A program made the position numbers and the translations under genes. Positions 1 through 64,000 of a stretch of DNA of 64,000 nucleotides are shown one piece after another. The first letter of the stretch is position 1, and every line of letters begins with the position of its first letter. The notes under the pieces were generated by a model that did no database searches, was not told the origin of the DNA, and saw only the letters and a program-made list of their open reading frames with translations. The stretch is from the NCBI GenBank assembly GCA_002838945.1, contig PGXB01000004.1, positions 1-64,000 of the forward strand. The letters run 5' to 3'. Source of the DNA: a candidate division Zixibacteria bacterium HGW-Zixibacteria-1 (GTDB taxonomy: Bacteria; Zixibacteria; MSB-5A5; GN15; PGXB01).

Positions 1-10
1 TCCTCCTGAA

Positions 11-40
11 GTAACGTCATTTTGCCCGACCTGACGTTAC
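11..40. repeat. Perfect 9-bp inverted repeat
   Basis: GTAACGTCA (11-19) is repeated in inverted orientation as TGACGTTAC (32-40), separated by 12 bases. It could be an operator or a hairpin belonging to whatever lies left of the window. There is no T-run, so it is not an obvious terminator. Nothing else is recognisable in bases 1-60. Confidence 0.4.
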
Positions 41-61
41 AACAGGTTACACCACATACAC

Positions 62-91
62 AAAAGCCCCCCGCACAAGCGGGGGGCTTTT
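62..91. terminator. Strong bidirectional intrinsic terminator
   Basis: A 13-bp perfect stem (62-74 paired with 79-91) closes a 4-base loop. The stem is GC-rich in the middle and ends in AAAA/TTTT, so it gives a T-run in both directions. It lies 22 bases past the stop of the phosphoesterase gene, which is transcribed leftwards. Confidence 0.85.
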
Positions 92-112
92 GAATTTGAA
101 GGGTATTTTCAG

Positions 113-1213
113 CTAACGATTGATTTCATAATAGTCGATCAGCAGGGTATCGATATCATAAACATTCACAATCAATCTATTATCCACTCGCGAGAGTTTG
201 CAGAAATGATATTTTTCCAGGAATAGTTCGCCGCAGGGGTGGGTCCGGGCCTGATCGCGAAGAGGGGCTCCTCCCCCGCCCGCAACAATGTAATATATCC
301 CGCCGCAGAAAGAACGCTCGTAATCATGATCATGACCGGTGAAGGCGATATCGACACCATATTGCTCAAATAATGGAACCAGAATTTGCCGCAGACCCAT
401 TTCGTCCTCGGCATGAGAGCCGGTGCTGTAGGGCGGGTGATGGAAAACCGCCACCGTAAAGAGAATGGAATCGGCGATGGCGGCCAGATCCGACAGGAGC
501 CATTGGTATTGATCGGAGCCTGCGGAAATACCGACGCAGGTATTTAGAATAATAAAATGAATGCGGTTTCTGTCAACCGAGTACCATTCTTCATTATTGG
601 GCAGATCAAAATTCGCAAAATACAGCGGTGACTGGTATTCATGGTTTCCGAGGGCAGGGAAAAATTCCGCCGTGGCGAGCATCTCGGCGACTATATTATT
701 GAAAATGTCCCAGTCACTTTGGAGATTGCCGTTACCGACCAGATCACCGACATGAAAAACGGCGGCCGGTCGGACGTCAATAATAAGATTTACGATGGCC
801 TGGTGGGCCTCGTGACCGGTTCGGGTATCGCCGTAAACGACAAGACTGGGGATCATATCGACGGAAACAAGCTGAGTGTCGGTCTTTAAGCCATCGGAGA
901 AAATTAGCGTAAAAGAAGTGTCCGCGAGACCATCATCGGGGGTTCCATAAATACTATCGCCGGAGGATGTCAGCCATTGGGGATAGTTCAGATACGTTAT
1001 AAGCGTATCGGGGCCGTCGGTATCAGCAAAATCAGCTCGATAGCTGAAATAAATGCCGCCGGAAGCTTCGGTTTGAATGGCCGACAGAATTTCGGGAGGA
1101 TCATTCTGCGGTGATTCGACTGATTTCTCCTTGCCGCAAGTGCAAATCAATAATAGAATGGCCCCAAATAATATTGCGGATGACTTCACGAATAGAGATT
1201 TTGATGAGAACAT
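113..1213 (-). CDS. Lipoprotein calcineurin-like metallophosphoesterase
   Basis: A secreted phosphoesterase of 366 residues. An N-terminal hydrophobic segment (about 11-23) ends in a Cys-containing stretch (LLICTCGK), which reads as a lipoprotein signal. An Ig-like/cadherin-like segment follows (about 38-120), then a calcineurin-like catalytic domain with the metal-binding series GDTR (128), GDLVG (156), GNHE (189), HHPP (258) and GHDHDYER (293). The family uses a di-metal centre to hydrolyse phosphoesters; the substrate here is unknown. I chose the ATG at 1213 rather than one 75 bases upstream, because it begins the signal peptide and has an AGGGG-type ribosome site. The gene stands alone between two terminators. 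Confidence 0.85.
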   Translation of the reverse strand: MFSSKSLFVKSSAILFGAILLLICTCGKEKSVESPQNDPPEILSAIQTEASGGIYFSYRADFADTDGPDTLITYLNYPQWLTSSGDSIYGTPDDGLADTSFTLIFSDGLKTDTQLVSVDMIPSLVVYGDTRTGHEAHQAIVNLIIDVRPAAVFHVGDLVGNGNLQSDWDIFNNIVAEMLATAEFFPALGNHEYQSPLYFANFDLPNNEEWYSVDRNRIHFIILNTCVGISAGSDQYQWLLSDLAAIADSILFTVAVFHHPPYSTGSHAEDEMGLRQILVPLFEQYGVDIAFTGHDHDYERSFCGGIYYIVAGGGGAPLRDQARTHPCGELFLEKYHFCKLSRVDNRLIVNVYDIDTLLIDYYEINR

Positions 1214-1310
1214 CGGCTTTTCCCCTATTAAGTTTGGCGTGACATTATAATTTATTAATCGGCCGGGACAACAGCAACCATAAAGCATGCAAAAGACTGA
1301 GTAAATGAAA

Positions 1311-1334
1311 AAAACCTGAATTGCTTCAGGTTTT
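1311..1334 (-). terminator. Intrinsic terminator of the tRNA-Thr/tRNA-Tyr unit
   Basis: AAAACCTGAA (1311-1320) pairs with TTCAGGTTTT (1325-1334) around a 4-base loop. Read on the minus strand it follows the tRNA-Tyr 3' end by about 7 bases and ends in a T-run. Confidence 0.75.
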
Positions 1335-1340
1335 AATTTA

Positions 1341-1422
1341 TGGAGGGGGGAGGATTCGAACCTCCGAAGGCTTCGCCGACAGATTTACAGTCTGTTCCCT
1401 TTGGCCGCTCGGGAACCCCTCC
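1341..1422 (-). tRNA. tRNA-Tyr (GTA)
   Basis: On the minus strand it has a 7-bp acceptor stem GGAGGGG/CCCCTCC, an anticodon loop reading CTGTAAA (anticodon GTA), a long variable arm typical of tRNA-Tyr, and a T-arm with TTCGAAT. The discriminator is A and CCA is not encoded. Confidence 0.95.
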
Positions 1423-1471
1423 AAATATATTTTTCTTATCGGCCGCCTCTCTAATCCCTTCAGCTTAATAA

Positions 1472-1544
1472 AGCCGGCGAAGGGACTCGAACCCCCGACA
1501 GGCTGATTACAAATCAGCTACTCTACCAACTGAGTTACGCCGGC
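1472..1544 (-). tRNA. tRNA-Thr (TGT)
   Basis: The acceptor stem is GCCGGCG/CGCCGGC, the anticodon loop is TTTGTAA (anticodon TGT), and the T-arm contains GGTTCGAGTCC. The discriminator position is T and CCA is not encoded. It lies 49 bases upstream of tRNA-Tyr and probably shares its transcript. Confidence 0.95.
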
Positions 1545-1562
1545 GCCGATAAATAGAAAGCT

Positions 1563-1590
1563 ATTATATATATTTTTACGAATATGTCAA
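1563..1590 (-). promoter_or_regulatory. Consensus sigma-70 promoter for the tRNA pair
   Basis: The minus strand reads TTGACA (1590-1585), a 16-base spacer, then TATAAT (1568-1563). Both hexamers are perfect. Transcription would start near 1556, about 12 bases before tRNA-Thr. Confidence 0.85.
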
Positions 1591-1642
1591 GCCAAATAAT
1601 CAGCCCTATTTTAATCGGCGGAATGATAGTGCATCGGCCCGG

Positions 1643-3040
1643 CTATATTTTTCTTTTCCACTTGGTTCCGGCCGGAGTATCCTCGAGGATGATGCCTTGC
1701 TGCAGGAGATCATCCCTGATTTTATCGGCGGCGGCAAAATCGCGCCGTTTTTTGGCCTCTACCCTCTTCTGGATGAGAGCTTCTATCTCGTCGTCGATGC
1801 CTTCTTCGGCGCGAGGCAGGAAATCGAGAACGGTATCAATCTTTTTCAGGACCTTGAGCGCCCTATCGCGTTCGTCGGCCGAGAGTTTATTTTCGGCCTT
1901 AAGACGGTTGATATCCCGGATGAAATCGAAGACTTCAGCCAGTGCCGCCGAGATATTGAGGTCATCATCGAGCGATGATTCGAAACCGGACAGCAGTTTG
2001 TCAATGTACGTGTCGGCTTCACCGGAGGATTTTCCGCCGGGGTAATCGGCCAGATTATTGTGGAAGTCGGTATATCGCTCGAGGGCATTGGCGGCCGCTT
2101 CGATGCGTTCGAAAGTAAAATTAAGCTGCTGGCGGTAATGAGTGGACAGCAGCGCATACCTGACGGCGATAGCCGAATAGCCGCGTTCCATGACCTGGCG
2201 AAGGGTATAGAAATTATTCAGCGATTTGGCCATTTTGCGGCCATCAACAACCAGGTGCTCACTGTGAAGCCACAGGATTGCGAACGGTTTTCCGGTGGCG
2301 CCTTCGGATTGGGCGATTTCGTTTTCATGGTGCGGGAAGATATTATCGACCCCGCCGGTATGTATATCGAAGGTTTCGCCGAGGTATTTCATCGACATGA
2401 CGGAGCATTCCAGATGCCATCCGGGACGGCCCTTTCCCAATTCGGTCTCCCAATAGACATCGCCATCGTTTTCATCCCAGGCTTTCCAGAGGGCGAAATC
2501 GGAAACCGATTCTTTTTCATATTCGTCCGAGGCGACCCGCGCGCCGGGTTTCAATCCTTCAAGGTCAATATGAGATAATTTTCCGTAGCCGTTGAATTTA
2601 GCGATGGAAAAATAGAAATTACCCTCAACTTCGTAGGCGAGGCCCTTTTGCATCAGGGTCCCGACCATCGCAACCATCTCGGGAACATGAGTGGTGGCTT
2701 CGGGATAATGCTCGGCGCGTTCGATGCGAAGGGTATCGATATCTTCGAAGAAGGCCTTTTTGTATTTGGACGTGTATTCATCAAGGGAAATACCCAGTTC
2801 GCGCGATTTCCTTATGGTTTTATCATCGATATCGGTCAGGTTCATCACCTGAGTGACTTTGTATCCTTTGTACTTGAGATATCGGCGCAGGAGATCTTCG
2901 AACATGTAAGTCCTGAAGTTGCCGATATGGGCGTAGTCGTGGACGGTCGGGCCGCAGGTGTACATCCGGACATGATTATCTTCGAGGGGTGAGAATTCTT
3001 CCTGTTTGCGAGTCATTGTATTTGTCAGTCGGAGCGACAT
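1643..3040 (-). CDS. cysS: Cysteinyl-tRNA synthetase
   Basis: Charges tRNA-Cys with cysteine in the cytoplasm. It has 465 residues, the usual length. It shows the class I signature HIGN (38-41), zinc ligands C29, C212, H237/H238 region and E241 area in the FPHHENEIAQSE block, and the KMSKS-type loop as KMAKS (269-273). The C-terminal region (about 350-465) is the helical and anticodon-binding part, ending GTKWKRK. It begins 10 bases after the M42 peptidase gene and is the last gene of a leftward unit running from ispD. The two tRNAs beyond it have their own promoter. Confidence 0.97.
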   Translation of the reverse strand: MSLRLTNTMTRKQEEFSPLEDNHVRMYTCGPTVHDYAHIGNFRTYMFEDLLRRYLKYKGYKVTQVMNLTDIDDKTIRKSRELGISLDEYTSKYKKAFFEDIDTLRIERAEHYPEATTHVPEMVAMVGTLMQKGLAYEVEGNFYFSIAKFNGYGKLSHIDLEGLKPGARVASDEYEKESVSDFALWKAWDENDGDVYWETELGKGRPGWHLECSVMSMKYLGETFDIHTGGVDNIFPHHENEIAQSEGATGKPFAILWLHSEHLVVDGRKMAKSLNNFYTLRQVMERGYSAIAVRYALLSTHYRQQLNFTFERIEAAANALERYTDFHNNLADYPGGKSSGEADTYIDKLLSGFESSLDDDLNISAALAEVFDFIRDINRLKAENKLSADERDRALKVLKKIDTVLDFLPRAEEGIDDEIEALIQKRVEAKKRRDFAAADKIRDDLLQQGIILEDTPAGTKWKRKI

Positions 3041-3050
3041 ATCGATTTCC

Positions 3051-4124
3051 TCATGCAGCGGTCAATGAGTCCACTGTCTTTTTATTCAATTTTTTAATAA
3101 CGGCCACGGCCAGTTTCACAATGTTGTCATAATCTTTACGATAGATGATGCTGTTGTGCGAGTGGATGTATCTGGTTTCGATTCCGACAAAGACGGTCGG
3201 GACGCCGGAACGACTGACATGGATGGCGGCACCGTCGGTGGTTCCCCTTAACAAAGATGTCAGGTGGTAGGGAATTTTGTTTTCCTCGGCGGTTTTCATG
3301 AATAACTCGCGGAGTCTCTGATTGGGGATCATGCCGCCGTCATAGACCAGAATGGCGGCCCCTGCCCCCAATTTTTCCGATACTTTGCTGCCATCGGGAG
3401 GAATATCGCGGGCGACGGTAACGTCGAGAATGACGGCCACATCAGGATCGACCGTGTGGGCGACAGTCTTGGCGCCGCGAAGGCCGACCTCTTCCTGAAC
3501 CGTTCCGGCGCCATAGATAGTATTGGGATGGGCGGTTTTCTGGAAATGGCGAAGAATATCGATGACCATGGCGCAGGCGACGCGGTTATCCAGGGCCTTG
3601 CCGAGATACATCTGGTTATGATTCATGACGGTAAATTTGGAATCGGGGATAATCGGATCACCAACTTTGACGCCCAGTTTTTTCTTGATGTCATATTTTT
3701 CCATGGTTCCGACATCGATGAACATCTCATCGATGTCGAGGACCTTTTCGCGGTCCTTCGCCTTCAGCAGATGGGGCGGTGTCGAGCCGACGACGCCGAG
3801 GACGGGACCCTTGGAAGTCATGATCCAGACGCGCTGGGCGAGGGCGACATGTCCCCACCAGCCGCCCAAAGGGAGAAACTTGATGAAGCCGTCGCTGGTG
3901 ATTTCCCTGACCATAAAACCGATTTCATCGAGGTGTCCGGCCACGACCACCCGGGGTGAATCGGAGGTACCCTTTTTGCGGCCGATAATGGAACCCAGCT
4001 TGTCAAAGCTGATGTCGGCCAGGCCCTTCATATAGCGGGCCATCACTTCTCTGGCGGCTCCTTCATGACCGGAGATGCCAAAGGCATTGGTTATATCCTG
4101 CAATAGAATTTCGGTCTGATCCAT
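3051..4124 (-). CDS. M42-family metallo-aminopeptidase/endoglucanase-like
   Basis: A cytoplasmic di-metal peptidase of the M42 (FrvX/YsdC/TET) family, 357 residues. Visible metal and catalytic residues are H64 (VAGHLDEIGF), D179 (ALDNRVA), the EE pair 211-212 (GTVQEEVG), D234 (VILDVTVA) and a C-terminal His in YIHSHNS. TET-type members form large assemblies that trim peptides from the N-terminus; that role here is inferred. I start it at the ATG at 4124, 5 bases after AAGGAG; a GTG six bases upstream overlaps that ribosome site. It sits between a HAD hydrolase and cysS. Confidence 0.9.
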   Translation of the reverse strand: MDQTEILLQDITNAFGISGHEGAAREVMARYMKGLADISFDKLGSIIGRKKGTSDSPRVVVAGHLDEIGFMVREITSDGFIKFLPLGGWWGHVALAQRVWIMTSKGPVLGVVGSTPPHLLKAKDREKVLDIDEMFIDVGTMEKYDIKKKLGVKVGDPIIPDSKFTVMNHNQMYLGKALDNRVACAMVIDILRHFQKTAHPNTIYGAGTVQEEVGLRGAKTVAHTVDPDVAVILDVTVARDIPPDGSKVSEKLGAGAAILVYDGGMIPNQRLRELFMKTAEENKIPYHLTSLLRGTTDGAAIHVSRSGVPTVFVGIETRYIHSHNSIIYRKDYDNIVKLAVAVIKKLNKKTVDSLTAA

Positions 4125-4191
4125 GATCACTCCTTTTTATTCGAAAATTTGCCAAAAATGGAATATACGATTATCTAATGAAATCGTCAAA

Positions 4192-4929
4192 CTAATCCGC
4201 GATATAATCAAGAAGTTTTGTCAATGATTCTACGACAATCTGCCCCGGTTTCATCGGGTCGGGGTATTCTCTTCCGGCACGATATTTTATGATCGTGTGC
4301 ATCCCGGCGCCGGCGGGCCCTTCGCAATCCTCCAGATATCGGTCACCAACGAAAAGCGTCCTGGCAGGCTCGGTTTCCAGAAGATCGAGCGCCTTTTTGT
4401 AAATTGCCGAATGCGGTTTGCGATATCCAAAGGAGACCGAAAAAATGGTAAAGTCAAAAAATGACAGCAGGCCGAAACGCTGCAGTTCGCCGATATGATA
4501 TTCCTCCGGGAAATAAGTGTTGGAGACGAGGCCGATTCGCTTGCCCCTTGATTTAAGAGATTTCAGCACAGACGGGGCATCGGCGAAAATGGACAATTGC
4601 CGGGAGACCGGAGTATAATAAGCTTCAAAAAACCGGTCGGGCAATGGGCCATTATTTTTAATTTCGAATGACCCCAGAAGATCCTTGACGGCGTCGATAA
4701 TGCGCCATTCTTCAAGCGACTCAGCGGAGCGTTCGCGATATCGGCCCCATATCTCAACATACCTGGCCCAGAAGTGGTCGATGGGAGGCAGTTTATACCC
4801 ATCTTTTTTCAGGAATTCATATCCGGCATTGACGCAATTTACATCGAGAACACTCCAGGGAATGGTCTCATATTCGAGAAGTGTCGAGCCAAGATCAAAA
4901 AGGATTCCATCGATACTGTATTTGGTCAT
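4192..4929 (-). CDS. HAD-superfamily hydrolase
   Basis: 245 residues with the HAD order of motifs: motif I as LFDLGSTLLEY (nucleophile D12), motif II LVSNT in mid-protein, a motif III Lys in the YRKPHSAIYKKAL block, and motif IV FVGDRYLEDCEG. A helical cap domain lies between motifs I and II. The usual second Asp of motif I (DxD) is Gly here (DLG). That Asp is the acid/base in phosphatases, so the chemistry may differ from a classical phosphatase. The substrate is unknown. It lies 6 bases downstream of ddl and is probably co-transcribed. Confidence 0.8.
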   Translation of the reverse strand: MTKYSIDGILFDLGSTLLEYETIPWSVLDVNCVNAGYEFLKKDGYKLPPIDHFWARYVEIWGRYRERSAESLEEWRIIDAVKDLLGSFEIKNNGPLPDRFFEAYYTPVSRQLSIFADAPSVLKSLKSRGKRIGLVSNTYFPEEYHIGELQRFGLLSFFDFTIFSVSFGYRKPHSAIYKKALDLLETEPARTLFVGDRYLEDCEGPAGAGMHTIIKYRAGREYPDPMKPGQIVVESLTKLLDYIAD

Positions 4930-4935
4930 AATTCT

Positions 4936-5967
4936 CTATCTATTCAGCGCAGTTTTGCAAATCAAATCGACAAGTTTCTCAAAATCCATTCCGGCTTCTC
5001 TCGCGGCCATCGGCGCGAGCGATAATTCGGTCATGCCCGGTAATGTATTAACTTCCAGAAAATATGCTTTGTTCCCCTTATCGAGGATAAAATCAACACG
5101 AGCCAGGCCGGAGCAGCCGACTATTTCATAAACTCGGGCAGCCGTTTCCTGAATTTGATCCCGGATATTATCGGGAATTGGCGCCGGGCAGACATATTGC
5201 GATTTCCCTTTGGTATATTTGCACTGATAGTCATACAATTCGTTGGTCGGAATGATTTCCACCAGAGGAAACGGCCGGCCGTTCAGGACGGAGGCGGTGA
5301 TTTCGCGGCCTGAAATATATTGTTCGGCAAGAACCTGCCCGGTGACTTTCCGGGCCGTCTCAACGGCGGCCGCCAATTGGTCGAAACTTCTAACCAGTGT
5401 CAAGCCGACGGTCGATCCTGAGTTATTCGGTTTTACGATCAGGGGAAATGCGAAATGAGCTTGAATCCGATTAAGGAGGCTCTCAACGTCGCCAAAGTCA
5501 TTGCCCTTGAAGAGCAGCCAATCGGGTGTCAGGATGCCTTCATGGCTCACCAGGCGCTTGGTAAAGGCCTTGTGCATGGCCACAGCCGAGGCCAGGACAC
5601 CGGAACCGGTATATTTCATGCCGGCCAGTTCCAGAAGGGCCTGAATGGTGCCGTCTTCACCACGTCCGCCATGCAGGGCGAGAAAGACGATATCGGAATT
5701 TTTATAGTCGGGCGATTGTATCGACTCGGACAGGGCCAGATTATCTTTTTGTTTCAGGGCAATTTTGGACAGGGAAGCGGTATCTTCGGCCAAAAGATAT
5801 TTTCCTTCAGCATCGAGCAATGATATACCCGAGGCCGAATCGATGACAGCAACATTATGGCCGAGCTTTTTGATTGCCTCGGTAACGGCCCGAGCCGAAG
5901 CAAGTGAGACATCACGTTCCTCGGAGAGCCCCCCGGCGAGCACCAGAATTTTAAGTCTTTTTTCCAT
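4936..5967 (-). CDS. ddl: D-alanine--D-alanine ligase
   Basis: Joins two D-Ala molecules with ATP for peptidoglycan synthesis. It has 343 residues and an ATP-grasp fold. Visible motifs are LALHGGRGEDGTIQ (about 97-110), the glycine-rich loop NNSGSTVG, the YDYQCKYTKGKSQY loop that closes the active site, and the metal-binding LARVDF...FLEVNTLPGMT block. Length and motif order are normal. Its start overlaps the end of the DedA gene by 17 bases, suggesting coupled translation. Confidence 0.95.
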   Translation of the reverse strand: MEKRLKILVLAGGLSEERDVSLASARAVTEAIKKLGHNVAVIDSASGISLLDAEGKYLLAEDTASLSKIALKQKDNLALSESIQSPDYKNSDIVFLALHGGRGEDGTIQALLELAGMKYTGSGVLASAVAMHKAFTKRLVSHEGILTPDWLLFKGNDFGDVESLLNRIQAHFAFPLIVKPNNSGSTVGLTLVRSFDQLAAAVETARKVTGQVLAEQYISGREITASVLNGRPFPLVEIIPTNELYDYQCKYTKGKSQYVCPAPIPDNIRDQIQETAARVYEIVGCSGLARVDFILDKGNKAYFLEVNTLPGMTELSLAPMAAREAGMDFEKLVDLICKTALNR

Positions 5968-6586
5968 TGTTTCTTATTTTCTTAATTTTCAGGATAATAA
6001 ATACTAATATCGCGGTAATTATTATCGGCCAGGCGATTTTTTCATAGAGGTGATAATAATGCGCGATGGTGTCGAAGTTGACAACAAATATATAACTGCT
6101 GAACAGCAGTAAGCCATTGAATATCCAGAATGAGATTGAGGAAAAGGCGAAGGTCTTTGTCGGGCTGTATTGTCCGATGCCGCAGACAAGAGCAATAGCG
6201 GCCCGGGCGCCGACAATAAAACGGCTGAAAATCAGCAGAATGGCTCCCTTTCGGGCGAACCAGATTTCCAGACGATTGATATCTTCGACAGAGAAATATT
6301 TATAATTTTTCCTGATGAAATAATTCCGGCCCAGCGACGTTCCCAGTGAGTAGACAACCATGGTGGAGCCGATTCCGCCCAGATAAACGACTCCGAAGAC
6401 GAGAAAAATATTCAGCCATCCGGCCGCGGCCAGGGCGCCTCCGGCAATGGTAAAAAAATCGCCGGGAAAGGGCGGGAAAATATTCTCGATAAAAGATGCT
6501 CCCACCAGGGCCAGATAAATCCAGAACGGCCCGTAAGCGAACAGCTTCTGGAGAAAATCATTTATCAGGTTGAACGACTGTTCCAT
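5951..6586 (-). CDS. DedA-family inner-membrane protein
   Basis: 211 residues with four to five hydrophobic segments and the DedA/SNARE-associated (VTT) pattern: NIFPPFPGDFFTIAGG near residue 36, a GRNYFIRK loop, and the RFIVGARAAIALVCG block. DedA proteins act in membrane lipid handling, including undecaprenyl-phosphate recycling in some bacteria; which lipid applies here is unknown. I chose ATG 6586 because the upstream extension is polar and lies inside ispF. It overlaps ispF by 29 bases and ddl by 17. Confidence 0.88.
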   Translation of the reverse strand: MEQSFNLINDFLQKLFAYGPFWIYLALVGASFIENIFPPFPGDFFTIAGGALAAAGWLNIFLVFGVVYLGGIGSTMVVYSLGTSLGRNYFIRKNYKYFSVEDINRLEIWFARKGAILLIFSRFIVGARAAIALVCGIGQYSPTKTFAFSSISFWIFNGLLLFSSYIFVVNFDTIAHYYHLYEKIAWPIIITAILVFIILKIKKIRNNGKKT

Positions 6587-7070
6587 GATCCTTATACAAT
6601 AAAGATGTGGCGATAACCGCAATCCCCTCTTCCCGTCCGACAAAACCCATCTGTTCGTTGGTCGTGGCCTTGACGGCGATATCATCGATCGTAACTACCA
6701 GGATGCGGCTGATTTTCGATTTCATGGCGTCAAGATGAGGCGCGAGTTTCGGTTTCTCGGCGATTATGACGGCATCGACATTCCCCACCTGAAAACCCTT
6801 TTGCACAATCATCTTGAAGACTTCCGACAATAATTTGGTCGATTGCATATCTTTGAACTGCATGTCGGTATCGGGGAAATGCCCTCCGATATCGCCCAAG
6901 CCGGCCGCTCCCAGAATCGAGTCGGCGATGGCGTGAAGAAGAACGTCGGCATCGCTGTGGCCGTCGAGGCCGTATTCATGGGCAATGATGACGCCGCCCA
7001 GGACCAGAGGGCGCCCTGTCACAAAACGGTGTGAATCATAACCGATCCCAATTCGAATATCAGGCTTCAC
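6558..7070 (-). CDS. ispF: 2-C-methyl-D-erythritol 2,4-cyclodiphosphate synthase
   Basis: Step 5 of the MEP isoprenoid pathway. It has 170 residues. The zinc and substrate motifs are visible: GIGYDSHRF near the N-terminus, HSDADVLLHAIADSILGA, GDIGGHFPD and a C-terminal KATTNEQMGFVGREEG. It overlaps ispD by 11 bases, so two consecutive genes of this pathway are translationally linked. Confidence 0.96.
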   Translation of the reverse strand: MKPDIRIGIGYDSHRFVTGRPLVLGGVIIAHEYGLDGHSDADVLLHAIADSILGAAGLGDIGGHFPDTDMQFKDMQSTKLLSEVFKMIVQKGFQVGNVDAVIIAEKPKLAPHLDAMKSKISRILVVTIDDIAVKATTNEQMGFVGREEGIAVIATSLLYKDHGTVVQPDK

Positions 7071-7752
7071 GGTTATTCTCCTCTATTATCATTTTGGCCA
7101 ATTGCATATCTTCTTCGGTGGTCACTTTAAGATTTCTTTTTTCGGGAATAACGGTCCTGACTTTGAAACCAAGCGCTTCCACCAGGGCGGAATCATCGGT
7201 CACTTCCCTGCCCGATATATATTTTTCATGGGCCGATTTAATAAGATCATATTGGAAGACCTGAGGCGTCTCGGCGCGGTATAATTTGCTTCGGTCAAGC
7301 GACGAAATAACATAGTCGGCTTCGACTCTTTTGACCGTGTCGGCAATGGGGCGGGCCAGGATCGCCGCCCGCTCTTTGTGGGCGACGGCGATAACACGGT
7401 CAATATCGGCGGCATCAACAAGCGGCCGCGCGCCGTCATGGATGGCCACAAAGCCGGTCGAAATCGGCAGCGCCTTGAGGCCGTTAAGAACCGATTCCCG
7501 GCGCGTTTCTCCCCCCTTGATAATACGTTTCAATTTGGCGAAGGAAGATTGCTTCACGACTTTATCGCCGGCATACAGCATAAAATCCTCGGCGATGACA
7601 AGGACAATTTCATCAACCAGCCGGGCCTTTTCAAATTGCATGGCGGTCCAGGCAAGAAGCGGCCGGTCGAGAATAATTCGGAATTGTTTCGGTATGTCGC
7701 CGCCGAAACGGACACCCCGTCCGGCCGCAACGATTAATGCCACCGTATTCAT
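7060..7752 (-). CDS. ispD: 2-C-methyl-D-erythritol 4-phosphate cytidylyltransferase
   Basis: Transfers CMP onto methylerythritol phosphate in the MEP pathway. It has 230 residues. The nucleotide-binding signature is VAAGRGVRFGGDIPKQF (about 9-25); the VAIHDGARPLV block and DRSKLYRAETPQVFQ block are present. It heads the leftward run ispD-ispF-DedA-ddl-HAD-M42-cysS. The 62 bases before it separate it from queA. Confidence 0.96.
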   Translation of the reverse strand: MNTVALIVAAGRGVRFGGDIPKQFRIILDRPLLAWTAMQFEKARLVDEIVLVIAEDFMLYAGDKVVKQSSFAKLKRIIKGGETRRESVLNGLKALPISTGFVAIHDGARPLVDAADIDRVIAVAHKERAAILARPIADTVKRVEADYVISSLDRSKLYRAETPQVFQYDLIKSAHEKYISGREVTDDSALVEALGFKVRTVIPEKRNLKVTTEEDMQLAKMIIEENNREA

Positions 7753-7814
7753 ATCGGTTTAATATATCGGGTGTATTTTGGAATTGAAAGATTAAATTTT
7801 TTATAAATCAGCGG

Positions 7815-8855
7815 TCACAAAATCAGCATACAATCGCCGTAGCTGTAAAAACGATATTCCTCTTTGACGGCGATATTGTAGGCTTCGAGGATTTTCTCCC
7901 TGGTGGCAAAGGCCGAGACAAGTATCATCAGCGATGATTTGGGGAGGTGGAAATTGGTTATGAGGTGGTCCACCAGCTTGAAATCGTGGCCGGGTTTGAT
8001 GTACAAATCGACGTATCCGGCATAAGGCTGGACCTTTCCTTTGACAAGAGCGGCCGATTCCAGGGTTCTGACCGAGGTGGTGCCGACGGCGAATATTTTG
8101 CCGCCGTTTTCCCTTATCTTATTTATGCGATCGGCGGCATCGCGGGAGATTTCGGCAAATTCAGCATCGACCGAATGTTCATTGATATCATTCACTTTGA
8201 CGGTTCTAAAAGTTCCGTAGCCGACATGCAGGGTTATCGGGATGATTTCGACGCCCTTATTTTTTATTCGAGTGATGGTTCGGTTGGTAAAATGCAGCCC
8301 GGCGGTCGGGGCGGCCACCGCTTTGGTTTTCCCGGGATCGGCAAATAAGGTCTGATAGCGGCTTTCATCTTTCTTTTCATCGGGACGATGAATATAGATC
8401 GGGAGCGGAATATGACCGAATTTATCTATCAGCCGGTCGGCTTCGGACTTACTCTTAAATTTGATTATTGATTTTCCGGTCGGCAGTTTACTGACTACTT
8501 CAAAGGAGGATTCATCGTCGAGAAACAGGGACTCGCCTTCTTTGACACGTTTTGTGGGGTGGGTCAGCACCTGCCAGCAATCCTGGCCCTCATGCTGAAT
8601 TTCTTCAAGCAGGAAGATTTCTATTTTTCCGCCGGAAGCGCGTCGGGAGAAAAGTCTGGCTTTGAGGACCTTCGTATCATTGACAATAAGCCCGTCGCCC
8701 TTCTTCATGAAATTGGCGATATCAGGGAATTTGCCATGGCTGATTTGGCCGTCGGCGCGGTCCAGTATCATCAGGCGCGAGAGGTCGCGTTGTCTGGCCG
8801 GGTGGTAGGCAATTCGGCCCTCAGGCAGGTAGTAGTCAAATAGCGATAGGTCCAT
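7815..8855 (-). CDS. queA: S-adenosylmethionine:tRNA ribosyltransferase-isomerase
   Basis: Forms epoxyqueuosine on tRNAs by moving the ribosyl part of SAM to 7-aminomethyl-7-deazaguanine. It has 346 residues, the normal length. The N-terminus has LFDYYLPEGRIAYHPA, and the mid region has AAPTAGLHFT and the GYGTFRTVK block. The C-terminus holds TNFHLPKSSLMILVSAFA. No other queuosine gene is nearby. The ribosome site is weak (GAGACGTA before ATG). Confidence 0.96.
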   Translation of the reverse strand: MDLSLFDYYLPEGRIAYHPARQRDLSRLMILDRADGQISHGKFPDIANFMKKGDGLIVNDTKVLKARLFSRRASGGKIEIFLLEEIQHEGQDCWQVLTHPTKRVKEGESLFLDDESSFEVVSKLPTGKSIIKFKSKSEADRLIDKFGHIPLPIYIHRPDEKKDESRYQTLFADPGKTKAVAAPTAGLHFTNRTITRIKNKGVEIIPITLHVGYGTFRTVKVNDINEHSVDAEFAEISRDAADRINKIRENGGKIFAVGTTSVRTLESAALVKGKVQPYAGYVDLYIKPGHDFKLVDHLITNFHLPKSSLMILVSAFATREKILEAYNIAVKEEYRFYSYGDCMLIL

Positions 8856-9036
8856 TACGTCTCATTTTTGTCCATCAAGTCGGAGTAAAATGCTGGTTTA
8901 TTCCGATTTGTCAAGGTAATTTATTGTATGGTAGTAAAATATGAACCAAATACCGTGTCGGGTCCGTTCGGCAGCGGCCATTGGGGCGTGAAAATTAAGA
9001 GGCAAAGCCAAACGGCCGCTATCAGGCGGGAGTATT

Positions 9037-9933
9037 TCAACTCAATCCGGCAATCTTCATGAAGGTCTCCGCCTTCATATACTCATCTATCAGACGGGTT
9101 TTCAGCCGTTCGATATAATCGTCATCGACCCTAAAGAATTTGATCGTTTCAGGATCAAGCCTGGTGTTGGAGAGCCCTCCGGCATCGACTGGTAATCCGT
9201 TGTGGGCGACATAATTAGCCAAATTTATCAGGTGAGCAAGGTCGTCGCTCTGATTCTCCATGGCCGGGCTGTGATGATAACCGATGGCGTCGGCAAGCCG
9301 GTCGGGCAGTTTCCAGGTTACGGCCAACTGACGCCCAAGCTGGGCATGGTTGAATCCCATGGTAATAATCTCGGCCTCCATCTGGGAAACGTTTTCATGC
9401 GTCTGCAGATATTCCATGACCTGTTCATGCTCACTCGGCATAAAGCAGCAAATTATCATTTTACCGATATCATGAATCAACCCGGTGGAAAAAGCCGGGT
9501 CGGGATTAAACATTTTTCCGCTATGGAAATCTTTGGCGATGACACGGGCGGAGAGGGCGGTCGAGAGAGAATGCCGCCAGAATTTTTCATGATATTCTTT
9601 GTTTTCCTTGTTGGCCTTGAACATGCTCAGCACCGAGGCGGACAGGACAAGATTTTTGACCGCTTCAAGTCCGATAATCATGACGGCATGATTTACCGAA
9701 TCGATTTCGCGCGACAGGCCATAGAATGCGGAATTGGTCAATTTAAGGACTTTTACCGACATGGCCGGGTCTTCGGAAAGAATCGCGGCGACATCAGCCA
9801 CTGAGGTTTCAGGATTGTTCAGGACTTTCTGAATCCGCTCGAAGACTATGGGCGGAGTGGGAAGATTTCTGATATTGCTGATGACCTGTTTTAGTCTATT
9901 TTCGAGCGACGATGTAGCTGATGTTGTCGTCAT
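9037..9933 (-). CDS. HDOD-domain signalling protein
   Basis: 298 residues. An HDOD domain runs from about 15 to 215 (LPTPPIVFERIQKVLNNPE at the start). An HD dipeptide is retained (GLIHDIGKM) with a later YHH, so catalytic or metal-binding capacity may persist, although HDOD proteins often lack it. They commonly serve in signal transduction, motility and biofilm control. It is the last gene of the flagellar block, 70 bases downstream of the FliT-like gene, with a good ribosome site (GAGGTG). A role in motility is inferred from position only. Confidence 0.85.
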   Translation of the reverse strand: MTTTSATSSLENRLKQVISNIRNLPTPPIVFERIQKVLNNPETSVADVAAILSEDPAMSVKVLKLTNSAFYGLSREIDSVNHAVMIIGLEAVKNLVLSASVLSMFKANKENKEYHEKFWRHSLSTALSARVIAKDFHSGKMFNPDPAFSTGLIHDIGKMIICCFMPSEHEQVMEYLQTHENVSQMEAEIITMGFNHAQLGRQLAVTWKLPDRLADAIGYHHSPAMENQSDDLAHLINLANYVAHNGLPVDAGGLSNTRLDPETIKFFRVDDDYIERLKTRLIDEYMKAETFMKIAGLS

Positions 9934-10003
9934 ATTTCACCTCATGCCTTAAATTGAGTCACATCTGTTTATATATCACATCCCCGAAGGACGGGCGAAA
10001 TGC

Positions 10004-10456
10004 CTAATTTTTGCCGTCGACAAATTGGGGGGCCGGTTCACTGTCCCGCAGGTATTTCAGGATTTGCTGACTATTTTTGAGTTCCTTCAGTTCCGTTTTG
10101 AGACGAGAATGCCGTCCCCGAAGATATTCTTCGTTTTCCTTGACCAGGCCGATACTTTTCTTGACCATGGTAATAATGCTGTTGACCAGTTTCTTGACCT
10201 CGGGTGCGGCCGATGCAATATGGAACATTTTCGGATTTTTTTCTTTCAGGGCGGCGATTTTCTTTTCGGATTGCTGAATGCGCTGATGACACCGTTCGAT
10301 TTCGGTATAGAGGTCCAGCAGTTTTTCGTCCCGTTCGAATTTGACCATATCTTTTTGTTTATCAATAAGGATATAGAGGGACTGATAGAAAGAATATTCC
10401 TCCTTCAGGACAAAAATGAGCTCTCGCTCCAATTGCGTGATTTGATTAAATTCCAT
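10004..10456 (-). CDS. FliT/FlgN-like flagellar coiled-coil protein
   Basis: 150 residues, almost entirely helical and highly charged. Pattern and position (directly after fliS, which follows fliD) fit a FliT-type export chaperone for the filament cap. Sequence similarity to FliT proper is not obvious by eye, and FlgN-like folds are possible. A separate clear FlgN is encoded at 22992-23516, so this one is unlikely to be the FlgK/FlgL chaperone. I start it at ATG 10456, 8 bases after GAGG and 13 bases past the fliS stop; longer starts would lie inside fliS. Confidence 0.6.
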   Translation of the reverse strand: MEFNQITQLERELIFVLKEEYSFYQSLYILIDKQKDMVKFERDEKLLDLYTEIERCHQRIQQSEKKIAALKEKNPKMFHIASAAPEVKKLVNSIITMVKKSIGLVKENEEYLRGRHSRLKTELKELKNSQQILKYLRDSEPAPQFVDGKN

Positions 10457-10469
10457 ATTTGTCGCCTCA

Positions 10470-10913
10470 TCAAATCGAAAATGATACACCGCGGACGGGC
10501 TTTTCCTGATGCGGTTCATTCTCAGTTTTAGCCGTTGTGTGTTTAATTTGCCCGGCCAGTTGATCCCACCCCTCGCGGACATTGCTCAGGACGGTGATGG
10601 AATCGTCAATCAATGAAAGATCCTTGGTGGCCTGGACGATATTAAGTTTTTCGATGACATATGCGTAAAGTTGAGAAAGTCTTCTTGCAATGTCCTGTCC
10701 CTTGTCTTCATCGAGAGTCGTGTACAGATGCACGACAAATTTCTTCGCTTTCTCGATCGAATCATAACCCTCTTTTGTCTGCCCCTTTTGATAGGCTCCG
10801 GCGGCCTGTTTGAGGCTGGCGATGGCGCCGTCATAGACCTTAACGACCAGCTCCACCGATGTGCGGCCGAGGGTGTCAACGGCCTCGTACTTTTTTACAT
10901 TATTATTCATCAT
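10470..10913 (-). CDS. fliS: Flagellin export chaperone FliS
   Basis: A cytoplasmic four-helix chaperone that binds the flagellin C-terminus until export. It has 147 residues, starting MMNNNVKKYEAVD. The KKYEAVDTLGRTSVELVVK block and the VYDGAIASLKQAAG block are typical, as is the ARRLSQLYAYV helix. The start ATG overlaps the fliD stop in an ATGA junction, so translation is coupled to fliD. The C-terminal tail (about 120-147) is extended and charged. Confidence 0.92.
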   Translation of the reverse strand: MMNNNVKKYEAVDTLGRTSVELVVKVYDGAIASLKQAAGAYQKGQTKEGYDSIEKAKKFVVHLYTTLDEDKGQDIARRLSQLYAYVIEKLNIVQATKDLSLIDDSITVLSNVREGWDQLAGQIKHTTAKTENEPHQEKPVRGVSFSI

Positions 10914-13255
10914 GACTTTTTCAGTATTTGACTCCAATTTTGATTTATGCTGGTCAATTGCGATTCCAGGTAGGAACCTTCCGATTGATACTGCGACAGG
11001 AGGGATTCCATCTGCAGGAACTGGTTGTATAAATCCTCCCGCCGGGTTGCCAGGCGTTCTTCATAGTCGGCGATTTGATTACTGATACCTTCAATCTGCT
11101 TATTGAGTGATGAGGTGCGCCGGGCGATGGACCCATCAATGGTTTTGGTTATATTGTCCAGCGTACTGGTCAACCGGCTGCCGAGTCCGCGTGAAATCGA
11201 GATGGTTTCCGTGAGGGCTCCATTAAGGAGCTGATTTTCGGAGATCATGATTTTCAGCTTGATACCATCGGTGGTGGCGTTGTCTTCATCACCGGTCAGG
11301 AATTGTCCTTTTCCGGTGGCGCTTTCACCGTTGATGGTACCTTCGACATCACTGCCGGCGTGCACCACGCCTCCCGCAAGGCCGAGGACATTGTAGGCAT
11401 TAGTGGATGATGTGGTTTCCATGCGCACCTGTGATTTCGAGCCATAGGTCGCGCCGGTTATTTTAAGGTATCCGGAGCCGGAGAGTGGAACCCACTCCAC
11501 GACGACATCCTGGTTATTCAATTTCGGATCGTTATCGATTTTGGATTGTATTTCGCGCGCCAGAGCGCCGCCGGAGGTGTAGGTGCCCTCGGTGAGCACC
11601 AGATCCTCGGATACAAGTCCATCCACTTTTAGCTTCAGGGTATTATTACTGCTGTCAATCGTTATCGGCGATACGGCGGGGTCATTTATCAGAGTTCCCT
11701 GGAAATATCCTTTGGAGGCGGCTTTGGTGATCCTGACCTCATAATCTTTTCCGGGGATGGAGTTGTCGGAGGCCGAGACAAATTCCACATACTGCGAGGA
11801 TGATGATGCGGAATTGACAAAAAGATTGGCAAAGCTATCGAAGTCATTCCGGATGGCATCGACCAGTTTGGCGGAGTTGACCATTTTTAGCTGGCCGTCC
11901 GCCCCCGTTCGAATACCGATGGCCGACAGGGAGTTGATTCCATTACCGAGTTCCGTTATAACGCGTGTCGCCGATGATCTCAGGGTTGACTGCATGACTT
12001 GAAGAGAATAATCGGCAAAAAGGACGCCGGATTCTTTGGTGTCGGTATTATATGAAAACTGATCGTCGACAAAGCTCATGACGGCATTGTATTTCGTCAC
12101 GAAATCGTTGACCATGGTCCTGATGGCTTCGGTATCGATACTGGTATTGATAATAATCGACTCACCCGGTTCGGTCGTTTTTTTGACATCGAGGGAAACG
12201 CCGGGGATGATTTCTTCAAAGTGATTGGTCGCGGAATTGACGATAATCGGCGATCCGCCGTTGGTGCCGTCTCCCCCGACCGCCAGCCGGGCATCGGAGG
12301 CATTCTGCAGAAGGGGCGCAAAGCCGGCCACCTGGAAGGAGTCACCGGCGGTCAACTGGCCGGATGAAAATGACAGCTTAAGGCCGTCGGCTCCGGCGCC
12401 GGTCAGTTCCACCTCGCTGTCGGCCTGGGTCACCAGAATCGTTCCCGAATTGGTGCCATCGGACCAATTAAGGGCAATTATATCCGAGCCGATGGTCTGC
12501 GTTCCGTTGCCCCCAACCGTAAAGGTATATAATTTATTTTGACTGCCGCTATATGAGGCGGTCGAGCCGAGCGATATGCCGGTGGTTGTTCCGGATGACA
12601 GTTTTATCATTTCGGGATTATCGAAGGAGCTGTTTTCAAAATCGAGCATTTCGCCGCCGGTGAGATCAATGTCCAGCTTGATAGTATTGGCGGCACCGGT
12701 TTTGGAGGCGGTTATGAGCAGCCGATATGGATTCGAGGAAGTGCCGTCATTAATGATCGACGCGGAAACGCCGGCGCGGGCACCATTGATCGCATTCTTG
12801 ATGCTGATGAGGCTGTTGTTTTCGGAATCGACATTGATGGTGGTGGTGCCGCCCTGACCGACGGAAATTTTAATTGTCCCGGCACCGAAAATCCCGGTGG
12901 TGGAATCGCTCACGCCGCGCGAAGCGACCTGATGATTGCGAGCCAGCGAAAGAACGCTGACATTGTATGATCCCGAGGAGACGCGACCGCTGGCGGTGGC
13001 CGAAAGGACGGACTCATCGGAAATATTTATGTCGGCCTTATTATAGGATGACTCTTTTTTCATCAGACTGACCTGGCTCTGGAGGGCGATAAATTTGGCC
13101 AGGACGGCCTGGTAGGCGGCAACCTGCTGCGTCTTATATTTCTTATCCTGCTCCAGCAAAGTAACAGGATACCTCTCGTATGACATGATGGTGTCGACAA
13201 TAGAGGAAATATCGAGATTTGATGCCAGCCCTTCGATTGATTGTGTGCCCGGCAT
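10910..13255 (-). CDS. fliD: Flagellar filament cap protein FliD
   Basis: Forms the cap under which flagellin polymerises. It has 781 residues, much longer than the 450-500 of many species; the extra length lies in the middle. The FliD N-terminal domain shows GLASNLDISSIVDTIMSYE at 9-27 and a coiled coil at about 35-70. The C-terminal domain ends in coiled coil (KQIEGISNQIADYEERL) and YLESQLTSINQNWSQIL. A GGAGAAG ribosome site precedes the ATG. It follows the flagellin terminator, so it needs its own promoter; a candidate is weak (see rejected items). Confidence 0.95.
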   Translation of the reverse strand: MPGTQSIEGLASNLDISSIVDTIMSYERYPVTLLEQDKKYKTQQVAAYQAVLAKFIALQSQVSLMKKESSYNKADINISDESVLSATASGRVSSGSYNVSVLSLARNHQVASRGVSDSTTGIFGAGTIKISVGQGGTTTINVDSENNSLISIKNAINGARAGVSASIINDGTSSNPYRLLITASKTGAANTIKLDIDLTGGEMLDFENSSFDNPEMIKLSSGTTTGISLGSTASYSGSQNKLYTFTVGGNGTQTIGSDIIALNWSDGTNSGTILVTQADSEVELTGAGADGLKLSFSSGQLTAGDSFQVAGFAPLLQNASDARLAVGGDGTNGGSPIIVNSATNHFEEIIPGVSLDVKKTTEPGESIIINTSIDTEAIRTMVNDFVTKYNAVMSFVDDQFSYNTDTKESGVLFADYSLQVMQSTLRSSATRVITELGNGINSLSAIGIRTGADGQLKMVNSAKLVDAIRNDFDSFANLFVNSASSSSQYVEFVSASDNSIPGKDYEVRITKAASKGYFQGTLINDPAVSPITIDSSNNTLKLKVDGLVSEDLVLTEGTYTSGGALAREIQSKIDNDPKLNNQDVVVEWVPLSGSGYLKITGATYGSKSQVRMETTSSTNAYNVLGLAGGVVHAGSDVEGTINGESATGKGQFLTGDEDNATTDGIKLKIMISENQLLNGALTETISISRGLGSRLTSTLDNITKTIDGSIARRTSSLNKQIEGISNQIADYEERLATRREDLYNQFLQMESLLSQYQSEGSYLESQLTSINQNWSQILKKS

Positions 13256-13434
13256 ATCTTCTCCTATAAGTTTGTTGCATCCATTTATAATGCAGTAACG
13301 GTATCCTTAGGGGTTGAAAAGTCGTATTTCACCCCATATCCATAACGAACTCTATCCTGTATATTTTATCGGATTTTTGGCAGATTTATTCAGTTGGAAT
13401 CGGGACAACTTTTTGAGTCACATTGAGGAACAGG

Positions 13435-13466
13435 CAAAAAAAAGCCGGCGGGTGGCCCCGCCGGCT
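13435..13466 (-). terminator. Intrinsic terminator of flagellin
   Basis: The stem 13443-13452 pairs with 13457-13466 (10 bp, AGCCGGCGGG/CCCGCCGGCT) around TGGC. On the minus strand it is followed by a run of eight Ts (13442-13435). It sits 14 bases past the flagellin stop. Confidence 0.9.
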
Positions 13467-13479
13467 CGTAAGAAAGAAA

Positions 13480-15648
13480 TTACTGGAAGAGAGACAGAAC
13501 CACCTGCGGGACCTGATTGGCCTGAGCCAGCATTGCGGTGCCGGCCTGGAGCAGGATCTGGTTCTTGACAAAGTTAGACATCTCAGCAGCCATATCGGTG
13601 TCACGAATGGTCGATTCGGACGACTGCAGGTTCTGCGAGGCGATACGAAGGTTTCTCAGGCTGGATTCCAGAGTGTTTTTCTGGAAGCTACCGAGCGTGC
13701 CGCGAATCGTGGAAACCTGGTCAATCGAAGAGTCGATAACGGACTGGGCATCCTGGGCGCCCTGGACCGTTGTAACATCGATGCCGGCCAGCGAGGTGAA
13801 CATATTACCGGCAATATTCCGGCCCATGGAAGAAGCAGCCATACCTGGCAGACTGATTTTGGCAATCTGTCCGACATTGGCACCGATCTGGAAGACCAGC
13901 GACTGGTCGGTATTGCTGATGGTTTCACTTCCGCCGTTGGAGGTCAGATCGATGTTGACCTTCAGCGATTCGGTCCGGTCAGCGTTATAAACGATGGTGT
14001 CGATTCCGGCGGTAACCGTGGTGGCGGGACCGGCGTTAAGTCTGGCGTCAAACCTGGCCGCGGTCGCATCAAGCAGCATGGAACCGAGGTTGATTCCCTG
14101 GTTGGCGGTGGCAACGGTAATACCGATAGTGCCGCGACCGGAAACACCTTCAGCCTTGTTGGCAAGGACGAAAGTCTGGGTCGAATTGTAATTGACGGCA
14201 CTGATGGTATTGGTATAGTTGTCAAAGCTGACCAGAGCGTCGGTACCCTGAACAGCCACGGCGTCGGTTGACATACCGAGAGCAGCGCGGGCGGCGCCGA
14301 CATCATCGGTGGAGGTGGCCAGCAACTGGATGGAGTAATCGGAGCCTTCATCCATCAGGGTGAACTTAATCTGATTGTCATTGACCTTGGCGACTGAAAT
14401 ATTATTGACGCCGGTGGCGGCAGTGCCGAAATCGGCGGCAAGGTCGGTCTCCAACTGGGCAATCAGGGTATCGATGGAGGTGTAGGTTCCTGCCGTGATG
14501 GTGGTCGTCGCGGAAATCGCGGAAGCCGCTTTGGCGACATCAATATCAAAACGAAGTTCGTTGGCGGAAGCGCCACGGGCACTGGCGTCGGCAAATGAGA
14601 ACCACCCGGTGGTGGCGTCGGTGCTGAAACCTTCAATCGCGGCCGAATAGTTCGCGCCGGAGTTGACGGAGCGGAAGACGAGTTCATTGCCGGCTGAAAT
14701 AACGGCCTCAGCGCGTCCAGCCAGGGCGGCATTGTTATTGATGGCATTATTCCAGGCAGAAGCCACCTGAGCGGTGGTCATAGTGTCGGTTACATCCACA
14801 CTCATGGTCTGCCAGCCGGCGACCGACTGACCGTTTTCCTGATAGTTCAGCTTGACGGTATAGGTACCGGCATTGCTGGCGGTCGCGGGGGCGCCGATGG
14901 CGGCGGCCGAGGTCAACTGGGCCGAAGTGGCGGCCGCGGCAAATTCGAGACCATTGCCCCAGGCATCAAGAATATGGACATTGTTCGAGGTTTTCGCCGC
15001 GCCGGCGGAAGCCTGAATGACGTCGATATTATGAATGCCTTCGGTCAGGCTGTACGGGGTAACCGTACTGTCGAGAGAGACACCAAACGATGTGATGTTC
15101 AGGGACGCGGTCGCATCAGCCGTCTTGGTGGCGGTGATGGAATGCGTTCCGGTGGATAATCCGCTTTCGATCAGCATGATTCCAGCGCTGTTGGAACTGG
15201 TGATGGTGGCAACATTGGCCTTGGTGCCATCAAGCAGTTTCTTGGTTCCAAACTGGGTATTGGCAGCAATTCTATCAATTGTCTGAATGGCGTTGTTGAT
15301 TTCTGCCTGGTCGGCTTCGAGCTGAGCGGTATCGTTGAAGCCTTCATTAGCGGCGTGAATGGCCAATTCTCTCATCGAAACCAGCAGACTGTTGATTTCA
15401 TTGAGAGCGCCTTCAGCCGTCTGAATCATATTGACCGAACCTTCGGAGTTCTCAATAGCCTGATTCAGACCGGCGATCTGAGCCCGAAACTGTTCGGATA
15501 TGACCAAACCAGCCGGGTCATCAGCAGCACGGTTAATCCGATAACCCGACGAGAGCTTTTCCATCGATTTGGTCAGATTCATCGTCGTGTTAGTCAGATT
15601 CCGGTGCGAGTCAATCGCAGCAATGTTGTTGTTAATACGAAGTGACAT
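13480..15648 (-). CDS. fliC: Flagellin
   Basis: The filament subunit, 722 residues, longer than the 270-500 of common flagellins. The N-terminal D0/D1 part (1 to about 165) has SLRINNNIAAIDSHRNL and NRAADDPAGLVISEQ. The C-terminal part (about 630-722) has LRNLRIASQNLQSSEST and ends in VPQVVLSLFQ. The middle (about 166-620) is Ala/Thr/Ser-rich and would form the exposed D2/D3 domains. A near-consensus sigma-28 promoter and a leader of about 190 bases precede it, with AAGGAGG 9 bases before the ATG. It is the only flagellin in the window. Confidence 0.97.
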   Translation of the reverse strand: MSLRINNNIAAIDSHRNLTNTTMNLTKSMEKLSSGYRINRAADDPAGLVISEQFRAQIAGLNQAIENSEGSVNMIQTAEGALNEINSLLVSMRELAIHAANEGFNDTAQLEADQAEINNAIQTIDRIAANTQFGTKKLLDGTKANVATITSSNSAGIMLIESGLSTGTHSITATKTADATASLNITSFGVSLDSTVTPYSLTEGIHNIDVIQASAGAAKTSNNVHILDAWGNGLEFAAAATSAQLTSAAAIGAPATASNAGTYTVKLNYQENGQSVAGWQTMSVDVTDTMTTAQVASAWNNAINNNAALAGRAEAVISAGNELVFRSVNSGANYSAAIEGFSTDATTGWFSFADASARGASANELRFDIDVAKAASAISATTTITAGTYTSIDTLIAQLETDLAADFGTAATGVNNISVAKVNDNQIKFTLMDEGSDYSIQLLATSTDDVGAARAALGMSTDAVAVQGTDALVSFDNYTNTISAVNYNSTQTFVLANKAEGVSGRGTIGITVATANQGINLGSMLLDATAARFDARLNAGPATTVTAGIDTIVYNADRTESLKVNIDLTSNGGSETISNTDQSLVFQIGANVGQIAKISLPGMAASSMGRNIAGNMFTSLAGIDVTTVQGAQDAQSVIDSSIDQVSTIRGTLGSFQKNTLESSLRNLRIASQNLQSSESTIRDTDMAAEMSNFVKNQILLQAGTAMLAQANQVPQVVLSLFQ

Positions 15649-15841
15649 CCGTCATTTCCTCCTTGAATATTGTTTGGGATTTCCTTACCCCTAACAAAGC
15701 TCTCAGCCCATTAACGGGCGTACATCCGATGTCACTTTATTCCTATTAAAAAACTGAGGTAATTGGAATTCTTGTTCTTATACACCTCCCCTTTAGTTAA
15801 ATATTTAATTTAACGGTTAAGTATTTCATCTTCTTTATTGA
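15649..15841 (-). promoter_or_regulatory. Flagellin mRNA leader with candidate CsrA sites
   Basis: Between the predicted start of transcription (about 15841) and the ATG lie about 190 untranslated bases. They contain several GGA motifs: GGGGAGG near 15787-15793, ACATCGGATGT (15732-15722), AAGGAA near 15680 and the ribosome site AAGGAGGA. Two hairpins can form: GTTAAAT/ATTTAAC (796-802 with 808-814 after 15000) and GCCC/GGGC (15706-15719). CsrA binds ANGGA motifs in such leaders, and in Bacillus subtilis it blocks the hag ribosome site until FliW sequesters it. Both partners are encoded a few kb upstream. CsrA binding here is inference. Confidence 0.55.
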
Positions 15842-15847
15842 TAATAT

Positions 15848-15874
15848 AAATCGGCAAAAAGCTTTAAAACTTTA
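15848..15874 (-). promoter_or_regulatory. Sigma-28 promoter of flagellin
   Basis: The minus strand reads TAAAGTTT (15874-15867), 11 bases, then GCCGATTT (15855-15848). The enterobacterial FliA consensus is TAAAGTTT-N11-GCCGATAA, so 14 of 16 positions match with exact spacing. Confidence 0.85.
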
Positions 15875-15923
15875 TAACTTAATGGCTCCGGCCGGAGATT
15901 AATTATCCTTGGATTTCAACAAC

Positions 15924-18593
15924 TTAGGCAGTGGTTTTAGGGGCTTCTATCTCCGCTAAACGGCTTTTGGCGGGCTGAAAATCGGGATTAATTTTCAGAA
16001 TCTGCAGATAACCGATGGCCGCCGAATCAGCATATCCCAGATTATAGTAACATTCCGAGATATTAAACAGCGCCTCAACGTGGCTTGGATTTGAGGTCAG
16101 GAATCGCTCAAAATGCGGCAGGGCTTCAACATAACGTTCGAGCCGGCGATAAACAGTGCCGACCGCAAGGCTGATGACGATGTCATCAGGGGCTATCGCT
16201 ATATATTTTTCAAGAAGCGGCAGAGCTTCGTTCAGCTTATTCAATCGAAGCCGGGTCAGGCCAAGATTTCGCCAGGCCGCGGCCAGTCCCTCGTTCAATC
16301 CCAGGGCGCGGGCATATAATTCCTCGGCTTTTTCATAGTCACCAAGTTTAAAATAGCATCCGGCCAGATCATTGTAAGCTTCTGAATCATGAGGAGATAA
16401 CTCAACACATTTGTCAAAGGCGTCGATGGCGCCGGAGAAATCACCCTGTTCATAGCAGGCTTTTGCCAGAATATTGTAGCCGGTCGCATAATCGGGTTTG
16501 GCCTGGACCAGGGCAGCCAGAAGCCGAACCGCCTTGTCATATTTTTTTCGTGCCAGCCAGAATAATCCGCCGGCTTCATATATTTCGGGCCGACCATCGG
16601 TTAATTCGACGGCTCTATCGAGGAAACTACCGGCCTTTGCTTCATTGCCGAGCAGAGCATAATATCTGGCCTTATGTAAGTTGGCCAAATCCGAGGATGG
16701 ATTCAGGGCCAGTTCTTTCTCGATATATTCCCACGCCTTGTCGGCTTCTTCACGATCAAGATATATATCGGCCAGCTTGAGATTTATATCCTGGCAGGGT
16801 TCCTGTTCCCTGAGAGCTTTTTTGTAATAATTTTCGGCCCGGGTCGTATTGCCCTGTATTTGGTGTATCAAACCCAGCGAATAGTAGGCACGATGGCGCA
16901 TGAATCCGAAGAGGAGAATTATGCTTAATTCTTCCCTGCCGGCATCATATTTTTTCTGCTCATCAAGATATCGAAGGAAATATTGCTCCGCCTTATCATA
17001 GTCATGCATTCTCCCGCAGGCCTCCCCGATAGTGTACAGGGCGTCAAGATAGTCCGGTTTGGTATCGAGCGCCTGCCGGCACTTTGCGGCAGCCTCTTCG
17101 AACCGGCCGCAGGCGATTAAGGTTGTCGCCTGTTGATGCAGCCCCTGCAGATAGAGCGGCAGGGTGGCGCGGTTTCGGGGGTCACTGAGTTCGACCACGC
17201 GGGCGGCATGTTTCAGGATAAGGCCGGCCAGTTCTTTGTCGGGCTTTTTGGTGACGCCTCGAAGCAACTGGGCATAATTGAAATGGACAAAGGGGTCATC
17301 GGGCTTGAGCATGAGCTGTTTTTCCAGCAATTCACGGGAGCGGGCGACCTTTTTCATTTTTTGATCATGGGGCAGGTTGTATCCATAGTGTTTGATTTTC
17401 ACGCCAACCCTCAAAATGGGTTCATTGTCGGGAAATTGCAGTTGATTGTGCACTATCCCCTCATAACGGAACCGGGCTTCCCGGCGGAAAAGACGCGGGG
17501 ACGGCAAAAATGAAGTGCACTCCCCTGTTTTCTTATCGGTATTCAAAACGGATATCGAAATAATTCGAAAATCATCGCGATTGATTGCCTGACGCAACAC
17601 AGGCAGATCATCTTCAATAAATTCTTCATCGGCATCAATAATAAATATCCAATCGCATGTCGCTTTTGAAATAGAGTAATTGCGATGCCTGGAGAAATCC
17701 TTGCTCCACTTCTGCGGGAAGACTTTGGCTCCATAAGAACGGGCAATTTCGACGGTCCGGTCGGTCGATCCGGTATCGACGATAATTATTTCATCCACCC
17801 AGTTTCGGATCGATTCCAGGCAGGCGGGCAGGAATTCCTCTTCGTTTTTGACCATCATACAGGCCGATACGGTTGCTTTATATTTCATGGTTTTTTTGAG
17901 GATACGCAGTTCCTGGACTTGAGTACATTTTTCGAGACCGTTATCGACGACGGATTCGGCCTTTTCATACTCCTTGAGGCGCTGGCAGAGGGCGGCCAGA
18001 TTTATATATGGATGATGATAGGTTTCATTGTGTTCGATTGCTTTTTGGAACGATTCGGCGGCCCGGTCGGTCTCCCCGGCCGCCTGCCATGCCAGGCCGA
18101 GATAATTGAACAGCAGGTGCAGGTATCCTTCACTCAGGAGCCCGGTATCACCAGGGCGCTTTGATCTGGCGGTAAACAATTCCAGGAATTTTTCGCCATG
18201 TTTCAGGCATTTATCATAGTCTTTATAGTTAGCATAAATATAGGAAAGTGCAAAATGAAAGTCACAATCATTGGCATCGATTTCAAGCCCCTTACAGGCG
18301 GCATCTTCAGCTTCGGGTAATCGGCCGCTGTTGGCCCGGGCGAAGGCCGTCAAACGCAGAAATTTCAGGCGTTCGGTTTCATTTTTTATGCCCGGAGACA
18401 GGTTTTCCAGCAGATCGATGCATTGTTTGAATTTTTTGTCATGATACAGCTTTTCGGCTTTGATCAATGACGCTCCAATGGTATTATCGGAGCTTTCGCT
18501 CGTGCTGTTTTTGGGATTCTTGCCGAACTTTGATACAGCGGTTCGCGTGCGGGAGGTTTTCCCCCGGCTTTTTTTATTCTTCTTGCCCGGCAT
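15924..18593 (-). CDS. TPR-flanked family 2 glycosyltransferase
   Basis: About 889 residues. A basic Lys/Arg/Ser-rich N-terminus (1-40) precedes TPR-like helices (about 45-235). A GT2-type catalytic domain follows from about 245: SACMMVKNEEEFLP, DTGSTDRTVEIA, then the DxD-type metal site DADEEF near 323. A long array of TPRs fills about 440-889. TPRs usually hold protein substrates, as in O-GlcNAc transferases. It is the last gene after fliW and directly precedes flagellin, so flagellin glycosylation is the best guess, not shown. The start is uncertain: ATG 18593, or TTG 18602 overlapping the fliW stop; neither has a good ribosome site. Confidence 0.8.
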   Translation of the reverse strand: MPGKKNKKSRGKTSRTRTAVSKFGKNPKNSTSESSDNTIGASLIKAEKLYHDKKFKQCIDLLENLSPGIKNETERLKFLRLTAFARANSGRLPEAEDAACKGLEIDANDCDFHFALSYIYANYKDYDKCLKHGEKFLELFTARSKRPGDTGLLSEGYLHLLFNYLGLAWQAAGETDRAAESFQKAIEHNETYHHPYINLAALCQRLKEYEKAESVVDNGLEKCTQVQELRILKKTMKYKATVSACMMVKNEEEFLPACLESIRNWVDEIIIVDTGSTDRTVEIARSYGAKVFPQKWSKDFSRHRNYSISKATCDWIFIIDADEEFIEDDLPVLRQAINRDDFRIISISVLNTDKKTGECTSFLPSPRLFRREARFRYEGIVHNQLQFPDNEPILRVGVKIKHYGYNLPHDQKMKKVARSRELLEKQLMLKPDDPFVHFNYAQLLRGVTKKPDKELAGLILKHAARVVELSDPRNRATLPLYLQGLHQQATTLIACGRFEEAAAKCRQALDTKPDYLDALYTIGEACGRMHDYDKAEQYFLRYLDEQKKYDAGREELSIILLFGFMRHRAYYSLGLIHQIQGNTTRAENYYKKALREQEPCQDINLKLADIYLDREEADKAWEYIEKELALNPSSDLANLHKARYYALLGNEAKAGSFLDRAVELTDGRPEIYEAGGLFWLARKKYDKAVRLLAALVQAKPDYATGYNILAKACYEQGDFSGAIDAFDKCVELSPHDSEAYNDLAGCYFKLGDYEKAEELYARALGLNEGLAAAWRNLGLTRLRLNKLNEALPLLEKYIAIAPDDIVISLAVGTVYRRLERYVEALPHFERFLTSNPSHVEALFNISECYYNLGYADSAAIGYLQILKINPDFQPAKSRLAEIEAPKTTA

Positions 18594-18598
18594 TTTAA

Positions 18599-19072
18599 TC
18601 AAACGGTTGCGGGTGCCTGATACTGTTTTTCTTCAACGACTTTGTCAGTGTCCTGCATGACAAAGTATTTTACTTCATAGCCGGAATTGACCAGCACCAA
18701 TTGCTTGGCCAGCCGCGTTTCGGTGTTAATCAGAATCGGGCCCTGCAGGTTGATTGACATATCCCGGGGATCGGTCGGAATGGTGACAATGGTGTAAGTC
18801 TCGACGGACTTCACATCCTTGATGTGCAATTCCTCGATTTCCTTGGGATTCACCTCTATCCTGTATCCCGGGCAGAAGAGCAGCGGATTCACAACCGGAA
18901 AGGCCGCGCCGGGGTCATCGACGGACTGGTACCACAGGAAGGGTTCGCAGTCCTCGCGCTCGATCAGGCAATATCGTTTCAGGTTTTCAAAGCCGAGAAT
19001 CGGTTTTGACATGGTAATGATTTTGTCATTCGGAATTTCCAGTTCTCCGAATCTTAGTGTCATGACTTTCAT
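18599..19072 (-). CDS. fliW: Flagellar assembly factor FliW
   Basis: A small cytoplasmic protein that binds flagellin and, when free, sequesters CsrA. It has 157 residues. Typical features are RFGELEIPNDKIITMSKPI near the N-terminus, PILGFENLKRYCLIE, and PFLWYQSVDDPGAAFPV. A VTIPTDPRDMSINLQGPI stretch follows; such blocks define the family. The gene belongs to the flgF-to-glycosyltransferase run, downstream of flgL, with csrA three genes upstream. The ribosome site is GGGGAAG. Confidence 0.95.
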   Translation of the reverse strand: MKVMTLRFGELEIPNDKIITMSKPILGFENLKRYCLIEREDCEPFLWYQSVDDPGAAFPVVNPLLFCPGYRIEVNPKEIEELHIKDVKSVETYTIVTIPTDPRDMSINLQGPILINTETRLAKQLVLVNSGYEVKYFVMQDTDKVVEEKQYQAPATV

Positions 19073-19101
19073 TTATACTTCCCCTGTAAAAAGACTATCC
19101 T

Positions 19102-21030
19102 CTATTTCAAGAAGTTAAGCAATGACGGTTGTATGATTTTGGAGGCTGCAATCAACGCCGCCTGATAGCTGTTTTCCTGCATTGCCAGATCAGTAACCAA
19201 TTTTGTCAAATCGGCATCTTCGACATCACTGAGCATTTTGGTAAAATTGTATTGTAAATCACTCAGCCGCGAGTCGGTCGTTTCCATGCGAATCACTTTT
19301 GAGCCGACCGCGCCACGGTGGTTGAGGACATTTTGCAAACCTTTATCGAGATTTCCGATAATCTGTCCGATGACTTCGCGATCATCATTCTTGAGGGCAT
19401 CGACCAGGATCATCAACGATCCGATCATATCGGTTGAACCGAAAATGCCCAAATTATGAGCGGTACGGCCGTCATCGACTTCCTCGATTTTCATTGATGC
19501 AGTCGTGGACGTCGACACGATTTGAAGGCCGGTTTGTGAACTGTTTATCGTGGCATTAATATCAAGGCCGCTGTTATTGAAGGCATCCATCAGATCGCCG
19601 ACGGTCGAGTAGGCGGTATTGCCCAAGTCAAGAAAGACCAAGCGATTTCCCTGGGAAATTTTGACCTGCCCCAGTTCGAGACCGAGTCCGTTTTTCAGAA
19701 GCGTCAGAGGGGTAGTCTCGGTTATGATCGGTGTCAGGCCGTCACCTACTTTGGTCAGGGAAAAATCGCCCAGGAGGCCGAGATCGGCCGCAGTGGTAAG
19801 ACCGGCGGCGGCTTCGCTGACGGTAAAATCCATGCGCGGATTAAGATCACCGCCTGGAAGAGTCGGATCTATTTCGCCAAGTATGCGGAGGTCGGCAGCA
19901 GTCGAGCCGGTCGCGGAAGCCTCATCAATGATGAGTCCGAGCGGAACGCCGTTGGTGTCGGTGATATCTATGCCATTGCCGGCGGCATTGATAGCGGCCG
20001 TCACATTGTTAATCCCGGCAGCGGCAAGGGTTGTGTTGATAGCATTTATAACATCGCCGATATCATTAGCGGCGGTCAAATCGACATCGACATTAATGGA
20101 ATCATCGGCGTTATGAATCGTTATTTTGCCGTCAGTCAGATCGACGCCCCGGCCGTCATTGAGATTCGAGAGCAGGGTGGCTCCGGTAATCAAGCCGGTA
20201 TCGACAGCATTCCAGCGAAGATTGTTGCCTTCCTGACCGAAATCGACCGTCAGGTTGGTTATGCCGGCGGCGGCCAACTGATTGTTGATCAAAGTCAGGG
20301 CATCATCCACCGTGACGGCACCGGTTATGTCAATCGTGACATTGAGGCCGGTGTTATTGTCGGTTACTTGAAATGTGCCGGCCGAAAGATCGACTCCGGC
20401 GCCGAGGTTGAGATCGGCAAGCAGCGTGTTGCCGTCGATGCCTGCCTTAAAGTCGGCATTTTGGCCGAGCGGGGCAAGTTGACCGAGGAGGATGTCGGAA
20501 CCGATGAGGTTAATACCGACCTTGCTCCCGGCTTCGATTTCGACGGCAATATTGCCTTTGTCTCCCTGAAATATGACACCGGCGGCCGCGGCGCGAAACG
20601 CCTTGACGCCGGTCCGATATCCCGAGAAAATATAACGGCTGTCAACCTGGCTGTTGGCCAGCTCGATAATCTGTTCAAAGAGCGACTGGGCCTCATTAGA
20701 GGCCGAATCCCGGGCATTGGCATCGAAGGTGTCATTTGACAGCGAAACCGCCAGTTCCCGGGCCGACGACAAGATATCGCTCATATTTCCGAGGATATTA
20801 TCATAGGAAGCCAGGAGATTGGAGGCACTGCTAATATTCTTCTTGTACTGTCCGATTTCGGAAAGAACATTTCGGTACCGCAGATCCTTCTGGGTTCCGA
20901 TCGGGTCATCGGACGGCTTGTTGATGCGCCGGCCGGATGACATATTCTCTTCCAGGTTCATGAACCTTGCCAGTGACCGGTTAAGGTTGGAAAGGACCTG
21001 GTCCGAGATCATGTTATTGGTTACTCTCAT
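19102..21030 (-). CDS. flgL: Hook-filament junction protein FlgL with repeat-expanded middle
   Basis: 642 residues against about 300-400 in many species. Flagellin-like ends are clear: MRVTNNMISDQVLSNLN and RINKPSDDPIGTQKDL at the N-terminus, and QENSYQAALIAASKI plus LLNFLK at the C-terminus. The middle (about 200-510) carries at least three related segments of the type G-(V/L)-(D/E)-L...G-x-(V/I/F)-x-(V/I)...(D/G)-(A/V/L)-(I/L)-N-x-x-L, at about 210, 285 and 445. These resemble the flagellin hook IN motif. The ATG is 8 bases after AGGATG and follows the 57-residue gene closely. Confidence 0.92.
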   Translation of the reverse strand: MRVTNNMISDQVLSNLNRSLARFMNLEENMSSGRRINKPSDDPIGTQKDLRYRNVLSEIGQYKKNISSASNLLASYDNILGNMSDILSSARELAVSLSNDTFDANARDSASNEAQSLFEQIIELANSQVDSRYIFSGYRTGVKAFRAAAAGVIFQGDKGNIAVEIEAGSKVGINLIGSDILLGQLAPLGQNADFKAGIDGNTLLADLNLGAGVDLSAGTFQVTDNNTGLNVTIDITGAVTVDDALTLINNQLAAAGITNLTVDFGQEGNNLRWNAVDTGLITGATLLSNLNDGRGVDLTDGKITIHNADDSINVDVDLTAANDIGDVINAINTTLAAAGINNVTAAINAAGNGIDITDTNGVPLGLIIDEASATGSTAADLRILGEIDPTLPGGDLNPRMDFTVSEAAAGLTTAADLGLLGDFSLTKVGDGLTPIITETTPLTLLKNGLGLELGQVKISQGNRLVFLDLGNTAYSTVGDLMDAFNNSGLDINATINSSQTGLQIVSTSTTASMKIEEVDDGRTAHNLGIFGSTDMIGSLMILVDALKNDDREVIGQIIGNLDKGLQNVLNHRGAVGSKVIRMETTDSRLSDLQYNFTKMLSDVEDADLTKLVTDLAMQENSYQAALIAASKIIQPSLLNFLK

Positions 21031-21036
21031 AACATC

Positions 21037-21210
21037 CTAATCTTCGTAATAGACAAACTCCCTGTCGCTGCCATGCGGCGGATTTTTTATTTTGGCTCCG
21101 TTTTGCGGTGATGCTTTGATCTTGTCAGAATTGTTTTTCCTCATTAATTCGCCATACCGGGCGACAGGATCCTTAATATTCTTATCGGATTTCTTCTTGC
21201 TCCAGAACAT
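21037..21210 (-). CDS. 57-residue basic/charged protein between csrA and flgL
   Basis: A small open frame with all the signs of a real gene: it starts 5 bases after the csrA stop, has GGAG 8 bases before its ATG, and stops 6 bases before flgL. The protein begins MFWSKKKSDKNIKDP, is rich in Lys (11 of 57), contains the patch ARYGELMRKNNSDK, and ends in DREFVYYED. I see no membrane segment or known motif. Its place in the operon suggests a flagellar assembly or regulatory role, but no function can be assigned. Confidence 0.6.
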   Translation of the reverse strand: MFWSKKKSDKNIKDPVARYGELMRKNNSDKIKASPQNGAKIKNPPHGSDREFVYYED

Positions 21211-21215
21211 CGAGG

Positions 21216-21554
21216 TTACTCCGAGTTGTCATGTTTAGCAGCATCACCGCTGCGGTTGGGTTTGCTGTTTGTTTTTTTGTAACTTATGTCGGCCGATTTT
21301 TTCTTCTTGGAGTCATCTCCGACAATTTTTCCTTTAAGCATTTTCATAACGCTGGCGAGGTCCTGTTTTACCGATTTGGCGGCTTTTCGATTTTCCTGTT
21401 GAATCTTCACATATATTTCCTCGCGATGGACGACTACTTTTGACGGTGCTTCGATACCGATTCTGACCTGGCGCCCGAAGACGCCCAGAACCGTAATTTT
21501 TATATCATCGCCGATAGTAATCGACTCACCCAACTTCCTTGTCAGTATTAACAC
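21216..21554 (-). CDS. csrA: Carbon storage/translational regulator CsrA with long C-terminal tail
   Basis: An RNA-binding dimer that controls translation by binding GGA motifs. The first about 60 residues are canonical: [18 protein letters not shown], then [19 protein letters not shown]. The total is 112 residues against 60-75 normally. The extra about 45 residues are Lys/Ser/Asp-rich and look disordered. The start codon is GTG, 5 bases after GGAGG. It lies between flgK and a small gene before flgL; in Firmicutes and Spirochaetes csrA likewise sits beside fliW and is antagonised by FliW. Confidence 0.95.
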
Positions 21555-21597
21555 GATACCCTCCGTGGCCTAAGGCTGTCAGTTTATCAGGCTTCTG

Positions 21598-22992
21598 TTA
21601 TCTACCAACAATTCCCATTTCCTTAATAACCGTACTCAGCGCCTCATCCATGACGGTAATAACCCGTGCGGCGGCATCATACGCCTGTTGGTATTTGATC
21701 ATCTGCGTCATTTCCTCATCGAGCGATACGCCCTGAACCGCCTGGCGAGAATTATCCAGTTGACTCACCAGCAGTTGATAATTTTCCATGGTATTTCTGG
21801 CCGTCCCGGCTTCTATTCCAATTTGCCCCATCAAACCGCTGTAGAACTCACTCATGGTGGCGGTTCCACGAGACATCAGAGCGGAAGTCCGCAGGTCCGC
21901 AATGGCCAGAGCATTTCTATTATCACCTACCTCTCCCGACAACGAGGCCGCAATACGATTGACGTTGTTCTCTATTTCATCGGACAGCTTGAAATTGCCG
22001 GCCGAAGTGTAATTCACATTGAAGAAATTTATGCCGGTGGAGCCATCGAGCCCGTAACCGGTCTGATGCAGGGAGTTGACGTTATTAATCAGCTCCGCCG
22101 CTATATCATCGAGAGCCTCAAGATATTTCGGAATGGCTTTATCGCGCGTATCGAGCAAGCCCTTAAGTTGGCCGCCGAGAACTTTGACGTCCTTTTCGCT
22201 GCCCTGCCAGACAACATTGTTGACCGAAATGGCCCCGGCTCCCGATTTATAGGTGCCGATCTTAAATGACGAGGTCCCCTCGACAATAGCCAGCGACCCG
22301 ATATATACCGTAGCCGTTCCATTTTTCTGCTCGGCGACATTGACATTGACTAATTCCGACAATTGATCGATCAGGTAATCGCGTTTATCGCGCAGATCAT
22401 TGGCATTTTCGCCGCCCAGTTCCGTGCGGGCTATTTGCATATTCAGGGAAGCCAATTCACCGGTGTACTGATTCACCTGCTGGGTGACCAAAGCAATGTC
22501 TTCGTCGACCGATTTGCGCAAATCGGTCATTTGATTATAGAGCCGATGAAAGCTGCCGGTCATCAGATTGGTTTGTTCCTTGAGGGCCGACCTGGCGGCG
22601 AGAGATTCGGGGTTGTTGGCCATATCCGACCAGGCGTTCCAGAACTGATCCATCTGATCGCTTAATGATGCGGCGTTCGGTTCGGCGAACAGGGCCTCGA
22701 TCTGGGTCAGAGATTTTTCCATGGAGGTCCACTGGCCCAGGGCAACGTTTTCCTGCCGATACTGCTGGCCGAGAAAGAGATCACGGACATGATAAATATC
22801 GGTGGCGGTGACGCCGGTTCCGACCGGCCCGACCGAATGCTCGTAAGGCATGGTGGTGGTCGTATGGACCCTTTGCCGGGTATATCCGGGGGTGTTGGCA
22901 TTGGCAACATTGTGACCGATGGTATTCAGCCACAATTGATGAGTGGAGAGGGCGCGTTTGCCGAGTTCCAATCCGTCAAACAATCCAGACAT
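21598..22992 (-). CDS. flgK: Hook-filament junction protein FlgK
   Basis: 464 residues. The N-terminus has GKRALSTHQLWLNTIGHNVANANTPGYTRQ (first part is the usual rod/hook helix, then the ANANTPGY signature at about 29-36). The C-terminus has VSLDEEMTQMIKYQQAYDAA and RVITVMDEALSTVI, which form the matching helix. Its start overlaps the flgN stop (TGATG) and a GGAGGG ribosome site is inside flgN. Exported and assembled between hook and filament. Confidence 0.96.
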   Translation of the reverse strand: MSGLFDGLELGKRALSTHQLWLNTIGHNVANANTPGYTRQRVHTTTTMPYEHSVGPVGTGVTATDIYHVRDLFLGQQYRQENVALGQWTSMEKSLTQIEALFAEPNAASLSDQMDQFWNAWSDMANNPESLAARSALKEQTNLMTGSFHRLYNQMTDLRKSVDEDIALVTQQVNQYTGELASLNMQIARTELGGENANDLRDKRDYLIDQLSELVNVNVAEQKNGTATVYIGSLAIVEGTSSFKIGTYKSGAGAISVNNVVWQGSEKDVKVLGGQLKGLLDTRDKAIPKYLEALDDIAAELINNVNSLHQTGYGLDGSTGINFFNVNYTSAGNFKLSDEIENNVNRIAASLSGEVGDNRNALAIADLRTSALMSRGTATMSEFYSGLMGQIGIEAGTARNTMENYQLLVSQLDNSRQAVQGVSLDEEMTQMIKYQQAYDAAARVITVMDEALSTVIKEMGIVGR

Positions 22993-23516
22993 CAGGCCCT
23001 CCTGTCCAGGGCGATATTGGTCCGGACATTATCGATCCTGCCTTCGCCGCTATAATTATTACCGGGCACTTTAATCCGCCCCAACAGTTCCATTGTTTTA
23101 ACAATATTCTCCCGCGAACGATTGATGAGCATCTCATTTTGAGATCTCGTCTTCAGAATCTTATCGTTCAGGTCAAGTATTGTCTCCCTTATTAATTCCA
23201 GCATATTGGCCTGCCCGGGTGAAACCGAATCAATCAGTTTCGATATGGTCAAATCATCGACCATGTTTTCTTCCGATGTCAGGCGACTGATAATGGCTTC
23301 TCTCTTCCGGGCACAGGTTCCTGTTTCCATCAGCTTTTCCCTCTGGCGCTCGGTTATGCGATTAAGCATGGCGATGTCGTTTTTCACCAGCGCCTGCTGC
23401 TGCATTTCGAGCAATTCCAGGAACGTTTCAAAAAGAGATGCCTCCTTTTCCAAGGTCTCTATCAGTTCCCTGACCAGTTCAGAATTTGAACTATTTTCAT
23501 TATTTTCTTTCGGCAT
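22992..23516 (-). CDS. flgN: FlgK/FlgL export chaperone FlgN
   Basis: 174 residues, mostly helical and charged. The pattern LVRELIETLEKEASLFETF...LLEMQQQALVKNDIAML...ITERQREKLMETG is typical of FlgN. It keeps FlgK and FlgL soluble before export. It lies directly upstream of flgK with overlapping stop and start codons. The ribosome site and start (ATG 23516) are 27 bases after flgJ. Confidence 0.85.
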   Translation of the reverse strand: MPKENNENSSNSELVRELIETLEKEASLFETFLELLEMQQQALVKNDIAMLNRITERQREKLMETGTCARKREAIISRLTSEENMVDDLTISKLIDSVSPGQANMLELIRETILDLNDKILKTRSQNEMLINRSRENIVKTMELLGRIKVPGNNYSGEGRIDNVRTNIALDRRA

Positions 23517-23543
23517 AATTATTTTTCTCTTTAATCCCCCGGT

Positions 23544-24410
23544 TTACTCGTAAAAAATTTGCTTACTCCCGAGCGTATCAATGACTGACTTGACATATTC
23601 CCGGGTTTCATGATAAGGCGGGATGCCGCCGTACTTTTCAACCCTTGAAGGTCCGGCATTATAGGCCGCCAGGGCTTTCTCGATATCTCCAAAACGGTCG
23701 ATTAGTTTTCTAAGATATTTCGTGCCGCCCTCGATATTCTCCTTCGGATCAAAAACATCATTAACACCCATATCGGCGGCGGTGGTATCGGTCAATTGCA
23801 TCAGGCCCTTGGCTCCGGCCGGTGAAACGGCTGTGGCGTCGCCGCCCGATTCGACCATGACGACCGACTTTACCAGATCCGGATTGAGTTTGTATTTACG
23901 CGAGACTCTATCGATTATCGAATCATAGCCGGTTTTGACCGGGCTCTTGCTGGTATGATCCGATGGTGTCACTTTGACCGGCTTGGCCGTATTCGTCTCT
24001 TCCTGTTTCACCTTTATATATCGGGGCGGCGTTATCATCGGAGAATCGGCCGCTTTTACCTCGCCGTTGCCATCGAATTGTTTTTCAAGAATTTTTTCCA
24101 TGGAGCGGTAAATGGCCCCGGCGATGCCCCGATTGGAACTACCGGCCATTTTATTGGCCAATTCCTGATCGAACATCTGGGTGTACATATCCTTTCCAAG
24201 TCCCCCGCCGAAGCCCATCCCGTCTTCCTCATCCGTTTTTGGGATGGCATCGCGCATGGCCTTGAGAACCTGATAGAAAAAGAGCGACTCCATATCTTTG
24301 GCCGCCTTGAACAACCGTTTCTTTTCGGTCTCAAGAGTCGGCTTTGATTCCAAGGGCTGAGCTTTGGGAGCGGGTCTTTCGACGCCGAATGTTGTCGCTT
24401 TAATATCCAT
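23544..24410 (-). CDS. flgJ: Rod-binding protein FlgJ fused to a lytic transglycosylase
   Basis: 288 residues in two domains. The N-terminal rod-binding domain (about 30-112) has AAKDMESLFFYQVLKAMRDA and a DQELANKMAG block. After a Pro/Lys/Thr-rich linker, an SLT-type lytic transglycosylase domain (about 162-285) has the catalytic Glu in VESGGD (E187), AVSPAGAKGLMQLT, and the AAYNAGPSRVEKYGG block. It opens the peptidoglycan for rod passage. In enterobacteria the second domain is a glucosaminidase instead. It follows flgI by 4 bases. Confidence 0.93.
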   Translation of the reverse strand: MDIKATTFGVERPAPKAQPLESKPTLETEKKRLFKAAKDMESLFFYQVLKAMRDAIPKTDEEDGMGFGGGLGKDMYTQMFDQELANKMAGSSNRGIAGAIYRSMEKILEKQFDGNGEVKAADSPMITPPRYIKVKQEETNTAKPVKVTPSDHTSKSPVKTGYDSIIDRVSRKYKLNPDLVKSVVMVESGGDATAVSPAGAKGLMQLTDTTAADMGVNDVFDPKENIEGGTKYLRKLIDRFGDIEKALAAYNAGPSRVEKYGGIPPYHETREYVKSVIDTLGSKQIFYE

Positions 24411-24414
24411 AATC

Positions 24415-25548
24415 TTAAATTATTACCAGCTCGGCTCTCAATGCGCCGGCTTGTTTCAGGGCCTCGAAAATGGCAATAATATCCCGGGGGGCGGCCCCGA
24501 TCGAATTCAGCGCCGCGGCCACATCGGAAAGCGAAACTGTTTCCTGGAAATGAATGACCCGGGCCTTTTCATTATCGACGTTTAACTGGTATTCGGAGGT
24601 CACGACCGTTTCGCCCTGGGAAAAGGGCTGCGGCTGCGAAATAACCGGATACGACTTGATATTCACATTAATATTGCCGTGGGCGATGGCAACCGGCGCA
24701 ATGGAGACATTGCTTCCGGCCACAATGGTCCCGGTCCGTTCATTTATGACCACTCTCGCCGCCTGATCGGGCGTGACCTGCATCTGACCGATATCGGCGA
24801 TGAACTCTCCCCGTTCGTTGGGATACGACAGCGAATCGGGAACGACCACGCGAACGGTCGAGGCATCCTCGGTAAAAGCGGTCAATCCATACTTGATATT
24901 TATCTTCTTAGTAATGGAGGCGGCGGTGGTATAATCGGGGGAGCGCAGCATGATCAGGATATCCTTGCTGTCGCCGGTCGGCGGCAGCTCCCGCGCCACC
25001 TTGGCCCCGTTGGGAACCCGGCCCACGAGGGTATAGTTATTGACGATTTTGTTGCCCTCATCGACCTGGACGTTGAATCCTCCGATAGATACCGGGCCCT
25101 GGGCAAGGGCGTACATGTCGCCGATAACGGTGGACAGGGGCGTCATAAGCAGGGTTCCTCCCTGCAGCGATGAGGCATCGCCGATGGAAGAAACGGTCAC
25201 ATCAATGCGGTCATCAAGTCGGTTATTCGATGATATCCTGGCGGTGACCACCACCGCCGCGGCATTTTTAGTCTTCAGTTGTTCGGCATCGATAGTCATG
25301 CCCATTCGCTCCATCATATTAGCGAGAGATTGTCGTGTAAACGGCACCCCCTTGCTGTCGCCGGTTCCATCAAGACCGATAACCAGGCCATAACCGATCA
25401 AATCGGTTTCGCTTTCGGTGTTCATGCGGGCGATATCTTTGATGCGCGCCGAGGCTTCGGCCGGCGGCGCATAGAACTGCAGGAGCAATGTCAGCAGCCA
25501 GACCAGCAGGGTCGGAAATGATAACCAGTTACTGAATAATGTTTTCAT
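24415..25548 (-). CDS. flgI: Flagellar P-ring protein FlgI
   Basis: Periplasmic ring around the rod, 377 residues. A signal peptide is visible (about 1-33, ending APPAEASA). The mature start RIKDIARM and GYGLVIGLDGTGDS are the family signature, with SIGDASSLQGGTLLMTPL further on. I chose the second of two adjacent ATGs (25548), 4 bases after GGAGG; an upstream start would add 33 residues inside flgH. It needs FlgA for assembly, whose gene lies two genes upstream. Confidence 0.95.
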   Translation of the reverse strand: MKTLFSNWLSFPTLLVWLLTLLLQFYAPPAEASARIKDIARMNTESETDLIGYGLVIGLDGTGDSKGVPFTRQSLANMMERMGMTIDAEQLKTKNAAAVVVTARISSNNRLDDRIDVTVSSIGDASSLQGGTLLMTPLSTVIGDMYALAQGPVSIGGFNVQVDEGNKIVNNYTLVGRVPNGAKVARELPPTGDSKDILIMLRSPDYTTAASITKKINIKYGLTAFTEDASTVRVVVPDSLSYPNERGEFIADIGQMQVTPDQAARVVINERTGTIVAGSNVSIAPVAIAHGNINVNIKSYPVISQPQPFSQGETVVTSEYQLNVDNEKARVIHFQETVSLSDVAAALNSIGAAPRDIIAIFEALKQAGALRAELVII

Positions 25549-25558
25549 CATTCCTCCC

Positions 25559-26146
25559 CTAAAACAGCCAGTTGACAAAACGGGTGATGATGCCCGGACG
25601 GCTGGCCGTATTGGCGGCCCCTTTGCCGGTGTATGTAATTTCGGCATCGGAAATCTTATAGGACTCGACGGTATTATCCGCCGCTATATCGCGCTGCCGG
25701 ACGACACCGGTCAGTGTCATGGTTTCTTTGTCTTTCGAAATATTAATGGCGCGGCTGCCTTTGATAATCAGGTCGCCGTTGGCCCTGACATCCACGACCG
25801 TGACCGACATCCGGGCGCGGAGATTCTGATTGCGAAGATTTTCGCCGCGGCCGTTAAAGCTGCTTTTGTTCTGGGTATCGGCGCCGAAGAGCGGTATGAA
25901 GTCAAGCGAGCCGATGCCCGGACCGCCGCTGACCGAATTCTCCCCGGCTTTTTCCGTTTTGGTCTCGGACTTGGTCGAGGCCATCGAGTTCTCAAAAATC
26001 AGGACCGTTAAAATGTCACCGACCTTGTTGGCTTTGATATCGGTGAACAATGACTGCGACTGCCCGAAGTCACCCGACATGACACGGAGTGTAAACGGCA
26101 ACAGCAGCAGAATCAATGTCAGGAATAAGATTCTTTTTAAGCTCAT
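25559..26146 (-). CDS. flgH: Flagellar L-ring protein FlgH, without a lipobox
   Basis: Outer-membrane ring of the basal body, 195 residues. The family blocks are SLFTDIKANKVGDILTVLI, a GSLDFIPLF stretch, the GDLIIKGSRAINISKDKE region, and GVVRQRDIAADNTVES. The N-terminal hydrophobic segment (about 4-24) is a signal peptide but has no Cys at its end, whereas the enterobacterial FlgH is a lipoprotein. The ATG at 26146 has GAGGTG 6 bases before it; a longer start would run into the flgA end. The L-ring implies an outer membrane. Confidence 0.93.
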   Translation of the reverse strand: MSLKRILFLTLILLLLPFTLRVMSGDFGQSQSLFTDIKANKVGDILTVLIFENSMASTKSETKTEKAGENSVSGGPGIGSLDFIPLFGADTQNKSSFNGRGENLRNQNLRARMSVTVVDVRANGDLIIKGSRAINISKDKETMTLTGVVRQRDIAADNTVESYKISDAEITYTGKGAANTASRPGIITRFVNWLF

Positions 26147-26156
26147 GGTATGCACC

Positions 26157-26855
26157 TCAATGTGTACTGACCTGCACCGTTTTACGATCAATGATGGTGC
26201 AGGGAATTACCTTCCTGGATTGGCTGTTCCTGACCCTGATCAGATCCCCGACATAGCCTGTTTCCATGGCGATGCCGGCCGCGGAGATTTCCATAGACTC
26301 GGTTTTGTACAAGATGGAAATCTGTTTGCCGGACATTATGGTGGGAATCCGTTCAATGAGGCCGGATGTGATAATTTGATCTTTTCCAATATTTTTTCTC
26401 GCCCAGCTTCCGGAAAGTTCTTCCGGAGAGGTCAGGGCTTTTTCGGTCAAATAGGTCGTTTCCACCCGTTTGAGAGTGTACTTCTCGGGCGTAAGGATAT
26501 CCTGCCTTCTGATGCGGTCGGTCGTTACCAGGGCGTATTCAAACCGGCTGATCCGGGTACTGATCTGCTTCCGGCTGACAAGCTCCCCGCCCTTGAACAA
26601 GGCGACCTGAAACGGCACAAGGCCGCGCGGTTCGGCGTCGGTCATCGGCCTGACATAAAGGCTGTCATATGAATCGAAAGCGGCCTCGATGTTATTTTTG
26701 CGGAACTCAATTTCCACCCCGGTCGTGTCGAGATCGTAACAGGCCAATATCTTCGCAGTGATCGCCCGGTTCAGGCCGTCATCGGCCATAAGCGAGCCGC
26801 ACATAAGAAATACCGCGATGAATATTGCCAGTATGTTCAGCCGGATGTTTATCAT
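26157..26855 (-). CDS. flgA: P-ring assembly chaperone FlgA
   Basis: Periplasmic, 232 residues, with a signal peptide (about 1-24). The C-terminal SAF-type domain shows VTTDRIRRQDILTPEKY, the KNIGKDQIITSGLIERIP block, and the ISAAGIAMETGYVGDLIRV block. It lies between flgG and flgH, a common arrangement. It assists FlgI polymerisation. Confidence 0.93.
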   Translation of the reverse strand: MINIRLNILAIFIAVFLMCGSLMADDGLNRAITAKILACYDLDTTGVEIEFRKNNIEAAFDSYDSLYVRPMTDAEPRGLVPFQVALFKGGELVSRKQISTRISRFEYALVTTDRIRRQDILTPEKYTLKRVETTYLTEKALTSPEELSGSWARKNIGKDQIITSGLIERIPTIMSGKQISILYKTESMEISAAGIAMETGYVGDLIRVRNSQSRKVIPCTIIDRKTVQVSTH

Positions 26856-26863
26856 TCGCTGCC

Positions 26864-27652
26864 CTATCGTTTCAGATTATTGGAAATCTGAAGCATGTCC
26901 TCGCTTGTCTGGATGACTTTCGAATTCAATTCGTAGGCGCGCTGAGCGACGATCATATTGACCATCTCGTCAACGACCCTGACATTTGAAATTTCGAGAT
27001 ATCCCTGGTCGAGTTTGCCGAGGCCTTCCTGCGTCGGTGTTCCCAGAATCGGGGCGCCCGAGGCGGAGGTTTGATTATACAGGTTGTGTCCGACGGCGGA
27101 AAGTCCGGCCGGATTGATGAACCTTGCCAGTTCGAACTGGCCGATTGACTGCGGCTCCTCGCCACCCACCAGAAGAACCGAAACATCGCCGTCAATCGAA
27201 ACCGAGAGCGACGAAGCATCTTCCGGTATGGTCACATTGGGATAGAGATAGAATCCATCGGAATTGACAATCTGGCCGTCGGCGGAGATTTTGAAAGCGC
27301 CGTCACGGGTGTATGAGACGGTGCCGTCCGGCATCTGAATTTGAAAGAAGCCCTGTCCTGAAATGGCAAGATCGAGGGCGTTGCCGGTGTTTTGAAAATC
27401 GCCGACCGAGAATTCCCTGACGGTGGCCACCGGCCTGGTGCCGTAGCCGACGTCAAGATTAACCGGGACACTGGTACCGACAGCGGTAGCGGTGCCGGCT
27501 TCACGAAAGTTTTGATACAGCACATCCTGGAACTCGACCCGGCTCCGCTTGAAACCGGTGGTGTTAACGTTGGACAAATTGTTGGCGATATTGTCCACAT
27601 TAAGCTGCTGGGCCGACATTCCCGAGACTGCGGATCGCATTGCTTTTAACAT
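26864..27652 (-). CDS. flgG: Distal rod protein FlgG
   Basis: 262 residues, normal size. It has the rod-family signature at the N-terminus (QQLNVDNIANNLSNVNTTGF), the DLAISGQGFFQIQMPDG block, and the C-terminal LEISNVRVVDEMVNMIVAQR and NSKVIQTSEDML helix. Twenty-five bases separate it from flgF. Exported and assembled into the distal rod. Confidence 0.96.
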   Translation of the reverse strand: MLKAMRSAVSGMSAQQLNVDNIANNLSNVNTTGFKRSRVEFQDVLYQNFREAGTATAVGTSVPVNLDVGYGTRPVATVREFSVGDFQNTGNALDLAISGQGFFQIQMPDGTVSYTRDGAFKISADGQIVNSDGFYLYPNVTIPEDASSLSVSIDGDVSVLLVGGEEPQSIGQFELARFINPAGLSAVGHNLYNQTSASGAPILGTPTQEGLGKLDQGYLEISNVRVVDEMVNMIVAQRAYELNSKVIQTSEDMLQISNNLKR

Positions 27653-27677
27653 GGCTTATACTCCATTACCTGGTTTT

Positions 27678-28409
27678 CTATCTGACCCGTCCGACATTAT
27701 TGAGCAGTTTCTCCAATGAATCATCCTGGGCCTGAATGGCTTTGGCATCGGCCTCGAAGTTGCGATAGGAAATGATCATATCGACCATTTCTTTAACAAC
27801 ATTGACATTGGAGGCTTCGAGATAGCCCTGTCGGACGGCATATTTTACCGCTTGTATTATTTCCTGATTATCCGGAACGCGAAAATCGCCGTCTCCGGTT
27901 TTCTGAAGTTTAGTCTTATCCGGCACATCGACGACCTGGATATTGGCGACATCGGAGCCATTGACCTGCACCTGACCCGATTCGGAAACCGACACTTCCC
28001 CGCCGGAGACATTGATCGGCCCGCCGTCGCTCAAAAGCCGTTTGCCTTCGGAATCGACCAGAAAGCCCTCGGTACTGACCGTGAGATTTCCGGCGCGCGA
28101 CAGCACATTTTCGCCGTCGGCGTTCTGGAAAACGAAAAAGCCGGTGCCTTCCAGCGCCAGATCGAGCGGATTTCCGGTCCGGTCAAGACTGCCCTGCTCG
28201 AACCGGGTATAGACCTGGTCGATCATCGGGGTCTGCCAGTCTGTCTGGCGCGGAATGGTTTTAATCTGCGCCCGCGACAGTTCCTTGGTGAAAACCATGT
28301 CGCGCTTGAAGCCGGGTGATGAGGCGTTGGCCAGGTTATTGGCGATGGTATCCTGCTGCTTGATGCGCGGGATCATCGCCGATGCTGAACGATATAATCC
28401 TTTAATCAT
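27678..28409 (-). CDS. flgF: Proximal rod protein FlgF
   Basis: 243 residues. The N-terminus has QQDTIANNLANASSPGFKRD, and the mid region has DLALEGTGFFVFQNADG. The C-terminus has ASNVNVVKEMVDMIISYR. It is the first gene of a run reaching to the glycosyltransferase, with GGAGTG 7 bases before the ATG and a sigma-54 promoter 27-42 bases upstream. FlgF is separated from FlgG by order and by its shorter middle; a second flgG-type reading is possible but unlikely. Confidence 0.92.
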   Translation of the reverse strand: MIKGLYRSASAMIPRIKQQDTIANNLANASSPGFKRDMVFTKELSRAQIKTIPRQTDWQTPMIDQVYTRFEQGSLDRTGNPLDLALEGTGFFVFQNADGENVLSRAGNLTVSTEGFLVDSEGKRLLSDGGPINVSGGEVSVSESGQVQVNGSDVANIQVVDVPDKTKLQKTGDGDFRVPDNQEIIQAVKYAVRQGYLEASNVNVVKEMVDMIISYRNFEADAKAIQAQDDSLEKLLNNVGRVR

Positions 28410-28435
28410 AGTTATAGCACTCCGATGTTTTTCTA

Positions 28436-28451
28436 AGCAAGGGTTGTGCCT
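28436..28451 (-). promoter_or_regulatory. Sigma-54 promoter of the flgF operon
   Basis: The minus strand reads AGGCACAACCCTTGCT. It matches TGGCAC-N5-TTGC with only the first T changed, and GG and GC are 12 bases apart as required. Transcription would start near 28425, about 15 bases before the flgF ATG. Confidence 0.85.
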
Positions 28452-28866
28452 AAATTGTACAGAAGGGAAATTGTGCTGCTATGTCCTTATATGACAACAA
28501 TATATAACTGCGGTCAAAATTTCTGACCAGGCGGCGATGGGGGTATTTGCGGAAAATATTTCCGGATATCCCGGGTAGCGGGTTCCGTGCTCATTAATAT
28601 GACATGACTTGTTTCGGCCACCCCTGCTTCAAAAGCGAAAAATGCTGTGTGATTTCGCACCCTGACCTGCAAGTGGTTTCACAATAACCCGCCGGGTCTA
28701 TTTTTCGCTTGCGGAAAAAAGGCGAAAGGAGTATATTATTAATAAGTTAGTCGTTGTTACTTATTGGGTTACTGCACGCTGGGTGAATTTTTGAATCAGG
28801 CAGGAAAAAAATAAAGCTTTCGCATCGCTTTTGCTGTTTATGACGATGCACCAAAGGAAGTTTATT
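28452..28866. other. Divergent intergenic region flgF / secreted protein
   Basis: About 415 bases without a gene. It holds the back of the sigma-54 promoter for flgF and, on the plus strand, a possible sigma-70 promoter for the secreted protein. Enhancer sites for the sigma-54 activator would be expected here, but I cannot identify a repeated motif with confidence. A short inverted repeat, TTTTTCGC (28701-28708) and GCGAAA (28722-28727), overlaps the plus-strand promoter. Confidence 0.5.
28709..28737 (+). promoter_or_regulatory. Possible sigma-70 promoter of the cohesin-like secreted protein
   Basis: TTGCGG (28709-28714), a 17-base spacer, TATATT (28732-28737). The -10 is 5 of 6 and the -35 is 3 of 6. 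The spacing is ideal. It would leave a leader of about 120 bases. Confidence 0.4.
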
Positions 28867-30150
28867 ATGAAAGTTGCGAAAATCGCTTTATTAATGTTGT
28901 TTGTACCGGTTATTGCACTTGGTATGACTGATCCCGGTGTTCCCGATACTTTGCGTATCGGTTCGGCCTCATGCTTGCCCGGCCGCAGTTGCACCGTGCC
29001 GATATATCTCACCAATGATGAATATTTGTTTGGCCTGGAAATTGTCCTTGGCTATCAGCCGGAGAACCTTATCATAGATTCCTTCTCTCTTCAGGGCGGG
29101 CTGCTTGAAAGTTTCGAATCACCTTTTGTATCCGAGTTTGTCGACTCCGCCAACCTGATGAATTTTGCTTTCATACCTGATGTTGTTTCGGACTCCATTC
29201 CTCCCGGCGAAAATCTTCTCGGTAACCTGCATTTTACAGCCATGCCGGCTGCGGGCGGTTTGACCGTACCAATAGAAAATGCGGTGTGGCCAAAGGTGAT
29301 CGGGGGAGATAAAATAACCATGCTATTATTATCCCCATCGGAATTTATTACTCCTAATTTTATTCCGGGTGAAGTGACTATTCCGGTTGCGCCGCCGAGC
29401 CCGGACTCGATCTGGGTGGATAAAGTAGTTGGCATTCCGGGACAAAGTGTGGCAGTAAATGTCAATGCTTATAATGTAGAAAATATTTCTTCGATCAATC
29501 TGGCGCTCCAAGTATCATCGACCGATCTGATCTACAGCTCAACCTCCTTCACGGGCACGCGCGGTGATATCGCATACACCAAGCAGGCGGCCATTAACGG
29601 ACAACAATTACTGATCAGTCTGATTTTTGATGAATCCACGCCATTGCCCCCGGGAAGCGGTTCTCTGGCAAGAATTCTCTTCAATATCGACCCGAGTGCG
29701 GATGAAGGTATCGTAACGATTGATTCCGCCACCTACCTGGATGTTCAATCGACAGAGTTTATTTTAACCGAAAACGATGGCAATGCATCCTTTACCCCGT
29801 ACTTTACTGCCGGCCAGGTGGAGATAAAATGGCCGACCGACCTGGAGGATATACAAACCGAGGTCCTGCCGACCAGTTTCGCCCTGGGACAGAATGTCCC
29901 CAATCCCTTTAACCCGGCCACGCGTATATCTTTTGACCTGCCCCGGGCATCTGAAGTGCAATTGGATGTGTTTAATATATTAGGACAAAAAGTGAGGACG
30001 CTGGTGGATGATTATCTGCCGGCCGGAACGCACGAGGTAATCTTTGACGGAAGAGGTGACCAATATCAAATTCTGGCGTCGGGTGTTTATTTTTACCGGT
30101 TGGAAGCCGGTGAATTTCGCCAGAGCCTAAAGATGACCTTAATGAAATAA
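28867..30150 (+). CDS. Secreted protein with two cohesin-like domains and FlgD-like/T9SS-type tail
   Basis: 427 residues. A signal peptide (about 1-20) is followed by two similar beta-rich domains of the cohesin/dockerin-binding type (about 28-175 and 185-320). The C-terminus has SFALGQNVPNPFNPATRISF and VFNILGQKVRTLVDD, then SGVYFYRLEAGE. This is the FlgD Ig-like/sorting-tail pattern found in FCB-group secreted proteins, so type IX-like secretion is possible but no por gene is in the window. The ATG at 28867 has AAGGAAG 6 bases before it. It is the only plus-strand gene in the flagellar block. No function is known. Confidence 0.82.
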   Translation: MKVAKIALLMLFVPVIALGMTDPGVPDTLRIGSASCLPGRSCTVPIYLTNDEYLFGLEIVLGYQPENLIIDSFSLQGGLLESFESPFVSEFVDSANLMNFAFIPDVVSDSIPPGENLLGNLHFTAMPAAGGLTVPIENAVWPKVIGGDKITMLLLSPSEFITPNFIPGEVTIPVAPPSPDSIWVDKVVGIPGQSVAVNVNAYNVENISSINLALQVSSTDLIYSSTSFTGTRGDIAYTKQAAINGQQLLISLIFDESTPLPPGSGSLARILFNIDPSADEGIVTIDSATYLDVQSTEFILTENDGNASFTPYFTAGQVEIKWPTDLEDIQTEVLPTSFALGQNVPNPFNPATRISFDLPRASEVQLDVFNILGQKVRTLVDDYLPAGTHEVIFDGRGDQYQILASGVYFYRLEAGEFRQSLKMTLMK

Positions 30151-30174
30151 GGTCAAGTACGATGTTACATCGTA

Positions 30175-30651
30175 TCATCCGGAGGCTCCCGATAATTTTC
30201 GGGAGCTTCTTTTTTTATGTAATAAAGTCTGGGAAGCAATCTCGTCCTGCTCCTTTTGCGTGGCCAATCCCACTTCCCTGCGATATATATCGAATTTGCG
30301 TTCTTTCAATTTTTCGTAGATCTTTTTTTCTTTGGTGGCTTCGACCAGTTCGAGACGTCTTTTTTCCTGATCTTTAAGATATGCCTTCAGCAGTTCCTTC
30401 CCCCCCATTTCTTTTTTCTTCAAGAGGACATAATAGCGCGAGTAAACGGAAAGATTTGCGATATTCACGGCGCCGTTTAATTTATGACGCTGCGAACTTT
30501 GAATATCGCGACGGGTATTATCCAGTCCGCGGAGTTCGGATTCTTTCTCGATAACTTTTTGAGCGGCGCGTCCAAGCGTCTTCTGCTTTTCTTTTTCGAT
30601 ATGCGCCTTAAGCTGAAGCAGCCGCTCCAGTCGAAACCGAAACTTTTTCAT
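30175..30651 (-). CDS. fliJ: Flagellar export protein FliJ
   Basis: 158 residues, helical throughout. It begins KKFRFRLERLLQLKAHIEKE, typical for FliJ, with long charged coiled coils. FliJ connects the FliI ATPase with the export gate. Its start is 44 bases inside fliI. Its 3' end overlaps the terminator of the convergent secreted-protein gene, so the final residues (RSSRKLSGASG) are encoded by the hairpin. Confidence 0.85.
   Translation of the reverse strand: MKKFRFRLERLLQLKAHIEKEKQKTLGRAAQKVIEKESELRGLDNTRRDIQSSQRHKLNGAVNIANLSVYSRYYVLLKKKEMGGKELLKAYLKDQEKRRLELVEATKEKKIYEKLKERKFDIYRREVGLATQKEQDEIASQTLLHKKRSSRKLSGASG
30181..30217 (+). terminator. Intrinsic terminator of the secreted-protein gene, inside the fliJ 3' end
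   Basis: GGCTCCCGA (30184-30192) pairs with TCGGGAGC (30199-30206) around TAATTT, and T-rich sequence follows (30207-30217). It lies about 30 bases past the stop codon and is read through as codons by fliJ on the other strand. Confidence 0.8.
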
Positions 30652-31987
30652 GGGAACCTGTTTCGCTGCCGTCGGAATCCATTATGGCCGACAGTTCGGC
30701 CAGCGCATCTTCGAAGCGGCATCGGGCATGAATTTCCTGACGGAAGCATTGATTAATGGCATCAATTTTGGAGATAGCATAGTCAATTTTGGCCGATTTG
30801 CCTTTGGCATAAGCGCCGATATTGATCAGGTCCTCGGCTTCGCGGTAGGTGGCTATTGCCTGGCGGACCTTTCCCGCCAGTTCAAGATGTTTTTTGTCGC
30901 AGACATCGACCATCAGGCGGCTGATGGAATCGAGAATATCGATGGCCGGATATTGGTTCAATGAAGCCAGTTTTCTTGAAAGAGAGATATGCCCGTCGAG
31001 AATAGACCGGACGGCATCCGATATCGGCTCATTGAAATCATCACCATCGACGAGAACGGTATATAAACCGGTGATGGATCCCTTTTCATTGGTCCCCGCC
31101 CGCTCCAGCAGGCGCGGCATAATGGCGAAAACCGACGGGGTGTAACCCTTGGTAGCGGGGGGTTCGCCGACGGCCAGGCCGATTTCGCGCTGGGCAATGG
31201 CGATACGCGTCAGGGAGTCCATCAACAACATGACATTCTTCCCCTGGTCGCGAAAATGTTCGGCAATAGCCGTAGCGACGAAGGCGCCCTTGATTCTTAT
31301 CAGTGACGGCTGGTCCGAAGTAACGGCCACCACAATGGAATTTTTTAATCCTTCCGGACCAAGATCTTTTTCGATAAATTCGCGCACCTCTCTCCCCCGT
31401 TCGCCGACCAGTGCAATAACATTGACATCGGCGGTTGATCCGCGACTGATCATGCCCAGCAGGACCGATTTGCCGACGCCCGATCCGGCGAAAATACCCA
31501 TACGCTGACCCTGTCCGCAGGTAGCCATGAGATCGATTCCTTTTATGCCGGTAAGCATCGGCTGTGAGATTCGACGGCGTTTGAGAGCATGAATGGGGGC
31601 GGTATCGATGGCCCGATATTTGGTGCACAACAACGGCCCTTTGCCGTCGATAGGCTGACCCAGGCCGTTCAGGATGCGCCCTATCAGATGCTCGCCGACG
31701 GGAACCCTGAGCCGCTCGCCGGTGGATATGACGATCGAACCGGGAGTTATTCCCGAGACCGATCCAAAAGGCATCAGGAGGATACGATTATCACGAAAGC
31801 CGACGACTTCGGCCTTGATTTTTTCTCCGCTCTCGGGATTCTCGATGTAGCAGAGATCGCCGATCGAAAGCGCCGGCCCGATTGATTCGATTATAAGACC
31901 GATTATCTGGGCCACGCGACCGGAATGTTTGATGGTGCCGGCCTGATCGATACGGTCGGCATAGAGATCATACGGTATCTTTTTCAC
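30608..31987 (-). CDS. fliI: Flagellum-specific ATPase FliI
   Basis: 459 residues. The Walker A loop is in GIFAGSGVGKSVLLG, followed by the GERGREVREFIEKDLG block. Walker B region is NVMLLMDSLTRIAIAQREIG. It energises the flagellar type III export system with FliH and FliJ. It overlaps fliH by 4 bases (ATGA) and fliJ by 44. Confidence 0.97.
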   Translation of the reverse strand: MKKIPYDLYADRIDQAGTIKHSGRVAQIIGLIIESIGPALSIGDLCYIENPESGEKIKAEVVGFRDNRILLMPFGSVSGITPGSIVISTGERLRVPVGEHLIGRILNGLGQPIDGKGPLLCTKYRAIDTAPIHALKRRRISQPMLTGIKGIDLMATCGQGQRMGIFAGSGVGKSVLLGMISRGSTADVNVIALVGERGREVREFIEKDLGPEGLKNSIVVAVTSDQPSLIRIKGAFVATAIAEHFRDQGKNVMLLMDSLTRIAIAQREIGLAVGEPPATKGYTPSVFAIMPRLLERAGTNEKGSITGLYTVLVDGDDFNEPISDAVRSILDGHISLSRKLASLNQYPAIDILDSISRLMVDVCDKKHLELAGKVRQAIATYREAEDLINIGAYAKGKSAKIDYAISKIDAINQCFRQEIHARCRFEDALAELSAIMDSDGSETGSHEKVSVSTGAAASA

Positions 31988-32691
31988 GAATGAACCCCTA
32001 AAGTTCCGATCTCTTCGGTGATGATGTCAAGCTGCGATTCGACACGGGCATCGATATCGCCGGTAGGAGTTTCGATAAAGCAGCCGCCATACCTGACACG
32101 CGAATCGGGTTCGATGGTAATTTCCTTGATGGCGGTGGACTCACCCATAAAACGCTCTATTTGCTGTTCTATCATGGGCAAATGCTCGGGCCGGACCTTG
32201 ATTTTAATTTTTGATTTGTCGACCAGTTTTTCAATGGTGCCCGATATAATTCCGGCAGTGACATCGGGATCGATACGGGCGGCATCAAAAGTGACTTTGC
32301 GGGCGATTTTCAGGACCAGCTCAAGAATTTTCCGGTGGGCCTCTTCATAAAGCACTTCCCGCTGAGAGACGGCATCCTTTATCAGTCCGGCAAAATTATC
32401 GATGACTTTTTTGGCTTCCTGGTGGCCGATAGCCAGACCCTTTTCATGCCCGTCGTTGAAACCCTGGTTATATGCCTGTTGCCTTTCCGTGACCAGTTGT
32501 TTGTCTATCTTAAGCAGTTCCTGAATAGGAATCATTTTCTTGCCTTCGACCGTGGTGACGACATTGATGCCCAGATAGACGGTGGCCAGTTTTTTTTCGG
32601 CGGCCCGGTCGGCCTCGATATCGGCGCGATACTCGCCGATGACCACTTTTTCATCGCCGACAGAGGCATGGTACAGCCTAGACAATAACAT
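31984..32691 (-). CDS. fliH: Flagellar export stator protein FliH
   Basis: 235 residues. The long middle helix (about 60-120) has AYNQGFNDGHEKGLAIGHQE, the Gly-rich repeat pattern typical of FliH. The C-terminal part (about 150-235) has IKVRPEHLPMIEQQIERF and RVESQLDIITEEI. It binds FliI. The ATG at 32691 overlaps the end of fliG. A TTG two codons later sits 6 bases after AGGAGG and could be the true start. Confidence 0.9.
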   Translation of the reverse strand: MLLSRLYHASVGDEKVVIGEYRADIEADRAAEKKLATVYLGINVVTTVEGKKMIPIQELLKIDKQLVTERQQAYNQGFNDGHEKGLAIGHQEAKKVIDNFAGLIKDAVSQREVLYEEAHRKILELVLKIARKVTFDAARIDPDVTAGIISGTIEKLVDKSKIKIKVRPEHLPMIEQQIERFMGESTAIKEITIEPDSRVRYGGCFIETPTGDIDARVESQLDIITEEIGTLGVHS

Positions 32692-33688
32692 CCTCCTTGC
32701 CGCCGCGGCCGGAGATGATCACCTGTCCCTCTTCCTCGAGATGGCGGATCGCCTCGACAATGCGCTGCTGCGCCGCCTCGACGTCCGAAAGCCTCATCGG
32801 CCCCATGAACTCCATCTCTTCCTTGATCATGACAGCGACACGTTCTGAGACGTTGGAATATATCTTGGAGCGAACCTCTTCCGAAGCGGCCTTGAGAGCA
32901 ATCGAGAGATCCTTGGTTTCGACCTCCTTCAGCAGCCGCTGAATCGAGCGGTCGTCGAGAAGCACCAGGTCATCGAAAACAAACATCATATTTTTTATTT
33001 CACTGGCCAGATCGGAGTCATCGGCTTCAATGGACTGAAGAATATTTTTCTCAGCCGAGCTTTCGATCAGGTTAAGGATCTCGGCCATGGTTTTGGCGCC
33101 GCCGGAGACGGACAGGTCGCCGGAGTGGGAGGTATCGAAGTGTCCTTCTAGGGTCGATTCAATTTCCTTGAGAACTTCCGGTGATATTTTTTCCATCGTG
33201 GCAATCCGCAGGGCAACTTCGGACTGGAGCTCGGGCGGAAGTTCTGATAGAACGCCGGCCGCCTGATGGGATGTCAACTGGGACAATATCAGGGCAATGG
33301 TCTGCGGATGTTCGTTCTGAAGGAAGCTGACCAATTGACGGGCATCGATGTTTTTCAACAAATTGAATCCGGAAGTCCGGAAGGATGATTCGAGCCGGGC
33401 CAGAATTTCCTGGGCCTTTTTGGCGCCGACCGCTTTCTCGAGAATTTCCTTGGCAAAATCAATGCCGCCCTGTGAAATGTACTGGCGGGCCATGAAAATC
33501 TGGTAACATTCATCAATGACCTTCTCCTCGATATCGGAGGGAACATCACCGAGATTGGCGATTTCGATCGTGACTTTTTCGACTTCCGAGTCCGAGAGTC
33601 CGCGCAATACCAGGGCCGCGACTTCGGTCCCGAAAGCGACCAGGGCGATGGCGGCTTTTTGCAATGAATTTAGTTCTTCGTATTTCAC
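32678..33688 (-). CDS. fliG: Flagellar motor switch protein FliG
   Basis: 336 residues, standard length. The N-terminal FliF-binding domain has LNSLQKAAIALVAFG. The middle domain has the NEHPQTIALILSQL motif (about 128-141). The C-terminal torque domain has MFVFDDLVLLDDRSIQRLL, in which charged residues contact MotA. The start codon is GTG, 5 bases after GAGGTG, and the fliF stop lies inside that stretch. Confidence 0.97.
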   Translation of the reverse strand: MKYEELNSLQKAAIALVAFGTEVAALVLRGLSDSEVEKVTIEIANLGDVPSDIEEKVIDECYQIFMARQYISQGGIDFAKEILEKAVGAKKAQEILARLESSFRTSGFNLLKNIDARQLVSFLQNEHPQTIALILSQLTSHQAAGVLSELPPELQSEVALRIATMEKISPEVLKEIESTLEGHFDTSHSGDLSVSGGAKTMAEILNLIESSAEKNILQSIEADDSDLASEIKNMMFVFDDLVLLDDRSIQRLLKEVETKDLSIALKAASEEVRSKIYSNVSERVAVMIKEEMEFMGPMRLSDVEAAQQRIVEAIRHLEEEGQVIISGRGGKEDVIV

Positions 33689-33690
33689 GG

Positions 33691-35259
33691 TTACACCTCG
33701 TCAATCATCATGGTCTTAATGACTTTGGCCAGTTCCTCGGGGCGATCCTTGACGACAGTATGCATCTGGTCTATAAGCTTGGGTTTTCGCTTTTCAGGCT
33801 CTACGATAGGAACCACGCGCTCCGAGGTTTCGCCGGCGCTGCTCCCGGAGACGGTCCGGGCGCCGGAGGCGATCGGGACAATTTGGCCCAATGATGTAAA
33901 AAACTTTTTGGCTTTTTTTCGTAAGTACAGAAAAGCCAGTATCACCAGGACGACAATCCCGAGTTTCCGGGCGATATCGTAATAAAATTCCTGCTGATAG
34001 ATCTGATCGAGCTTATCCTGCTCGAATTGCATCGAGGTATTATCGAAGGCGATATTCATGACTTCGATCTGGTCATTGCGTTCGGAATCAAATCCGACGG
34101 CATTCTTGACGATCGAAGCGATGCGGTCGATGTCTTCCTGGGGGCGGGGCTGATAAACCAGCTCAGTGGTTCCGGTTCCGCCGGCGCCTTCAGCGGGCGT
34201 ATAAACGCCGTCGATCAGCAGCGCCACCGATAATCTTGTGATATTACCGACCGAGTTGATAATATGCTCGACCGTCTTGTTTATTTCGTAATTCGTAATC
34301 GAAGTTTCGATACGACTGTCATCGGTGCTTTCATTGACTTCTTCGGTTTTGTCGGCAACCGTTTTGGTTTCTTCGGTTTTTTCCTCGCTGCGGACGACGG
34401 TTGAATTGGGGTCGTACAGTTCCGAGGTTGTTTCAACCTGTTTGAAATCGAGTTCGGCGGTCACGCGGACGATTGATTTTCCGTTGCCGATGACGCCGTC
34501 GAGCATCGACTGCGCCTTTTTTTCGAGATAGTTTTCGACATTCTTGCGGACTTCCAGTTGCGAAGTGGACAATCCTGCAAGCGGCTCGGAATCGTTCATA
34601 TTGGTCAGCAGGTTGCCGTTGTAATCGACGATGGAGATGTTTTCCGATTTCAATCCTTCGACCGAGGCGGCCACCAGATGGGTGATACCGGCCAGTTGCG
34701 ATTTGCTCAGGCCGGCGGGGGTTTTCAGTTTCAGGACAATCGAGGCGGTGGCTTCCTTCTGATCCCGGGCAAAAAGGCGATCCTTGGGCATTACGATATG
34801 CACCCGGGCGGCCTGGACATCGGATAACTGCATGATCGTCCGCATTAATTCGCCCTCGAGGGCACGGCGGAAGTTGAGATTCTGCAGAAATTCGGTCATG
34901 CCGAGATTGGATTGATCGAAGATCGAATAACCGATATTGCCGGATCGCGGCAGTCCCTGTGAAGCCAGGGAGATTCTTACTTTGTACACATCACCCGATG
35001 GGACCGAAACGGTCTTGCCGCCGTCCGCGAGCTGGTATGGAATATTCTGTTCGGTCAGATATTCGGTGATTTCACCTGCTTCGGACGGTTCCAGGCCGGA
35101 GTATAGAGTGGCATAGCTGATGCTGCTGACCCATCCGGTCATAACAACAGCGCCAACAATTATTCCGGCGGTGATACCAATAAGCATAATCGCCTGACTG
35201 GGCGACATAGCTCGTACAAAATTGGAGATATTCGTAAACAGATGTTTGAAATATTCCAT
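33691..35259 (-). CDS. fliF: Flagellar MS-ring protein FliF
   Basis: 522 residues. One membrane segment near 24-47, a large periplasmic part with ring-building domains (for example ASQGLPRSGNIGYSIFDQ), a Thr/Glu-rich segment around 275-315, and a second membrane segment near 430-445. The C-terminus (PEELAKVIKTMMIDEV) binds FliG. It sits 52 bases after fliE. The ribosome site is AGGATTT. Confidence 0.97.
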   Translation of the reverse strand: MEYFKHLFTNISNFVRAMSPSQAIMLIGITAGIIVGAVVMTGWVSSISYATLYSGLEPSEAGEITEYLTEQNIPYQLADGGKTVSVPSGDVYKVRISLASQGLPRSGNIGYSIFDQSNLGMTEFLQNLNFRRALEGELMRTIMQLSDVQAARVHIVMPKDRLFARDQKEATASIVLKLKTPAGLSKSQLAGITHLVAASVEGLKSENISIVDYNGNLLTNMNDSEPLAGLSTSQLEVRKNVENYLEKKAQSMLDGVIGNGKSIVRVTAELDFKQVETTSELYDPNSTVVRSEEKTEETKTVADKTEEVNESTDDSRIETSITNYEINKTVEHIINSVGNITRLSVALLIDGVYTPAEGAGGTGTTELVYQPRPQEDIDRIASIVKNAVGFDSERNDQIEVMNIAFDNTSMQFEQDKLDQIYQQEFYYDIARKLGIVVLVILAFLYLRKKAKKFFTSLGQIVPIASGARTVSGSSAGETSERVVPIVEPEKRKPKLIDQMHTVVKDRPEELAKVIKTMMIDEV

Positions 35260-35310
35260 TGCAAATCCTATTTAGTTGTTTTGCCAAATCCTATGGCATC
35301 GCCGACAATC

Positions 35311-35619
35311 CTACATCGGCATTTGCATTATCGTTTTATATGCATCAACCAGTTTATTGCGAATCTCGAGCAGCAGATCCATGGCAATTCCGGCTTCTTC
35401 GGCCGCAATCATCACCTGATGCAAGTCGGCGGCATCGCCGCTGGCCAGTAGCTCCTGGGCCTTGGCGGAGTCGAATTGCAGATCATTGACCGAGTTCAGA
35501 AAATTATTGAACAGGTCGGTAAAATTGGCCTTATCGGCCCCGTCAAGCTGCTGGCTTTTCTGCAGTTGATTGGCGAGACCGGGAACGACCCGATTGATCT
35601 GTCCAACGTTGGCGCTCAT
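35311..35619 (-). CDS. fliE: Basal-body MS-ring/rod adaptor FliE
   Basis: 102 residues. It shows ANFTDLFNNFLNSVNDLQ and the LHQVMIAAEEAGIAMDLLLE and IRNKLVDAYKTIMQM blocks of the family. Exported and placed between the MS-ring and the rod. Its start overlaps the stop of the upstream small gene in an ATGA junction. Confidence 0.95.
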   Translation of the reverse strand: MSANVGQINRVVPGLANQLQKSQQLDGADKANFTDLFNNFLNSVNDLQFDSAKAQELLASGDAADLHQVMIAAEEAGIAMDLLLEIRNKLVDAYKTIMQMPM

Positions 35620-35933
35620 AATTTTACATCCACCAGACTTCCTGCCCGGACGGTTTCATTGGCGCCGTTTTTGGCGTAGGTACGCCCGGCTCCGGCATAT
35701 TTTTCGAAGGCCAGTTCGACCGCTTTCTTTTCCTCGGTCGAGAGCATGTCAACAAAGGTGCCGGGTTTAAGGCGGACGGCCAGTTTCGAGCCGACGCGGT
35801 CGGTCCGGTCGGTGATATTGACGCGCTCGCTTTGGTTGACCTGCGGTTTGTTATCGGCATCCGGGCGTTTTTCGACCTGGGGCCGTTCCATCGCCTGGCG
35901 ATAACTGTCGATTCCAATGGGATTGATTTTCAT
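35616..35933 (-). CDS. Small flagellar-operon protein with FlgM-like N-terminus
   Basis: 105 residues, no signal peptide or membrane segment. The N-terminus MKINPIGIDSYRQAMERPQ recalls FlgM proteins (for example the MKINQFG-type start of Bacillus FlgM), and the QSERVNITDRTDRVGS stretch resembles the FlgM linker. The C-terminal half (FVDMLSTEEKKAVELAFEKY, then AGRTYAKNGANETVRAG) does not look like the sigma-28-binding part to me. It lies between flgC and fliE with tight spacing, 18 bases after flgC and overlapping fliE by 4. A flagellar function is likely; an anti-sigma role is only a suggestion. Confidence 0.6.
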   Translation of the reverse strand: MKINPIGIDSYRQAMERPQVEKRPDADNKPQVNQSERVNITDRTDRVGSKLAVRLKPGTFVDMLSTEEKKAVELAFEKYAGAGRTYAKNGANETVRAGSLVDVKL

Positions 35934-35951
35934 GTTTTATTTCTCCATATC

Positions 35952-36446
35952 CTATATATCAAGAGCGTTTTTAGCCATTTCCTTGGCGGCCGAGATGGCC
36001 ATCGTGTTGGCCTCATAGGCCCGCGTGGCGGCCATCATATCGACCATTTCATTGACTATTTCGATGTCCGGCATCCGGACGAAACCTTCCTCGTTGGCGT
36101 CGGGATGGCTGGGATCATATATGAGGCGATAATCTGAAGCCGGATCCTGGATCACTTCGCCGTCAACCCGGGAGACTTCGGTCTCCTTTATCGATGGTTT
36201 CAATCTTCCGCCGATATGATTGGCATGGGTCCGGGCCAGTTTGGCCCCGGCATGAACCATATGAGTCTTAAACGGGACATTTTCCGGATTTTCCGATACG
36301 ACCACTCTCTGACGGCGGTAGGGGCCGCCACTTTTAGTTTCGGTCGTTTCGGCATTGGCGATGTTTTTCGCGACCACATCCATCTTCCGGCGCTGAAGAG
36401 TCAGGCCGGTGGCCGAGGTTTCGATGGCTGTAAAGATTCCGGACAT
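35952..36446 (-). CDS. flgC: Proximal rod protein FlgC
   Basis: 164 residues, somewhat longer than the usual 135-150. The N-terminus has IETSATGLTLQRRKMDVVAKN and NIANAETTETKSGGPYRRQ; the C-terminus has DIEIVNEMVDMMAATRAYEA and NTMAISAAKEMAKNAL. Eighteen bases separate it from flgB. An exported rod component. Confidence 0.96.
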   Translation of the reverse strand: MSGIFTAIETSATGLTLQRRKMDVVAKNIANAETTETKSGGPYRRQRVVVSENPENVPFKTHMVHAGAKLARTHANHIGGRLKPSIKETEVSRVDGEVIQDPASDYRLIYDPSHPDANEEGFVRMPDIEIVNEMVDMMAATRAYEANTMAISAAKEMAKNALDI

Positions 36447-36463
36447 AATATTATACCTTTATG

Positions 36464-36880
36464 CTATTTGCTTTTTATGGCGTTACTCAATCCCGCAAAT
36501 TTCTTGGCCATAAGTTTGGCTCCGACCGTGAAAGTGATCTGGTTCATGGCCAGATTGGCCACTTCCTTATCGACATCAACGTTATTGACGCCATTGGATT
36601 CGGCGCTTTTGTCGACGATTATTTCAGGCTCGGAATCGCGGGTTCTTCCGACCGGTATATGGGCCGGATGGGTTAATTTGGCCTGGATATGATTATCACC
36701 ACCGATGGCCTTTTTTAATTCGGCGTGAAAATCAATATCCTTGCTCTGGTATTTGGGTGTCGAGACATTGGAAAGATTTCCGGCGATAAGTTTTTGTCTT
36801 AAAGAGGATAGATTAAGAAACTGCTTATACAGCGGAATCCCGCTTTTGTCAATCACCGCTTTTTGTATAATATTCGACAT
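36464..36880 (-). CDS. flgB: Proximal rod protein FlgB
   Basis: 138 residues. It has YKQFLNLSSLRQKLIAGNLS followed by NVSTPKYQSKDIDF, and the C-terminal GVNNVDVDKEVANLAMNQI block. I start at ATG 36880: the sigma-54 promoter at 36903-36918 would begin transcription near 36893, so any longer start would be upstream of the mRNA. The ribosome site is poor (CGGGT). It heads the flgB-to-fliJ run. Confidence 0.95.
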   Translation of the reverse strand: MSNIIQKAVIDKSGIPLYKQFLNLSSLRQKLIAGNLSNVSTPKYQSKDIDFHAELKKAIGGDNHIQAKLTHPAHIPVGRTRDSEPEIIVDKSAESNGVNNVDVDKEVANLAMNQITFTVGAKLMAKKFAGLSNAIKSK

Positions 36881-36902
36881 AGCATTACCCGCTTTGACGT
36901 TA

Positions 36903-36918
36903 AGCAAGGCCAATGCCA
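36903..36918 (-). promoter_or_regulatory. Sigma-54 promoter of the flgB-fliJ operon
   Basis: The minus strand reads TGGCATTGGCCTTGCT. It matches TGGCAC-N5-TTGC at all but one position, with GG and GC 12 bases apart. It lies 23-38 bases before the flgB ATG. Confidence 0.87.
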
Positions 36919-37041
36919 AAAAAGAAATATCACTCTATCTGATTTATTTATAATGACTTACAGTTCGGCCGGGATTCCTGACAGAAGCCCGGCCGGGAAA
37001 AAATGTCCCTTGTCTTAGAGAAGACTTTTCCAGAAGTGCAT

Positions 37042-37776
37042 TTATGGATTGTAAAACTCGGAGTTAGGTTCGGCATGTGTCATTTCCATGGTCAGGATGA
37101 CAATATCGACACGCCGGTTTTGGGCTCTGTTTTCAATTGAGTTATTGGGGCGCATCGGGCGGTATTCGCCGTAACCAAGAGCCGAAATCTCGCTGGGACC
37201 GACGACATTATTTTCAATGAAATATCTGACCACCTCGGTGGCGCGGGCCGACGATAATTCCCAGTTCGAGGGATATTTTACGGTATTGATGGGAATATTG
37301 TCGGTATGGCCCTCGACCCGGATATGATTATCTATGCCATGCAAATATTGGGATACGGTTTCAAGCACCGATTTTGCCTTTGGTTCGAGTTCGGATAAGC
37401 CCTGCTTGAACAGCGCCGATTCGACGATATGTATGACCAGACCGCGCTCGCTCATTTCGGTACTGACCGGCTTGTCCTCGCCCGGTTTGTTGAGATTCTC
37501 CTCGATCATCTTGCCGATCGACATCAGATGTCCCACTTCCATCACGCCCTTGCCGTCGGTGAGACCGATATCGGTGCCGCGCTTGATGGCCATGCTGCCA
37601 CCCTTCAAGGCGCCGGAGAGGGCGCGCGACATTTTGCCGAATTTTTTGGCATCCACCTGGGACATCGAATACATGACAATAAAGAAGGCCAGAAGCAGCG
37701 TTATCAGGTCGGCATAGGTCAGAAGCCAGCGCTCCAGGTTTTCATGGTCATCGTTTCTTTTACGTCGAGCCATCAT
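37042..37776 (-). CDS. motB: Flagellar stator protein MotB
   Basis: 244 residues. One N-terminal membrane segment carries the proton/ion-binding Asp in TYADLITLLLAFFIVMYSMS (D23). The C-terminal OmpA-like domain has RVEGHTDNIPINTVKYPSNW and SARATEVVRYFIE, which anchors the stator to peptidoglycan. It begins 4 bases after motA and is followed by about 120 bases before the flgB promoter. Confidence 0.96.
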   Translation of the reverse strand: MMARRKRNDDHENLERWLLTYADLITLLLAFFIVMYSMSQVDAKKFGKMSRALSGALKGGSMAIKRGTDIGLTDGKGVMEVGHLMSIGKMIEENLNKPGEDKPVSTEMSERGLVIHIVESALFKQGLSELEPKAKSVLETVSQYLHGIDNHIRVEGHTDNIPINTVKYPSNWELSSARATEVVRYFIENNVVGPSEISALGYGEYRPMRPNNSIENRAQNRRVDIVILTMEMTHAEPNSEFYNP

Positions 37777-37779
37777 TGC

Positions 37780-38541
37780 TTACTCGAAATCACGCATGTG
37801 TGGAGATATGAACGAAAGTAATTTTGTCTTAACAACCCGGGGATTATCACCCGACTGAATGGATATGACTCCCTCGGTGATTAGATCGAGATTGGCCAGT
37901 TCCTCCTCGTGCCGCAGCTTTAGTTTGTCGCTGAGCGGAAGATAACAAAGATTGGCCAGGGCGACTCCCCATAGAGTGGCAATAAAGGCTCCGGCAATGG
38001 CGGTGGCCATTCGTTCGGCATCGCTGGTGCTGCCCAGTGTATGAATAAGGCCGAGCACCGTACCGATAATACCCAGCGTCGGCGAGAAACCACCCATTTT
38101 TTGAAAAAAGAGTATTCCCTTTTTGTGGCGGTCCTCGATATAGGCGATTTCAGTTTCCAATATGCCCTTCAAAACGGAACCCTCGGTACCGTCTATCAGG
38201 AGCTGAACCGCTTTTTTGAAAAAGGGATCACGGATTCTATGCATATCATTTTCGAGCCCAAGGATTCCCTCTTTACGGGCCTTCTCCGACAGCCTGACGA
38301 TGGTGTCAATCGTCAGCAGTGGGTTAGGGCTCTGGCCGGTAAAGGCCAGGCGAAGATAGGTGGGGACGCTGGTCAGCGTTTTCAGCGAGGTAGTTACGAC
38401 CGAAGCGCCGAGAGTACCGCCGATAACGATCAGCATTGCCGGCGGCTGGACAATAGCGCTGAGATGCCCGCCTTCCATAATGAATGAAACGAGGATCGCA
38501 CCGACGCCCAGAATCAATCCGCCAATTGTAGTTATATCCAT
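37780..38541 (-). CDS. motA: Flagellar stator protein MotA
   Basis: 253 residues with four membrane segments (about 3-20, 30-50, 150-170, 180-205). Family blocks are MDITTIGGLILGVGAILVSF, a RKEGILGLEND stretch on the cytoplasmic loop, and GGFSPTLGIIGTVLGLIHTL. Forms the ion channel with MotB and pushes on FliG. No strong promoter is visible upstream; the 140 bases between it and the regulator gene are discussed under rejected items. Confidence 0.96.
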   Translation of the reverse strand: MDITTIGGLILGVGAILVSFIMEGGHLSAIVQPPAMLIVIGGTLGASVVTTSLKTLTSVPTYLRLAFTGQSPNPLLTIDTIVRLSEKARKEGILGLENDMHRIRDPFFKKAVQLLIDGTEGSVLKGILETEIAYIEDRHKKGILFFQKMGGFSPTLGIIGTVLGLIHTLGSTSDAERMATAIAGAFIATLWGVALANLCYLPLSDKLKLRHEEELANLDLITEGVISIQSGDNPRVVKTKLLSFISPHMRDFE

Positions 38542-38681
38542 AAAATACCTATTTTTCAGCCAATACGGGCAGAACCCGGCTGCCCCAAAATATTGACAAT
38601 CAATAGGAATATCGGCATTTACGCCGGTTTTTGAAGTGATGAAAGCAGGAATTGGTGAAATTTAGCTAAATCGACGGCGAA

Positions 38682-40034
38682 TCAGTCCTCGGTTTCGATA
38701 TTATATTCAGTCAATTTATTCCTGATGGTTCGAGTGGTTATATTCAAGGTTTCTGCAGCCTTGGTCTTATTGCCGCTGAATTTCTCAAGAGTCTTGAGAA
38801 TCAGGAATTTCTCGCCTTCGGCCAGTGTCATTCCGACCCCCACGCCGGGGACCTCATCGGCCAGTTTGCCGAGGGCCAGATCGTGCGGGAAGTCATTAGC
38901 CGTCAAAATCTTCGAAGATGCCGTCACGACCGCCCGTTCAATATAGTTTTCCAGTTCGCGGACGTTTCCGGGCCAATGGTATTTCATCAGCAGCCGCATG
39001 ACCGATTCATCGACCCCTTCGACATTTTTCCTATTTTCGACATTGTATTTATCGATAAAATGATTCATCAGGAGTGGAATATCCTCCAGCCTTTCGCGCA
39101 ACGGCACGATATGAATCGGGATGACATTCAGGCGATAGAACAGGTCATCACGGAATTTCCCTTCTTTGATAAACTCCTTCAGATTGCGGTTGGAAGTGGC
39201 AATAATGCGGACATCGACAGAAAAGGGTATTCCGGAACCGATTCTCTCGATCACCTTTTCCTGCAGGACCCGCAACAACTTAGCCTGAAGACCAAGCGGC
39301 ATTTCGGAGATTTCATCAAGCAGTAAAGTGCCGCCATCGGCCATCTCGAAGCGCCCCTTATGCTGGCGGACGGCCCCGGTAAAGGCGCCCTTTTCGTAAC
39401 CGAAAAGTTCGGCTTCAACCAGATTCTCCGGCAGGGCGGCGCAGTTGAGCGAGACGAAGGGCTTTTCGCAGCGGTCGGAAGCATAGTGCATGGCGCGGGC
39501 GACCAGTTCCTTACCGGTTCCGGATTCACCGGTAATCAGGGCGGTCGAACGGGCGCTGGCGGTGGATTCAATCAGGTCATAAACCAGCTTCATTTTGGCC
39601 GATTTGCCGACGATGTTCTGGTAGCGGGCGGCCAGATCCAAGCGCAACTGGGAATTCTCTTTTTTGAGCGTAATTAACTCGACCGCTTTGGCCACGACTA
39701 ATTCAAGGGCATCCGGGGAGGCCGGTTTAAGCAAATAATCATAGGCCCCCAGTCTCATGGCTTTTACGGCATTTTCGATGGTACCATAGGCGGTAATCAT
39801 GATGACAATCATTTCGGGATGGAGTTGTCTGGCTTTTTGCAGTAACTGGATGCCATCCATATTTTTCATGCGAATATCGGAAAGCATGAGGTCATACGAT
39901 TTATTGTTCAAGCGCACCAGCGCATCCTCGGCCGAAAAAACCGATTCGACTTCATAACCGGCCCGTGTCAGGACCTCGACAAAAAAATCATTGGCCAGTT
40001 TTTCATCGTCGACTACCAGAATATTAATCTTCAT
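38682..40034 (-). CDS. NtrC-family sigma-54 activator (flagellar FlgR/FleR-like)
   Basis: 450 residues in three domains. The receiver domain (1-120) has the phosphorylation site D53. The AAA+ domain (about 140-380) has Walker A GESGTGKE (169-176), the sigma-54-contacting GAFTGA loop (216-221) and Walker B LLLDE (237-241). A Fis-type helix-turn-helix lies at about 405-450. It is transcribed after its kinase (gap 15 bases) and just upstream of motAB. With two sigma-54 promoters in the next flagellar operons, it is the probable activator. The link is inferred from position and promoter type. Confidence 0.93.
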   Translation of the reverse strand: MKINILVVDDEKLANDFFVEVLTRAGYEVESVFSAEDALVRLNNKSYDLMLSDIRMKNMDGIQLLQKARQLHPEMIVIMITAYGTIENAVKAMRLGAYDYLLKPASPDALELVVAKAVELITLKKENSQLRLDLAARYQNIVGKSAKMKLVYDLIESTASARSTALITGESGTGKELVARAMHYASDRCEKPFVSLNCAALPENLVEAELFGYEKGAFTGAVRQHKGRFEMADGGTLLLDEISEMPLGLQAKLLRVLQEKVIERIGSGIPFSVDVRIIATSNRNLKEFIKEGKFRDDLFYRLNVIPIHIVPLRERLEDIPLLMNHFIDKYNVENRKNVEGVDESVMRLLMKYHWPGNVRELENYIERAVVTASSKILTANDFPHDLALGKLADEVPGVGVGMTLAEGEKFLILKTLEKFSGNKTKAAETLNITTRTIRNKLTEYNIETED

Positions 40035-40049
40035 AATTTGTCTCCACGG

Positions 40050-41363
40050 CTAACCCTTTCGTGCGGGCAGCACAATTGAGAATTTGGTCCCTTTGCCCAA
40101 CTGTGTTTCGGCGGCGACATCACCGCCGTGAGCCTTGATAATTTTCCAGGCTATGGATAAGCCCAGCCCGATGCCGTTTTCTTTATTGGAATAGAAAGGT
40201 GAAAATAATTTTCTGAGATCGCTTTCTTTGATACCGGAGCCGTTGTCTTCGATGATAATTTTGGCCAGGGTTTCAGTTCCCGACAACTGCAGCTTGTCCC
40301 CATATTCTCTCTGGGCCTCGGCCAAAGGCAGCGGGTGGGCCGTTACTTTGACGAGACCGTCATCCCCGCAGGCCTCGAGTCCGTTTTTCACAAAATTAAA
40401 TATGACCTGCCGGAACAACTGGCTGTCCAGATCTACGGAGACCGAGTCCTCCGGCTGCAGGCAGCGGTCAATCCTGTCGGCGGCATCCTGCAAACCATTC
40501 ATCTCCACGAATTCATCAAGCAAATCGTTCAGATAGCCGTTAAGATCGACATTGCTTTTCTCCAGCTTTTCGCGCCGGGCAAAATCGAGCAGGGTTTGAA
40601 TGGTATTGTTGATACTGCTGACACCTTCGACAATCTTGTCGGCCATTCTTTTTTTATCGGGATCGCCTTCCAGGTCGCGCGATAGCAGCGAGGCAAAGCC
40701 GCCGATTCCGGAGAGAGGGTTGCGGACCTCATGGGCGATCGACGCGGCCATCTCCCCCAGCGACGCCAGGACCTTCATTTGTGATATCTGTTCTTCCATT
40801 CTTTTGAGTTTGGATACGTCCTGGAATAATTCGACGGCGCCGATAATCTCGCCGCCACGGTTTTTCAGGAGCGAGGTCGATACCGAAAGGGTCAGGTATG
40901 TCTCATGTCTGGTCCTGATTTTTATCTCTTCATTATCCACATTGACGCCGCGCCGCATGGCCTCGAGAGCGGAACAATGCGAATCCTCGACGGTCCGAAT
41001 GACATCGCCATAATCCAGATCTCCGGAATGAAAGGACGCCTCGCTGACGCCCAGTATTTTACGGGCGGCGGGGTTCATGTGCGATATTTTTCCGGAGGTG
41101 TCAAGGGCGATGACTCCCGATGACAGTGAGTTAAGGATGCTGTTGAGAAATTCGGTGACGGCCCGGTTTTCCTTCATCAGGGATTGCAGTGTTTTGTTGA
41201 CCGCCTGGAGCTCTTCGCTCTGGCGCGTATAGGTTTCCCTGAGCGACAGGTACTGCCGCTGAATTTTATTTATGATTTTGCTGAATGAAGAGTATGAATC
41301 GGCGAACCGGCCGATATCATCCTGAATATCAACATCGATTGTTTCTTTTTCATCCATTTCCAT
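40050..41363 (-). CDS. Soluble PAS-domain sensor histidine kinase
   Basis: 437 residues, no membrane segment. A coiled N-terminus (about 30-65), a PAS domain (about 70-190), the phosphorylated His in SIAHEVRNPL (H211), and a HATPase domain (about 320-437) with NFVKNGLEA, IIEDNGSGI and GIGLGLSIAWK. This layout is like the soluble flagellar kinases FlgS, FlrB and FleS. It should phosphorylate the sigma-54 activator encoded 15 bases downstream. The signal sensed by PAS is unknown. Confidence 0.92.
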   Translation of the reverse strand: MEMDEKETIDVDIQDDIGRFADSYSSFSKIINKIQRQYLSLRETYTRQSEELQAVNKTLQSLMKENRAVTEFLNSILNSLSSGVIALDTSGKISHMNPAARKILGVSEASFHSGDLDYGDVIRTVEDSHCSALEAMRRGVNVDNEEIKIRTRHETYLTLSVSTSLLKNRGGEIIGAVELFQDVSKLKRMEEQISQMKVLASLGEMAASIAHEVRNPLSGIGGFASLLSRDLEGDPDKKRMADKIVEGVSSINNTIQTLLDFARREKLEKSNVDLNGYLNDLLDEFVEMNGLQDAADRIDRCLQPEDSVSVDLDSQLFRQVIFNFVKNGLEACGDDGLVKVTAHPLPLAEAQREYGDKLQLSGTETLAKIIIEDNGSGIKESDLRKLFSPFYSNKENGIGLGLSIAWKIIKAHGGDVAAETQLGKGTKFSIVLPARKG

Positions 41364-41629
41364 AAATCCTGTATATGCCCATGTATATTAAACAGACCGG
41401 GGCGCCATTTCAACAAAAAACTGATTACTTTTGCCCCCTTCGGCAGGCTGATTTTGCCTCTTACCCATGCGTTATTTTACCTGTAATATATCAGGAACGA
41501 CAGCAGGGGGCAAGGTGAAGATATCTGTTATTATAATTAAAGAACGGTCTGAGAATCGTCGATATTTGTCGTTTTCCCATCCGCGATGGGATCATGGGAA
41601 ATACCGATTTATAAAAGAACCGGGTATGC

Positions 41630-42037
41630 TTATATTTCCAGATGCCCTGTCCGAATTTCCTCGGTTTGTCTGGACTCGATTATTAATTCATCCAATATTT
41701 TGAACAGCTTGTTAATATTGAATGGTTTAATGATGTAATCATTGACCTTCAGGCGGAGGGCCTCGATGGCGGTCTCGGTGCTCGGGAAGGCCGTCATGAT
41801 GACGACCGGCAGCGACGGCTTGAAATTCCGAATCCTTTTGACAAAGTCGATGCCGTCGATTTCAGGCATCTTCAAATCAACCAGGGCGATGTCGAAATTC
41901 CGATTTCTCAGAGTTTCGAGGGCACGTTCCGGGGATTCATGAACGGAAACGAGCCACCCTTTTTCTGAAAAGAAATCATACAAAAGATCTCTTATGAGCA
42001 ATTCGTCATCGACGACGAGAATGCTGTTTTTGCTCAA
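41630..42037 (-). CDS. Single-domain response regulator
   Basis: 135 residues, a receiver domain and nothing more. Conserved residues are DD at 10-11, the phosphorylation Asp in LVDLKMP (about 54), Thr in MTAF and Lys in IIKPF. It ends in a short acidic tail. It lies 37 bases after the kinase-STAS fusion gene. It may pass a signal to or from that partner-switch unit, or to the motor, but no partner is certain. Confidence 0.9.
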   Translation of the reverse strand: MSKNSILVVDDELLIRDLLYDFFSEKGWLVSVHESPERALETLRNRNFDIALVDLKMPEIDGIDFVKRIRNFKPSLPVVIMTAFPSTETAIEALRLKVNDYIIKPFNINKLFKILDELIIESRQTEEIRTGHLEI

Positions 42038-42074
42038 TTTTTCGTCTCCTTACATTGGCTTTGATAGGAAATCC

Positions 42075-42875
42075 TCAACTGGCTTCCACCGGCTGATATG
42101 ATTTAAGCGCTTCTTCTTCGGAGGTGAAAATCTCAAAAATATGGGACAATTGGGTAATATCGAAGATTTCCTGTACATAATCTTCAAGATTGGACAGGGT
42201 CAATCGTCCGCGATAAATTCTGATTTCCTTCATGATCGAAACCAAAGCGCCCAATCCGGAGCTGTTGACAAACTCGACTTCGGAAAGGTTGAGATGCACC
42301 GATGTTTTGCCGGACTCCAGGATCTTTTTGACCTCTTCCTTAAGTCTTCCGCCGGTGCCAAGATCGAGACGACCGGACAATGAAATTATTGCCACATTGC
42401 CTTCGTCTTTTCTGCTGAACTCCATTACTGCCTCCAGGTTGCGTTTATTATCTTTGACGTTTTTATACTTATTTCTCTCGAAAGTCATTGAAATCCGCAG
42501 ACCTCCGGTCCCGTTATCTCTGGTCATTTTAAAGTCGTCGGCGATTGATTCCATCAAATCCACTCCCCGGCCGCCTTCCTGCATTAAATCCGAGGGTTTT
42601 CTTTTATTTATGGATTTCACATTACCGTCGCCTTCATCAGTAATATCGGCAGATACAACGGCATCATTAATACCAATGGTTATTTCAATGGATTTGCTTT
42701 TATCGAAATTGTTGCCATGCGTGAGGGCATTGGTAAACCCCTCGGACACAGTAAGAAGAACGTTGCCGCGGAGCTTGCCGGAAATATTGTTTTCCATCAG
42801 CAGCGTTTTGATGTCTTCATACATGCGGCCTTCCGATTCAATAACCGAAGCATACTTAAATGATTTGATTATCAT
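42075..42875 (-). CDS. Fused RsbW-like serine kinase and STAS anti-anti-sigma protein
   Basis: 266 residues. The N-terminal HATPase domain (1 to about 135) is RsbW/SpoIIAB-like: N-box SEGFTNALTHGN (44-55), G1 box DEGDG (80-84) and G2 box GGRGVDL (101-107). A short Lys-rich linker follows (about 135-148). The C-terminal STAS domain (about 150-260) keeps the serine pair in VNSSGLGAL (S205/S206) that is phosphorylated in SpoIIAA/RsbV. Kinase and its antagonist are usually separate proteins. It overlaps the PP2C gene by 4 bases, so it is probably coupled to its own phosphatase. Confidence 0.88.
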   Translation of the reverse strand: MIIKSFKYASVIESEGRMYEDIKTLLMENNISGKLRGNVLLTVSEGFTNALTHGNNFDKSKSIEITIGINDAVVSADITDEGDGNVKSINKRKPSDLMQEGGRGVDLMESIADDFKMTRDNGTGGLRISMTFERNKYKNVKDNKRNLEAVMEFSRKDEGNVAIISLSGRLDLGTGGRLKEEVKKILESGKTSVHLNLSEVEFVNSSGLGALVSIMKEIRIYRGRLTLSNLEDYVQEIFDITQLSHIFEIFTSEEEALKSYQPVEAS

Positions 42876-44176
42876 AGATCCCCCTTTAGGAACTTGATAT
42901 TCAGTAAAGTAAAATCATCAAAAGGTTCATCACCGGTGCCCTCGGCAAAGCGATCGACCCAGTCGCGGACCATTTTACAGAAGTCCGCCGCCGGCAGATC
43001 GCCTTCCTTGATAAATGCGTTTTTAAGGCGCTCGACACCGAATTGACCTTTATGAATATTTTCCGCTTCGGTTACTCCATCGGTAAAGGCAAGAAGTCTG
43101 TCACCGCGCGAAATGTTAATTCCGCCTTCCTTGAATTTTGCTTCCGCGAATTGCCCGACAAATGTTCCACCCGGATGCAGCAGCCTGATTTCCTGCTTTT
43201 GCGAATCCCAGTAAAAAGGCGGAAGGTGTCCGGCATTGCAATATGAGGCCTTACTTCCCTTCATGTCCACGCGGGCGATAAATAGAGTCACGAACATATG
43301 GTGGCTCTTGATGACGCCGTTACACAGGACATTGTTAAGATTGGTCATCAGCTTTGACGGGCTTATATCCGGCGAATTCATTAACTCCGAGCGAATGACC
43401 GCGGCCGAAGCCGCCATGAGCATAGCTGCCGGAACCCCTTTGCTGGAAACGTCTCCGATGACAACGACAAAATCCTGCTCGCCGACACGGATGATATCAT
43501 AGAAATCGCCGCCGACAGATCGGGCCGGACGATACATGGTGCCGATGTCGACGCCCTTCATATCCGAGCGCAGGTCGGGCAGAATGGTTTCCTGGATCTG
43601 TCGGGCAATGGTCAGTTCCTGATCGATTTTTTGTTTCAAAAGCGATTCTTTGAGAAGAAGCGCGTTGTCGATAGCCACCGCCGCGAAATTGATGAGCATG
43701 GCCAGATGCCGTTTGTCTTCATCCAGAAACCCTTCGTCGGTCGTCTTATTGATGATTATAATTATGCCATGGCACTTGGCCCGCGATTTTATGGGGAGTG
43801 CCAAAACACTTTTGACATGGGGGCCGAATTCCAGTTTACGATTATACTCCCGGATGAGAACCGGCTGCTGTTTGCTGTAGCAAAAGGTGGCGATATCGGT
43901 GCCATCATCGCAGAAAATATTTCTGGCGACAATGTCATCGACCCCCCAGATCACTTTGGAGACAAGTTCGCCGCCCTCATTTAATTGCAGCAGCCCGACT
44001 TCACCATCGACCATTCTTATCGACATTTCCATAACCACGGAAAGAATGGTCTCCAATTCCAGTAAAGATGTAATCAGAGCCCCCATAGTTGCCAGGTCGT
44101 GAAGATTCAGCCTGGTTTTTTCAAGTCTATCTTCCAGTTCGAAGATTCTTGACTCGGTTGAAATGTCTTGTGCCAT
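42872..44176 (-). CDS. GAF-domain PP2C-type serine phosphatase (RsbU/SpoIIE-like)
   Basis: 434 residues, soluble. A coiled N-terminus, a GAF domain (about 30-185) with a small-molecule-binding fold, and a SpoIIE-type phosphatase (about 195-430) with GGDFYD, GDVSSKGVPAAMLMA and FTDGVTEAEN, the metal-binding Asp residues. It would dephosphorylate the STAS serine. It is the first gene of the unit phosphatase, kinase-STAS, receiver. The ribosome site before its ATG is weak. Confidence 0.9.
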   Translation of the reverse strand: MAQDISTESRIFELEDRLEKTRLNLHDLATMGALITSLLELETILSVVMEMSIRMVDGEVGLLQLNEGGELVSKVIWGVDDIVARNIFCDDGTDIATFCYSKQQPVLIREYNRKLEFGPHVKSVLALPIKSRAKCHGIIIIINKTTDEGFLDEDKRHLAMLINFAAVAIDNALLLKESLLKQKIDQELTIARQIQETILPDLRSDMKGVDIGTMYRPARSVGGDFYDIIRVGEQDFVVVIGDVSSKGVPAAMLMAASAAVIRSELMNSPDISPSKLMTNLNNVLCNGVIKSHHMFVTLFIARVDMKGSKASYCNAGHLPPFYWDSQKQEIRLLHPGGTFVGQFAEAKFKEGGINISRGDRLLAFTDGVTEAENIHKGQFGVERLKNAFIKEGDLPAADFCKMVRDWVDRFAEGTGDEPFDDFTLLNIKFLKGDL

Positions 44177-44629
44177 AGGGGATTAATCGGCATAATGATC
44201 GCTTAATTAACCATTATTTTGGGCAAATGGAAAAGTCAAGGCCCGCCATAGAAATATGCAAGTATTTGCATCATTTATTGCAGCATATTGCAAATCATTA
44301 CGATTATGATTACAAATAATCTACTTAAAGACCTGCTTTCACTGCTTTCTCGGCATCGACAAAATATTTTTTTAGGGGTTGGCAGGAATCATTTTAAATC
44401 ATTGTATCCAATGGCGAAAATAATTGCCTTTTCCGTATGCCGTAAGTGGTTGGTTAGATGATGATTACAAGCGCAAATCGAGATTGCGACGGACATTATT
44501 ATTGGCTTCTGATTTCGGAATCTTTATTCAGGGGTAAGTGGCTATTATTAAATATATTGCGGCATAATATTCGGCATAGAACATGCATACTTATTTGATG
44601 AATAACAATACCTAAGAAAGGAAATGCCT
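44177..44629. other. Divergent intergenic region, 453 bases
   Basis: No gene is visible. It separates the leftward phosphatase unit from the rightward PEP-CTERM genes and must hold both promoters, but I find no consensus -35/-10 or sigma-54 site. It does contain a cluster of TTGCA-type motifs at 44254-44295, listed separately. Confidence 0.5.
44254..44295. repeat. Cluster of (T)TGCA motifs with a 7-bp inverted repeat
   Basis: ATATGCA, ATTTGCA, TATTGCA and ATATTGCAAAT occur within 42 bases. ATTTGCA (44264-44270) and TGCAAAT (44289-44295) form a perfect inverted repeat. It lies about 80 bases before the phosphatase start and could be a regulator-binding site. Confidence 0.35.
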
Positions 44630-45322
44630 ATGAAAAAAATCTGGATTCTTATTTTCTCCATCCTTCTGCTGGCCTTTGGCTCATCGCAGGCGGTCCCGAA
44701 TCTCCAGCTTTTCATAGCCGGGGGCACTTATGACGCGGCTACCGAAAGCTGGGTGTCAACCGACGGCACTTTCGACATTTACGTGATCGGGGCCAATGAA
44801 GCCCTTTCCAACGTAAAGGTGAGCATGGCGCTGGATTTTGCCCAGAATGATGATCCTAATAGTATGGCCTCGGTAAACGTTAACGGTACCACATACGATG
44901 AATGGATTTACGGTTATGCTCCGATCATGACGGCCCCGGCTTTTGATCCGGGCGATGATCTGGCGAAGCATGGTATTTTTCCAGCCTGGTTTACAGAATT
45001 CGATGCCGGCAATTTTGGCATGGTCGGCGGTGTCGGCGATGTTCAGCCGAAGCCTGCTTACTGGGATCCGTCAACCCAAGGTTACCTGGCCAATTCCAAG
45101 GCGATGGGAGAATATAAGGTCTTCACAATTACTGCCACCGGTACGGCATTTCTGCATTTCGATGCCTATACTCTTAATCCTGACGGCAGCATCCAGTATT
45201 TCGCACCTTTCTCGCATGATGCTACTGGAACGCCTCCTCCCGGAATTCCCGAGCCTGCCAGCCTGGTTCTTTTCACTCTTGGAAGCATGGGCCTGGGCAT
45301 TTACAGAAGGTATCGAAAATAG
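44630..45322 (+). CDS. PEP-CTERM-anchored exported protein
   Basis: 230 residues with a signal peptide (about 1-20, ending GSSQA). The body is beta-rich and unassigned. The C-terminus has PGIPEPASLVLFTLGSMGL followed by RRYRK, the PEP motif, membrane helix and basic tail recognised by exosortase systems. No exosortase gene is in the window. The second ATG (44630) is 6 bases after AAGGAA, while the first overlaps that site, so I use the second. A similar but much shorter gene follows. Confidence 0.85.
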   Translation: MKKIWILIFSILLLAFGSSQAVPNLQLFIAGGTYDAATESWVSTDGTFDIYVIGANEALSNVKVSMALDFAQNDDPNSMASVNVNGTTYDEWIYGYAPIMTAPAFDPGDDLAKHGIFPAWFTEFDAGNFGMVGGVGDVQPKPAYWDPSTQGYLANSKAMGEYKVFTITATGTAFLHFDAYTLNPDGSIQYFAPFSHDATGTPPPGIPEPASLVLFTLGSMGLGIYRRYRK

Positions 45323-45353
45323 TCGGATAATTCGATTTCGCAAGGCATTTAAT

Positions 45354-45382
45354 AAAACGGGGGGCACCAGCCTCCCGTTTTT
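45354..45382 (+). terminator. Intrinsic terminator of the first PEP-CTERM gene
   Basis: AAAACGGGGGG (45354-45364) pairs with CCTCCCGTTTT (45371-45381) with one G-T pair, loop CACCAG, and a T-run. It lies 32 bases past the stop. Confidence 0.8.
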
Positions 45383-45511
45383 ACTTTGAACTGTATAATA
45401 ATTGCACAGAGTGGCACTATTCTCATATCATGGATTGATTTAATCCACTCATAGGAACTAAACCCCAAACCTCTTGTTCAAGAGTACACACTTTTGAGAG
45501 GATTACATGAT

Positions 45512-45823
45512 ATGAAGATAACACTTTCAGTGTTGCTGGTTATTCTTATACTGGCACCGATTTCATTCGCCCAGATGTCGGCCGTCGATCACAAGGCGTC
45601 TCCGCCATCGACACCGAACACCGCCAAGAACAACGCCAATCAACCTTCGAACCTGATCGGGGATTACACCGCGAACAGTGAGAATGTCGGTTGCACGATT
45701 ACTGATCCGGCGAAAAATAATGGCACAGGGAACGGAACCCCGGCGATTCCAGAGCCGGCCACATTGATTCTGCTGGGCGCCGGAATAGCGGCGATCGGTA
45801 TAAGACGAAGATTCAAAAAGTAA
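45512..45823 (+). CDS. Small PEP-CTERM protein
   Basis: 103 residues. A signal peptide (about 1-20, ending SFAQ) is followed by a low-complexity Asn/Ser/Pro-rich middle (about 25-75) with one Cys. It ends in PAIPEPATLILLGAGIAAIG plus RRRFKK, the PEP-CTERM sorting tail. The ATG at 45512 follows GAGAGG by 10 bases. Almost all of the mature protein is the short linker, so it may be a surface or matrix component. No function is known. Confidence 0.75.
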   Translation: MKITLSVLLVILILAPISFAQMSAVDHKASPPSTPNTAKNNANQPSNLIGDYTANSENVGCTITDPAKNNGTGNGTPAIPEPATLILLGAGIAAIGIRRRFKK

Positions 45824-45843
45824 AATTATGTCTCTTTGGAAAG

Positions 45844-45872
45844 ACGCGGCTTTGACAGGGTCGCGTTTTTTT
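45844..45872 (+). terminator. Terminator between the second PEP-CTERM gene and der
   Basis: ACGCGGC (45844-45850) pairs with GGTCGCGT minus one base (45860-45866), and a run of seven Ts follows. It lies 20 bases past the stop codon and touches the end of the convergent der gene. Confidence 0.7.
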
Positions 45873-47184
45873 ATTTTCTTTTCTTGAAGACAAAGCGGAC
45901 CGGGATGCCCTCAAAATCATAGCGCGCCCGGAACTGATTCTCGATAAAACGAAGGTAGCTTTTCTGCAGAAGATCGGGATAATTGCAGAAAAACATGAAA
46001 GTCGGAGGGCGGACACCGCTCTGGGTCACATAAAAGAGCTTTATATATTTTCCCTGCACGGCCGCCGGAGGTTGTTTTTGAGTAAGTTCCTCCAGAAAAT
46101 TATTGAGTTCAGGGGTGGCAATTTCGATGTGCCAGTTTTCGTAGACATGATCGACCAGCGAGATAGTCTTAAGGACCCGCTGGCCGGTCAGGGCCGAGAT
46201 ATATATAATAGGCAGATATGAAATGGTTTTGGCGAATTCACGGATTTGCGTGGTAAAAATATCGGCGGTGCGTTCATCCTTTTCGATCAGATCCCACTTG
46301 TTGACCACCATGACAATGGCCCTCCGGGCCTCGACAGCATCCTCGATAACTTTGAGGTCCTGAACGGTCAGCCCCTGTGAGGCATCGACCAGGACCATTG
46401 CCACATGGCAGCTCTCGATGGCTTTCAGGGTGCGCAGGGTGGTGAAATACTCGATATCTTCCTTGACCTTGGCTTTCTTCCTCAGACCGGCGGTGTCGAT
46501 CAGGACATACTTCTTCCCGTCCAGCTCGAACGGGGTATCGACGGCATCGCGGGTGGTCCCGGGAATGGGCGAGACAATAACCCGCTCCTCGCCGATCAGG
46601 CGATTAATAAGCATCGACTTGCCGACATTGGGCTTGCCGATAACCGCAATTCGAACCGCCTCGGACTCATCCTTTTCGTTTTCGACCGATGGGAGCATTT
46701 CGACAATAAGATCAAGTGTCTCGCCGATATTCCGCCCGACCGTGGCCGAGATGGCCATCGGTTCGCCCAAACCCAGTCTCAGGAATTGGAAACGCTCGTA
46801 CTCCTGGATGTCGTTATCGGCCTTATTGGCCACCAGAAGGACTTTCTTGCCCGATTTTTGAAGTTTGGCGGCGATACGCTCATCGACTTCATCGGGGCCG
46901 GTTCGGCTGTCAACGATAAAGACAATCAGATCGGCCTGATCGATGGCGGTTTCGGACTGCTCGAGAACCAGCCGGCTGATGCCGGTTTTGGTGTTGGGAA
47001 TCATGCCGCCGGTGTCGATCAGGTAAAATTCGCGCCCGGCCCAGTCGCACAGGGAGTAGTTCCGGTCGCGGGTGACGCCGGGGGTATCATCGACAATGGC
47101 CAGCCGTTTGCGCAGAAAGCGATTGAACAGCGACGATTTCCCGACATTGGGCCGTCCGATTAATGCCACCAATGGAATACTCAC
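45871..47184 (-). CDS. der: Ribosome-assembly GTPase Der (EngA)
   Basis: Double GTPase needed for 50S subunit maturation. It has 437 residues with two G domains: GRPNVGKSSLFNRFL (about 9-23) with DTPGVTRDR and NKAD, and GKPNVGKSMLINR with DTAGLRKK and NKWD. The C-terminal KH-like domain ends in RFVFKKRK. It overlaps the DUF512 gene by 4 bases. Confidence 0.97.
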   Translation of the reverse strand: MSIPLVALIGRPNVGKSSLFNRFLRKRLAIVDDTPGVTRDRNYSLCDWAGREFYLIDTGGMIPNTKTGISRLVLEQSETAIDQADLIVFIVDSRTGPDEVDERIAAKLQKSGKKVLLVANKADNDIQEYERFQFLRLGLGEPMAISATVGRNIGETLDLIVEMLPSVENEKDESEAVRIAVIGKPNVGKSMLINRLIGEERVIVSPIPGTTRDAVDTPFELDGKKYVLIDTAGLRKKAKVKEDIEYFTTLRTLKAIESCHVAMVLVDASQGLTVQDLKVIEDAVEARRAIVMVVNKWDLIEKDERTADIFTTQIREFAKTISYLPIIYISALTGQRVLKTISLVDHVYENWHIEIATPELNNFLEELTQKQPPAAVQGKYIKLFYVTQSGVRPPTFMFFCNYPDLLQKSYLRFIENQFRARYDFEGIPVRFVFKKRK

Positions 47185-48455
47185 GCCAGCACCTCTTTTA
47201 ATGTGTCGATCATACTGTAATCCCCAACCTCAATCCTGATGCCCGCTTCCTTCCGGAACTGTTCGAGCGAGATATTATCCAGAAAAAGCATGTCGTTATT
47301 TAAGCAGTTCGGGGGCAATAAAGCAATATCATATTTGCCCGCTGTCCTTTTAACCTGTGCCAGGATATCTTTCCCGGTCAACAGCCCGCTGACTGTAACA
47401 CTCTTTCCCCAGAAATGGTTCTCGACCGGGAATAAATCTATGATAAAACCTTCTTTTTTCAAAGGGGTTATTATGCTGTTATTAAAAGCCGAATAGGCCG
47501 AGACGCCGGTCATGACAGCGACTTTCTTTTTTCGGGTTAGATTCTTTATATTTCTTTTTCGCCGGTTGAAATCGGTGATAAAAAGGCGCATCATCCCGAT
47601 CCCGTTTTCGAATTGCTCCATGGTTTCGTAATCAGCCAGCCGCGGCAAGGCGTGCCCGGCCAAAATATAGAATTCGTCGGCGGCGAAGACAAACCGTGTT
47701 CCTTCCCGTTTCAGAAATTCTTTCTGTTTGGAATGAATGGAATCGATCATGTCATCGGCTTTGATTTTGTCGAAAGGCGTTAATTGCGGAAGTTTTTCGC
47801 GGTAGCGGGTCAGGCCGACCGGCACGACACCGAGAGTCTGCACCGAAGGGTAAAGCGAAAAAAGATCGCTGATGGTTTTATCGAGATGGGCGCCATCATT
47901 GATGCCGGGGCAGACGACAACCTGCGTATGAAACATAATGCCATGCTCGGCCAGATGACGCAGTTGGGGCATGATCGGAGGAAGGTTCTTGTTGTTGAAG
48001 AGATGCCGCCTTAATTCGTCTTCGGTGGCATGCACCGAGACATAGAGCGGCGACAGCCGTTGCTCGACGATGCGCCGGATGTCGTTATCATCGATATTGG
48101 AAAATGAGACAAAGTTGCCGTGCGTGAACGAGAGCCGGAAATCATCATCTTTGACATAGAGCGAGCGGCGCATCCCCTTGGGCTGCTGGTGCACGAAACA
48201 GAAGATGCATTTGTTCTTACAGCGGCAGATTTTGTCATTCTCGAAAGTCAGACCCGGGTCGGGCGGACATTCGAGTTCAAAACGGTGGATCAGGCCGCCG
48301 GTATCCTCGATTTCAAGCAACAAGGATTCCTCGGCCGACTTGAACATGAAGTCGAGATTATCCTTTACCTCTTCCCCGTTGACTTTAAGCAGGTTATATC
48401 CGGGCCGGACATAGCGGAACAGCGGGGAGTTTTTATCAACCACAGCGATTTTCAT
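47181..48455 (-). CDS. DUF512 radical-SAM/PDZ-like protein
   Basis: 424 residues. The N-terminus (1-75) is PDZ-like. A cluster of cysteines, C77, C79, C83 and C86 (ICRCKNKCIFCFVHQQPKG), contains a CX3CX2C set for an iron-sulfur cluster. The FVSFSNIDDNDIRRI and SPLYVSVHATED blocks match radical-SAM proteins. The C-terminal DUF512 part has VAVMTGVSAYSAF. The reaction is unknown. DUF512 genes often adjoin der, as here. I start at ATG 48455, because the first 22 residues of a longer frame look non-coding. Confidence 0.85.
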   Translation of the reverse strand: MKIAVVDKNSPLFRYVRPGYNLLKVNGEEVKDNLDFMFKSAEESLLLEIEDTGGLIHRFELECPPDPGLTFENDKICRCKNKCIFCFVHQQPKGMRRSLYVKDDDFRLSFTHGNFVSFSNIDDNDIRRIVEQRLSPLYVSVHATEDELRRHLFNNKNLPPIMPQLRHLAEHGIMFHTQVVVCPGINDGAHLDKTISDLFSLYPSVQTLGVVPVGLTRYREKLPQLTPFDKIKADDMIDSIHSKQKEFLKREGTRFVFAADEFYILAGHALPRLADYETMEQFENGIGMMRLFITDFNRRKRNIKNLTRKKKVAVMTGVSAYSAFNNSIITPLKKEGFIIDLFPVENHFWGKSVTVSGLLTGKDILAQVKRTAGKYDIALLPPNCLNNDMLFLDNISLEQFRKEAGIRIEVGDYSMIDTLKEVLA

Positions 48456-48748
48456 GGGAAGTAATATATTGATTCGGGCGGCAAATCCAAGGGAAAAGGT
48501 GTGGGTACATGTGTATGGCACGCATCGGATTAATTAGGCGATTTCAGCGCTATATTGAAGATACGGAAAATCGCCTTAATGTGTTATTATTCAATGAATT
48601 TCGAGTTTGTGCCAGGCCTGGTATTAAATTACCCAGTCAAATATTCTTGACTTATTCTTAGAACATTTGATATATTTTCTGGATTAATAAAGTAAAACTG
48701 TTGGCGTAATCCAATCGGATAAGTCAAATAATATCAGGAGATTGAGTA

Positions 48749-49624
48749 ATGAATATTCCATCATTCAATTTTTCTCTTCAGGACTTTCTGGCATATTTTG
48801 TTCCCGGAACATTGGCGCTATTGGCAATAGTCATAATCTTGCTGCCGACTCCATTGTTTGATATAATTTCTAATTTAAATCCAGGCATTGGGACTCTTTT
48901 GATCGCCGCAATTTTAGCATATCTTCTTGGAGTTGTTTTGTCCAGTTGCACATTTAATTATGAGAGGAATATTTATGAAAAGAAGGGGGAACAGGATCCG
49001 AGGGAATGCTTTATTTTTGAGAAGGAAAACTACGAAACTAATGAAAATTTCAAAGCCGCGGTATTATCAGCCTTCTATAAATTAATGCCTTTGCCAGACC
49101 AAGCCTCAGTCAATATTGGCAAAAATTCAAATCGTGAATGGTCTACTTTGCATTTTTATATGTCTCGATCAATTGTAATGAGAATGGCTCCGGAATGTGC
49201 CGCGGCCGCGGAGCGCCAGAATTCGCTAAGGCAACTTCGAAGGAATTGTCTATGGCCTTTTCGAATATTGGGATTTGCAGGAACATATTGGGGAATTCTA
49301 TTGATCTTATTCTCATGGGACTATTCTCGCTGGATTTATTATATTTTTCCTGTAGACAGGGACCTTTCAGGATTTCCCATACATGGAGCATTATTGGCAA
49401 TTTCAGCAGTAATACTAATCAGGTTATTAATAAAACTACATATTAGAAAAGGGATGATTCGTAATCGTCGAAGAGAAGCAAGAGAAATATATACCGGTCT
49501 TATTCTGCTGGCACAATCTTATAATAGAGACAACGATAAGTCAGCAACGGCCGGCGATAGAAATATTTCTATCAATAAAGAGGCCAACGATACTGGTTTA
49601 ACGTCAGACAATGATAATGTTTGA
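48749..49624 (+). CDS. AT-rich orphan membrane protein
   Basis: 291 residues, not recognised. Four membrane segments are visible: about 13-37, 45-63, 165-190 and 205-225. A charged soluble loop (about 70-160) lies between the second and third, and a long polar tail (about 235-291) follows. The ATG is preceded by AGGAG about 8 bases before it. Codon use and base composition are much more AT-rich than the der and menA neighbours, and the strand is opposite, which suggests transfer. Confidence 0.65.
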   Translation: MNIPSFNFSLQDFLAYFVPGTLALLAIVIILLPTPLFDIISNLNPGIGTLLIAAILAYLLGVVLSSCTFNYERNIYEKKGEQDPRECFIFEKENYETNENFKAAVLSAFYKLMPLPDQASVNIGKNSNREWSTLHFYMSRSIVMRMAPECAAAAERQNSLRQLRRNCLWPFRILGFAGTYWGILLILFSWDYSRWIYYIFPVDRDLSGFPIHGALLAISAVILIRLLIKLHIRKGMIRNRRREAREIYTGLILLAQSYNRDNDKSATAGDRNISINKEANDTGLTSDNDNV

Positions 49625-49697
49625 TACCAGAAGGCCTAAACAAAATTGTTACAAAGATATATTCTTATTTATATAATATAATTACTATGGTCTATAT

Positions 49698-50291
49698 ATG
49701 CATAAGCGACTACAAATTGTCGTAAATGATTTAAGGCGTTTATTTAGGAACCAGATTAATATACCGCAAATCCGGGAAAGACCCTGCAAAGCTAAACTAA
49801 TTGCAATGGATGAGCATATACATTATGAGGTTGTATCATTTTTTCATAGTATTAATATGCTGCAATTAATAAACGATAGATTTGCAGCCGATAGTGTTGA
49901 AACAAGGGAAACAGTGCAAAATGTTTTAATAGAGGCAATAGGAACTCATATCAGAAATCTATTTCATTTTTTCTACGGCAAGCCTAAATACAATGAAGAT
50001 ATTATTGCAGAAGACTTTTTTCAAGATGTGAAAATTTGGCGTAAATCCACTGTCCGGCATCGAAACATGTCTGAAATCAAACGAATCAATAAGCGCATAA
50101 GCAAAGAAATTGTGCATTTATCTTTAGGCGGATTAGATGTAAAGAATAAAAATTGGAATAAGGATTGGGAAGTTGCCTATAATTGTTTTAAGTATACTTT
50201 TATTGAATTTCTCCGGCTTGCTCCGCAAGAACTGCTTGGTGCGAGATTAACGGGCGAAAAAAATAATTTTAAAAACAGCGGATTGATATAG
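49698..50291 (+). CDS. AT-rich orphan soluble protein
   Basis: 197 residues, soluble, helical and basic. I recognise no family. Visible segments are LIEAIGTHIRNLFHFFYG (about 78-95) and EDFFQDVKIWRK. It begins 73 bases after the membrane-protein gene on the same strand and shares its AT-rich composition, so the two may form a unit. No ribosome site is evident before the ATG. Confidence 0.6.
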   Translation: MHKRLQIVVNDLRRLFRNQINIPQIRERPCKAKLIAMDEHIHYEVVSFFHSINMLQLINDRFAADSVETRETVQNVLIEAIGTHIRNLFHFFYGKPKYNEDIIAEDFFQDVKIWRKSTVRHRNMSEIKRINKRISKEIVHLSLGGLDVKNKNWNKDWEVAYNCFKYTFIEFLRLAPQELLGARLTGEKNNFKNSGLI

Positions 50292-50324
50292 TCCGATTTA
50301 AGATCACACCATTACTTGCGGCCC

Positions 50325-50471
50325 GGGTGCCCCACAGCTTGCTGTGGGATCGCATGTCCTGGCAATCAATCTTGTTTTCATTGCTTTAATTACAAAAATA
50401 ATATTCCTCGAATCCGATTTATAACCCGTTTTAAATCCAACCCAAAGTCCGCCAAGGCGGATGGGGCACCC
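50325..50471. repeat. Structured repeat element with 10-bp inverted ends
   Basis: GGGTGCCCCA (50325-50334) is matched by TGGGGCACCC (50462-50471). Each end also starts a hairpin of its own: CCCACAGC/GCTGTGGG (50331-50348) and TCCGCC/GGCGGA (50448-50461). The interior is AT-rich and has no gene. Such an arrangement is typical of a dispersed palindromic or MITE-like element. It lies 72 bases from the tRNA-Gly 3' end. Confidence 0.65.
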
Positions 50472-50543
50472 AATCTTTATTGCCCATTTGTTATCTTGGG
50501 CTGATATGAAGATTATTCGGGGATATTCGAGGCCAATAAAAAA

Positions 50544-50615
50544 AGCGGGCGATGGGGGTCGAACCCACGACGTCAAGCTTGGGAAGCTTGCATTCTACCG
50601 CTGAATTACGCCCGC
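50544..50615 (-). tRNA. tRNA-Gly (CCC)
   Basis: Minus strand. Acceptor GCGGGCG/CGCCCGC, anticodon stem CAAGC/GCTTG around the loop TTCCCAA (anticodon CCC), and T-arm with GGTTCGACCCC. Discriminator T, no CCA encoded. A run of Ts follows its 3' end. Confidence 0.93.
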
Positions 50616-50640
50616 TTATATGCTTGTGTTGTCTTCTAAA

Positions 50641-50667
50641 CTTATCTCGAAAGTCCCGTCAAGTCAA
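50641..50667 (-). promoter_or_regulatory. Possible promoter of tRNA-Gly
   Basis: The minus strand reads TTGACT (50667-50662), 15 bases, GATAAG (50646-50641). Four or five of six positions match in each hexamer; spacing is short. It would start transcription about 20 bases before the tRNA. Confidence 0.35.
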
Positions 50668-50682
50668 GTCTTTTGTCCGCGG

Positions 50683-51597
50683 TCAAACCACGGCCCCGAT
50701 AATACAGCCGACCGACATCAGCAGGCCGACCAGAAAATGAATCTGAATGGTTCCGGCCTGGGCCGGAATGAATTCTTTGAGATTTTGATATTCCCGGGCA
50801 AAAATGCGCACGGTTTTAAGGGCAATCGGCAATGACAACAAAGCTGCCAGCGCATAAGGGGTCAATCCGGCAAAGATAACCAGCAACACGACCCCGGCAT
50901 AGTTGCCGAAAATGAGAAAATAATACCCGGCGCGTGCGCGGCTTTTACCGAACGTAACGACCAGATGATTTTTGCCGACCGATTTGTCGGCCTCATAATC
51001 GGGAAACTCGTTAACATAAAGAATGGCGGTAATCAAGAACCCGATCGGGAACGAGGCCCAGAAAGAGAGCCAGCTGAAAGAGCCGGTTTGGACAAAATAT
51101 GAGCCCATGATGGGCAGGATGCCAAAACAGGCCAGAATGGACAATTCCCCGACCCGGTTATATGAAAAGGCAAATCGGGTGGCGGTGTAGAAAAACCCTC
51201 CGATAAAGCCGAGCGCGGCCAGAATCAGCACCCAGTAGCCGGGCGTATGGAAAAAGAGATAGATCCCGGCGGCAAGGGCTATGCCCCAGCAGATAAAGGC
51301 GGCGGTCAGGACGGCGCCCGGTGTCAGGATATGATCCTGAATCATCCTTGACCCGCCCGAAAACGGCGTGAAATGCGGGTTGACGTCATCATCGGTGGTT
51401 TTGTGGTCATAGTAGTCGTTGGCCATGTTGGCGGCGGCATGAGCCGCCACAACGCCGATCAGCGTAACGAAGAACAGAAGCCAGTGAAAGCGGCCGGTTT
51501 CATAATAGGCCAAAGTCGAGCCGAACAGCACCGGGATGATGGTTCCGGTAAAAAACGGCGCCCGGGCGGCCTTTATCCAAAGTATAAAAGAATTCAT
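50683..51597 (-). CDS. menA: 1,4-dihydroxy-2-naphthoate prenyltransferase
   Basis: A UbiA-family membrane enzyme that attaches the isoprenoid tail in menaquinone synthesis. It has 304 residues and about eight or nine membrane segments. The Asp motif NMANDYYDHKTTDDD (about 56-70) and the second, YVNEFPDYEADKSVGK (about 190), are present. So the organism probably uses menaquinone. Other men genes are not in the window. Confidence 0.9.
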   Translation of the reverse strand: MNSFILWIKAARAPFFTGTIIPVLFGSTLAYYETGRFHWLLFFVTLIGVVAAHAAANMANDYYDHKTTDDDVNPHFTPFSGGSRMIQDHILTPGAVLTAAFICWGIALAAGIYLFFHTPGYWVLILAALGFIGGFFYTATRFAFSYNRVGELSILACFGILPIMGSYFVQTGSFSWLSFWASFPIGFLITAILYVNEFPDYEADKSVGKNHLVVTFGKSRARAGYYFLIFGNYAGVVLLVIFAGLTPYALAALLSLPIALKTVRIFAREYQNLKEFIPAQAGTIQIHFLVGLLMSVGCIIGAVV

Positions 51598-51674
51598 AAA
51601 TAAAAATCCTGCGTTTTGTAATTAATATCCTTGTGACCGCCGGAATATAAAGCCAGGCGAGGTCTCAAATCAAC

Positions 51675-52427
51675 CTATTTTTCATCTTTTCTAAGGCCGG
51701 TGTAGCGCACCAGGATAATAGTGATTTCATATAGAAAATACATCGGGCCGGCCAATAATAATTGCGAGAAAACATCGGGGGTCGGTGTCAGAATAGCGGC
51801 CGCTACCAGGATCAGGACCAGCGCATACGGGCGGCCCTTGCGGAGAGTGCGCGCCGAGATAATGCCGATTTTGCCGAGGAAATAGCCGATGACGGGAAGT
51901 TCGAAGGTCAGGCCGAAGGCCAGAAGCATCATCCCGGCGAAAGAAACATAGCTGTTGACAGTGATAATAGGCGTCATGACATCCTGGCCATAGCCGACCA
52001 AAAACTTGATGGCATAGGGCAGGACAACATAAAAACAAAAGGCCGCGCCGCCGAGAAACAAAATAGAAGCGAAAAAGACAAAGGGAATGACGGCTGATTT
52101 TTCTTTGCTATAAAGGCCCGGCGCCACGAAACGCCAGATTTGATATAGAATGACCGGGGCGGCCCCGATGATGCCGGTATAGAACGATATTTTCAAATAG
52201 GCATAAAAAGAGCCGGTGATTTCGGTAAAATGGAGTTTGATATCACCCAGTGGGAAAACAATAAACTTAAAAATATGCTCGGCAAAAACGAAAGAGACGC
52301 CGGCGACGACGGCGACGGCCAGAATTGATTTGATTATGCGCCAGCGAAGCTCTTCGACATGATCCAGAAACGGCATGTCGCTTCGGCCGAATCTCTTTTT
52401 GGTTTCAGGGTCCGTGGTTTCAGTCAT
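51675..52427 (-). CDS. tatC: Twin-arginine translocase subunit TatC
   Basis: 250 residues with six membrane segments. The N-terminus has FLDHVEELRWRIIKSILAV, the binding site for the twin-arginine signal, and FYAYLKISFYTGIIGAAPVI and LAFGLTFELPVIGYFLG follow. tatA and tatB are not nearby. It exports folded proteins. Confidence 0.96.
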   Translation of the reverse strand: MTETTDPETKKRFGRSDMPFLDHVEELRWRIIKSILAVAVVAGVSFVFAEHIFKFIVFPLGDIKLHFTEITGSFYAYLKISFYTGIIGAAPVILYQIWRFVAPGLYSKEKSAVIPFVFFASILFLGGAAFCFYVVLPYAIKFLVGYGQDVMTPIITVNSYVSFAGMMLLAFGLTFELPVIGYFLGKIGIISARTLRKGRPYALVLILVAAAILTPTPDVFSQLLLAGPMYFLYEITIILVRYTGLRKDEK

Positions 52428-52505
52428 AGTAAAAGTGAATTAGTAACGCAAGTCGCTATAAGTCAACTTATTTTTCAACCAACAGGTAATGAAAGGATTA
52501 CAGGC

Positions 52506-52955
52506 TCAGCCGAGGAGTTTTTTTAGTTCTTCGAAAAACTCGGTTTTGTCCTGGAATTTGCGATAGACAGAGGCGAAACGGACATAGGCGATATCATCGA
52601 TCTCGCGGAGTTTCTCCATGACCAGTTCGCCGATATATTTGCTGGTGACTTCGCTCTTGGAGCGCTCCTGCAGACGGGCCTCGATTTCATCGACGATAGC
52701 TTCAATCTTCTTGACCGAGACCGGCCGCTTGTTGCAGGCCAGCTTAATGCCGCGGTGAAGTTTTTCATGGTCAAAAGGCTCTCGTCGGCCGTCGGATTTC
52801 AGGACGGTCAGGGTGACATTTTCGATATATTCGTAGGTAGTAAAACGCTCCTTGCATTTGAGACATTCGCGGCGTCGCCGCACGGCACGACCGTCCTGGG
52901 CCGAGCGGGAGTCGACGACTTTGTCCTCCTCATGTCCGCAGAAGGGGCATTTCAC
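52506..52955 (-). CDS. nrdR: Transcriptional repressor NrdR
   Basis: Represses ribonucleotide reductase genes according to ATP/dATP. It has 149 residues. The zinc ribbon is CPFCG (C3, C6) and CLKC (C31, C34); the ATP-cone has [20 protein letters not shown]. It overlaps the dCMP deaminase gene by 4 bases; both act in the control of nucleotide pools. Confidence 0.96.
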
Positions 52956-53452
52956 AGCGGCAGACCCTCGACTTTGATATCTTTGTTGTTGACGATAAGC
53001 GTCTTGATGGACACTCCGGCTTCCTCGAGCATTTCTTTCGAGAGATCATCGGGGTACCCCTCCCCTATGAAAATTTCCCTGATGCCGGCATTGATGAGAA
53101 TCTTGGCGCAGAGAATACAGGGAAAGGTGGTGGAATATAATATTCCGCCGGCGACTGAGACGCCCGAAGTGGCGGCCTGGATGATGGCATTCTGCTCGGC
53201 ATGGATGGCCCGGCAGAGTTCATGACGCTGACCTGATGGAATGCCCATCTGTTCGCGCATGCAGCCGATATCAAGGCAGTGCCGAAGGCCGGACGGGGAG
53301 CCATTGTAGCCGGTGGCGAGAACCTTTTTGTCTTTGACAATGACGGCTCCAACCTGGCGGCGAAGGCAGGTGGAGCGGGTGGCGGCCAGCTGGGCGATTC
53401 GCATGAAGTATTCGTGCCATGACGGCCGATTGTGATTGTTGTTTATATTCAT
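52952..53452 (-). CDS. dCMP deaminase
   Basis: Converts dCMP to dUMP in pyrimidine synthesis. It has 166 residues. The zinc and catalytic motifs are HAEQNAI (His and Glu) and PCILCAKIL. The [14 protein letters not shown] block is the substrate-side signature. Length is normal. ATGA overlap with nrdR. Confidence 0.92.
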
Positions 53453-53473
53453 TGAGGCAATCTAATAAGCTGT

Positions 53474-54268
53474 TCAAACCGGCGCAATTAAAATTTTGGC
53501 GGCGGATTTGTAGTCGATATCGAAGTATTCGGCGGCGGAGCCCTGATTGACGGCTATTTCGAGATAACCGAAGGAATTAATATAGCAGACGGGTTGTCCG
53601 ATTTTGACCGAGCCGAAAGTGGTTCGGACATATCCAATATTGTGATCGTTCAGGTGGACATTTATCCTGCCGGCGGGCAGATCGGGCGATTTCAGCGAGG
53701 TCACGAGATTGCCGAAGCGGTCGATATAGATAATTCGCCCAAGAGCCATATCGGTTTTCCTGGCCTTCAGGGGTTTGGGCCGGACAATAGATTCAAGTTC
53801 GGGGCCGAACCGATCGGGCTGGACACCCAAGGACAGATAGGCGGCAATGGGGGCGAAAATATCCCGGCCGTGAAAAGTCGGTGACACATCTTTCAGGAAA
53901 TATTTTTTCTTCGTTAGCGAAATGATTCTACGGATCTGCTTTGGGCCCAGGAACGAAAACAGGCCGTTATCGGGGCCGACAAAAAAGTGATCCTCGGTTT
54001 CGACGACGAGGGACTTGCGCCTGGAGCCGACACCGGGATCGATAATACCGAGATGGATAGTGCCGGGCGGGAAATTGTGGTATGAGGTCTCGAGCAGGTA
54101 GCTTCCCGCTTCGATATTAAAGGGCGGGGCATTACTGGAAATGTCGATTATACGGGCACACGGGTTCAGGTATAATATTATCCCCTTGATGATTCCGGCA
54201 TAGTTGTCGATCAGGCCGAAATCAGTCGTCAATGTGATGGTCGGGCAATTAGTATTTACAATTGCCAA
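53474..54268 (-). CDS. SAM hydrolase/hydroxide adenosyltransferase (DUF62)
   Basis: 264 residues. It has ITLTTDFGLIDNYAGIIKGI, the PPGTIHLGIIDPGVGSRRKS block, and FVGPDNGLFSFLGP, all typical of the SAM-dependent fluorinase/chlorinase superfamily branch that hydrolyses SAM to adenosine and methionine. The 21-23-residue loop specific to fluorinase is not seen. It overlaps the PPC-domain gene by 13 bases. Confidence 0.88.
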   Translation of the reverse strand: MAIVNTNCPTITLTTDFGLIDNYAGIIKGIILYLNPCARIIDISSNAPPFNIEAGSYLLETSYHNFPPGTIHLGIIDPGVGSRRKSLVVETEDHFFVGPDNGLFSFLGPKQIRRIISLTKKKYFLKDVSPTFHGRDIFAPIAAYLSLGVQPDRFGPELESIVRPKPLKARKTDMALGRIIYIDRFGNLVTSLKSPDLPAGRINVHLNDHNIGYVRTTFGSVKIGQPVCYINSFGYLEIAVNQGSAAEYFDIDYKSAAKILIAPV

Positions 54269-54681
54269 AAGCTGAACCCCACTTCAGGATCCGGTTTTCT
54301 GAACAGTTTTTCCTCGAAGACCTTGATATATAATTCGATAGTAACTGAAACGGTGGCCTCATAGAGATGTCCGGTATAGGCGCACAGGGATCGCTCCGAG
54401 ACGGTCGCATGAAGATGCACAAACGGCTCGCCGGTGGTTTCGACCCAGGATATATTTCCGGTCAGGTTACCGACTTCGAGGTTATCTTTAAACGTTTTCT
54501 TGAAATATTCTTTTTGTTCTATGTCGAATATCCCCAGGGTGGCATCGGTAATGGCCCCGATGCCGTTGATTATTCCGGATGGGATATTTTGCTGTCTGAC
54601 GAATTCAGCCAGTGAAGCGACCACTTTATCGCCCTTTTCGAGGCGAACCAGGAAGCCGTCTTTCACTTTGCGGAATTTCAC
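54256..54681 (-). CDS. PPC/DUF296-domain protein
   Basis: 141 residues, a single plant-and-prokaryote-conserved (PPC) domain. It shows IPSGIINGIGAITDATLGIF and EPFVHLHATVSERSL, with the HLH metal-site pattern of this family. Bacterial members are of unknown function and do not usually bind DNA by themselves. It overlaps cutA by 4 bases. Confidence 0.88.
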   Translation of the reverse strand: MKFRKVKDGFLVRLEKGDKVVASLAEFVRQQNIPSGIINGIGAITDATLGIFDIEQKEYFKKTFKDNLEVGNLTGNISWVETTGEPFVHLHATVSERSLCAYTGHLYEATVSVTIELYIKVFEEKLFRKPDPEVGFSFWQL

Positions 54682-54995
54682 TCGCTGGTCTCCTTATCGA
54701 GCCAGTCGAGATAATCGGGGTTGCCCTCGGCCACAGTCAGGGCGAGAACCTCAGGAATTTCATAGGAATGAGCCTCGCGGATAAATTTAATCAGCCGTTC
54801 GACTTTTTTGGTGGTGGTTTTGGCGATGAGCAGGCTTTCGATATCTTTTTTCTGTCCACCTTTCCAGTTATAAATGGACTTGACGGTATCGACAATATTT
54901 ACGCAGGCGGCCAGTTTGCTTTCGACCATTTTCTGGGCCAAATCCTCGGCTTTGTCCGGGGGAACGGTAATCATAACGACTCTAAAAGCAGACAT
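54678..54995 (-). CDS. cutA: Divalent-cation tolerance protein CutA
   Basis: 105 residues. It has AEDLAQKMVESKLAACVNIV and SIYNWKGG, then LLIAKTTTKKVERLIKFI, all typical. It is a stable trimer linked with metal tolerance; the direct role is unclear. It lies 14 bases after the thiamine-binding-type gene. Confidence 0.93.
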   Translation of the reverse strand: MSAFRVVMITVPPDKAEDLAQKMVESKLAACVNIVDTVKSIYNWKGGQKKDIESLLIAKTTTKKVERLIKFIREAHSYEIPEVLALTVAEGNPDYLDWLDKETSE

Positions 54996-55009
54996 ACAGC
55001 GACCTCTCT

Positions 55010-55315
55010 TTATGTTTTAATCTTTCTTTTCAGTTTTCTTTCAAGCGACTCCACTTTACCGGTCAGGCGTTTTTTGGCGCCCTTGCGGTCATCCATGGTC
55101 ATGACCATATAGACCCTATTATTATTTCGGCGCATTTGCAGGCGACATTTATTAATAAGTTTCATTATTGCCTCCCACTCCCCTTCCACGACGGTGGACA
55201 TGGCGGAGGTTTTATAGGAAAGGCCCGATTTATCGATAATATTTATGATTTTGGCAACTTCGGCGGAAGCCGACTCCTTTTTCCCGACTGGGAACATGGA
55301 AAACTGGATTAGCAT
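55010..55315 (-). CDS. MTH1187-type thiamine-binding protein
   Basis: 101 residues. It has the alpha/beta pattern of the YqgV/MTH1187 family with FSMFPVGKKESASAEVAKII, YKTSAMSTVVEGEWEAIM. The last 20 residues are basic. Family members can bind thiamine or related ligands; here that is inferred. It is the first gene of the run down to dCMP deaminase. Confidence 0.8.
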   Translation of the reverse strand: MLIQFSMFPVGKKESASAEVAKIINIIDKSGLSYKTSAMSTVVEGEWEAIMKLINKCRLQMRRNNNRVYMVMTMDDRKGAKKRLTGKVESLERKLKRKIKT

Positions 55316-55459
55316 AAATTACCTCATAAGGATTTTCGCATTTATATGCATTTTAGTCAAGACAAAACTTTTCCATAATAATCATGTCGATATCGCAGAT
55401 ATAACGAGGCTTGGCGGTTTTTTATTGGAAACGATTGAGTCCAAATCACAATGAAATAT

Positions 55460-57103
55460 TCACTCCTTCTTTATATATGCTCTGGCCATTTGATCGAATG
55501 ATATCTCCTCGTAATAATCTGAAATGAATTTTTCAATTGGCTCCGGGATAACCTCGGAGAAAGTCAGTATTAATTCAGGTTTATTCTGGCTCATGATCTC
55601 AACTGACATGGCGACCATTGCATCGTTAATTTCGCGTTTATAATACCAACCGATGGGCGATGGATTTCTTCGATTTGTCAAAAAATAGACTCCCGGAAAA
55701 TCAGGATAGACAAAGATATTCTCGCCTTTTATGCTATGTGACTCAATGAATTGAACCATGCTATCGACATATTGAACGTTTCCTTCGGTCGATTTTATGC
55801 CGCCCAGTTTCTTGCAATTAAAATGACTGCTAAGGTATTTCGGACCGCGATCTTTATAAACAAATTGATGTTTATGATATATGCTTAACAATGTTATAAT
55901 AAGAAATATCACATATACTGTTGTACGACCGAATTTGAGGATAGTGACATTACGAAAAATCAGGTAAGAAACAGGCAAGGCAAACCCCGCGCCTACGTTG
56001 GCAAAAAACAAACCGCCATAATTAAATCCGGCAAGATATTGAATAACTATGGCATAAATAATTAACGGCGTAAAGGCAGTAAACGAGGTACAATTAGCAT
56101 AATATTTGTTCGCAGCAGAATTGCTGTAGTATAATGTTGCTGCAGCATATGTCAGGAATATTATAAAAAATATAAAATTCCTCGTATTGTCAATAACTGC
56201 CAATCCATATATGCCGAATAGAATTAAGACTATGGCATATAAGAGCCACTTTTTCGAATTGGAATTGTTAAGAAGTACAACCGCCACTATCATTGGAAAG
56301 GCAGCTTTAAGGGCAATTACGTTATCCTGGAATATTGAGAAATAGAGGCTGTAACCGCTGCACACCCGAGGAAGAACAAGGACATTGTTATAAAACGCCA
56401 TAAGTGAATCTGTGAAGAATAAATAACCGGCGAACAATACAACCGGAATAAACAAACCCGCCATGACCTTTAGCATTTCCCAAAAACCCGGAAGAACAAT
56501 GTCTTTGCGCAGTAATTTTATAATAATTATTATTAATAATATCAAAGGAATCAGCAGAAAATAATTCTGTTTTGCCATACCAGCCAGAAATCCGAAAAGA
56601 CCTGCCACATAGTACTTCTTTATGTCAAAAAAGAGGACAGACAGAATCGCAAAAAACAGGCCATCATAGCTGTACCAAGGGAAATCCAGAAGCATGGTCA
56701 TTACATTGTAGGATAGAAATAGCAACAATAACAACTCTATCCCTCGGCAAAATCTCTTATATAAAAATGATGTCAATATAACCATCAGAGAAGATTGAAT
56801 GACCAGAAATATTCTGGCGCCAAGCAGAGTATAACCGTCCTTAAAAATACTCATTAGAAAGGCCTGGATATATAATGATAAGGGAGTTCTTAGAAAATAG
56901 AAATCTACATATGGTTTTTCTCCGTCCAAAATCCTTTCGGCCATTGATTGAAGATAACCCTCATCCATCACAAGGCTATATCCATAACCGACATATAGAA
57001 TATTATAACCAATGACATAGGCCAAAAATACCAGATATGGCCAAATTGATGCAAAAAAGGCCATTTCGAATCGAAATGACCCTTTTAAGTCTGTAGCCCA
57101 CAT
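55460..57103 (-). CDS. GT-C-type membrane glycosyltransferase-like protein
   Basis: 547 residues with about 11-12 membrane segments. The N-terminal YSLVMDEGYLQSMAERILDG and YVDFYFLRTPLSLYI blocks resemble dolichyl-/undecaprenyl-phosphate-mannose-type (PMT/ArnT) transferases, in which the Asp-Glu pair in the first loop is catalytic. The C-terminal part (about 425-547) is soluble and periplasmic. The DNA is clearly AT-rich beside glyA, suggesting acquisition. Donor and acceptor are unknown. Confidence 0.72.
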   Translation of the reverse strand: MWATDLKGSFRFEMAFFASIWPYLVFLAYVIGYNILYVGYGYSLVMDEGYLQSMAERILDGEKPYVDFYFLRTPLSLYIQAFLMSIFKDGYTLLGARIFLVIQSSLMVILTSFLYKRFCRGIELLLLLFLSYNVMTMLLDFPWYSYDGLFFAILSVLFFDIKKYYVAGLFGFLAGMAKQNYFLLIPLILLIIIIIKLLRKDIVLPGFWEMLKVMAGLFIPVVLFAGYLFFTDSLMAFYNNVLVLPRVCSGYSLYFSIFQDNVIALKAAFPMIVAVVLLNNSNSKKWLLYAIVLILFGIYGLAVIDNTRNFIFFIIFLTYAAATLYYSNSAANKYYANCTSFTAFTPLIIYAIVIQYLAGFNYGGLFFANVGAGFALPVSYLIFRNVTILKFGRTTVYVIFLIITLLSIYHKHQFVYKDRGPKYLSSHFNCKKLGGIKSTEGNVQYVDSMVQFIESHSIKGENIFVYPDFPGVYFLTNRRNPSPIGWYYKREINDAMVAMSVEIMSQNKPELILTFSEVIPEPIEKFISDYYEEISFDQMARAYIKKE

Positions 57104-57124
57104 ATAATCAGCAACACCTTCAGA

Positions 57125-58372
57125 TTATTTCTTTCTCTCCGAATAAAGCGGGAATTTATCACAAAGCGACTTCACTTCCAGCCTGATTTTTTCCAGGGCG
57201 GCATCATCATTCATATTGATAATGGCGCGATCGATGAAATCGGCGATGGTTTTCATCTCGTTGATACCCATACCGCGGGTGGTCAAAGCCGGAGTGCCGA
57301 TACGGATACCGGAGGTCACAAACGGCTTGCGGGTGTCGAAAGGCACCGTGTTCTTATTGACGGTGATACCGGCTTTATCGAGAGTGTTTTCAACCTTTTT
57401 GCCGGAATATTCGCGGTCAAGGAACGACATCAGGAAAAGATGCGTATCGGTGCCGCCGGAGACGATGTGATAGCCGCGGCCTTTCAGCTCTTCGGCCATG
57501 GTTCGGGCGTTATCGAGAATCCGCTTCTGGTAGCTTTTGAATTCGTCGGTCATGGCTTCTTTGAGCGCAACCGCTTTGGCGGCGATAATATGCATCAGCG
57601 GGCCGCCCTGAATGCCGGGCATAACGGTGCGGTCGAGATCGGCGGCATATTTTTCTTTGCACATAACCATCCCGCCGCGAGGGCCGCGCAGGGTCTTATG
57701 CGTGGTGGTGGTAACGAAGTCGGCATAGGGAATCGGCGACGGATGCAGATTGGCTGCGATCAGGCCCGCGATATGGGCGATATCGACCATCAGGTAGGCG
57801 CCGACAGCATCGGCCGCTTCGCGGAAGCGCGGGAAATCAAGGGTGCGGGGGTAAGCGGAAGCGCCGGTGACGATTAGTTTTGGCTTGATTTCTTTGGCCA
57901 GCGCAATCAGTTTGTCCATGTCGATAACTTCGGTATCCTTCTCCACCTGATAGGCGTGAAACTGGAACAATTTACCGGAGAAATTGATGGGGTGGCCGTG
58001 CGTCAGGTGACCGCCATGCGAGAGATCCAGCCCCATGACTTTGTCGCCAGGTTCGAGAATGGTGAAATAGACCGCCATGTTGGCCTGCGAGCCGGAATGC
58101 GGCTGCACATTGGCATGTTCACAGCCGAACAGCTTTTTGGCGCGTTCGCGGGCGAGATCTTCGGCGATATCGACAAATTCGCAGCCGCCGTAATATCTTT
58201 TGCCGGGATATCCTTCGGCATACTTGTTGGTCATGATCCCGCCGGCGGCTTCAAGGACCGCTTCGGAAACGAAGTTCTCCGAGGCGATCAGTTCCAGCTT
58301 GTCCGATTCGCGGTTGGTTTCCTTGAGAATCGCTTCATATATTTCGGGGTCGGTTTGTTTGAGATATGACAT
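57125..58372 (-). CDS. glyA: Serine hydroxymethyltransferase
   Basis: Makes glycine and methylene-THF from serine. It has 415 residues. The PLP lysine lies in [15 protein letters not shown], and [16 protein letters not shown] and the [12 protein letters not shown] block are conserved. About 75 bases with a possible terminator separate it from rpiB upstream. Confidence 0.97.
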
Positions 58373-58403
58373 AGCTTCTTACCTGTCTAAATTTCATTAT
58401 TAA

Positions 58404-58430
58404 AGCAGACCGCTGCGCGGCCCGCTTTTT
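58404..58430 (-). terminator. Possible hairpin/attenuator between rpiB and glyA
   Basis: AGCAGACCGC (58404-58413) pairs with GCGGCCCGCT (58417-58426) at 8 of 10 positions. T-rich sequence flanks it on both sides. It may stop or reduce transcription before glyA. Confidence 0.4.
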
Positions 58431-58447
58431 ATTATATGCAATATATA

Positions 58448-58900
58448 TTAATTTTCTTCAGCGTCTTTAATTTTATTCAGCCGCCGTTCATGGCGGCCGC
58501 CCTCGAATTCAGTCCCCAGCCAGGTTTTTAGAATATCTTCCACGTCATTGAGGTCGGTGTATTTCTGGGACATGGTCAGGACATTGGAATCATTATGGAG
58601 CCGCGCATAATAGGCCATATCCTTGTTCAGGCAAAGGGTGGCGCGGATGCCTTTGACCTTGTTGGCGATGATGGTCATACCGTTGCCGGTCCAGCAGACC
58701 GCAATACCGCGGTCAACCTCTCCCCCGGCGACCGCCCTGGCCACGCGCAGGCCGTAATCGGTATAATCGACCGAGTCATTGCCCCCGGTGCCGAAATCGA
58801 CGACACCATGGCCGAGTTGAGTCAGGATCGACTTGACTCGTTCCTTCAACTCAAATCCGGCATGATCCGAACCGATGGCAATAGTCATATTATCCCTCAT
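58448..58900 (-). CDS. rpiB: Ribose-5-phosphate isomerase B
   Basis: Interconverts ribose 5-phosphate and ribulose 5-phosphate. It has 150 residues with IGSDHAGFELKERVK near the start and IANKVKGIRATLC in the middle. The active-site loop reads CWTGNG where most members have CGTGIG; the Cys is kept. It starts within 1 base of ilvE. Confidence 0.9.
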   Translation of the reverse strand: MRDNMTIAIGSDHAGFELKERVKSILTQLGHGVVDFGTGGNDSVDYTDYGLRVARAVAGGEVDRGIAVCWTGNGMTIIANKVKGIRATLCLNKDMAYYARLHNDSNVLTMSQKYTDLNDVEDILKTWLGTEFEGGRHERRLNKIKDAEEN

Positions 58901-59848
58901 TTATTTTGCCGGGACGCTGTTCTTCTTCGGGATGTATGTCAACCAGCCATAGATGTCTTCAGCGCGCCCTTCGACAATGTCAAACAGACGGGTCTGGAGT
59001 GTTTCGGTAATCGGCCCGCGGCGGCCTTCGCCGATCTGAATATCATCGATAAATGAAATCGGTGAGATTTCCGCGGCGGAACCGGTAAAGAATACTTCAT
59101 CGGCAATATAAAGCATCTCGCGCGGAATGCTTTGCTCGACGACCGGAATATTAAATTCCTTGGCCAGGATCATGACCGTGTCGCGCGTGATGCCAGCCAG
59201 CACCGAAGATGACAGCGACGGCGTGATCAATTTGCCGTTGTAAACAAGAAAGACGTTTTCGCCCGAGCCTTCGGAAACATGGCCGTAAGTATCGAGAGCT
59301 ATACCCTCGACATAGCCGCGGGAAAGCGCCTCGAGTTTGATAAGCTGACTGCCCATATAATTGGCGCCCGCCTTGGCCATCATCGGCATGGTATCAGGAG
59401 CGTTTCTTCGCCATGATGAGACACAGACTTTTACGCCCTTCTCCATCGCTTCCGGTCCGAGATATTTACCCCATGGCCAGGCGGCAATAGCCACATCAAT
59501 CGGGCACGGTGTGGGATCGACACCGAGAGTATCATACCCCCGATATACAATCGGGCGAATATAGCAGGCATTGAGGTTGTTGGCGGCGACCACCTCGAGC
59601 GCGGCATCATAAATCTGCTGCTTGGTAAACGGGATTTTCATCCGGTAAATCTTGGCGGAATTGAAGAGTCGATCGACATGATCCTGGTGACGGAAGGCGG
59701 CCGGCCCCTGGGGCGTCGTATAAACGCGCTGGCCCTCGAAAATCGCTGAACCGTAATGAACTACATGGGAGAGAACATGGATTTTGGCGTCATCCCAGGG
59801 AACCAGTTTACCGTTCATCCAGATATAATCGACTTTATTAAAAGGCAT
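58901..59848 (-). CDS. ilvE: Branched-chain amino acid aminotransferase
   Basis: Class IV PLP aminotransferase, 315 residues. It has YGSAIFEGQRVYTT, GYVEGIALDTYGHVSEGSGE and EVFFTGSAAEISPI, typical of IlvE; the PLP Lys lies in the LIKLEALSRGY block. It is the first gene of the run ilvE-rpiB-glyA. About 210 bases without gene precede it. Confidence 0.95.
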   Translation of the reverse strand: MPFNKVDYIWMNGKLVPWDDAKIHVLSHVVHYGSAIFEGQRVYTTPQGPAAFRHQDHVDRLFNSAKIYRMKIPFTKQQIYDAALEVVAANNLNACYIRPIVYRGYDTLGVDPTPCPIDVAIAAWPWGKYLGPEAMEKGVKVCVSSWRRNAPDTMPMMAKAGANYMGSQLIKLEALSRGYVEGIALDTYGHVSEGSGENVFLVYNGKLITPSLSSSVLAGITRDTVMILAKEFNIPVVEQSIPREMLYIADEVFFTGSAAEISPISFIDDIQIGEGRRGPITETLQTRLFDIVEGRAEDIYGWLTYIPKKNSVPAK

Positions 59849-60059
59849 AAACCCTCCTGAAATATCAAAAGGTTATAAGAAGCGTCTGGTCGAAATATAT
59901 AGGATTGGGCGCGCAAATTCAAGGTTAAATGCCCCACTTTGTGAATTTTTTCCCGAAGAAGCGGGGAGTTTTGGACCGGTCTGCTCAACAAAGGAATTAT
60001 TGTTGATTATTAAAGTTATAGCGTAAATGTTGGAAATAAGCAAATATGGAGATGACGAT

Positions 60060-60290
60060 ATGATTAACATAATCCGGGCCAAAGAGCGACATTTTTCGGA
60101 TTTTGGGTGGCTGAAAACTTACTGGTTGTTTTCATTTGCCGATTATTATGATCCGAATAACATTCAATTCGGGGCGCTGCGGGTTTTCAACGATGATGTG
60201 GTCGAGCCCGGTACCGGGTTTCCGACGCATCCGCATCATGAGATGGAGATAGTCACGGTTGTTTTAACGGGTATGATGAGAAGACATTGA
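60060..60290 (+). pseudogene. Truncated pirin-family gene
   Basis: 76 residues match the first third of pirin proteins (full length about 230): INIIRAKERHFSDFGWLKTY, FSFADYYDPNNIQFGALRV and GTGFPTHPHHEMEIVTVVL, keeping the first metal-binding His pair. It ends abruptly in GMMRRH and stop, and the downstream frames do not continue the family. GGAG lies 9 bases before the ATG. So it is probably a remnant. A palindromic element begins 31 bases after it. Confidence 0.75.
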
Positions 60291-60321
60291 AAGGCCGGAA
60301 AAAGTAACGTTATTTAAGAAG

Positions 60322-60404
60322 GGCAGATCCTTCGAATCTCAGGAGAACTGTGGACAGGCCTCCTGAGTCTCGCAAGCCCTGAGCTTCGAAGGGAAGGATC
60401 TGCC
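60322..60404. repeat. 83-bp nested palindromic element
   Basis: GGCAGATCCTT (60322-60332) pairs with AAGGATCTGCC (60394-60404), and CGAA with TTCG next to it (with a 3-base bulge). Inside, CTCAGGAG (60338-60345) pairs with CTCCTGAG (60360-60367). The whole folds as one branched hairpin. No gene is present. It looks like a dispersed palindromic repeat or MITE scar. Confidence 0.65.
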
Positions 60405-60443
60405 GCCCACAAAACAAAATAACTCACTTAGAGGGAGGTTCAA

Positions 60444-60968
60444 ATGCATTCATCGATCAAATTCACGAAACTGTGTATGGGTTTTCTTCCGGTATTAATG
60501 CTCGTATTAATTATCGGTTGCGGGAAGAAAGCCGAAATTAGTATTAATTATACAGATGCCGCCAAAATGGCCGCCATCTATGAAGAAGCGCGCGATACTT
60601 ATAATCTTGAACTTCTGGATGAAATATATGCCCCTGATGTAATTATCCATGATCCCGGGTCGCCGGAGCCGCTAATGGGACTGAAGGCACTGAAAGATTA
60701 CTATAATAATTCGCATGCCATGTTTTCAGACCTTAAAATAAAAATGGGCAATACATTCATTTCAGGTGACAGGATAATCTGGGAGTGGACATTTACAGGC
60801 ACCAACACCGGCCCGATGGGTGCGCTTCCGGCGACAGGCAAATCAGTCAAATTTTCGGGTATTGCAGTTGATAAGATACAAAACGGGAAAATCATCGAAG
60901 AGTGGGTATTTTTCGACAGGGTCAATTTATATCAGCAGTTGGGCTTTACCCTGATGCCGCCGCAATAA
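60444..60968 (+). CDS. SnoaL-like lipoprotein
   Basis: 174 residues. A lipoprotein signal (about 1-27) ends in LIIGCGKK. The rest is a SnoaL/ester-cyclase-like NTF2 fold: YNLELLDEIYAPDVIIHDPG, then DRIIWEWTFTGTNTGPMG and a FSGIAVDKIQNGKIIEEW block. Such proteins bind or cyclise small molecules; the substrate is unknown. GAGGGAGG lies close before the ATG. No operon partner is visible. Confidence 0.82.
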   Translation: MHSSIKFTKLCMGFLPVLMLVLIIGCGKKAEISINYTDAAKMAAIYEEARDTYNLELLDEIYAPDVIIHDPGSPEPLMGLKALKDYYNNSHAMFSDLKIKMGNTFISGDRIIWEWTFTGTNTGPMGALPATGKSVKFSGIAVDKIQNGKIIEEWVFFDRVNLYQQLGFTLMPPQ

Positions 60969-61072
60969 GATGATGATATTGCATAAATGTCTGGACAGAT
61001 GTGGACATCTACCGCCCGCGTAATTATTTTGTAGTAGGGTAAATTGATATCAACTCTGCGCAATAAATTACT

Positions 61073-62581
61073 TTATTGTGTCGTTTTAGAGTACCTTTTG
61101 AGACCAAGTGCTTCCATTAAACCCAAGTGAACTCTATAAATTGTAGAGCTTTCATCAAACTGCGATCGGGGGTCTTTATATCTATAAATCCATTCTGATC
61201 CACCATAACCACTACCACCGACCTTGTAGTAGCCTACGATTGAAAACTCAAATAATATCTTCAAGATATCAATCGGTTGAATTTGATTCGGCAGTAAGTT
61301 TTTTCGCTTTTCGTAAGCGGTTAGGAAATCTGAAGTATTAAACTGTAGATAGCCTATAGATTTAAATATTTCTAAATATATCTTATAGTCAACAATATGT
61401 TTGTGAAGTTCATCATCTAATTCGTTGAGGAGATAATTACTATAGTCATTTCTAGCCGTATTTATGTCAATATTTTCAAATCTATTCACTATTCGCGTTG
61501 CATCAATCTTTTTATTGTTCTTAAAAGACTTAAGGACCATATTACAAAAAAGAATTATATCTCTGGGACGCAGAAATGTCCTATCCAAAATATGTTGATA
61601 TTTACTTTGATGTCCCGACATATCTTTTGACTCATCGAAAACATCATCCCATATTATAGCGTTCTCATCTGATAATAATTTATTGAATCTGTTTTCCATC
61701 AGTTTTTTTAATGTCGGCGAATTATCTCTTTCGTCCCATTTAATCTCCGTCATAAAATTCTGGGTCAATTTATTTTTGTCCTCAAATTGAAGATGAGAAT
61801 AGATATCATCACGAAGAAATACTACTATTGAAAGTTTTTTATTATTTTGTTTAGCTTCAGTAAATATATCTCTTGCAGCAAGTAATAGGCCAATTAGACG
61901 ACTTGAATACTCATTATCTTTCGGATCAAAATTTAAATCCAATTGATCAAAACATACAAAATATTTATTGTCTGGATTCATGCCATTTATCAGGCATTTT
62001 TGTAGATTTTTGTTAACCTCCTGAAAAACTGTTGGTAATTCATCCATTGGAAATTTCTCCAATGAAATTCCGGCTTTTAAGGGCCCACATTCTATTTTAA
62101 ATGTGGGGTGTATTCTTAATTTTTTTGATTTACCAAATATTTGAACAACATCTGGGTCTTTTGTGCCATAGGAATCAATCACAAATCTTTCTACTTTTTC
62201 AAGATTAACTTGTGCGTCATCCGAATATGGTTGCGAATTGTCAAAATTCAATAGTATCTTTGACAGCGATATATATATTAAGTATTTCCAGCTGTGAATA
62301 TATTTTTCATGCTCGGGCATGCTATTTACCGCCAAACGTTGATGCAAATGCCACGGATAATCGGTGAAATTATGACCGAAGGCAAAAGTGTCATGATCTT
62401 GCCTCTTTAATAATTTTCTGTAAATCGCTGTTTTTCCACTTCCTTTTCTACCTATAACTAGAAATTTTGAAAAATCGCAAATTTCCCGATAGGCCGCATG
62501 ATCTTCAAAACATTCGAGCAAAATGTCATCCATGTCGGCATCAACGGCGCCAAATTGATTAATTTCCTCCAGATTTTTCAT
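61073..62581 (-). CDS. P-loop ATPase of the Sll1717/KAP-like type
   Basis: 502 residues. Walker A is GRKGSGKT (44-51) and a Walker B-like stretch is YFVCFDQLDLNF (about 204-215). An FLRDDIYSHLQFEDKNK stretch and a KWDERDNSPTLKKLMENRF block follow, which are typical of STAND/KAP-like ATPases. The C-terminal part (about 385-502) is winged-helix-like. ATG 62581 has GGTGG 5 bases before it. The DNA is very AT-rich and the gene stands alone, as often seen in defence or mobile islands. A defence role is a guess. Confidence 0.7.
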   Translation of the reverse strand: MKNLEEINQFGAVDADMDDILLECFEDHAAYREICDFSKFLVIGRKGSGKTAIYRKLLKRQDHDTFAFGHNFTDYPWHLHQRLAVNSMPEHEKYIHSWKYLIYISLSKILLNFDNSQPYSDDAQVNLEKVERFVIDSYGTKDPDVVQIFGKSKKLRIHPTFKIECGPLKAGISLEKFPMDELPTVFQEVNKNLQKCLINGMNPDNKYFVCFDQLDLNFDPKDNEYSSRLIGLLLAARDIFTEAKQNNKKLSIVVFLRDDIYSHLQFEDKNKLTQNFMTEIKWDERDNSPTLKKLMENRFNKLLSDENAIIWDDVFDESKDMSGHQSKYQHILDRTFLRPRDIILFCNMVLKSFKNNKKIDATRIVNRFENIDINTARNDYSNYLLNELDDELHKHIVDYKIYLEIFKSIGYLQFNTSDFLTAYEKRKNLLPNQIQPIDILKILFEFSIVGYYKVGGSGYGGSEWIYRYKDPRSQFDESSTIYRVHLGLMEALGLKRYSKTTQ

Positions 62582-62700
62582 ATGACCCACCAAAAGCTAA
62601 GTTAGAATCGGCAATAATAGTATAAAGTATATTTGAAAAATACATTGTCAAGGATTTTATTTATAATATTAAAGAAGCAAAATTAGTGCTTTTAATAAAC

Positions 62701-62748
62701 AGGCAGGATCGCTTATCCCCAATTAAATCGGGAATTGCGGTCCTGCCT
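62701..62748. terminator. Nested hairpin after the acyl-CoA dehydrogenase genes
   Basis: AGGCAGGA (62701-62708) pairs with TCCTGCCT (62741-62748) and CGC with GCG next to it, and an inner TCCC/GGGA pair lies at 62716-62733. T-runs are weak on both sides. It may terminate the leftward acyl-CoA dehydrogenase unit. Confidence 0.45.
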
Positions 62749-62784
62749 TACTATTATCTACTAATTTCTAAATTTACAAAAATA

Positions 62785-63936
62785 CTATTTGACCTTCGCC
62801 TGCAACTCCCTGATGGCTTCGCGGGCGATCACCATGCGCTGGATTTCAGAAGTCCCCTCCCCTATCTCGGTCAGTTTCATGTCCCGGAAATAACGCTCGG
62901 CCGGGTATTTCTCGGTCAGGCCGTCGGCGCCGCATAATTGAATGGCATGATAGGTGTTGTAGTGGCAGGCTTCGGACGCATACAGCTTGCACATCGCCGA
63001 ATATTTGGTGAAGGGAACCTTGTTGTCCTTCATCCAGGCGGTTTTGTACATCAACAGGCGGGACGTCTCGACTTTCATGGCCATGTCGGCCAGTTTGAAC
63101 TGCGCCCACTGCTGGCGCGAGATCGGCTTGCCGTTCTCGAGCCGGCTCTCGGAAGCTTTGACCGCCACCTCGAACGCGGCCTGGGCCAGCCCGACCGCCA
63201 TGGCGCCGATCGAAATGCGGCCGCCATCGAGAGTGATCATGAACTCCTTGAAACCGTTGCCGATTTCACCGAGAAGATGCCACGCCGGAAGCTTGAGATC
63301 ATCGAAATGCATGTAGGCGGTGTCGGAACCGCGGCAGCCGATTTTGTTCTCCTTCTTCCCGGCCGTGAAACCTTCCATACCTTTCTCGACGACGAACGAT
63401 GATATCCCATGCACGCCGCCTTCATCGGAAGTGCGGGCGGTGGCGATGGCATAGTCGCAGACATTAGCCGAGGTGATCCAGCATTTGGTACCGTTAAGAA
63501 TGTAGCTGTCACCGCTCTTAACCGCCTTGCTCTTGGTGCCGCCGGCATCGGAGCCCGCTTCGGGCTCGGTCAGCCCGAAGGCAATCAGGCTGCCTTTGGC
63601 CGCCTTGGGCAGATACTTCTGCCGCTGCTCCTCGGTGCCGAACATCATGATCGGGCAGGTCCCGAGGGAGTTGTGGGCGGCATGAGTCAAACCGGTCGAA
63701 CCGCAGACACGAGAGAGTTCCTCGACGATGATGGCATACTCGACGGTCGAAAGACCAAGACCGCCGTAATCTTTGGGGATGAGACATCCCCACCAGCCTT
63801 TGCTGTTGACGATCTCATGGACTTCTTTCGAGTATTTCTGCTCACGGTCGATCTCGGCGGCGTGCGGTGCGACTTTCTCCTCGCAGAAGGCGCGCACATC
63901 CTGTCTGAAGTCCCGATATTTAATATCAAAATCCAT
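62785..63936 (-). CDS. Acyl-CoA dehydrogenase
   Basis: FAD enzyme of fatty-acid or related acyl-CoA oxidation, 383 residues. It has LIPKDYGGLGLSTVEYAII, GLTEPEAGSDAGG, and the C-terminal catalytic-base region YPAERYFRDMKLTEIGEGTS. It starts 6 bases after AAGGA and 2 bases after a second such gene. The substrate chain length cannot be judged. Confidence 0.93.
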   Translation of the reverse strand: MDFDIKYRDFRQDVRAFCEEKVAPHAAEIDREQKYSKEVHEIVNSKGWWGCLIPKDYGGLGLSTVEYAIIVEELSRVCGSTGLTHAAHNSLGTCPIMMFGTEEQRQKYLPKAAKGSLIAFGLTEPEAGSDAGGTKSKAVKSGDSYILNGTKCWITSANVCDYAIATARTSDEGGVHGISSFVVEKGMEGFTAGKKENKIGCRGSDTAYMHFDDLKLPAWHLLGEIGNGFKEFMITLDGGRISIGAMAVGLAQAAFEVAVKASESRLENGKPISRQQWAQFKLADMAMKVETSRLLMYKTAWMKDNKVPFTKYSAMCKLYASEACHYNTYHAIQLCGADGLTEKYPAERYFRDMKLTEIGEGTSEIQRMVIAREAIRELQAKVK

Positions 63937-63938
63937 AC

Positions 63939-64000
63939 TCAATCCTTCAGAAGGTCACGTGAGATGACGATTCTCTGCGCCTCTGACGTTCCTTCATAGA
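63939..64000 (-). CDS. C-terminal end of a second acyl-CoA dehydrogenase (cut by the window)
   Basis: The last 19 codons read YEGTSEAQRIVISRDLLKD and stop. This is the C-terminal signature of acyl-CoA dehydrogenases (EGTSE-x-QR-x-VIxR). The gene continues to the right of the window. It precedes the next dehydrogenase by 2 bases, so the two are co-transcribed. Confidence 0.85.
   Translation of the reverse strand, partial: YEGTSEAQRIVISRDLLKD

Follow-up and report, generated by a model that had tools for sequence, protein, structure and literature searches.

The partner switches of Bacillus, RsbU-RsbW-RsbV and SpoIIE-SpoIIAB-SpoIIAA, are the nearest described relatives of the module considered here, and the phosphorylation cycle is established for these families. 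The module shares with them the three domain families, the ATP-site and serine motifs and the folds. However, in the Bacillus switches the kinase and the STAS protein are separate and have a sigma factor as partner, whereas here both are joined in one chain, no SigB, SigF or SigG family member scores above its cut-off in the source genome and the genes lie in a flagellar cluster.

The preliminary description of this locus held that kinase and STAS are separate in known partner-switch systems. This is contradicted by Rv1364c of M. tuberculosis, a single chain holding sensor, PP2C, kinase and STAS, in which the STAS domain is the substrate of the chain's own kinase and phosphatase activities (PMC7693655, PMC12143880). 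Like the module here, Rv1364c has kinase and STAS in one chain, together with a PP2C phosphatase (PMC7693655, PMC12143880). In Rv1364c, however, the PP2C domain belongs to that same chain, while here it is encoded by a separate gene with a 4-base overlap, and the module lacks the Rv1364c-type arrangement of PP2C, kinase and STAS in a single protein. No other kinase-STAS chain was found in the papers searched.

Other described systems resemble the module in part. In HsbR-HsbA of P. aeruginosa, PP2C, kinase and STAS control motility (PMC6482189), a role that is predicted here, but receiver, PP2C and kinase form one protein there and the separate STAS protein acts through FlgM. This layout is closer to the phosphatase-kinase fusion of one Zixibacteria family (f3, see below) than to the kinase-STAS fusion. 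RbaV-RbaW-RbaY of Rhodobacter capsulatus also consists of STAS, kinase and PP2C, has no known sigma target and is linked to motility (PMC3999984, PMC8256260), although its components are unfused. In SypA-SypE of Vibrio fischeri the STAS protein carries the downstream output, and the role of the kinase is limited to setting the phosphorylation state of STAS (PMC10120452), as is proposed here; kinase, receiver and phosphatase are nevertheless one protein there, with STAS separate and biofilm as the output. Finally, CheA-L/CheA-S, infB and other pairs of N-terminal proteoforms are produced from one gene with two in-frame starts, the shorter product having its own role (PMC11005335). Those pairs have been demonstrated, whereas the short form considered here, a STAS protein, is predicted.

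The fused gene and its surroundings

The window, that is, the whole stretch of 64,000 nucleotides analysed from a Zixibacteria contig, contains the features given in Table 1. As had been proposed, kinase and STAS domains occupy one open reading frame of 266 residues. Pfam matched HATPase_c_2 at residues 22-131 (E 9e-16) and STAS at residues 158-256 (E 6e-19), both above the curated cut-offs. The AlphaFold2 model of the chain has two confident domains (mean pLDDT 87) joined by a low-confidence linker at about residues 141-150, and Foldseek searches with the two domains retrieved SpoIIAB/RsbW structures for the kinase half and SpoIIAA/RsbV structures for the STAS half.

Table 1. Features of the partner-switching module and its neighbours in the window.
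Feature	Positions	Strand	Basis or remark
Fused kinase-STAS gene, 266 aa	42075..42875	-	ORF, Pfam, AlphaFold2, Foldseek
HATPase_c_2 (RsbW/SpoIIAB-like) kinase domain	42483..42812	-	Pfam, invariant residues
STAS (RsbV/SpoIIAA-like) domain with invariant N-S-S-G-L-G	42108..42404	-	Pfam, alignment
Internal Shine-Dalgarno GGAGG	42431..42435	-	All 17 fused genes have GGAG or GGAGG
Internal ATG, codon 151, at the start-codon position of relatives' separate STAS gene	42423..42425	-	Alignment
Free STAS product of 116 aa, predicted within the fused gene	42075..42425	-	Internal ATG and Shine-Dalgarno
GAF and PP2C/SpoIIE phosphatase, 434 aa	42872..44176	-	Pfam
Single-domain response regulator, TTG start	41630..42037	-	Pfam Response_reg, E 5e-29
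PAS histidine kinase (NtrB-like)	40050..41363	-	
Sigma-54-dependent response regulator (NtrC-like)	38682..40034	-	
MotA	37780..38541	-	
MotB	37042..37776	-	
FliF	33691..35259	-	Flagellar cluster goes on downstream

The claim that the ATP-site motifs and the STAS serine pair are intact was borne out by alignment, where they are invariant or nearly so. Among 58 kinase homologues E45, N49, G102, R103 and G104 are invariant, D80 is present in 56 and G82 in 57, so that the N-box E/N, the G1 Asp and the G2 GxG expected of an RsbW/SpoIIAB-type HATPase_c_2 domain are all in place. The kinase half nevertheless scored only 31-38 bits against the NCBIfam RsbW and SpoIIAB equivalog models, whose cut-offs are 135-155. 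By its sequence the kinase is a relative of RsbW and SpoIIAB and neither of the two itself. The STAS half has the STAS fold and a putative phosphorylatable serine within a [DN]-S-[ST]-G motif, N204-S205-S206-G207-L208-G209 being invariant in 61/61 sequences. It passes TIGR00377 (71 bits, cut-off 53) and falls below the NCBIfam SpoIIAA equivalog cut-off (60 bits against 115). A sequencing error or frameshift joining two normal genes, named beforehand as the finding that would overturn the fusion, is ruled out since 16 further assemblies, among them a genome of the same genus, carry the fusion as well.

The adjoining phosphatase gene, with its overlap of 4 bases, was likewise found as described. 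Both of its domains exceed the curated Pfam cut-offs (GAF E 1.6e-8, SpoIIE E 3.3e-41), and a PP2C homologue is present in 57 of 60 relative loci. Downstream of the fused gene there follow the response regulator, the PAS histidine kinase, the sigma-54-dependent regulator, MotA, MotB and basal-body genes. It is thus correct that no sigma factor is adjacent, with the qualification that the receiver gene is closely followed by genes for a histidine kinase and a sigma-54-dependent regulator and that FliA is encoded elsewhere in the genome. On the other side, between the phosphatase and a GTPase gene at 45871-47184, the window encodes at 44624-45823 two small proteins whose C termini resemble PEP-CTERM tails, with PEPASL/PEPATL followed by hydrophobic residues and an Arg-rich end.

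Fused and split states in Zixibacteria

Homologues were found at E<=0.001 in 130 of 133 genomes of the phylum; the module was counted as absent in 28 genomes, in which the best match had an E above about 1e-17 or was missing. Sixty relative loci with flanks and the window made up a set of 61. Kinase and STAS share one frame in 17 of these and do not in 40, a class that takes in a few loci with one partner too divergent to match. The remaining four (L096, L097, L109 and L110, family f3) have phosphatase and kinase fused instead, with STAS separate. In most relatives kinase and STAS are two adjacent genes in the same gene order.

On the maximum-likelihood tree the kinase-STAS state requires at least five changes, all five forced by well-supported (starred) branches, and the phosphatase-kinase state requires one; the root was not inferred, so these changes may be gains or losses of the fused state. 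Joining (or splitting) has therefore recurred. In families f4 and f18 fused and split genomes are sisters (G075 fused and G076 split; G125 fused and G124 split). A single base change is enough to join the two genes in many split relatives, where kinase and STAS share a frame and are separated by one stop. In the family of the window the fusion is found in ten genomes with kinase identity down to 43% and the frame kept. From the breadth of the split state we infer that it is ancestral; an ordinary operon of three genes, PP2C, kinase and STAS, most likely gave rise to the fusion, which recurs on the tree.

Relatives that bear a name in the public records belong to Candidatus Zixiibacteriota. A scan of genome contigs by close similarity matched only two Zixibacteria loci, and the fusion frequencies given here cover this phylum. 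A putative kinase-STAS fusion on a Fusobacterium replicon was discarded, as it consists of two overlapping ORFs in different frames and is not a single chain. An unusual conservation of STAS through an extra partner was also considered and rejected: a control module of the same genomes (STAS-kinase-PP2C, contig C3) shows a similar excess of STAS over kinase conservation, the gap in this comparison being roughly 75% versus 56% identity. Two further arrangements were observed in the source genome. A second PP2C locus there (G000:C1:107349-108398; L004, L133) encodes a chain of 265 aa in the reverse order, with a weak STAS-like part and then HATPase, directly preceding a separate STAS gene of 121 aa, so that fused and free STAS again occur together. 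At G000:C21:29963-32351 (L132) PP2C and HATPase_c_2 matches lie in one frame of 673 aa and the STAS match in an adjacent, separate frame.

A probable internal start at codon 151

Met151 is invariant in the 17 fused chains, and its codon aligns with the start of the STAS protein in most split relatives. The duplex energy with the anti-Shine-Dalgarno tail of 16S rRNA averages -9.6 kcal/mol at codon 151 against -2.9 at 120 other internal Met codons (p=1e-10, although the fused sequences are related and such p-values overstate their independence). In the window it is -9.3. This internal site is comparable in strength to the Shine-Dalgarno of the kinase gene itself, and more constant. Every fused gene has GGAG or GGAGG at a Shine-Dalgarno spacing before this codon; the full GGAGG is present in 14/17, and in L073, L075 and L076 the motif is weaker (AGGAGA, GGGAGA).

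The codon alignment of 13 fused genes contains three invariant 5-mers, GCCGA, ATGAA and GGAGG. GCCGA, at codon 76, encodes AD or AE and ATGAA, at codon 215, encodes MK, whereas GGAGG (codons 147-149) spans ten different tripeptides and is the only one found over more than two peptides. In addition, all 13 genes use GAG for the Glu inside GGAGG, even though GAA is their more frequent Glu codon (naive p 2.5e-6, kinship ignored), and of 37 invariant two-fold-degenerate columns in the ten genes of the window's family only two keep one codon throughout, that Glu column among them. Because GGAGG is invariant while the encoded tripeptide varies in ten ways, its conservation points to selection on the RNA. 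The fused gene thus combines a conserved internal Shine-Dalgarno and start codon with signs of nucleotide-level selection, as would be looked for in a gene with two in-frame starts.

The four phosphatase-kinase fusions, which represent one event, served as control. They have no Met at the position of the kinase start; in two of them an ATG lies further in, with a weak Shine-Dalgarno (-5.2). As regards the linker of the kinase-STAS chains, five close fused pairs differ at codon positions 1, 2 and 3 by 10, 11 and 24 changes (p=0.017), and this excess at third positions indicates that the linker is probably translated. A Shine-Dalgarno within a gene is no proof of initiation, and the short product is a prediction. 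However, the preserved internal ribosome-binding site suggests that the cell also makes free STAS, and the conservation of the inner start argues that free STAS is needed besides the fused chain.

Link to motility and proposed mechanism

Among 58 loci of 8 kb or more, che or mot/flagellar genes are found near the module in 52, and 5 of the remaining 6 have an ntrB/ntrC pair. Downstream of the module the relatives have cheR, cheY, cheZ, cheA and cheB, or ntrB, ntrC, motA, motB and flagellar genes (CheZ and HEAT were named by Pfam, the others by reading of translations). A receiver gene comes after STAS in most of them, directly or past a HEAT gene; about half of the loci encode a long HEAT-repeat protein in the interval from STAS to the response regulator (for instance L030:4893-6800 and L108:6033-7946). 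The module is present in 94 of 103 genomes with fliF and in 11 of 30 without it (p=3e-9, kinship ignored). When only genomes at least 90% complete are considered, the figures are 67/71 and 6/13 (p=9e-5, kinship ignored). Exceptions exist in both directions, as the module occurs in 11 genomes without detected fliF and is absent from 9 that have it. These counts support the early guess that motility is involved. Since the module heads a flagellar or chemotaxis cluster across the phylum, motility is likely its output. No flagellar partner switch of Zixibacteria was described in the papers searched.

We propose that the stop codon between kinase and STAS genes was lost while the STAS ribosome-binding site and ATG were retained, so that one gene would yield a kinase of 266 aa with a tethered STAS and a free STAS of 116 aa. 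The kinase would phosphorylate serine 205 or 206 of STAS, in its tethered form, its free form or both, and the GAF-PP2C phosphatase would remove the phosphate when its GAF domain senses a signal. Such a cycle is likely because kinase, substrate serine and phosphatase are all intact. Free STAS, when unphosphorylated, would carry the output as a mobile protein and act on the expression of flagellar genes or on motility, while tethered STAS might be a built-in substrate or competitor that buffers the kinase: as every kinase would carry one STAS, only STAS in excess would reach the target. We lean slightly towards the joint claim that this partner-switching gene gives two products and acts in motility; we are less sure of what the tether does.

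The main rival to buffering by tethered STAS is that the fusion is neutral, the stop having been lost while the STAS start continues to give a working protein and the kinase carries a tail that is tolerated but has no function. Two products would also be expected in that case. The recurrence of the fused state, its differences between close relatives (G075/G076, G125/G124) and the many split pairs that one base change would fuse are all compatible with neutrality. On the contrary, the persistence of the frame through ten genomes of the window's family despite the divergence of their kinases, and the excess of third-position changes in the linker of close fused pairs, are not what a tolerated tail would lead one to expect, and we regard neutrality as rather unlikely. 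It is less probable still that the fused chain is the sole product, with the kinase phosphorylating its own STAS, the PP2C resetting it and the single molecule switching a third partner. One stop-free frame in 17 genomes, a linker whose low confidence in the AlphaFold2 model would permit contact between the domains and the example of Rv1364c, which shows that a chain of this type can both add phosphate to its own STAS domain and remove it (PMC7693655), are in agreement with it. However, it leaves unexplained that every fused gene has kept the Shine-Dalgarno and ATG, 13 of these genes with conservation at the RNA level, and that the internal start was lost in the phosphatase-kinase fusion. Phosphorylation in cis, put forward in the preliminary description, thus has a precedent in Rv1364c but is probably not the whole output, as the retained ribosome-binding site and ATG lead one to expect free STAS. 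Neither the AlphaFold2 model nor the tree distinguishes phosphorylation in cis from phosphorylation in trans.

With respect to the target, FliA is a candidate for direct control, because the genome has FliA, no SigB/F/G member above cut-off and no detected FlgM. This possibility is compatible with the two-product mechanism. FliA lies in an flhB-flhA-flhF-flhG-fliA cluster of the source genome (by reading of translations). FlgM was found by profile in only 17/133 genomes of the phylum and not in the source genome, which lacks it at the place where the relative G089 has it. Moreover, HsbA, the STAS protein of the P. aeruginosa system, affects FliA by way of FlgM (PMC6482189). Nevertheless, a profile may miss a protein as short as FlgM, and genomes lacking the module have FliA too; we consider FliA an improbable target. 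FliA was above cut-off in 124/133 Zixibacteria genomes, including many without detected fliF. The broadest formulation, in which the fusion arose repeatedly in Zixibacteria with the internal STAS start kept each time, one gene sets the ratio of tethered to free STAS for a motility switch and control of FliA may be direct, given that FlgM is undetected in most genomes, is quite doubtful as a whole.

Known partner switches have the same domains and logic as the module, and kinase-STAS chains have a precedent. Two features appear in none of the papers searched and are new to that extent: a fusion that recurs and conserves the internal STAS start, and the association of the module with motility genes throughout the phylum. 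The fusion suggests a route by which a two-protein switch may be fused and yet keep a free messenger, through repeated loss of the stop with the inner start retained. Should the short product prove real, other domain-fusion annotations may conceal free STAS proteins, and the ratio of tethered to free STAS would be a testable design variable of partner switching.
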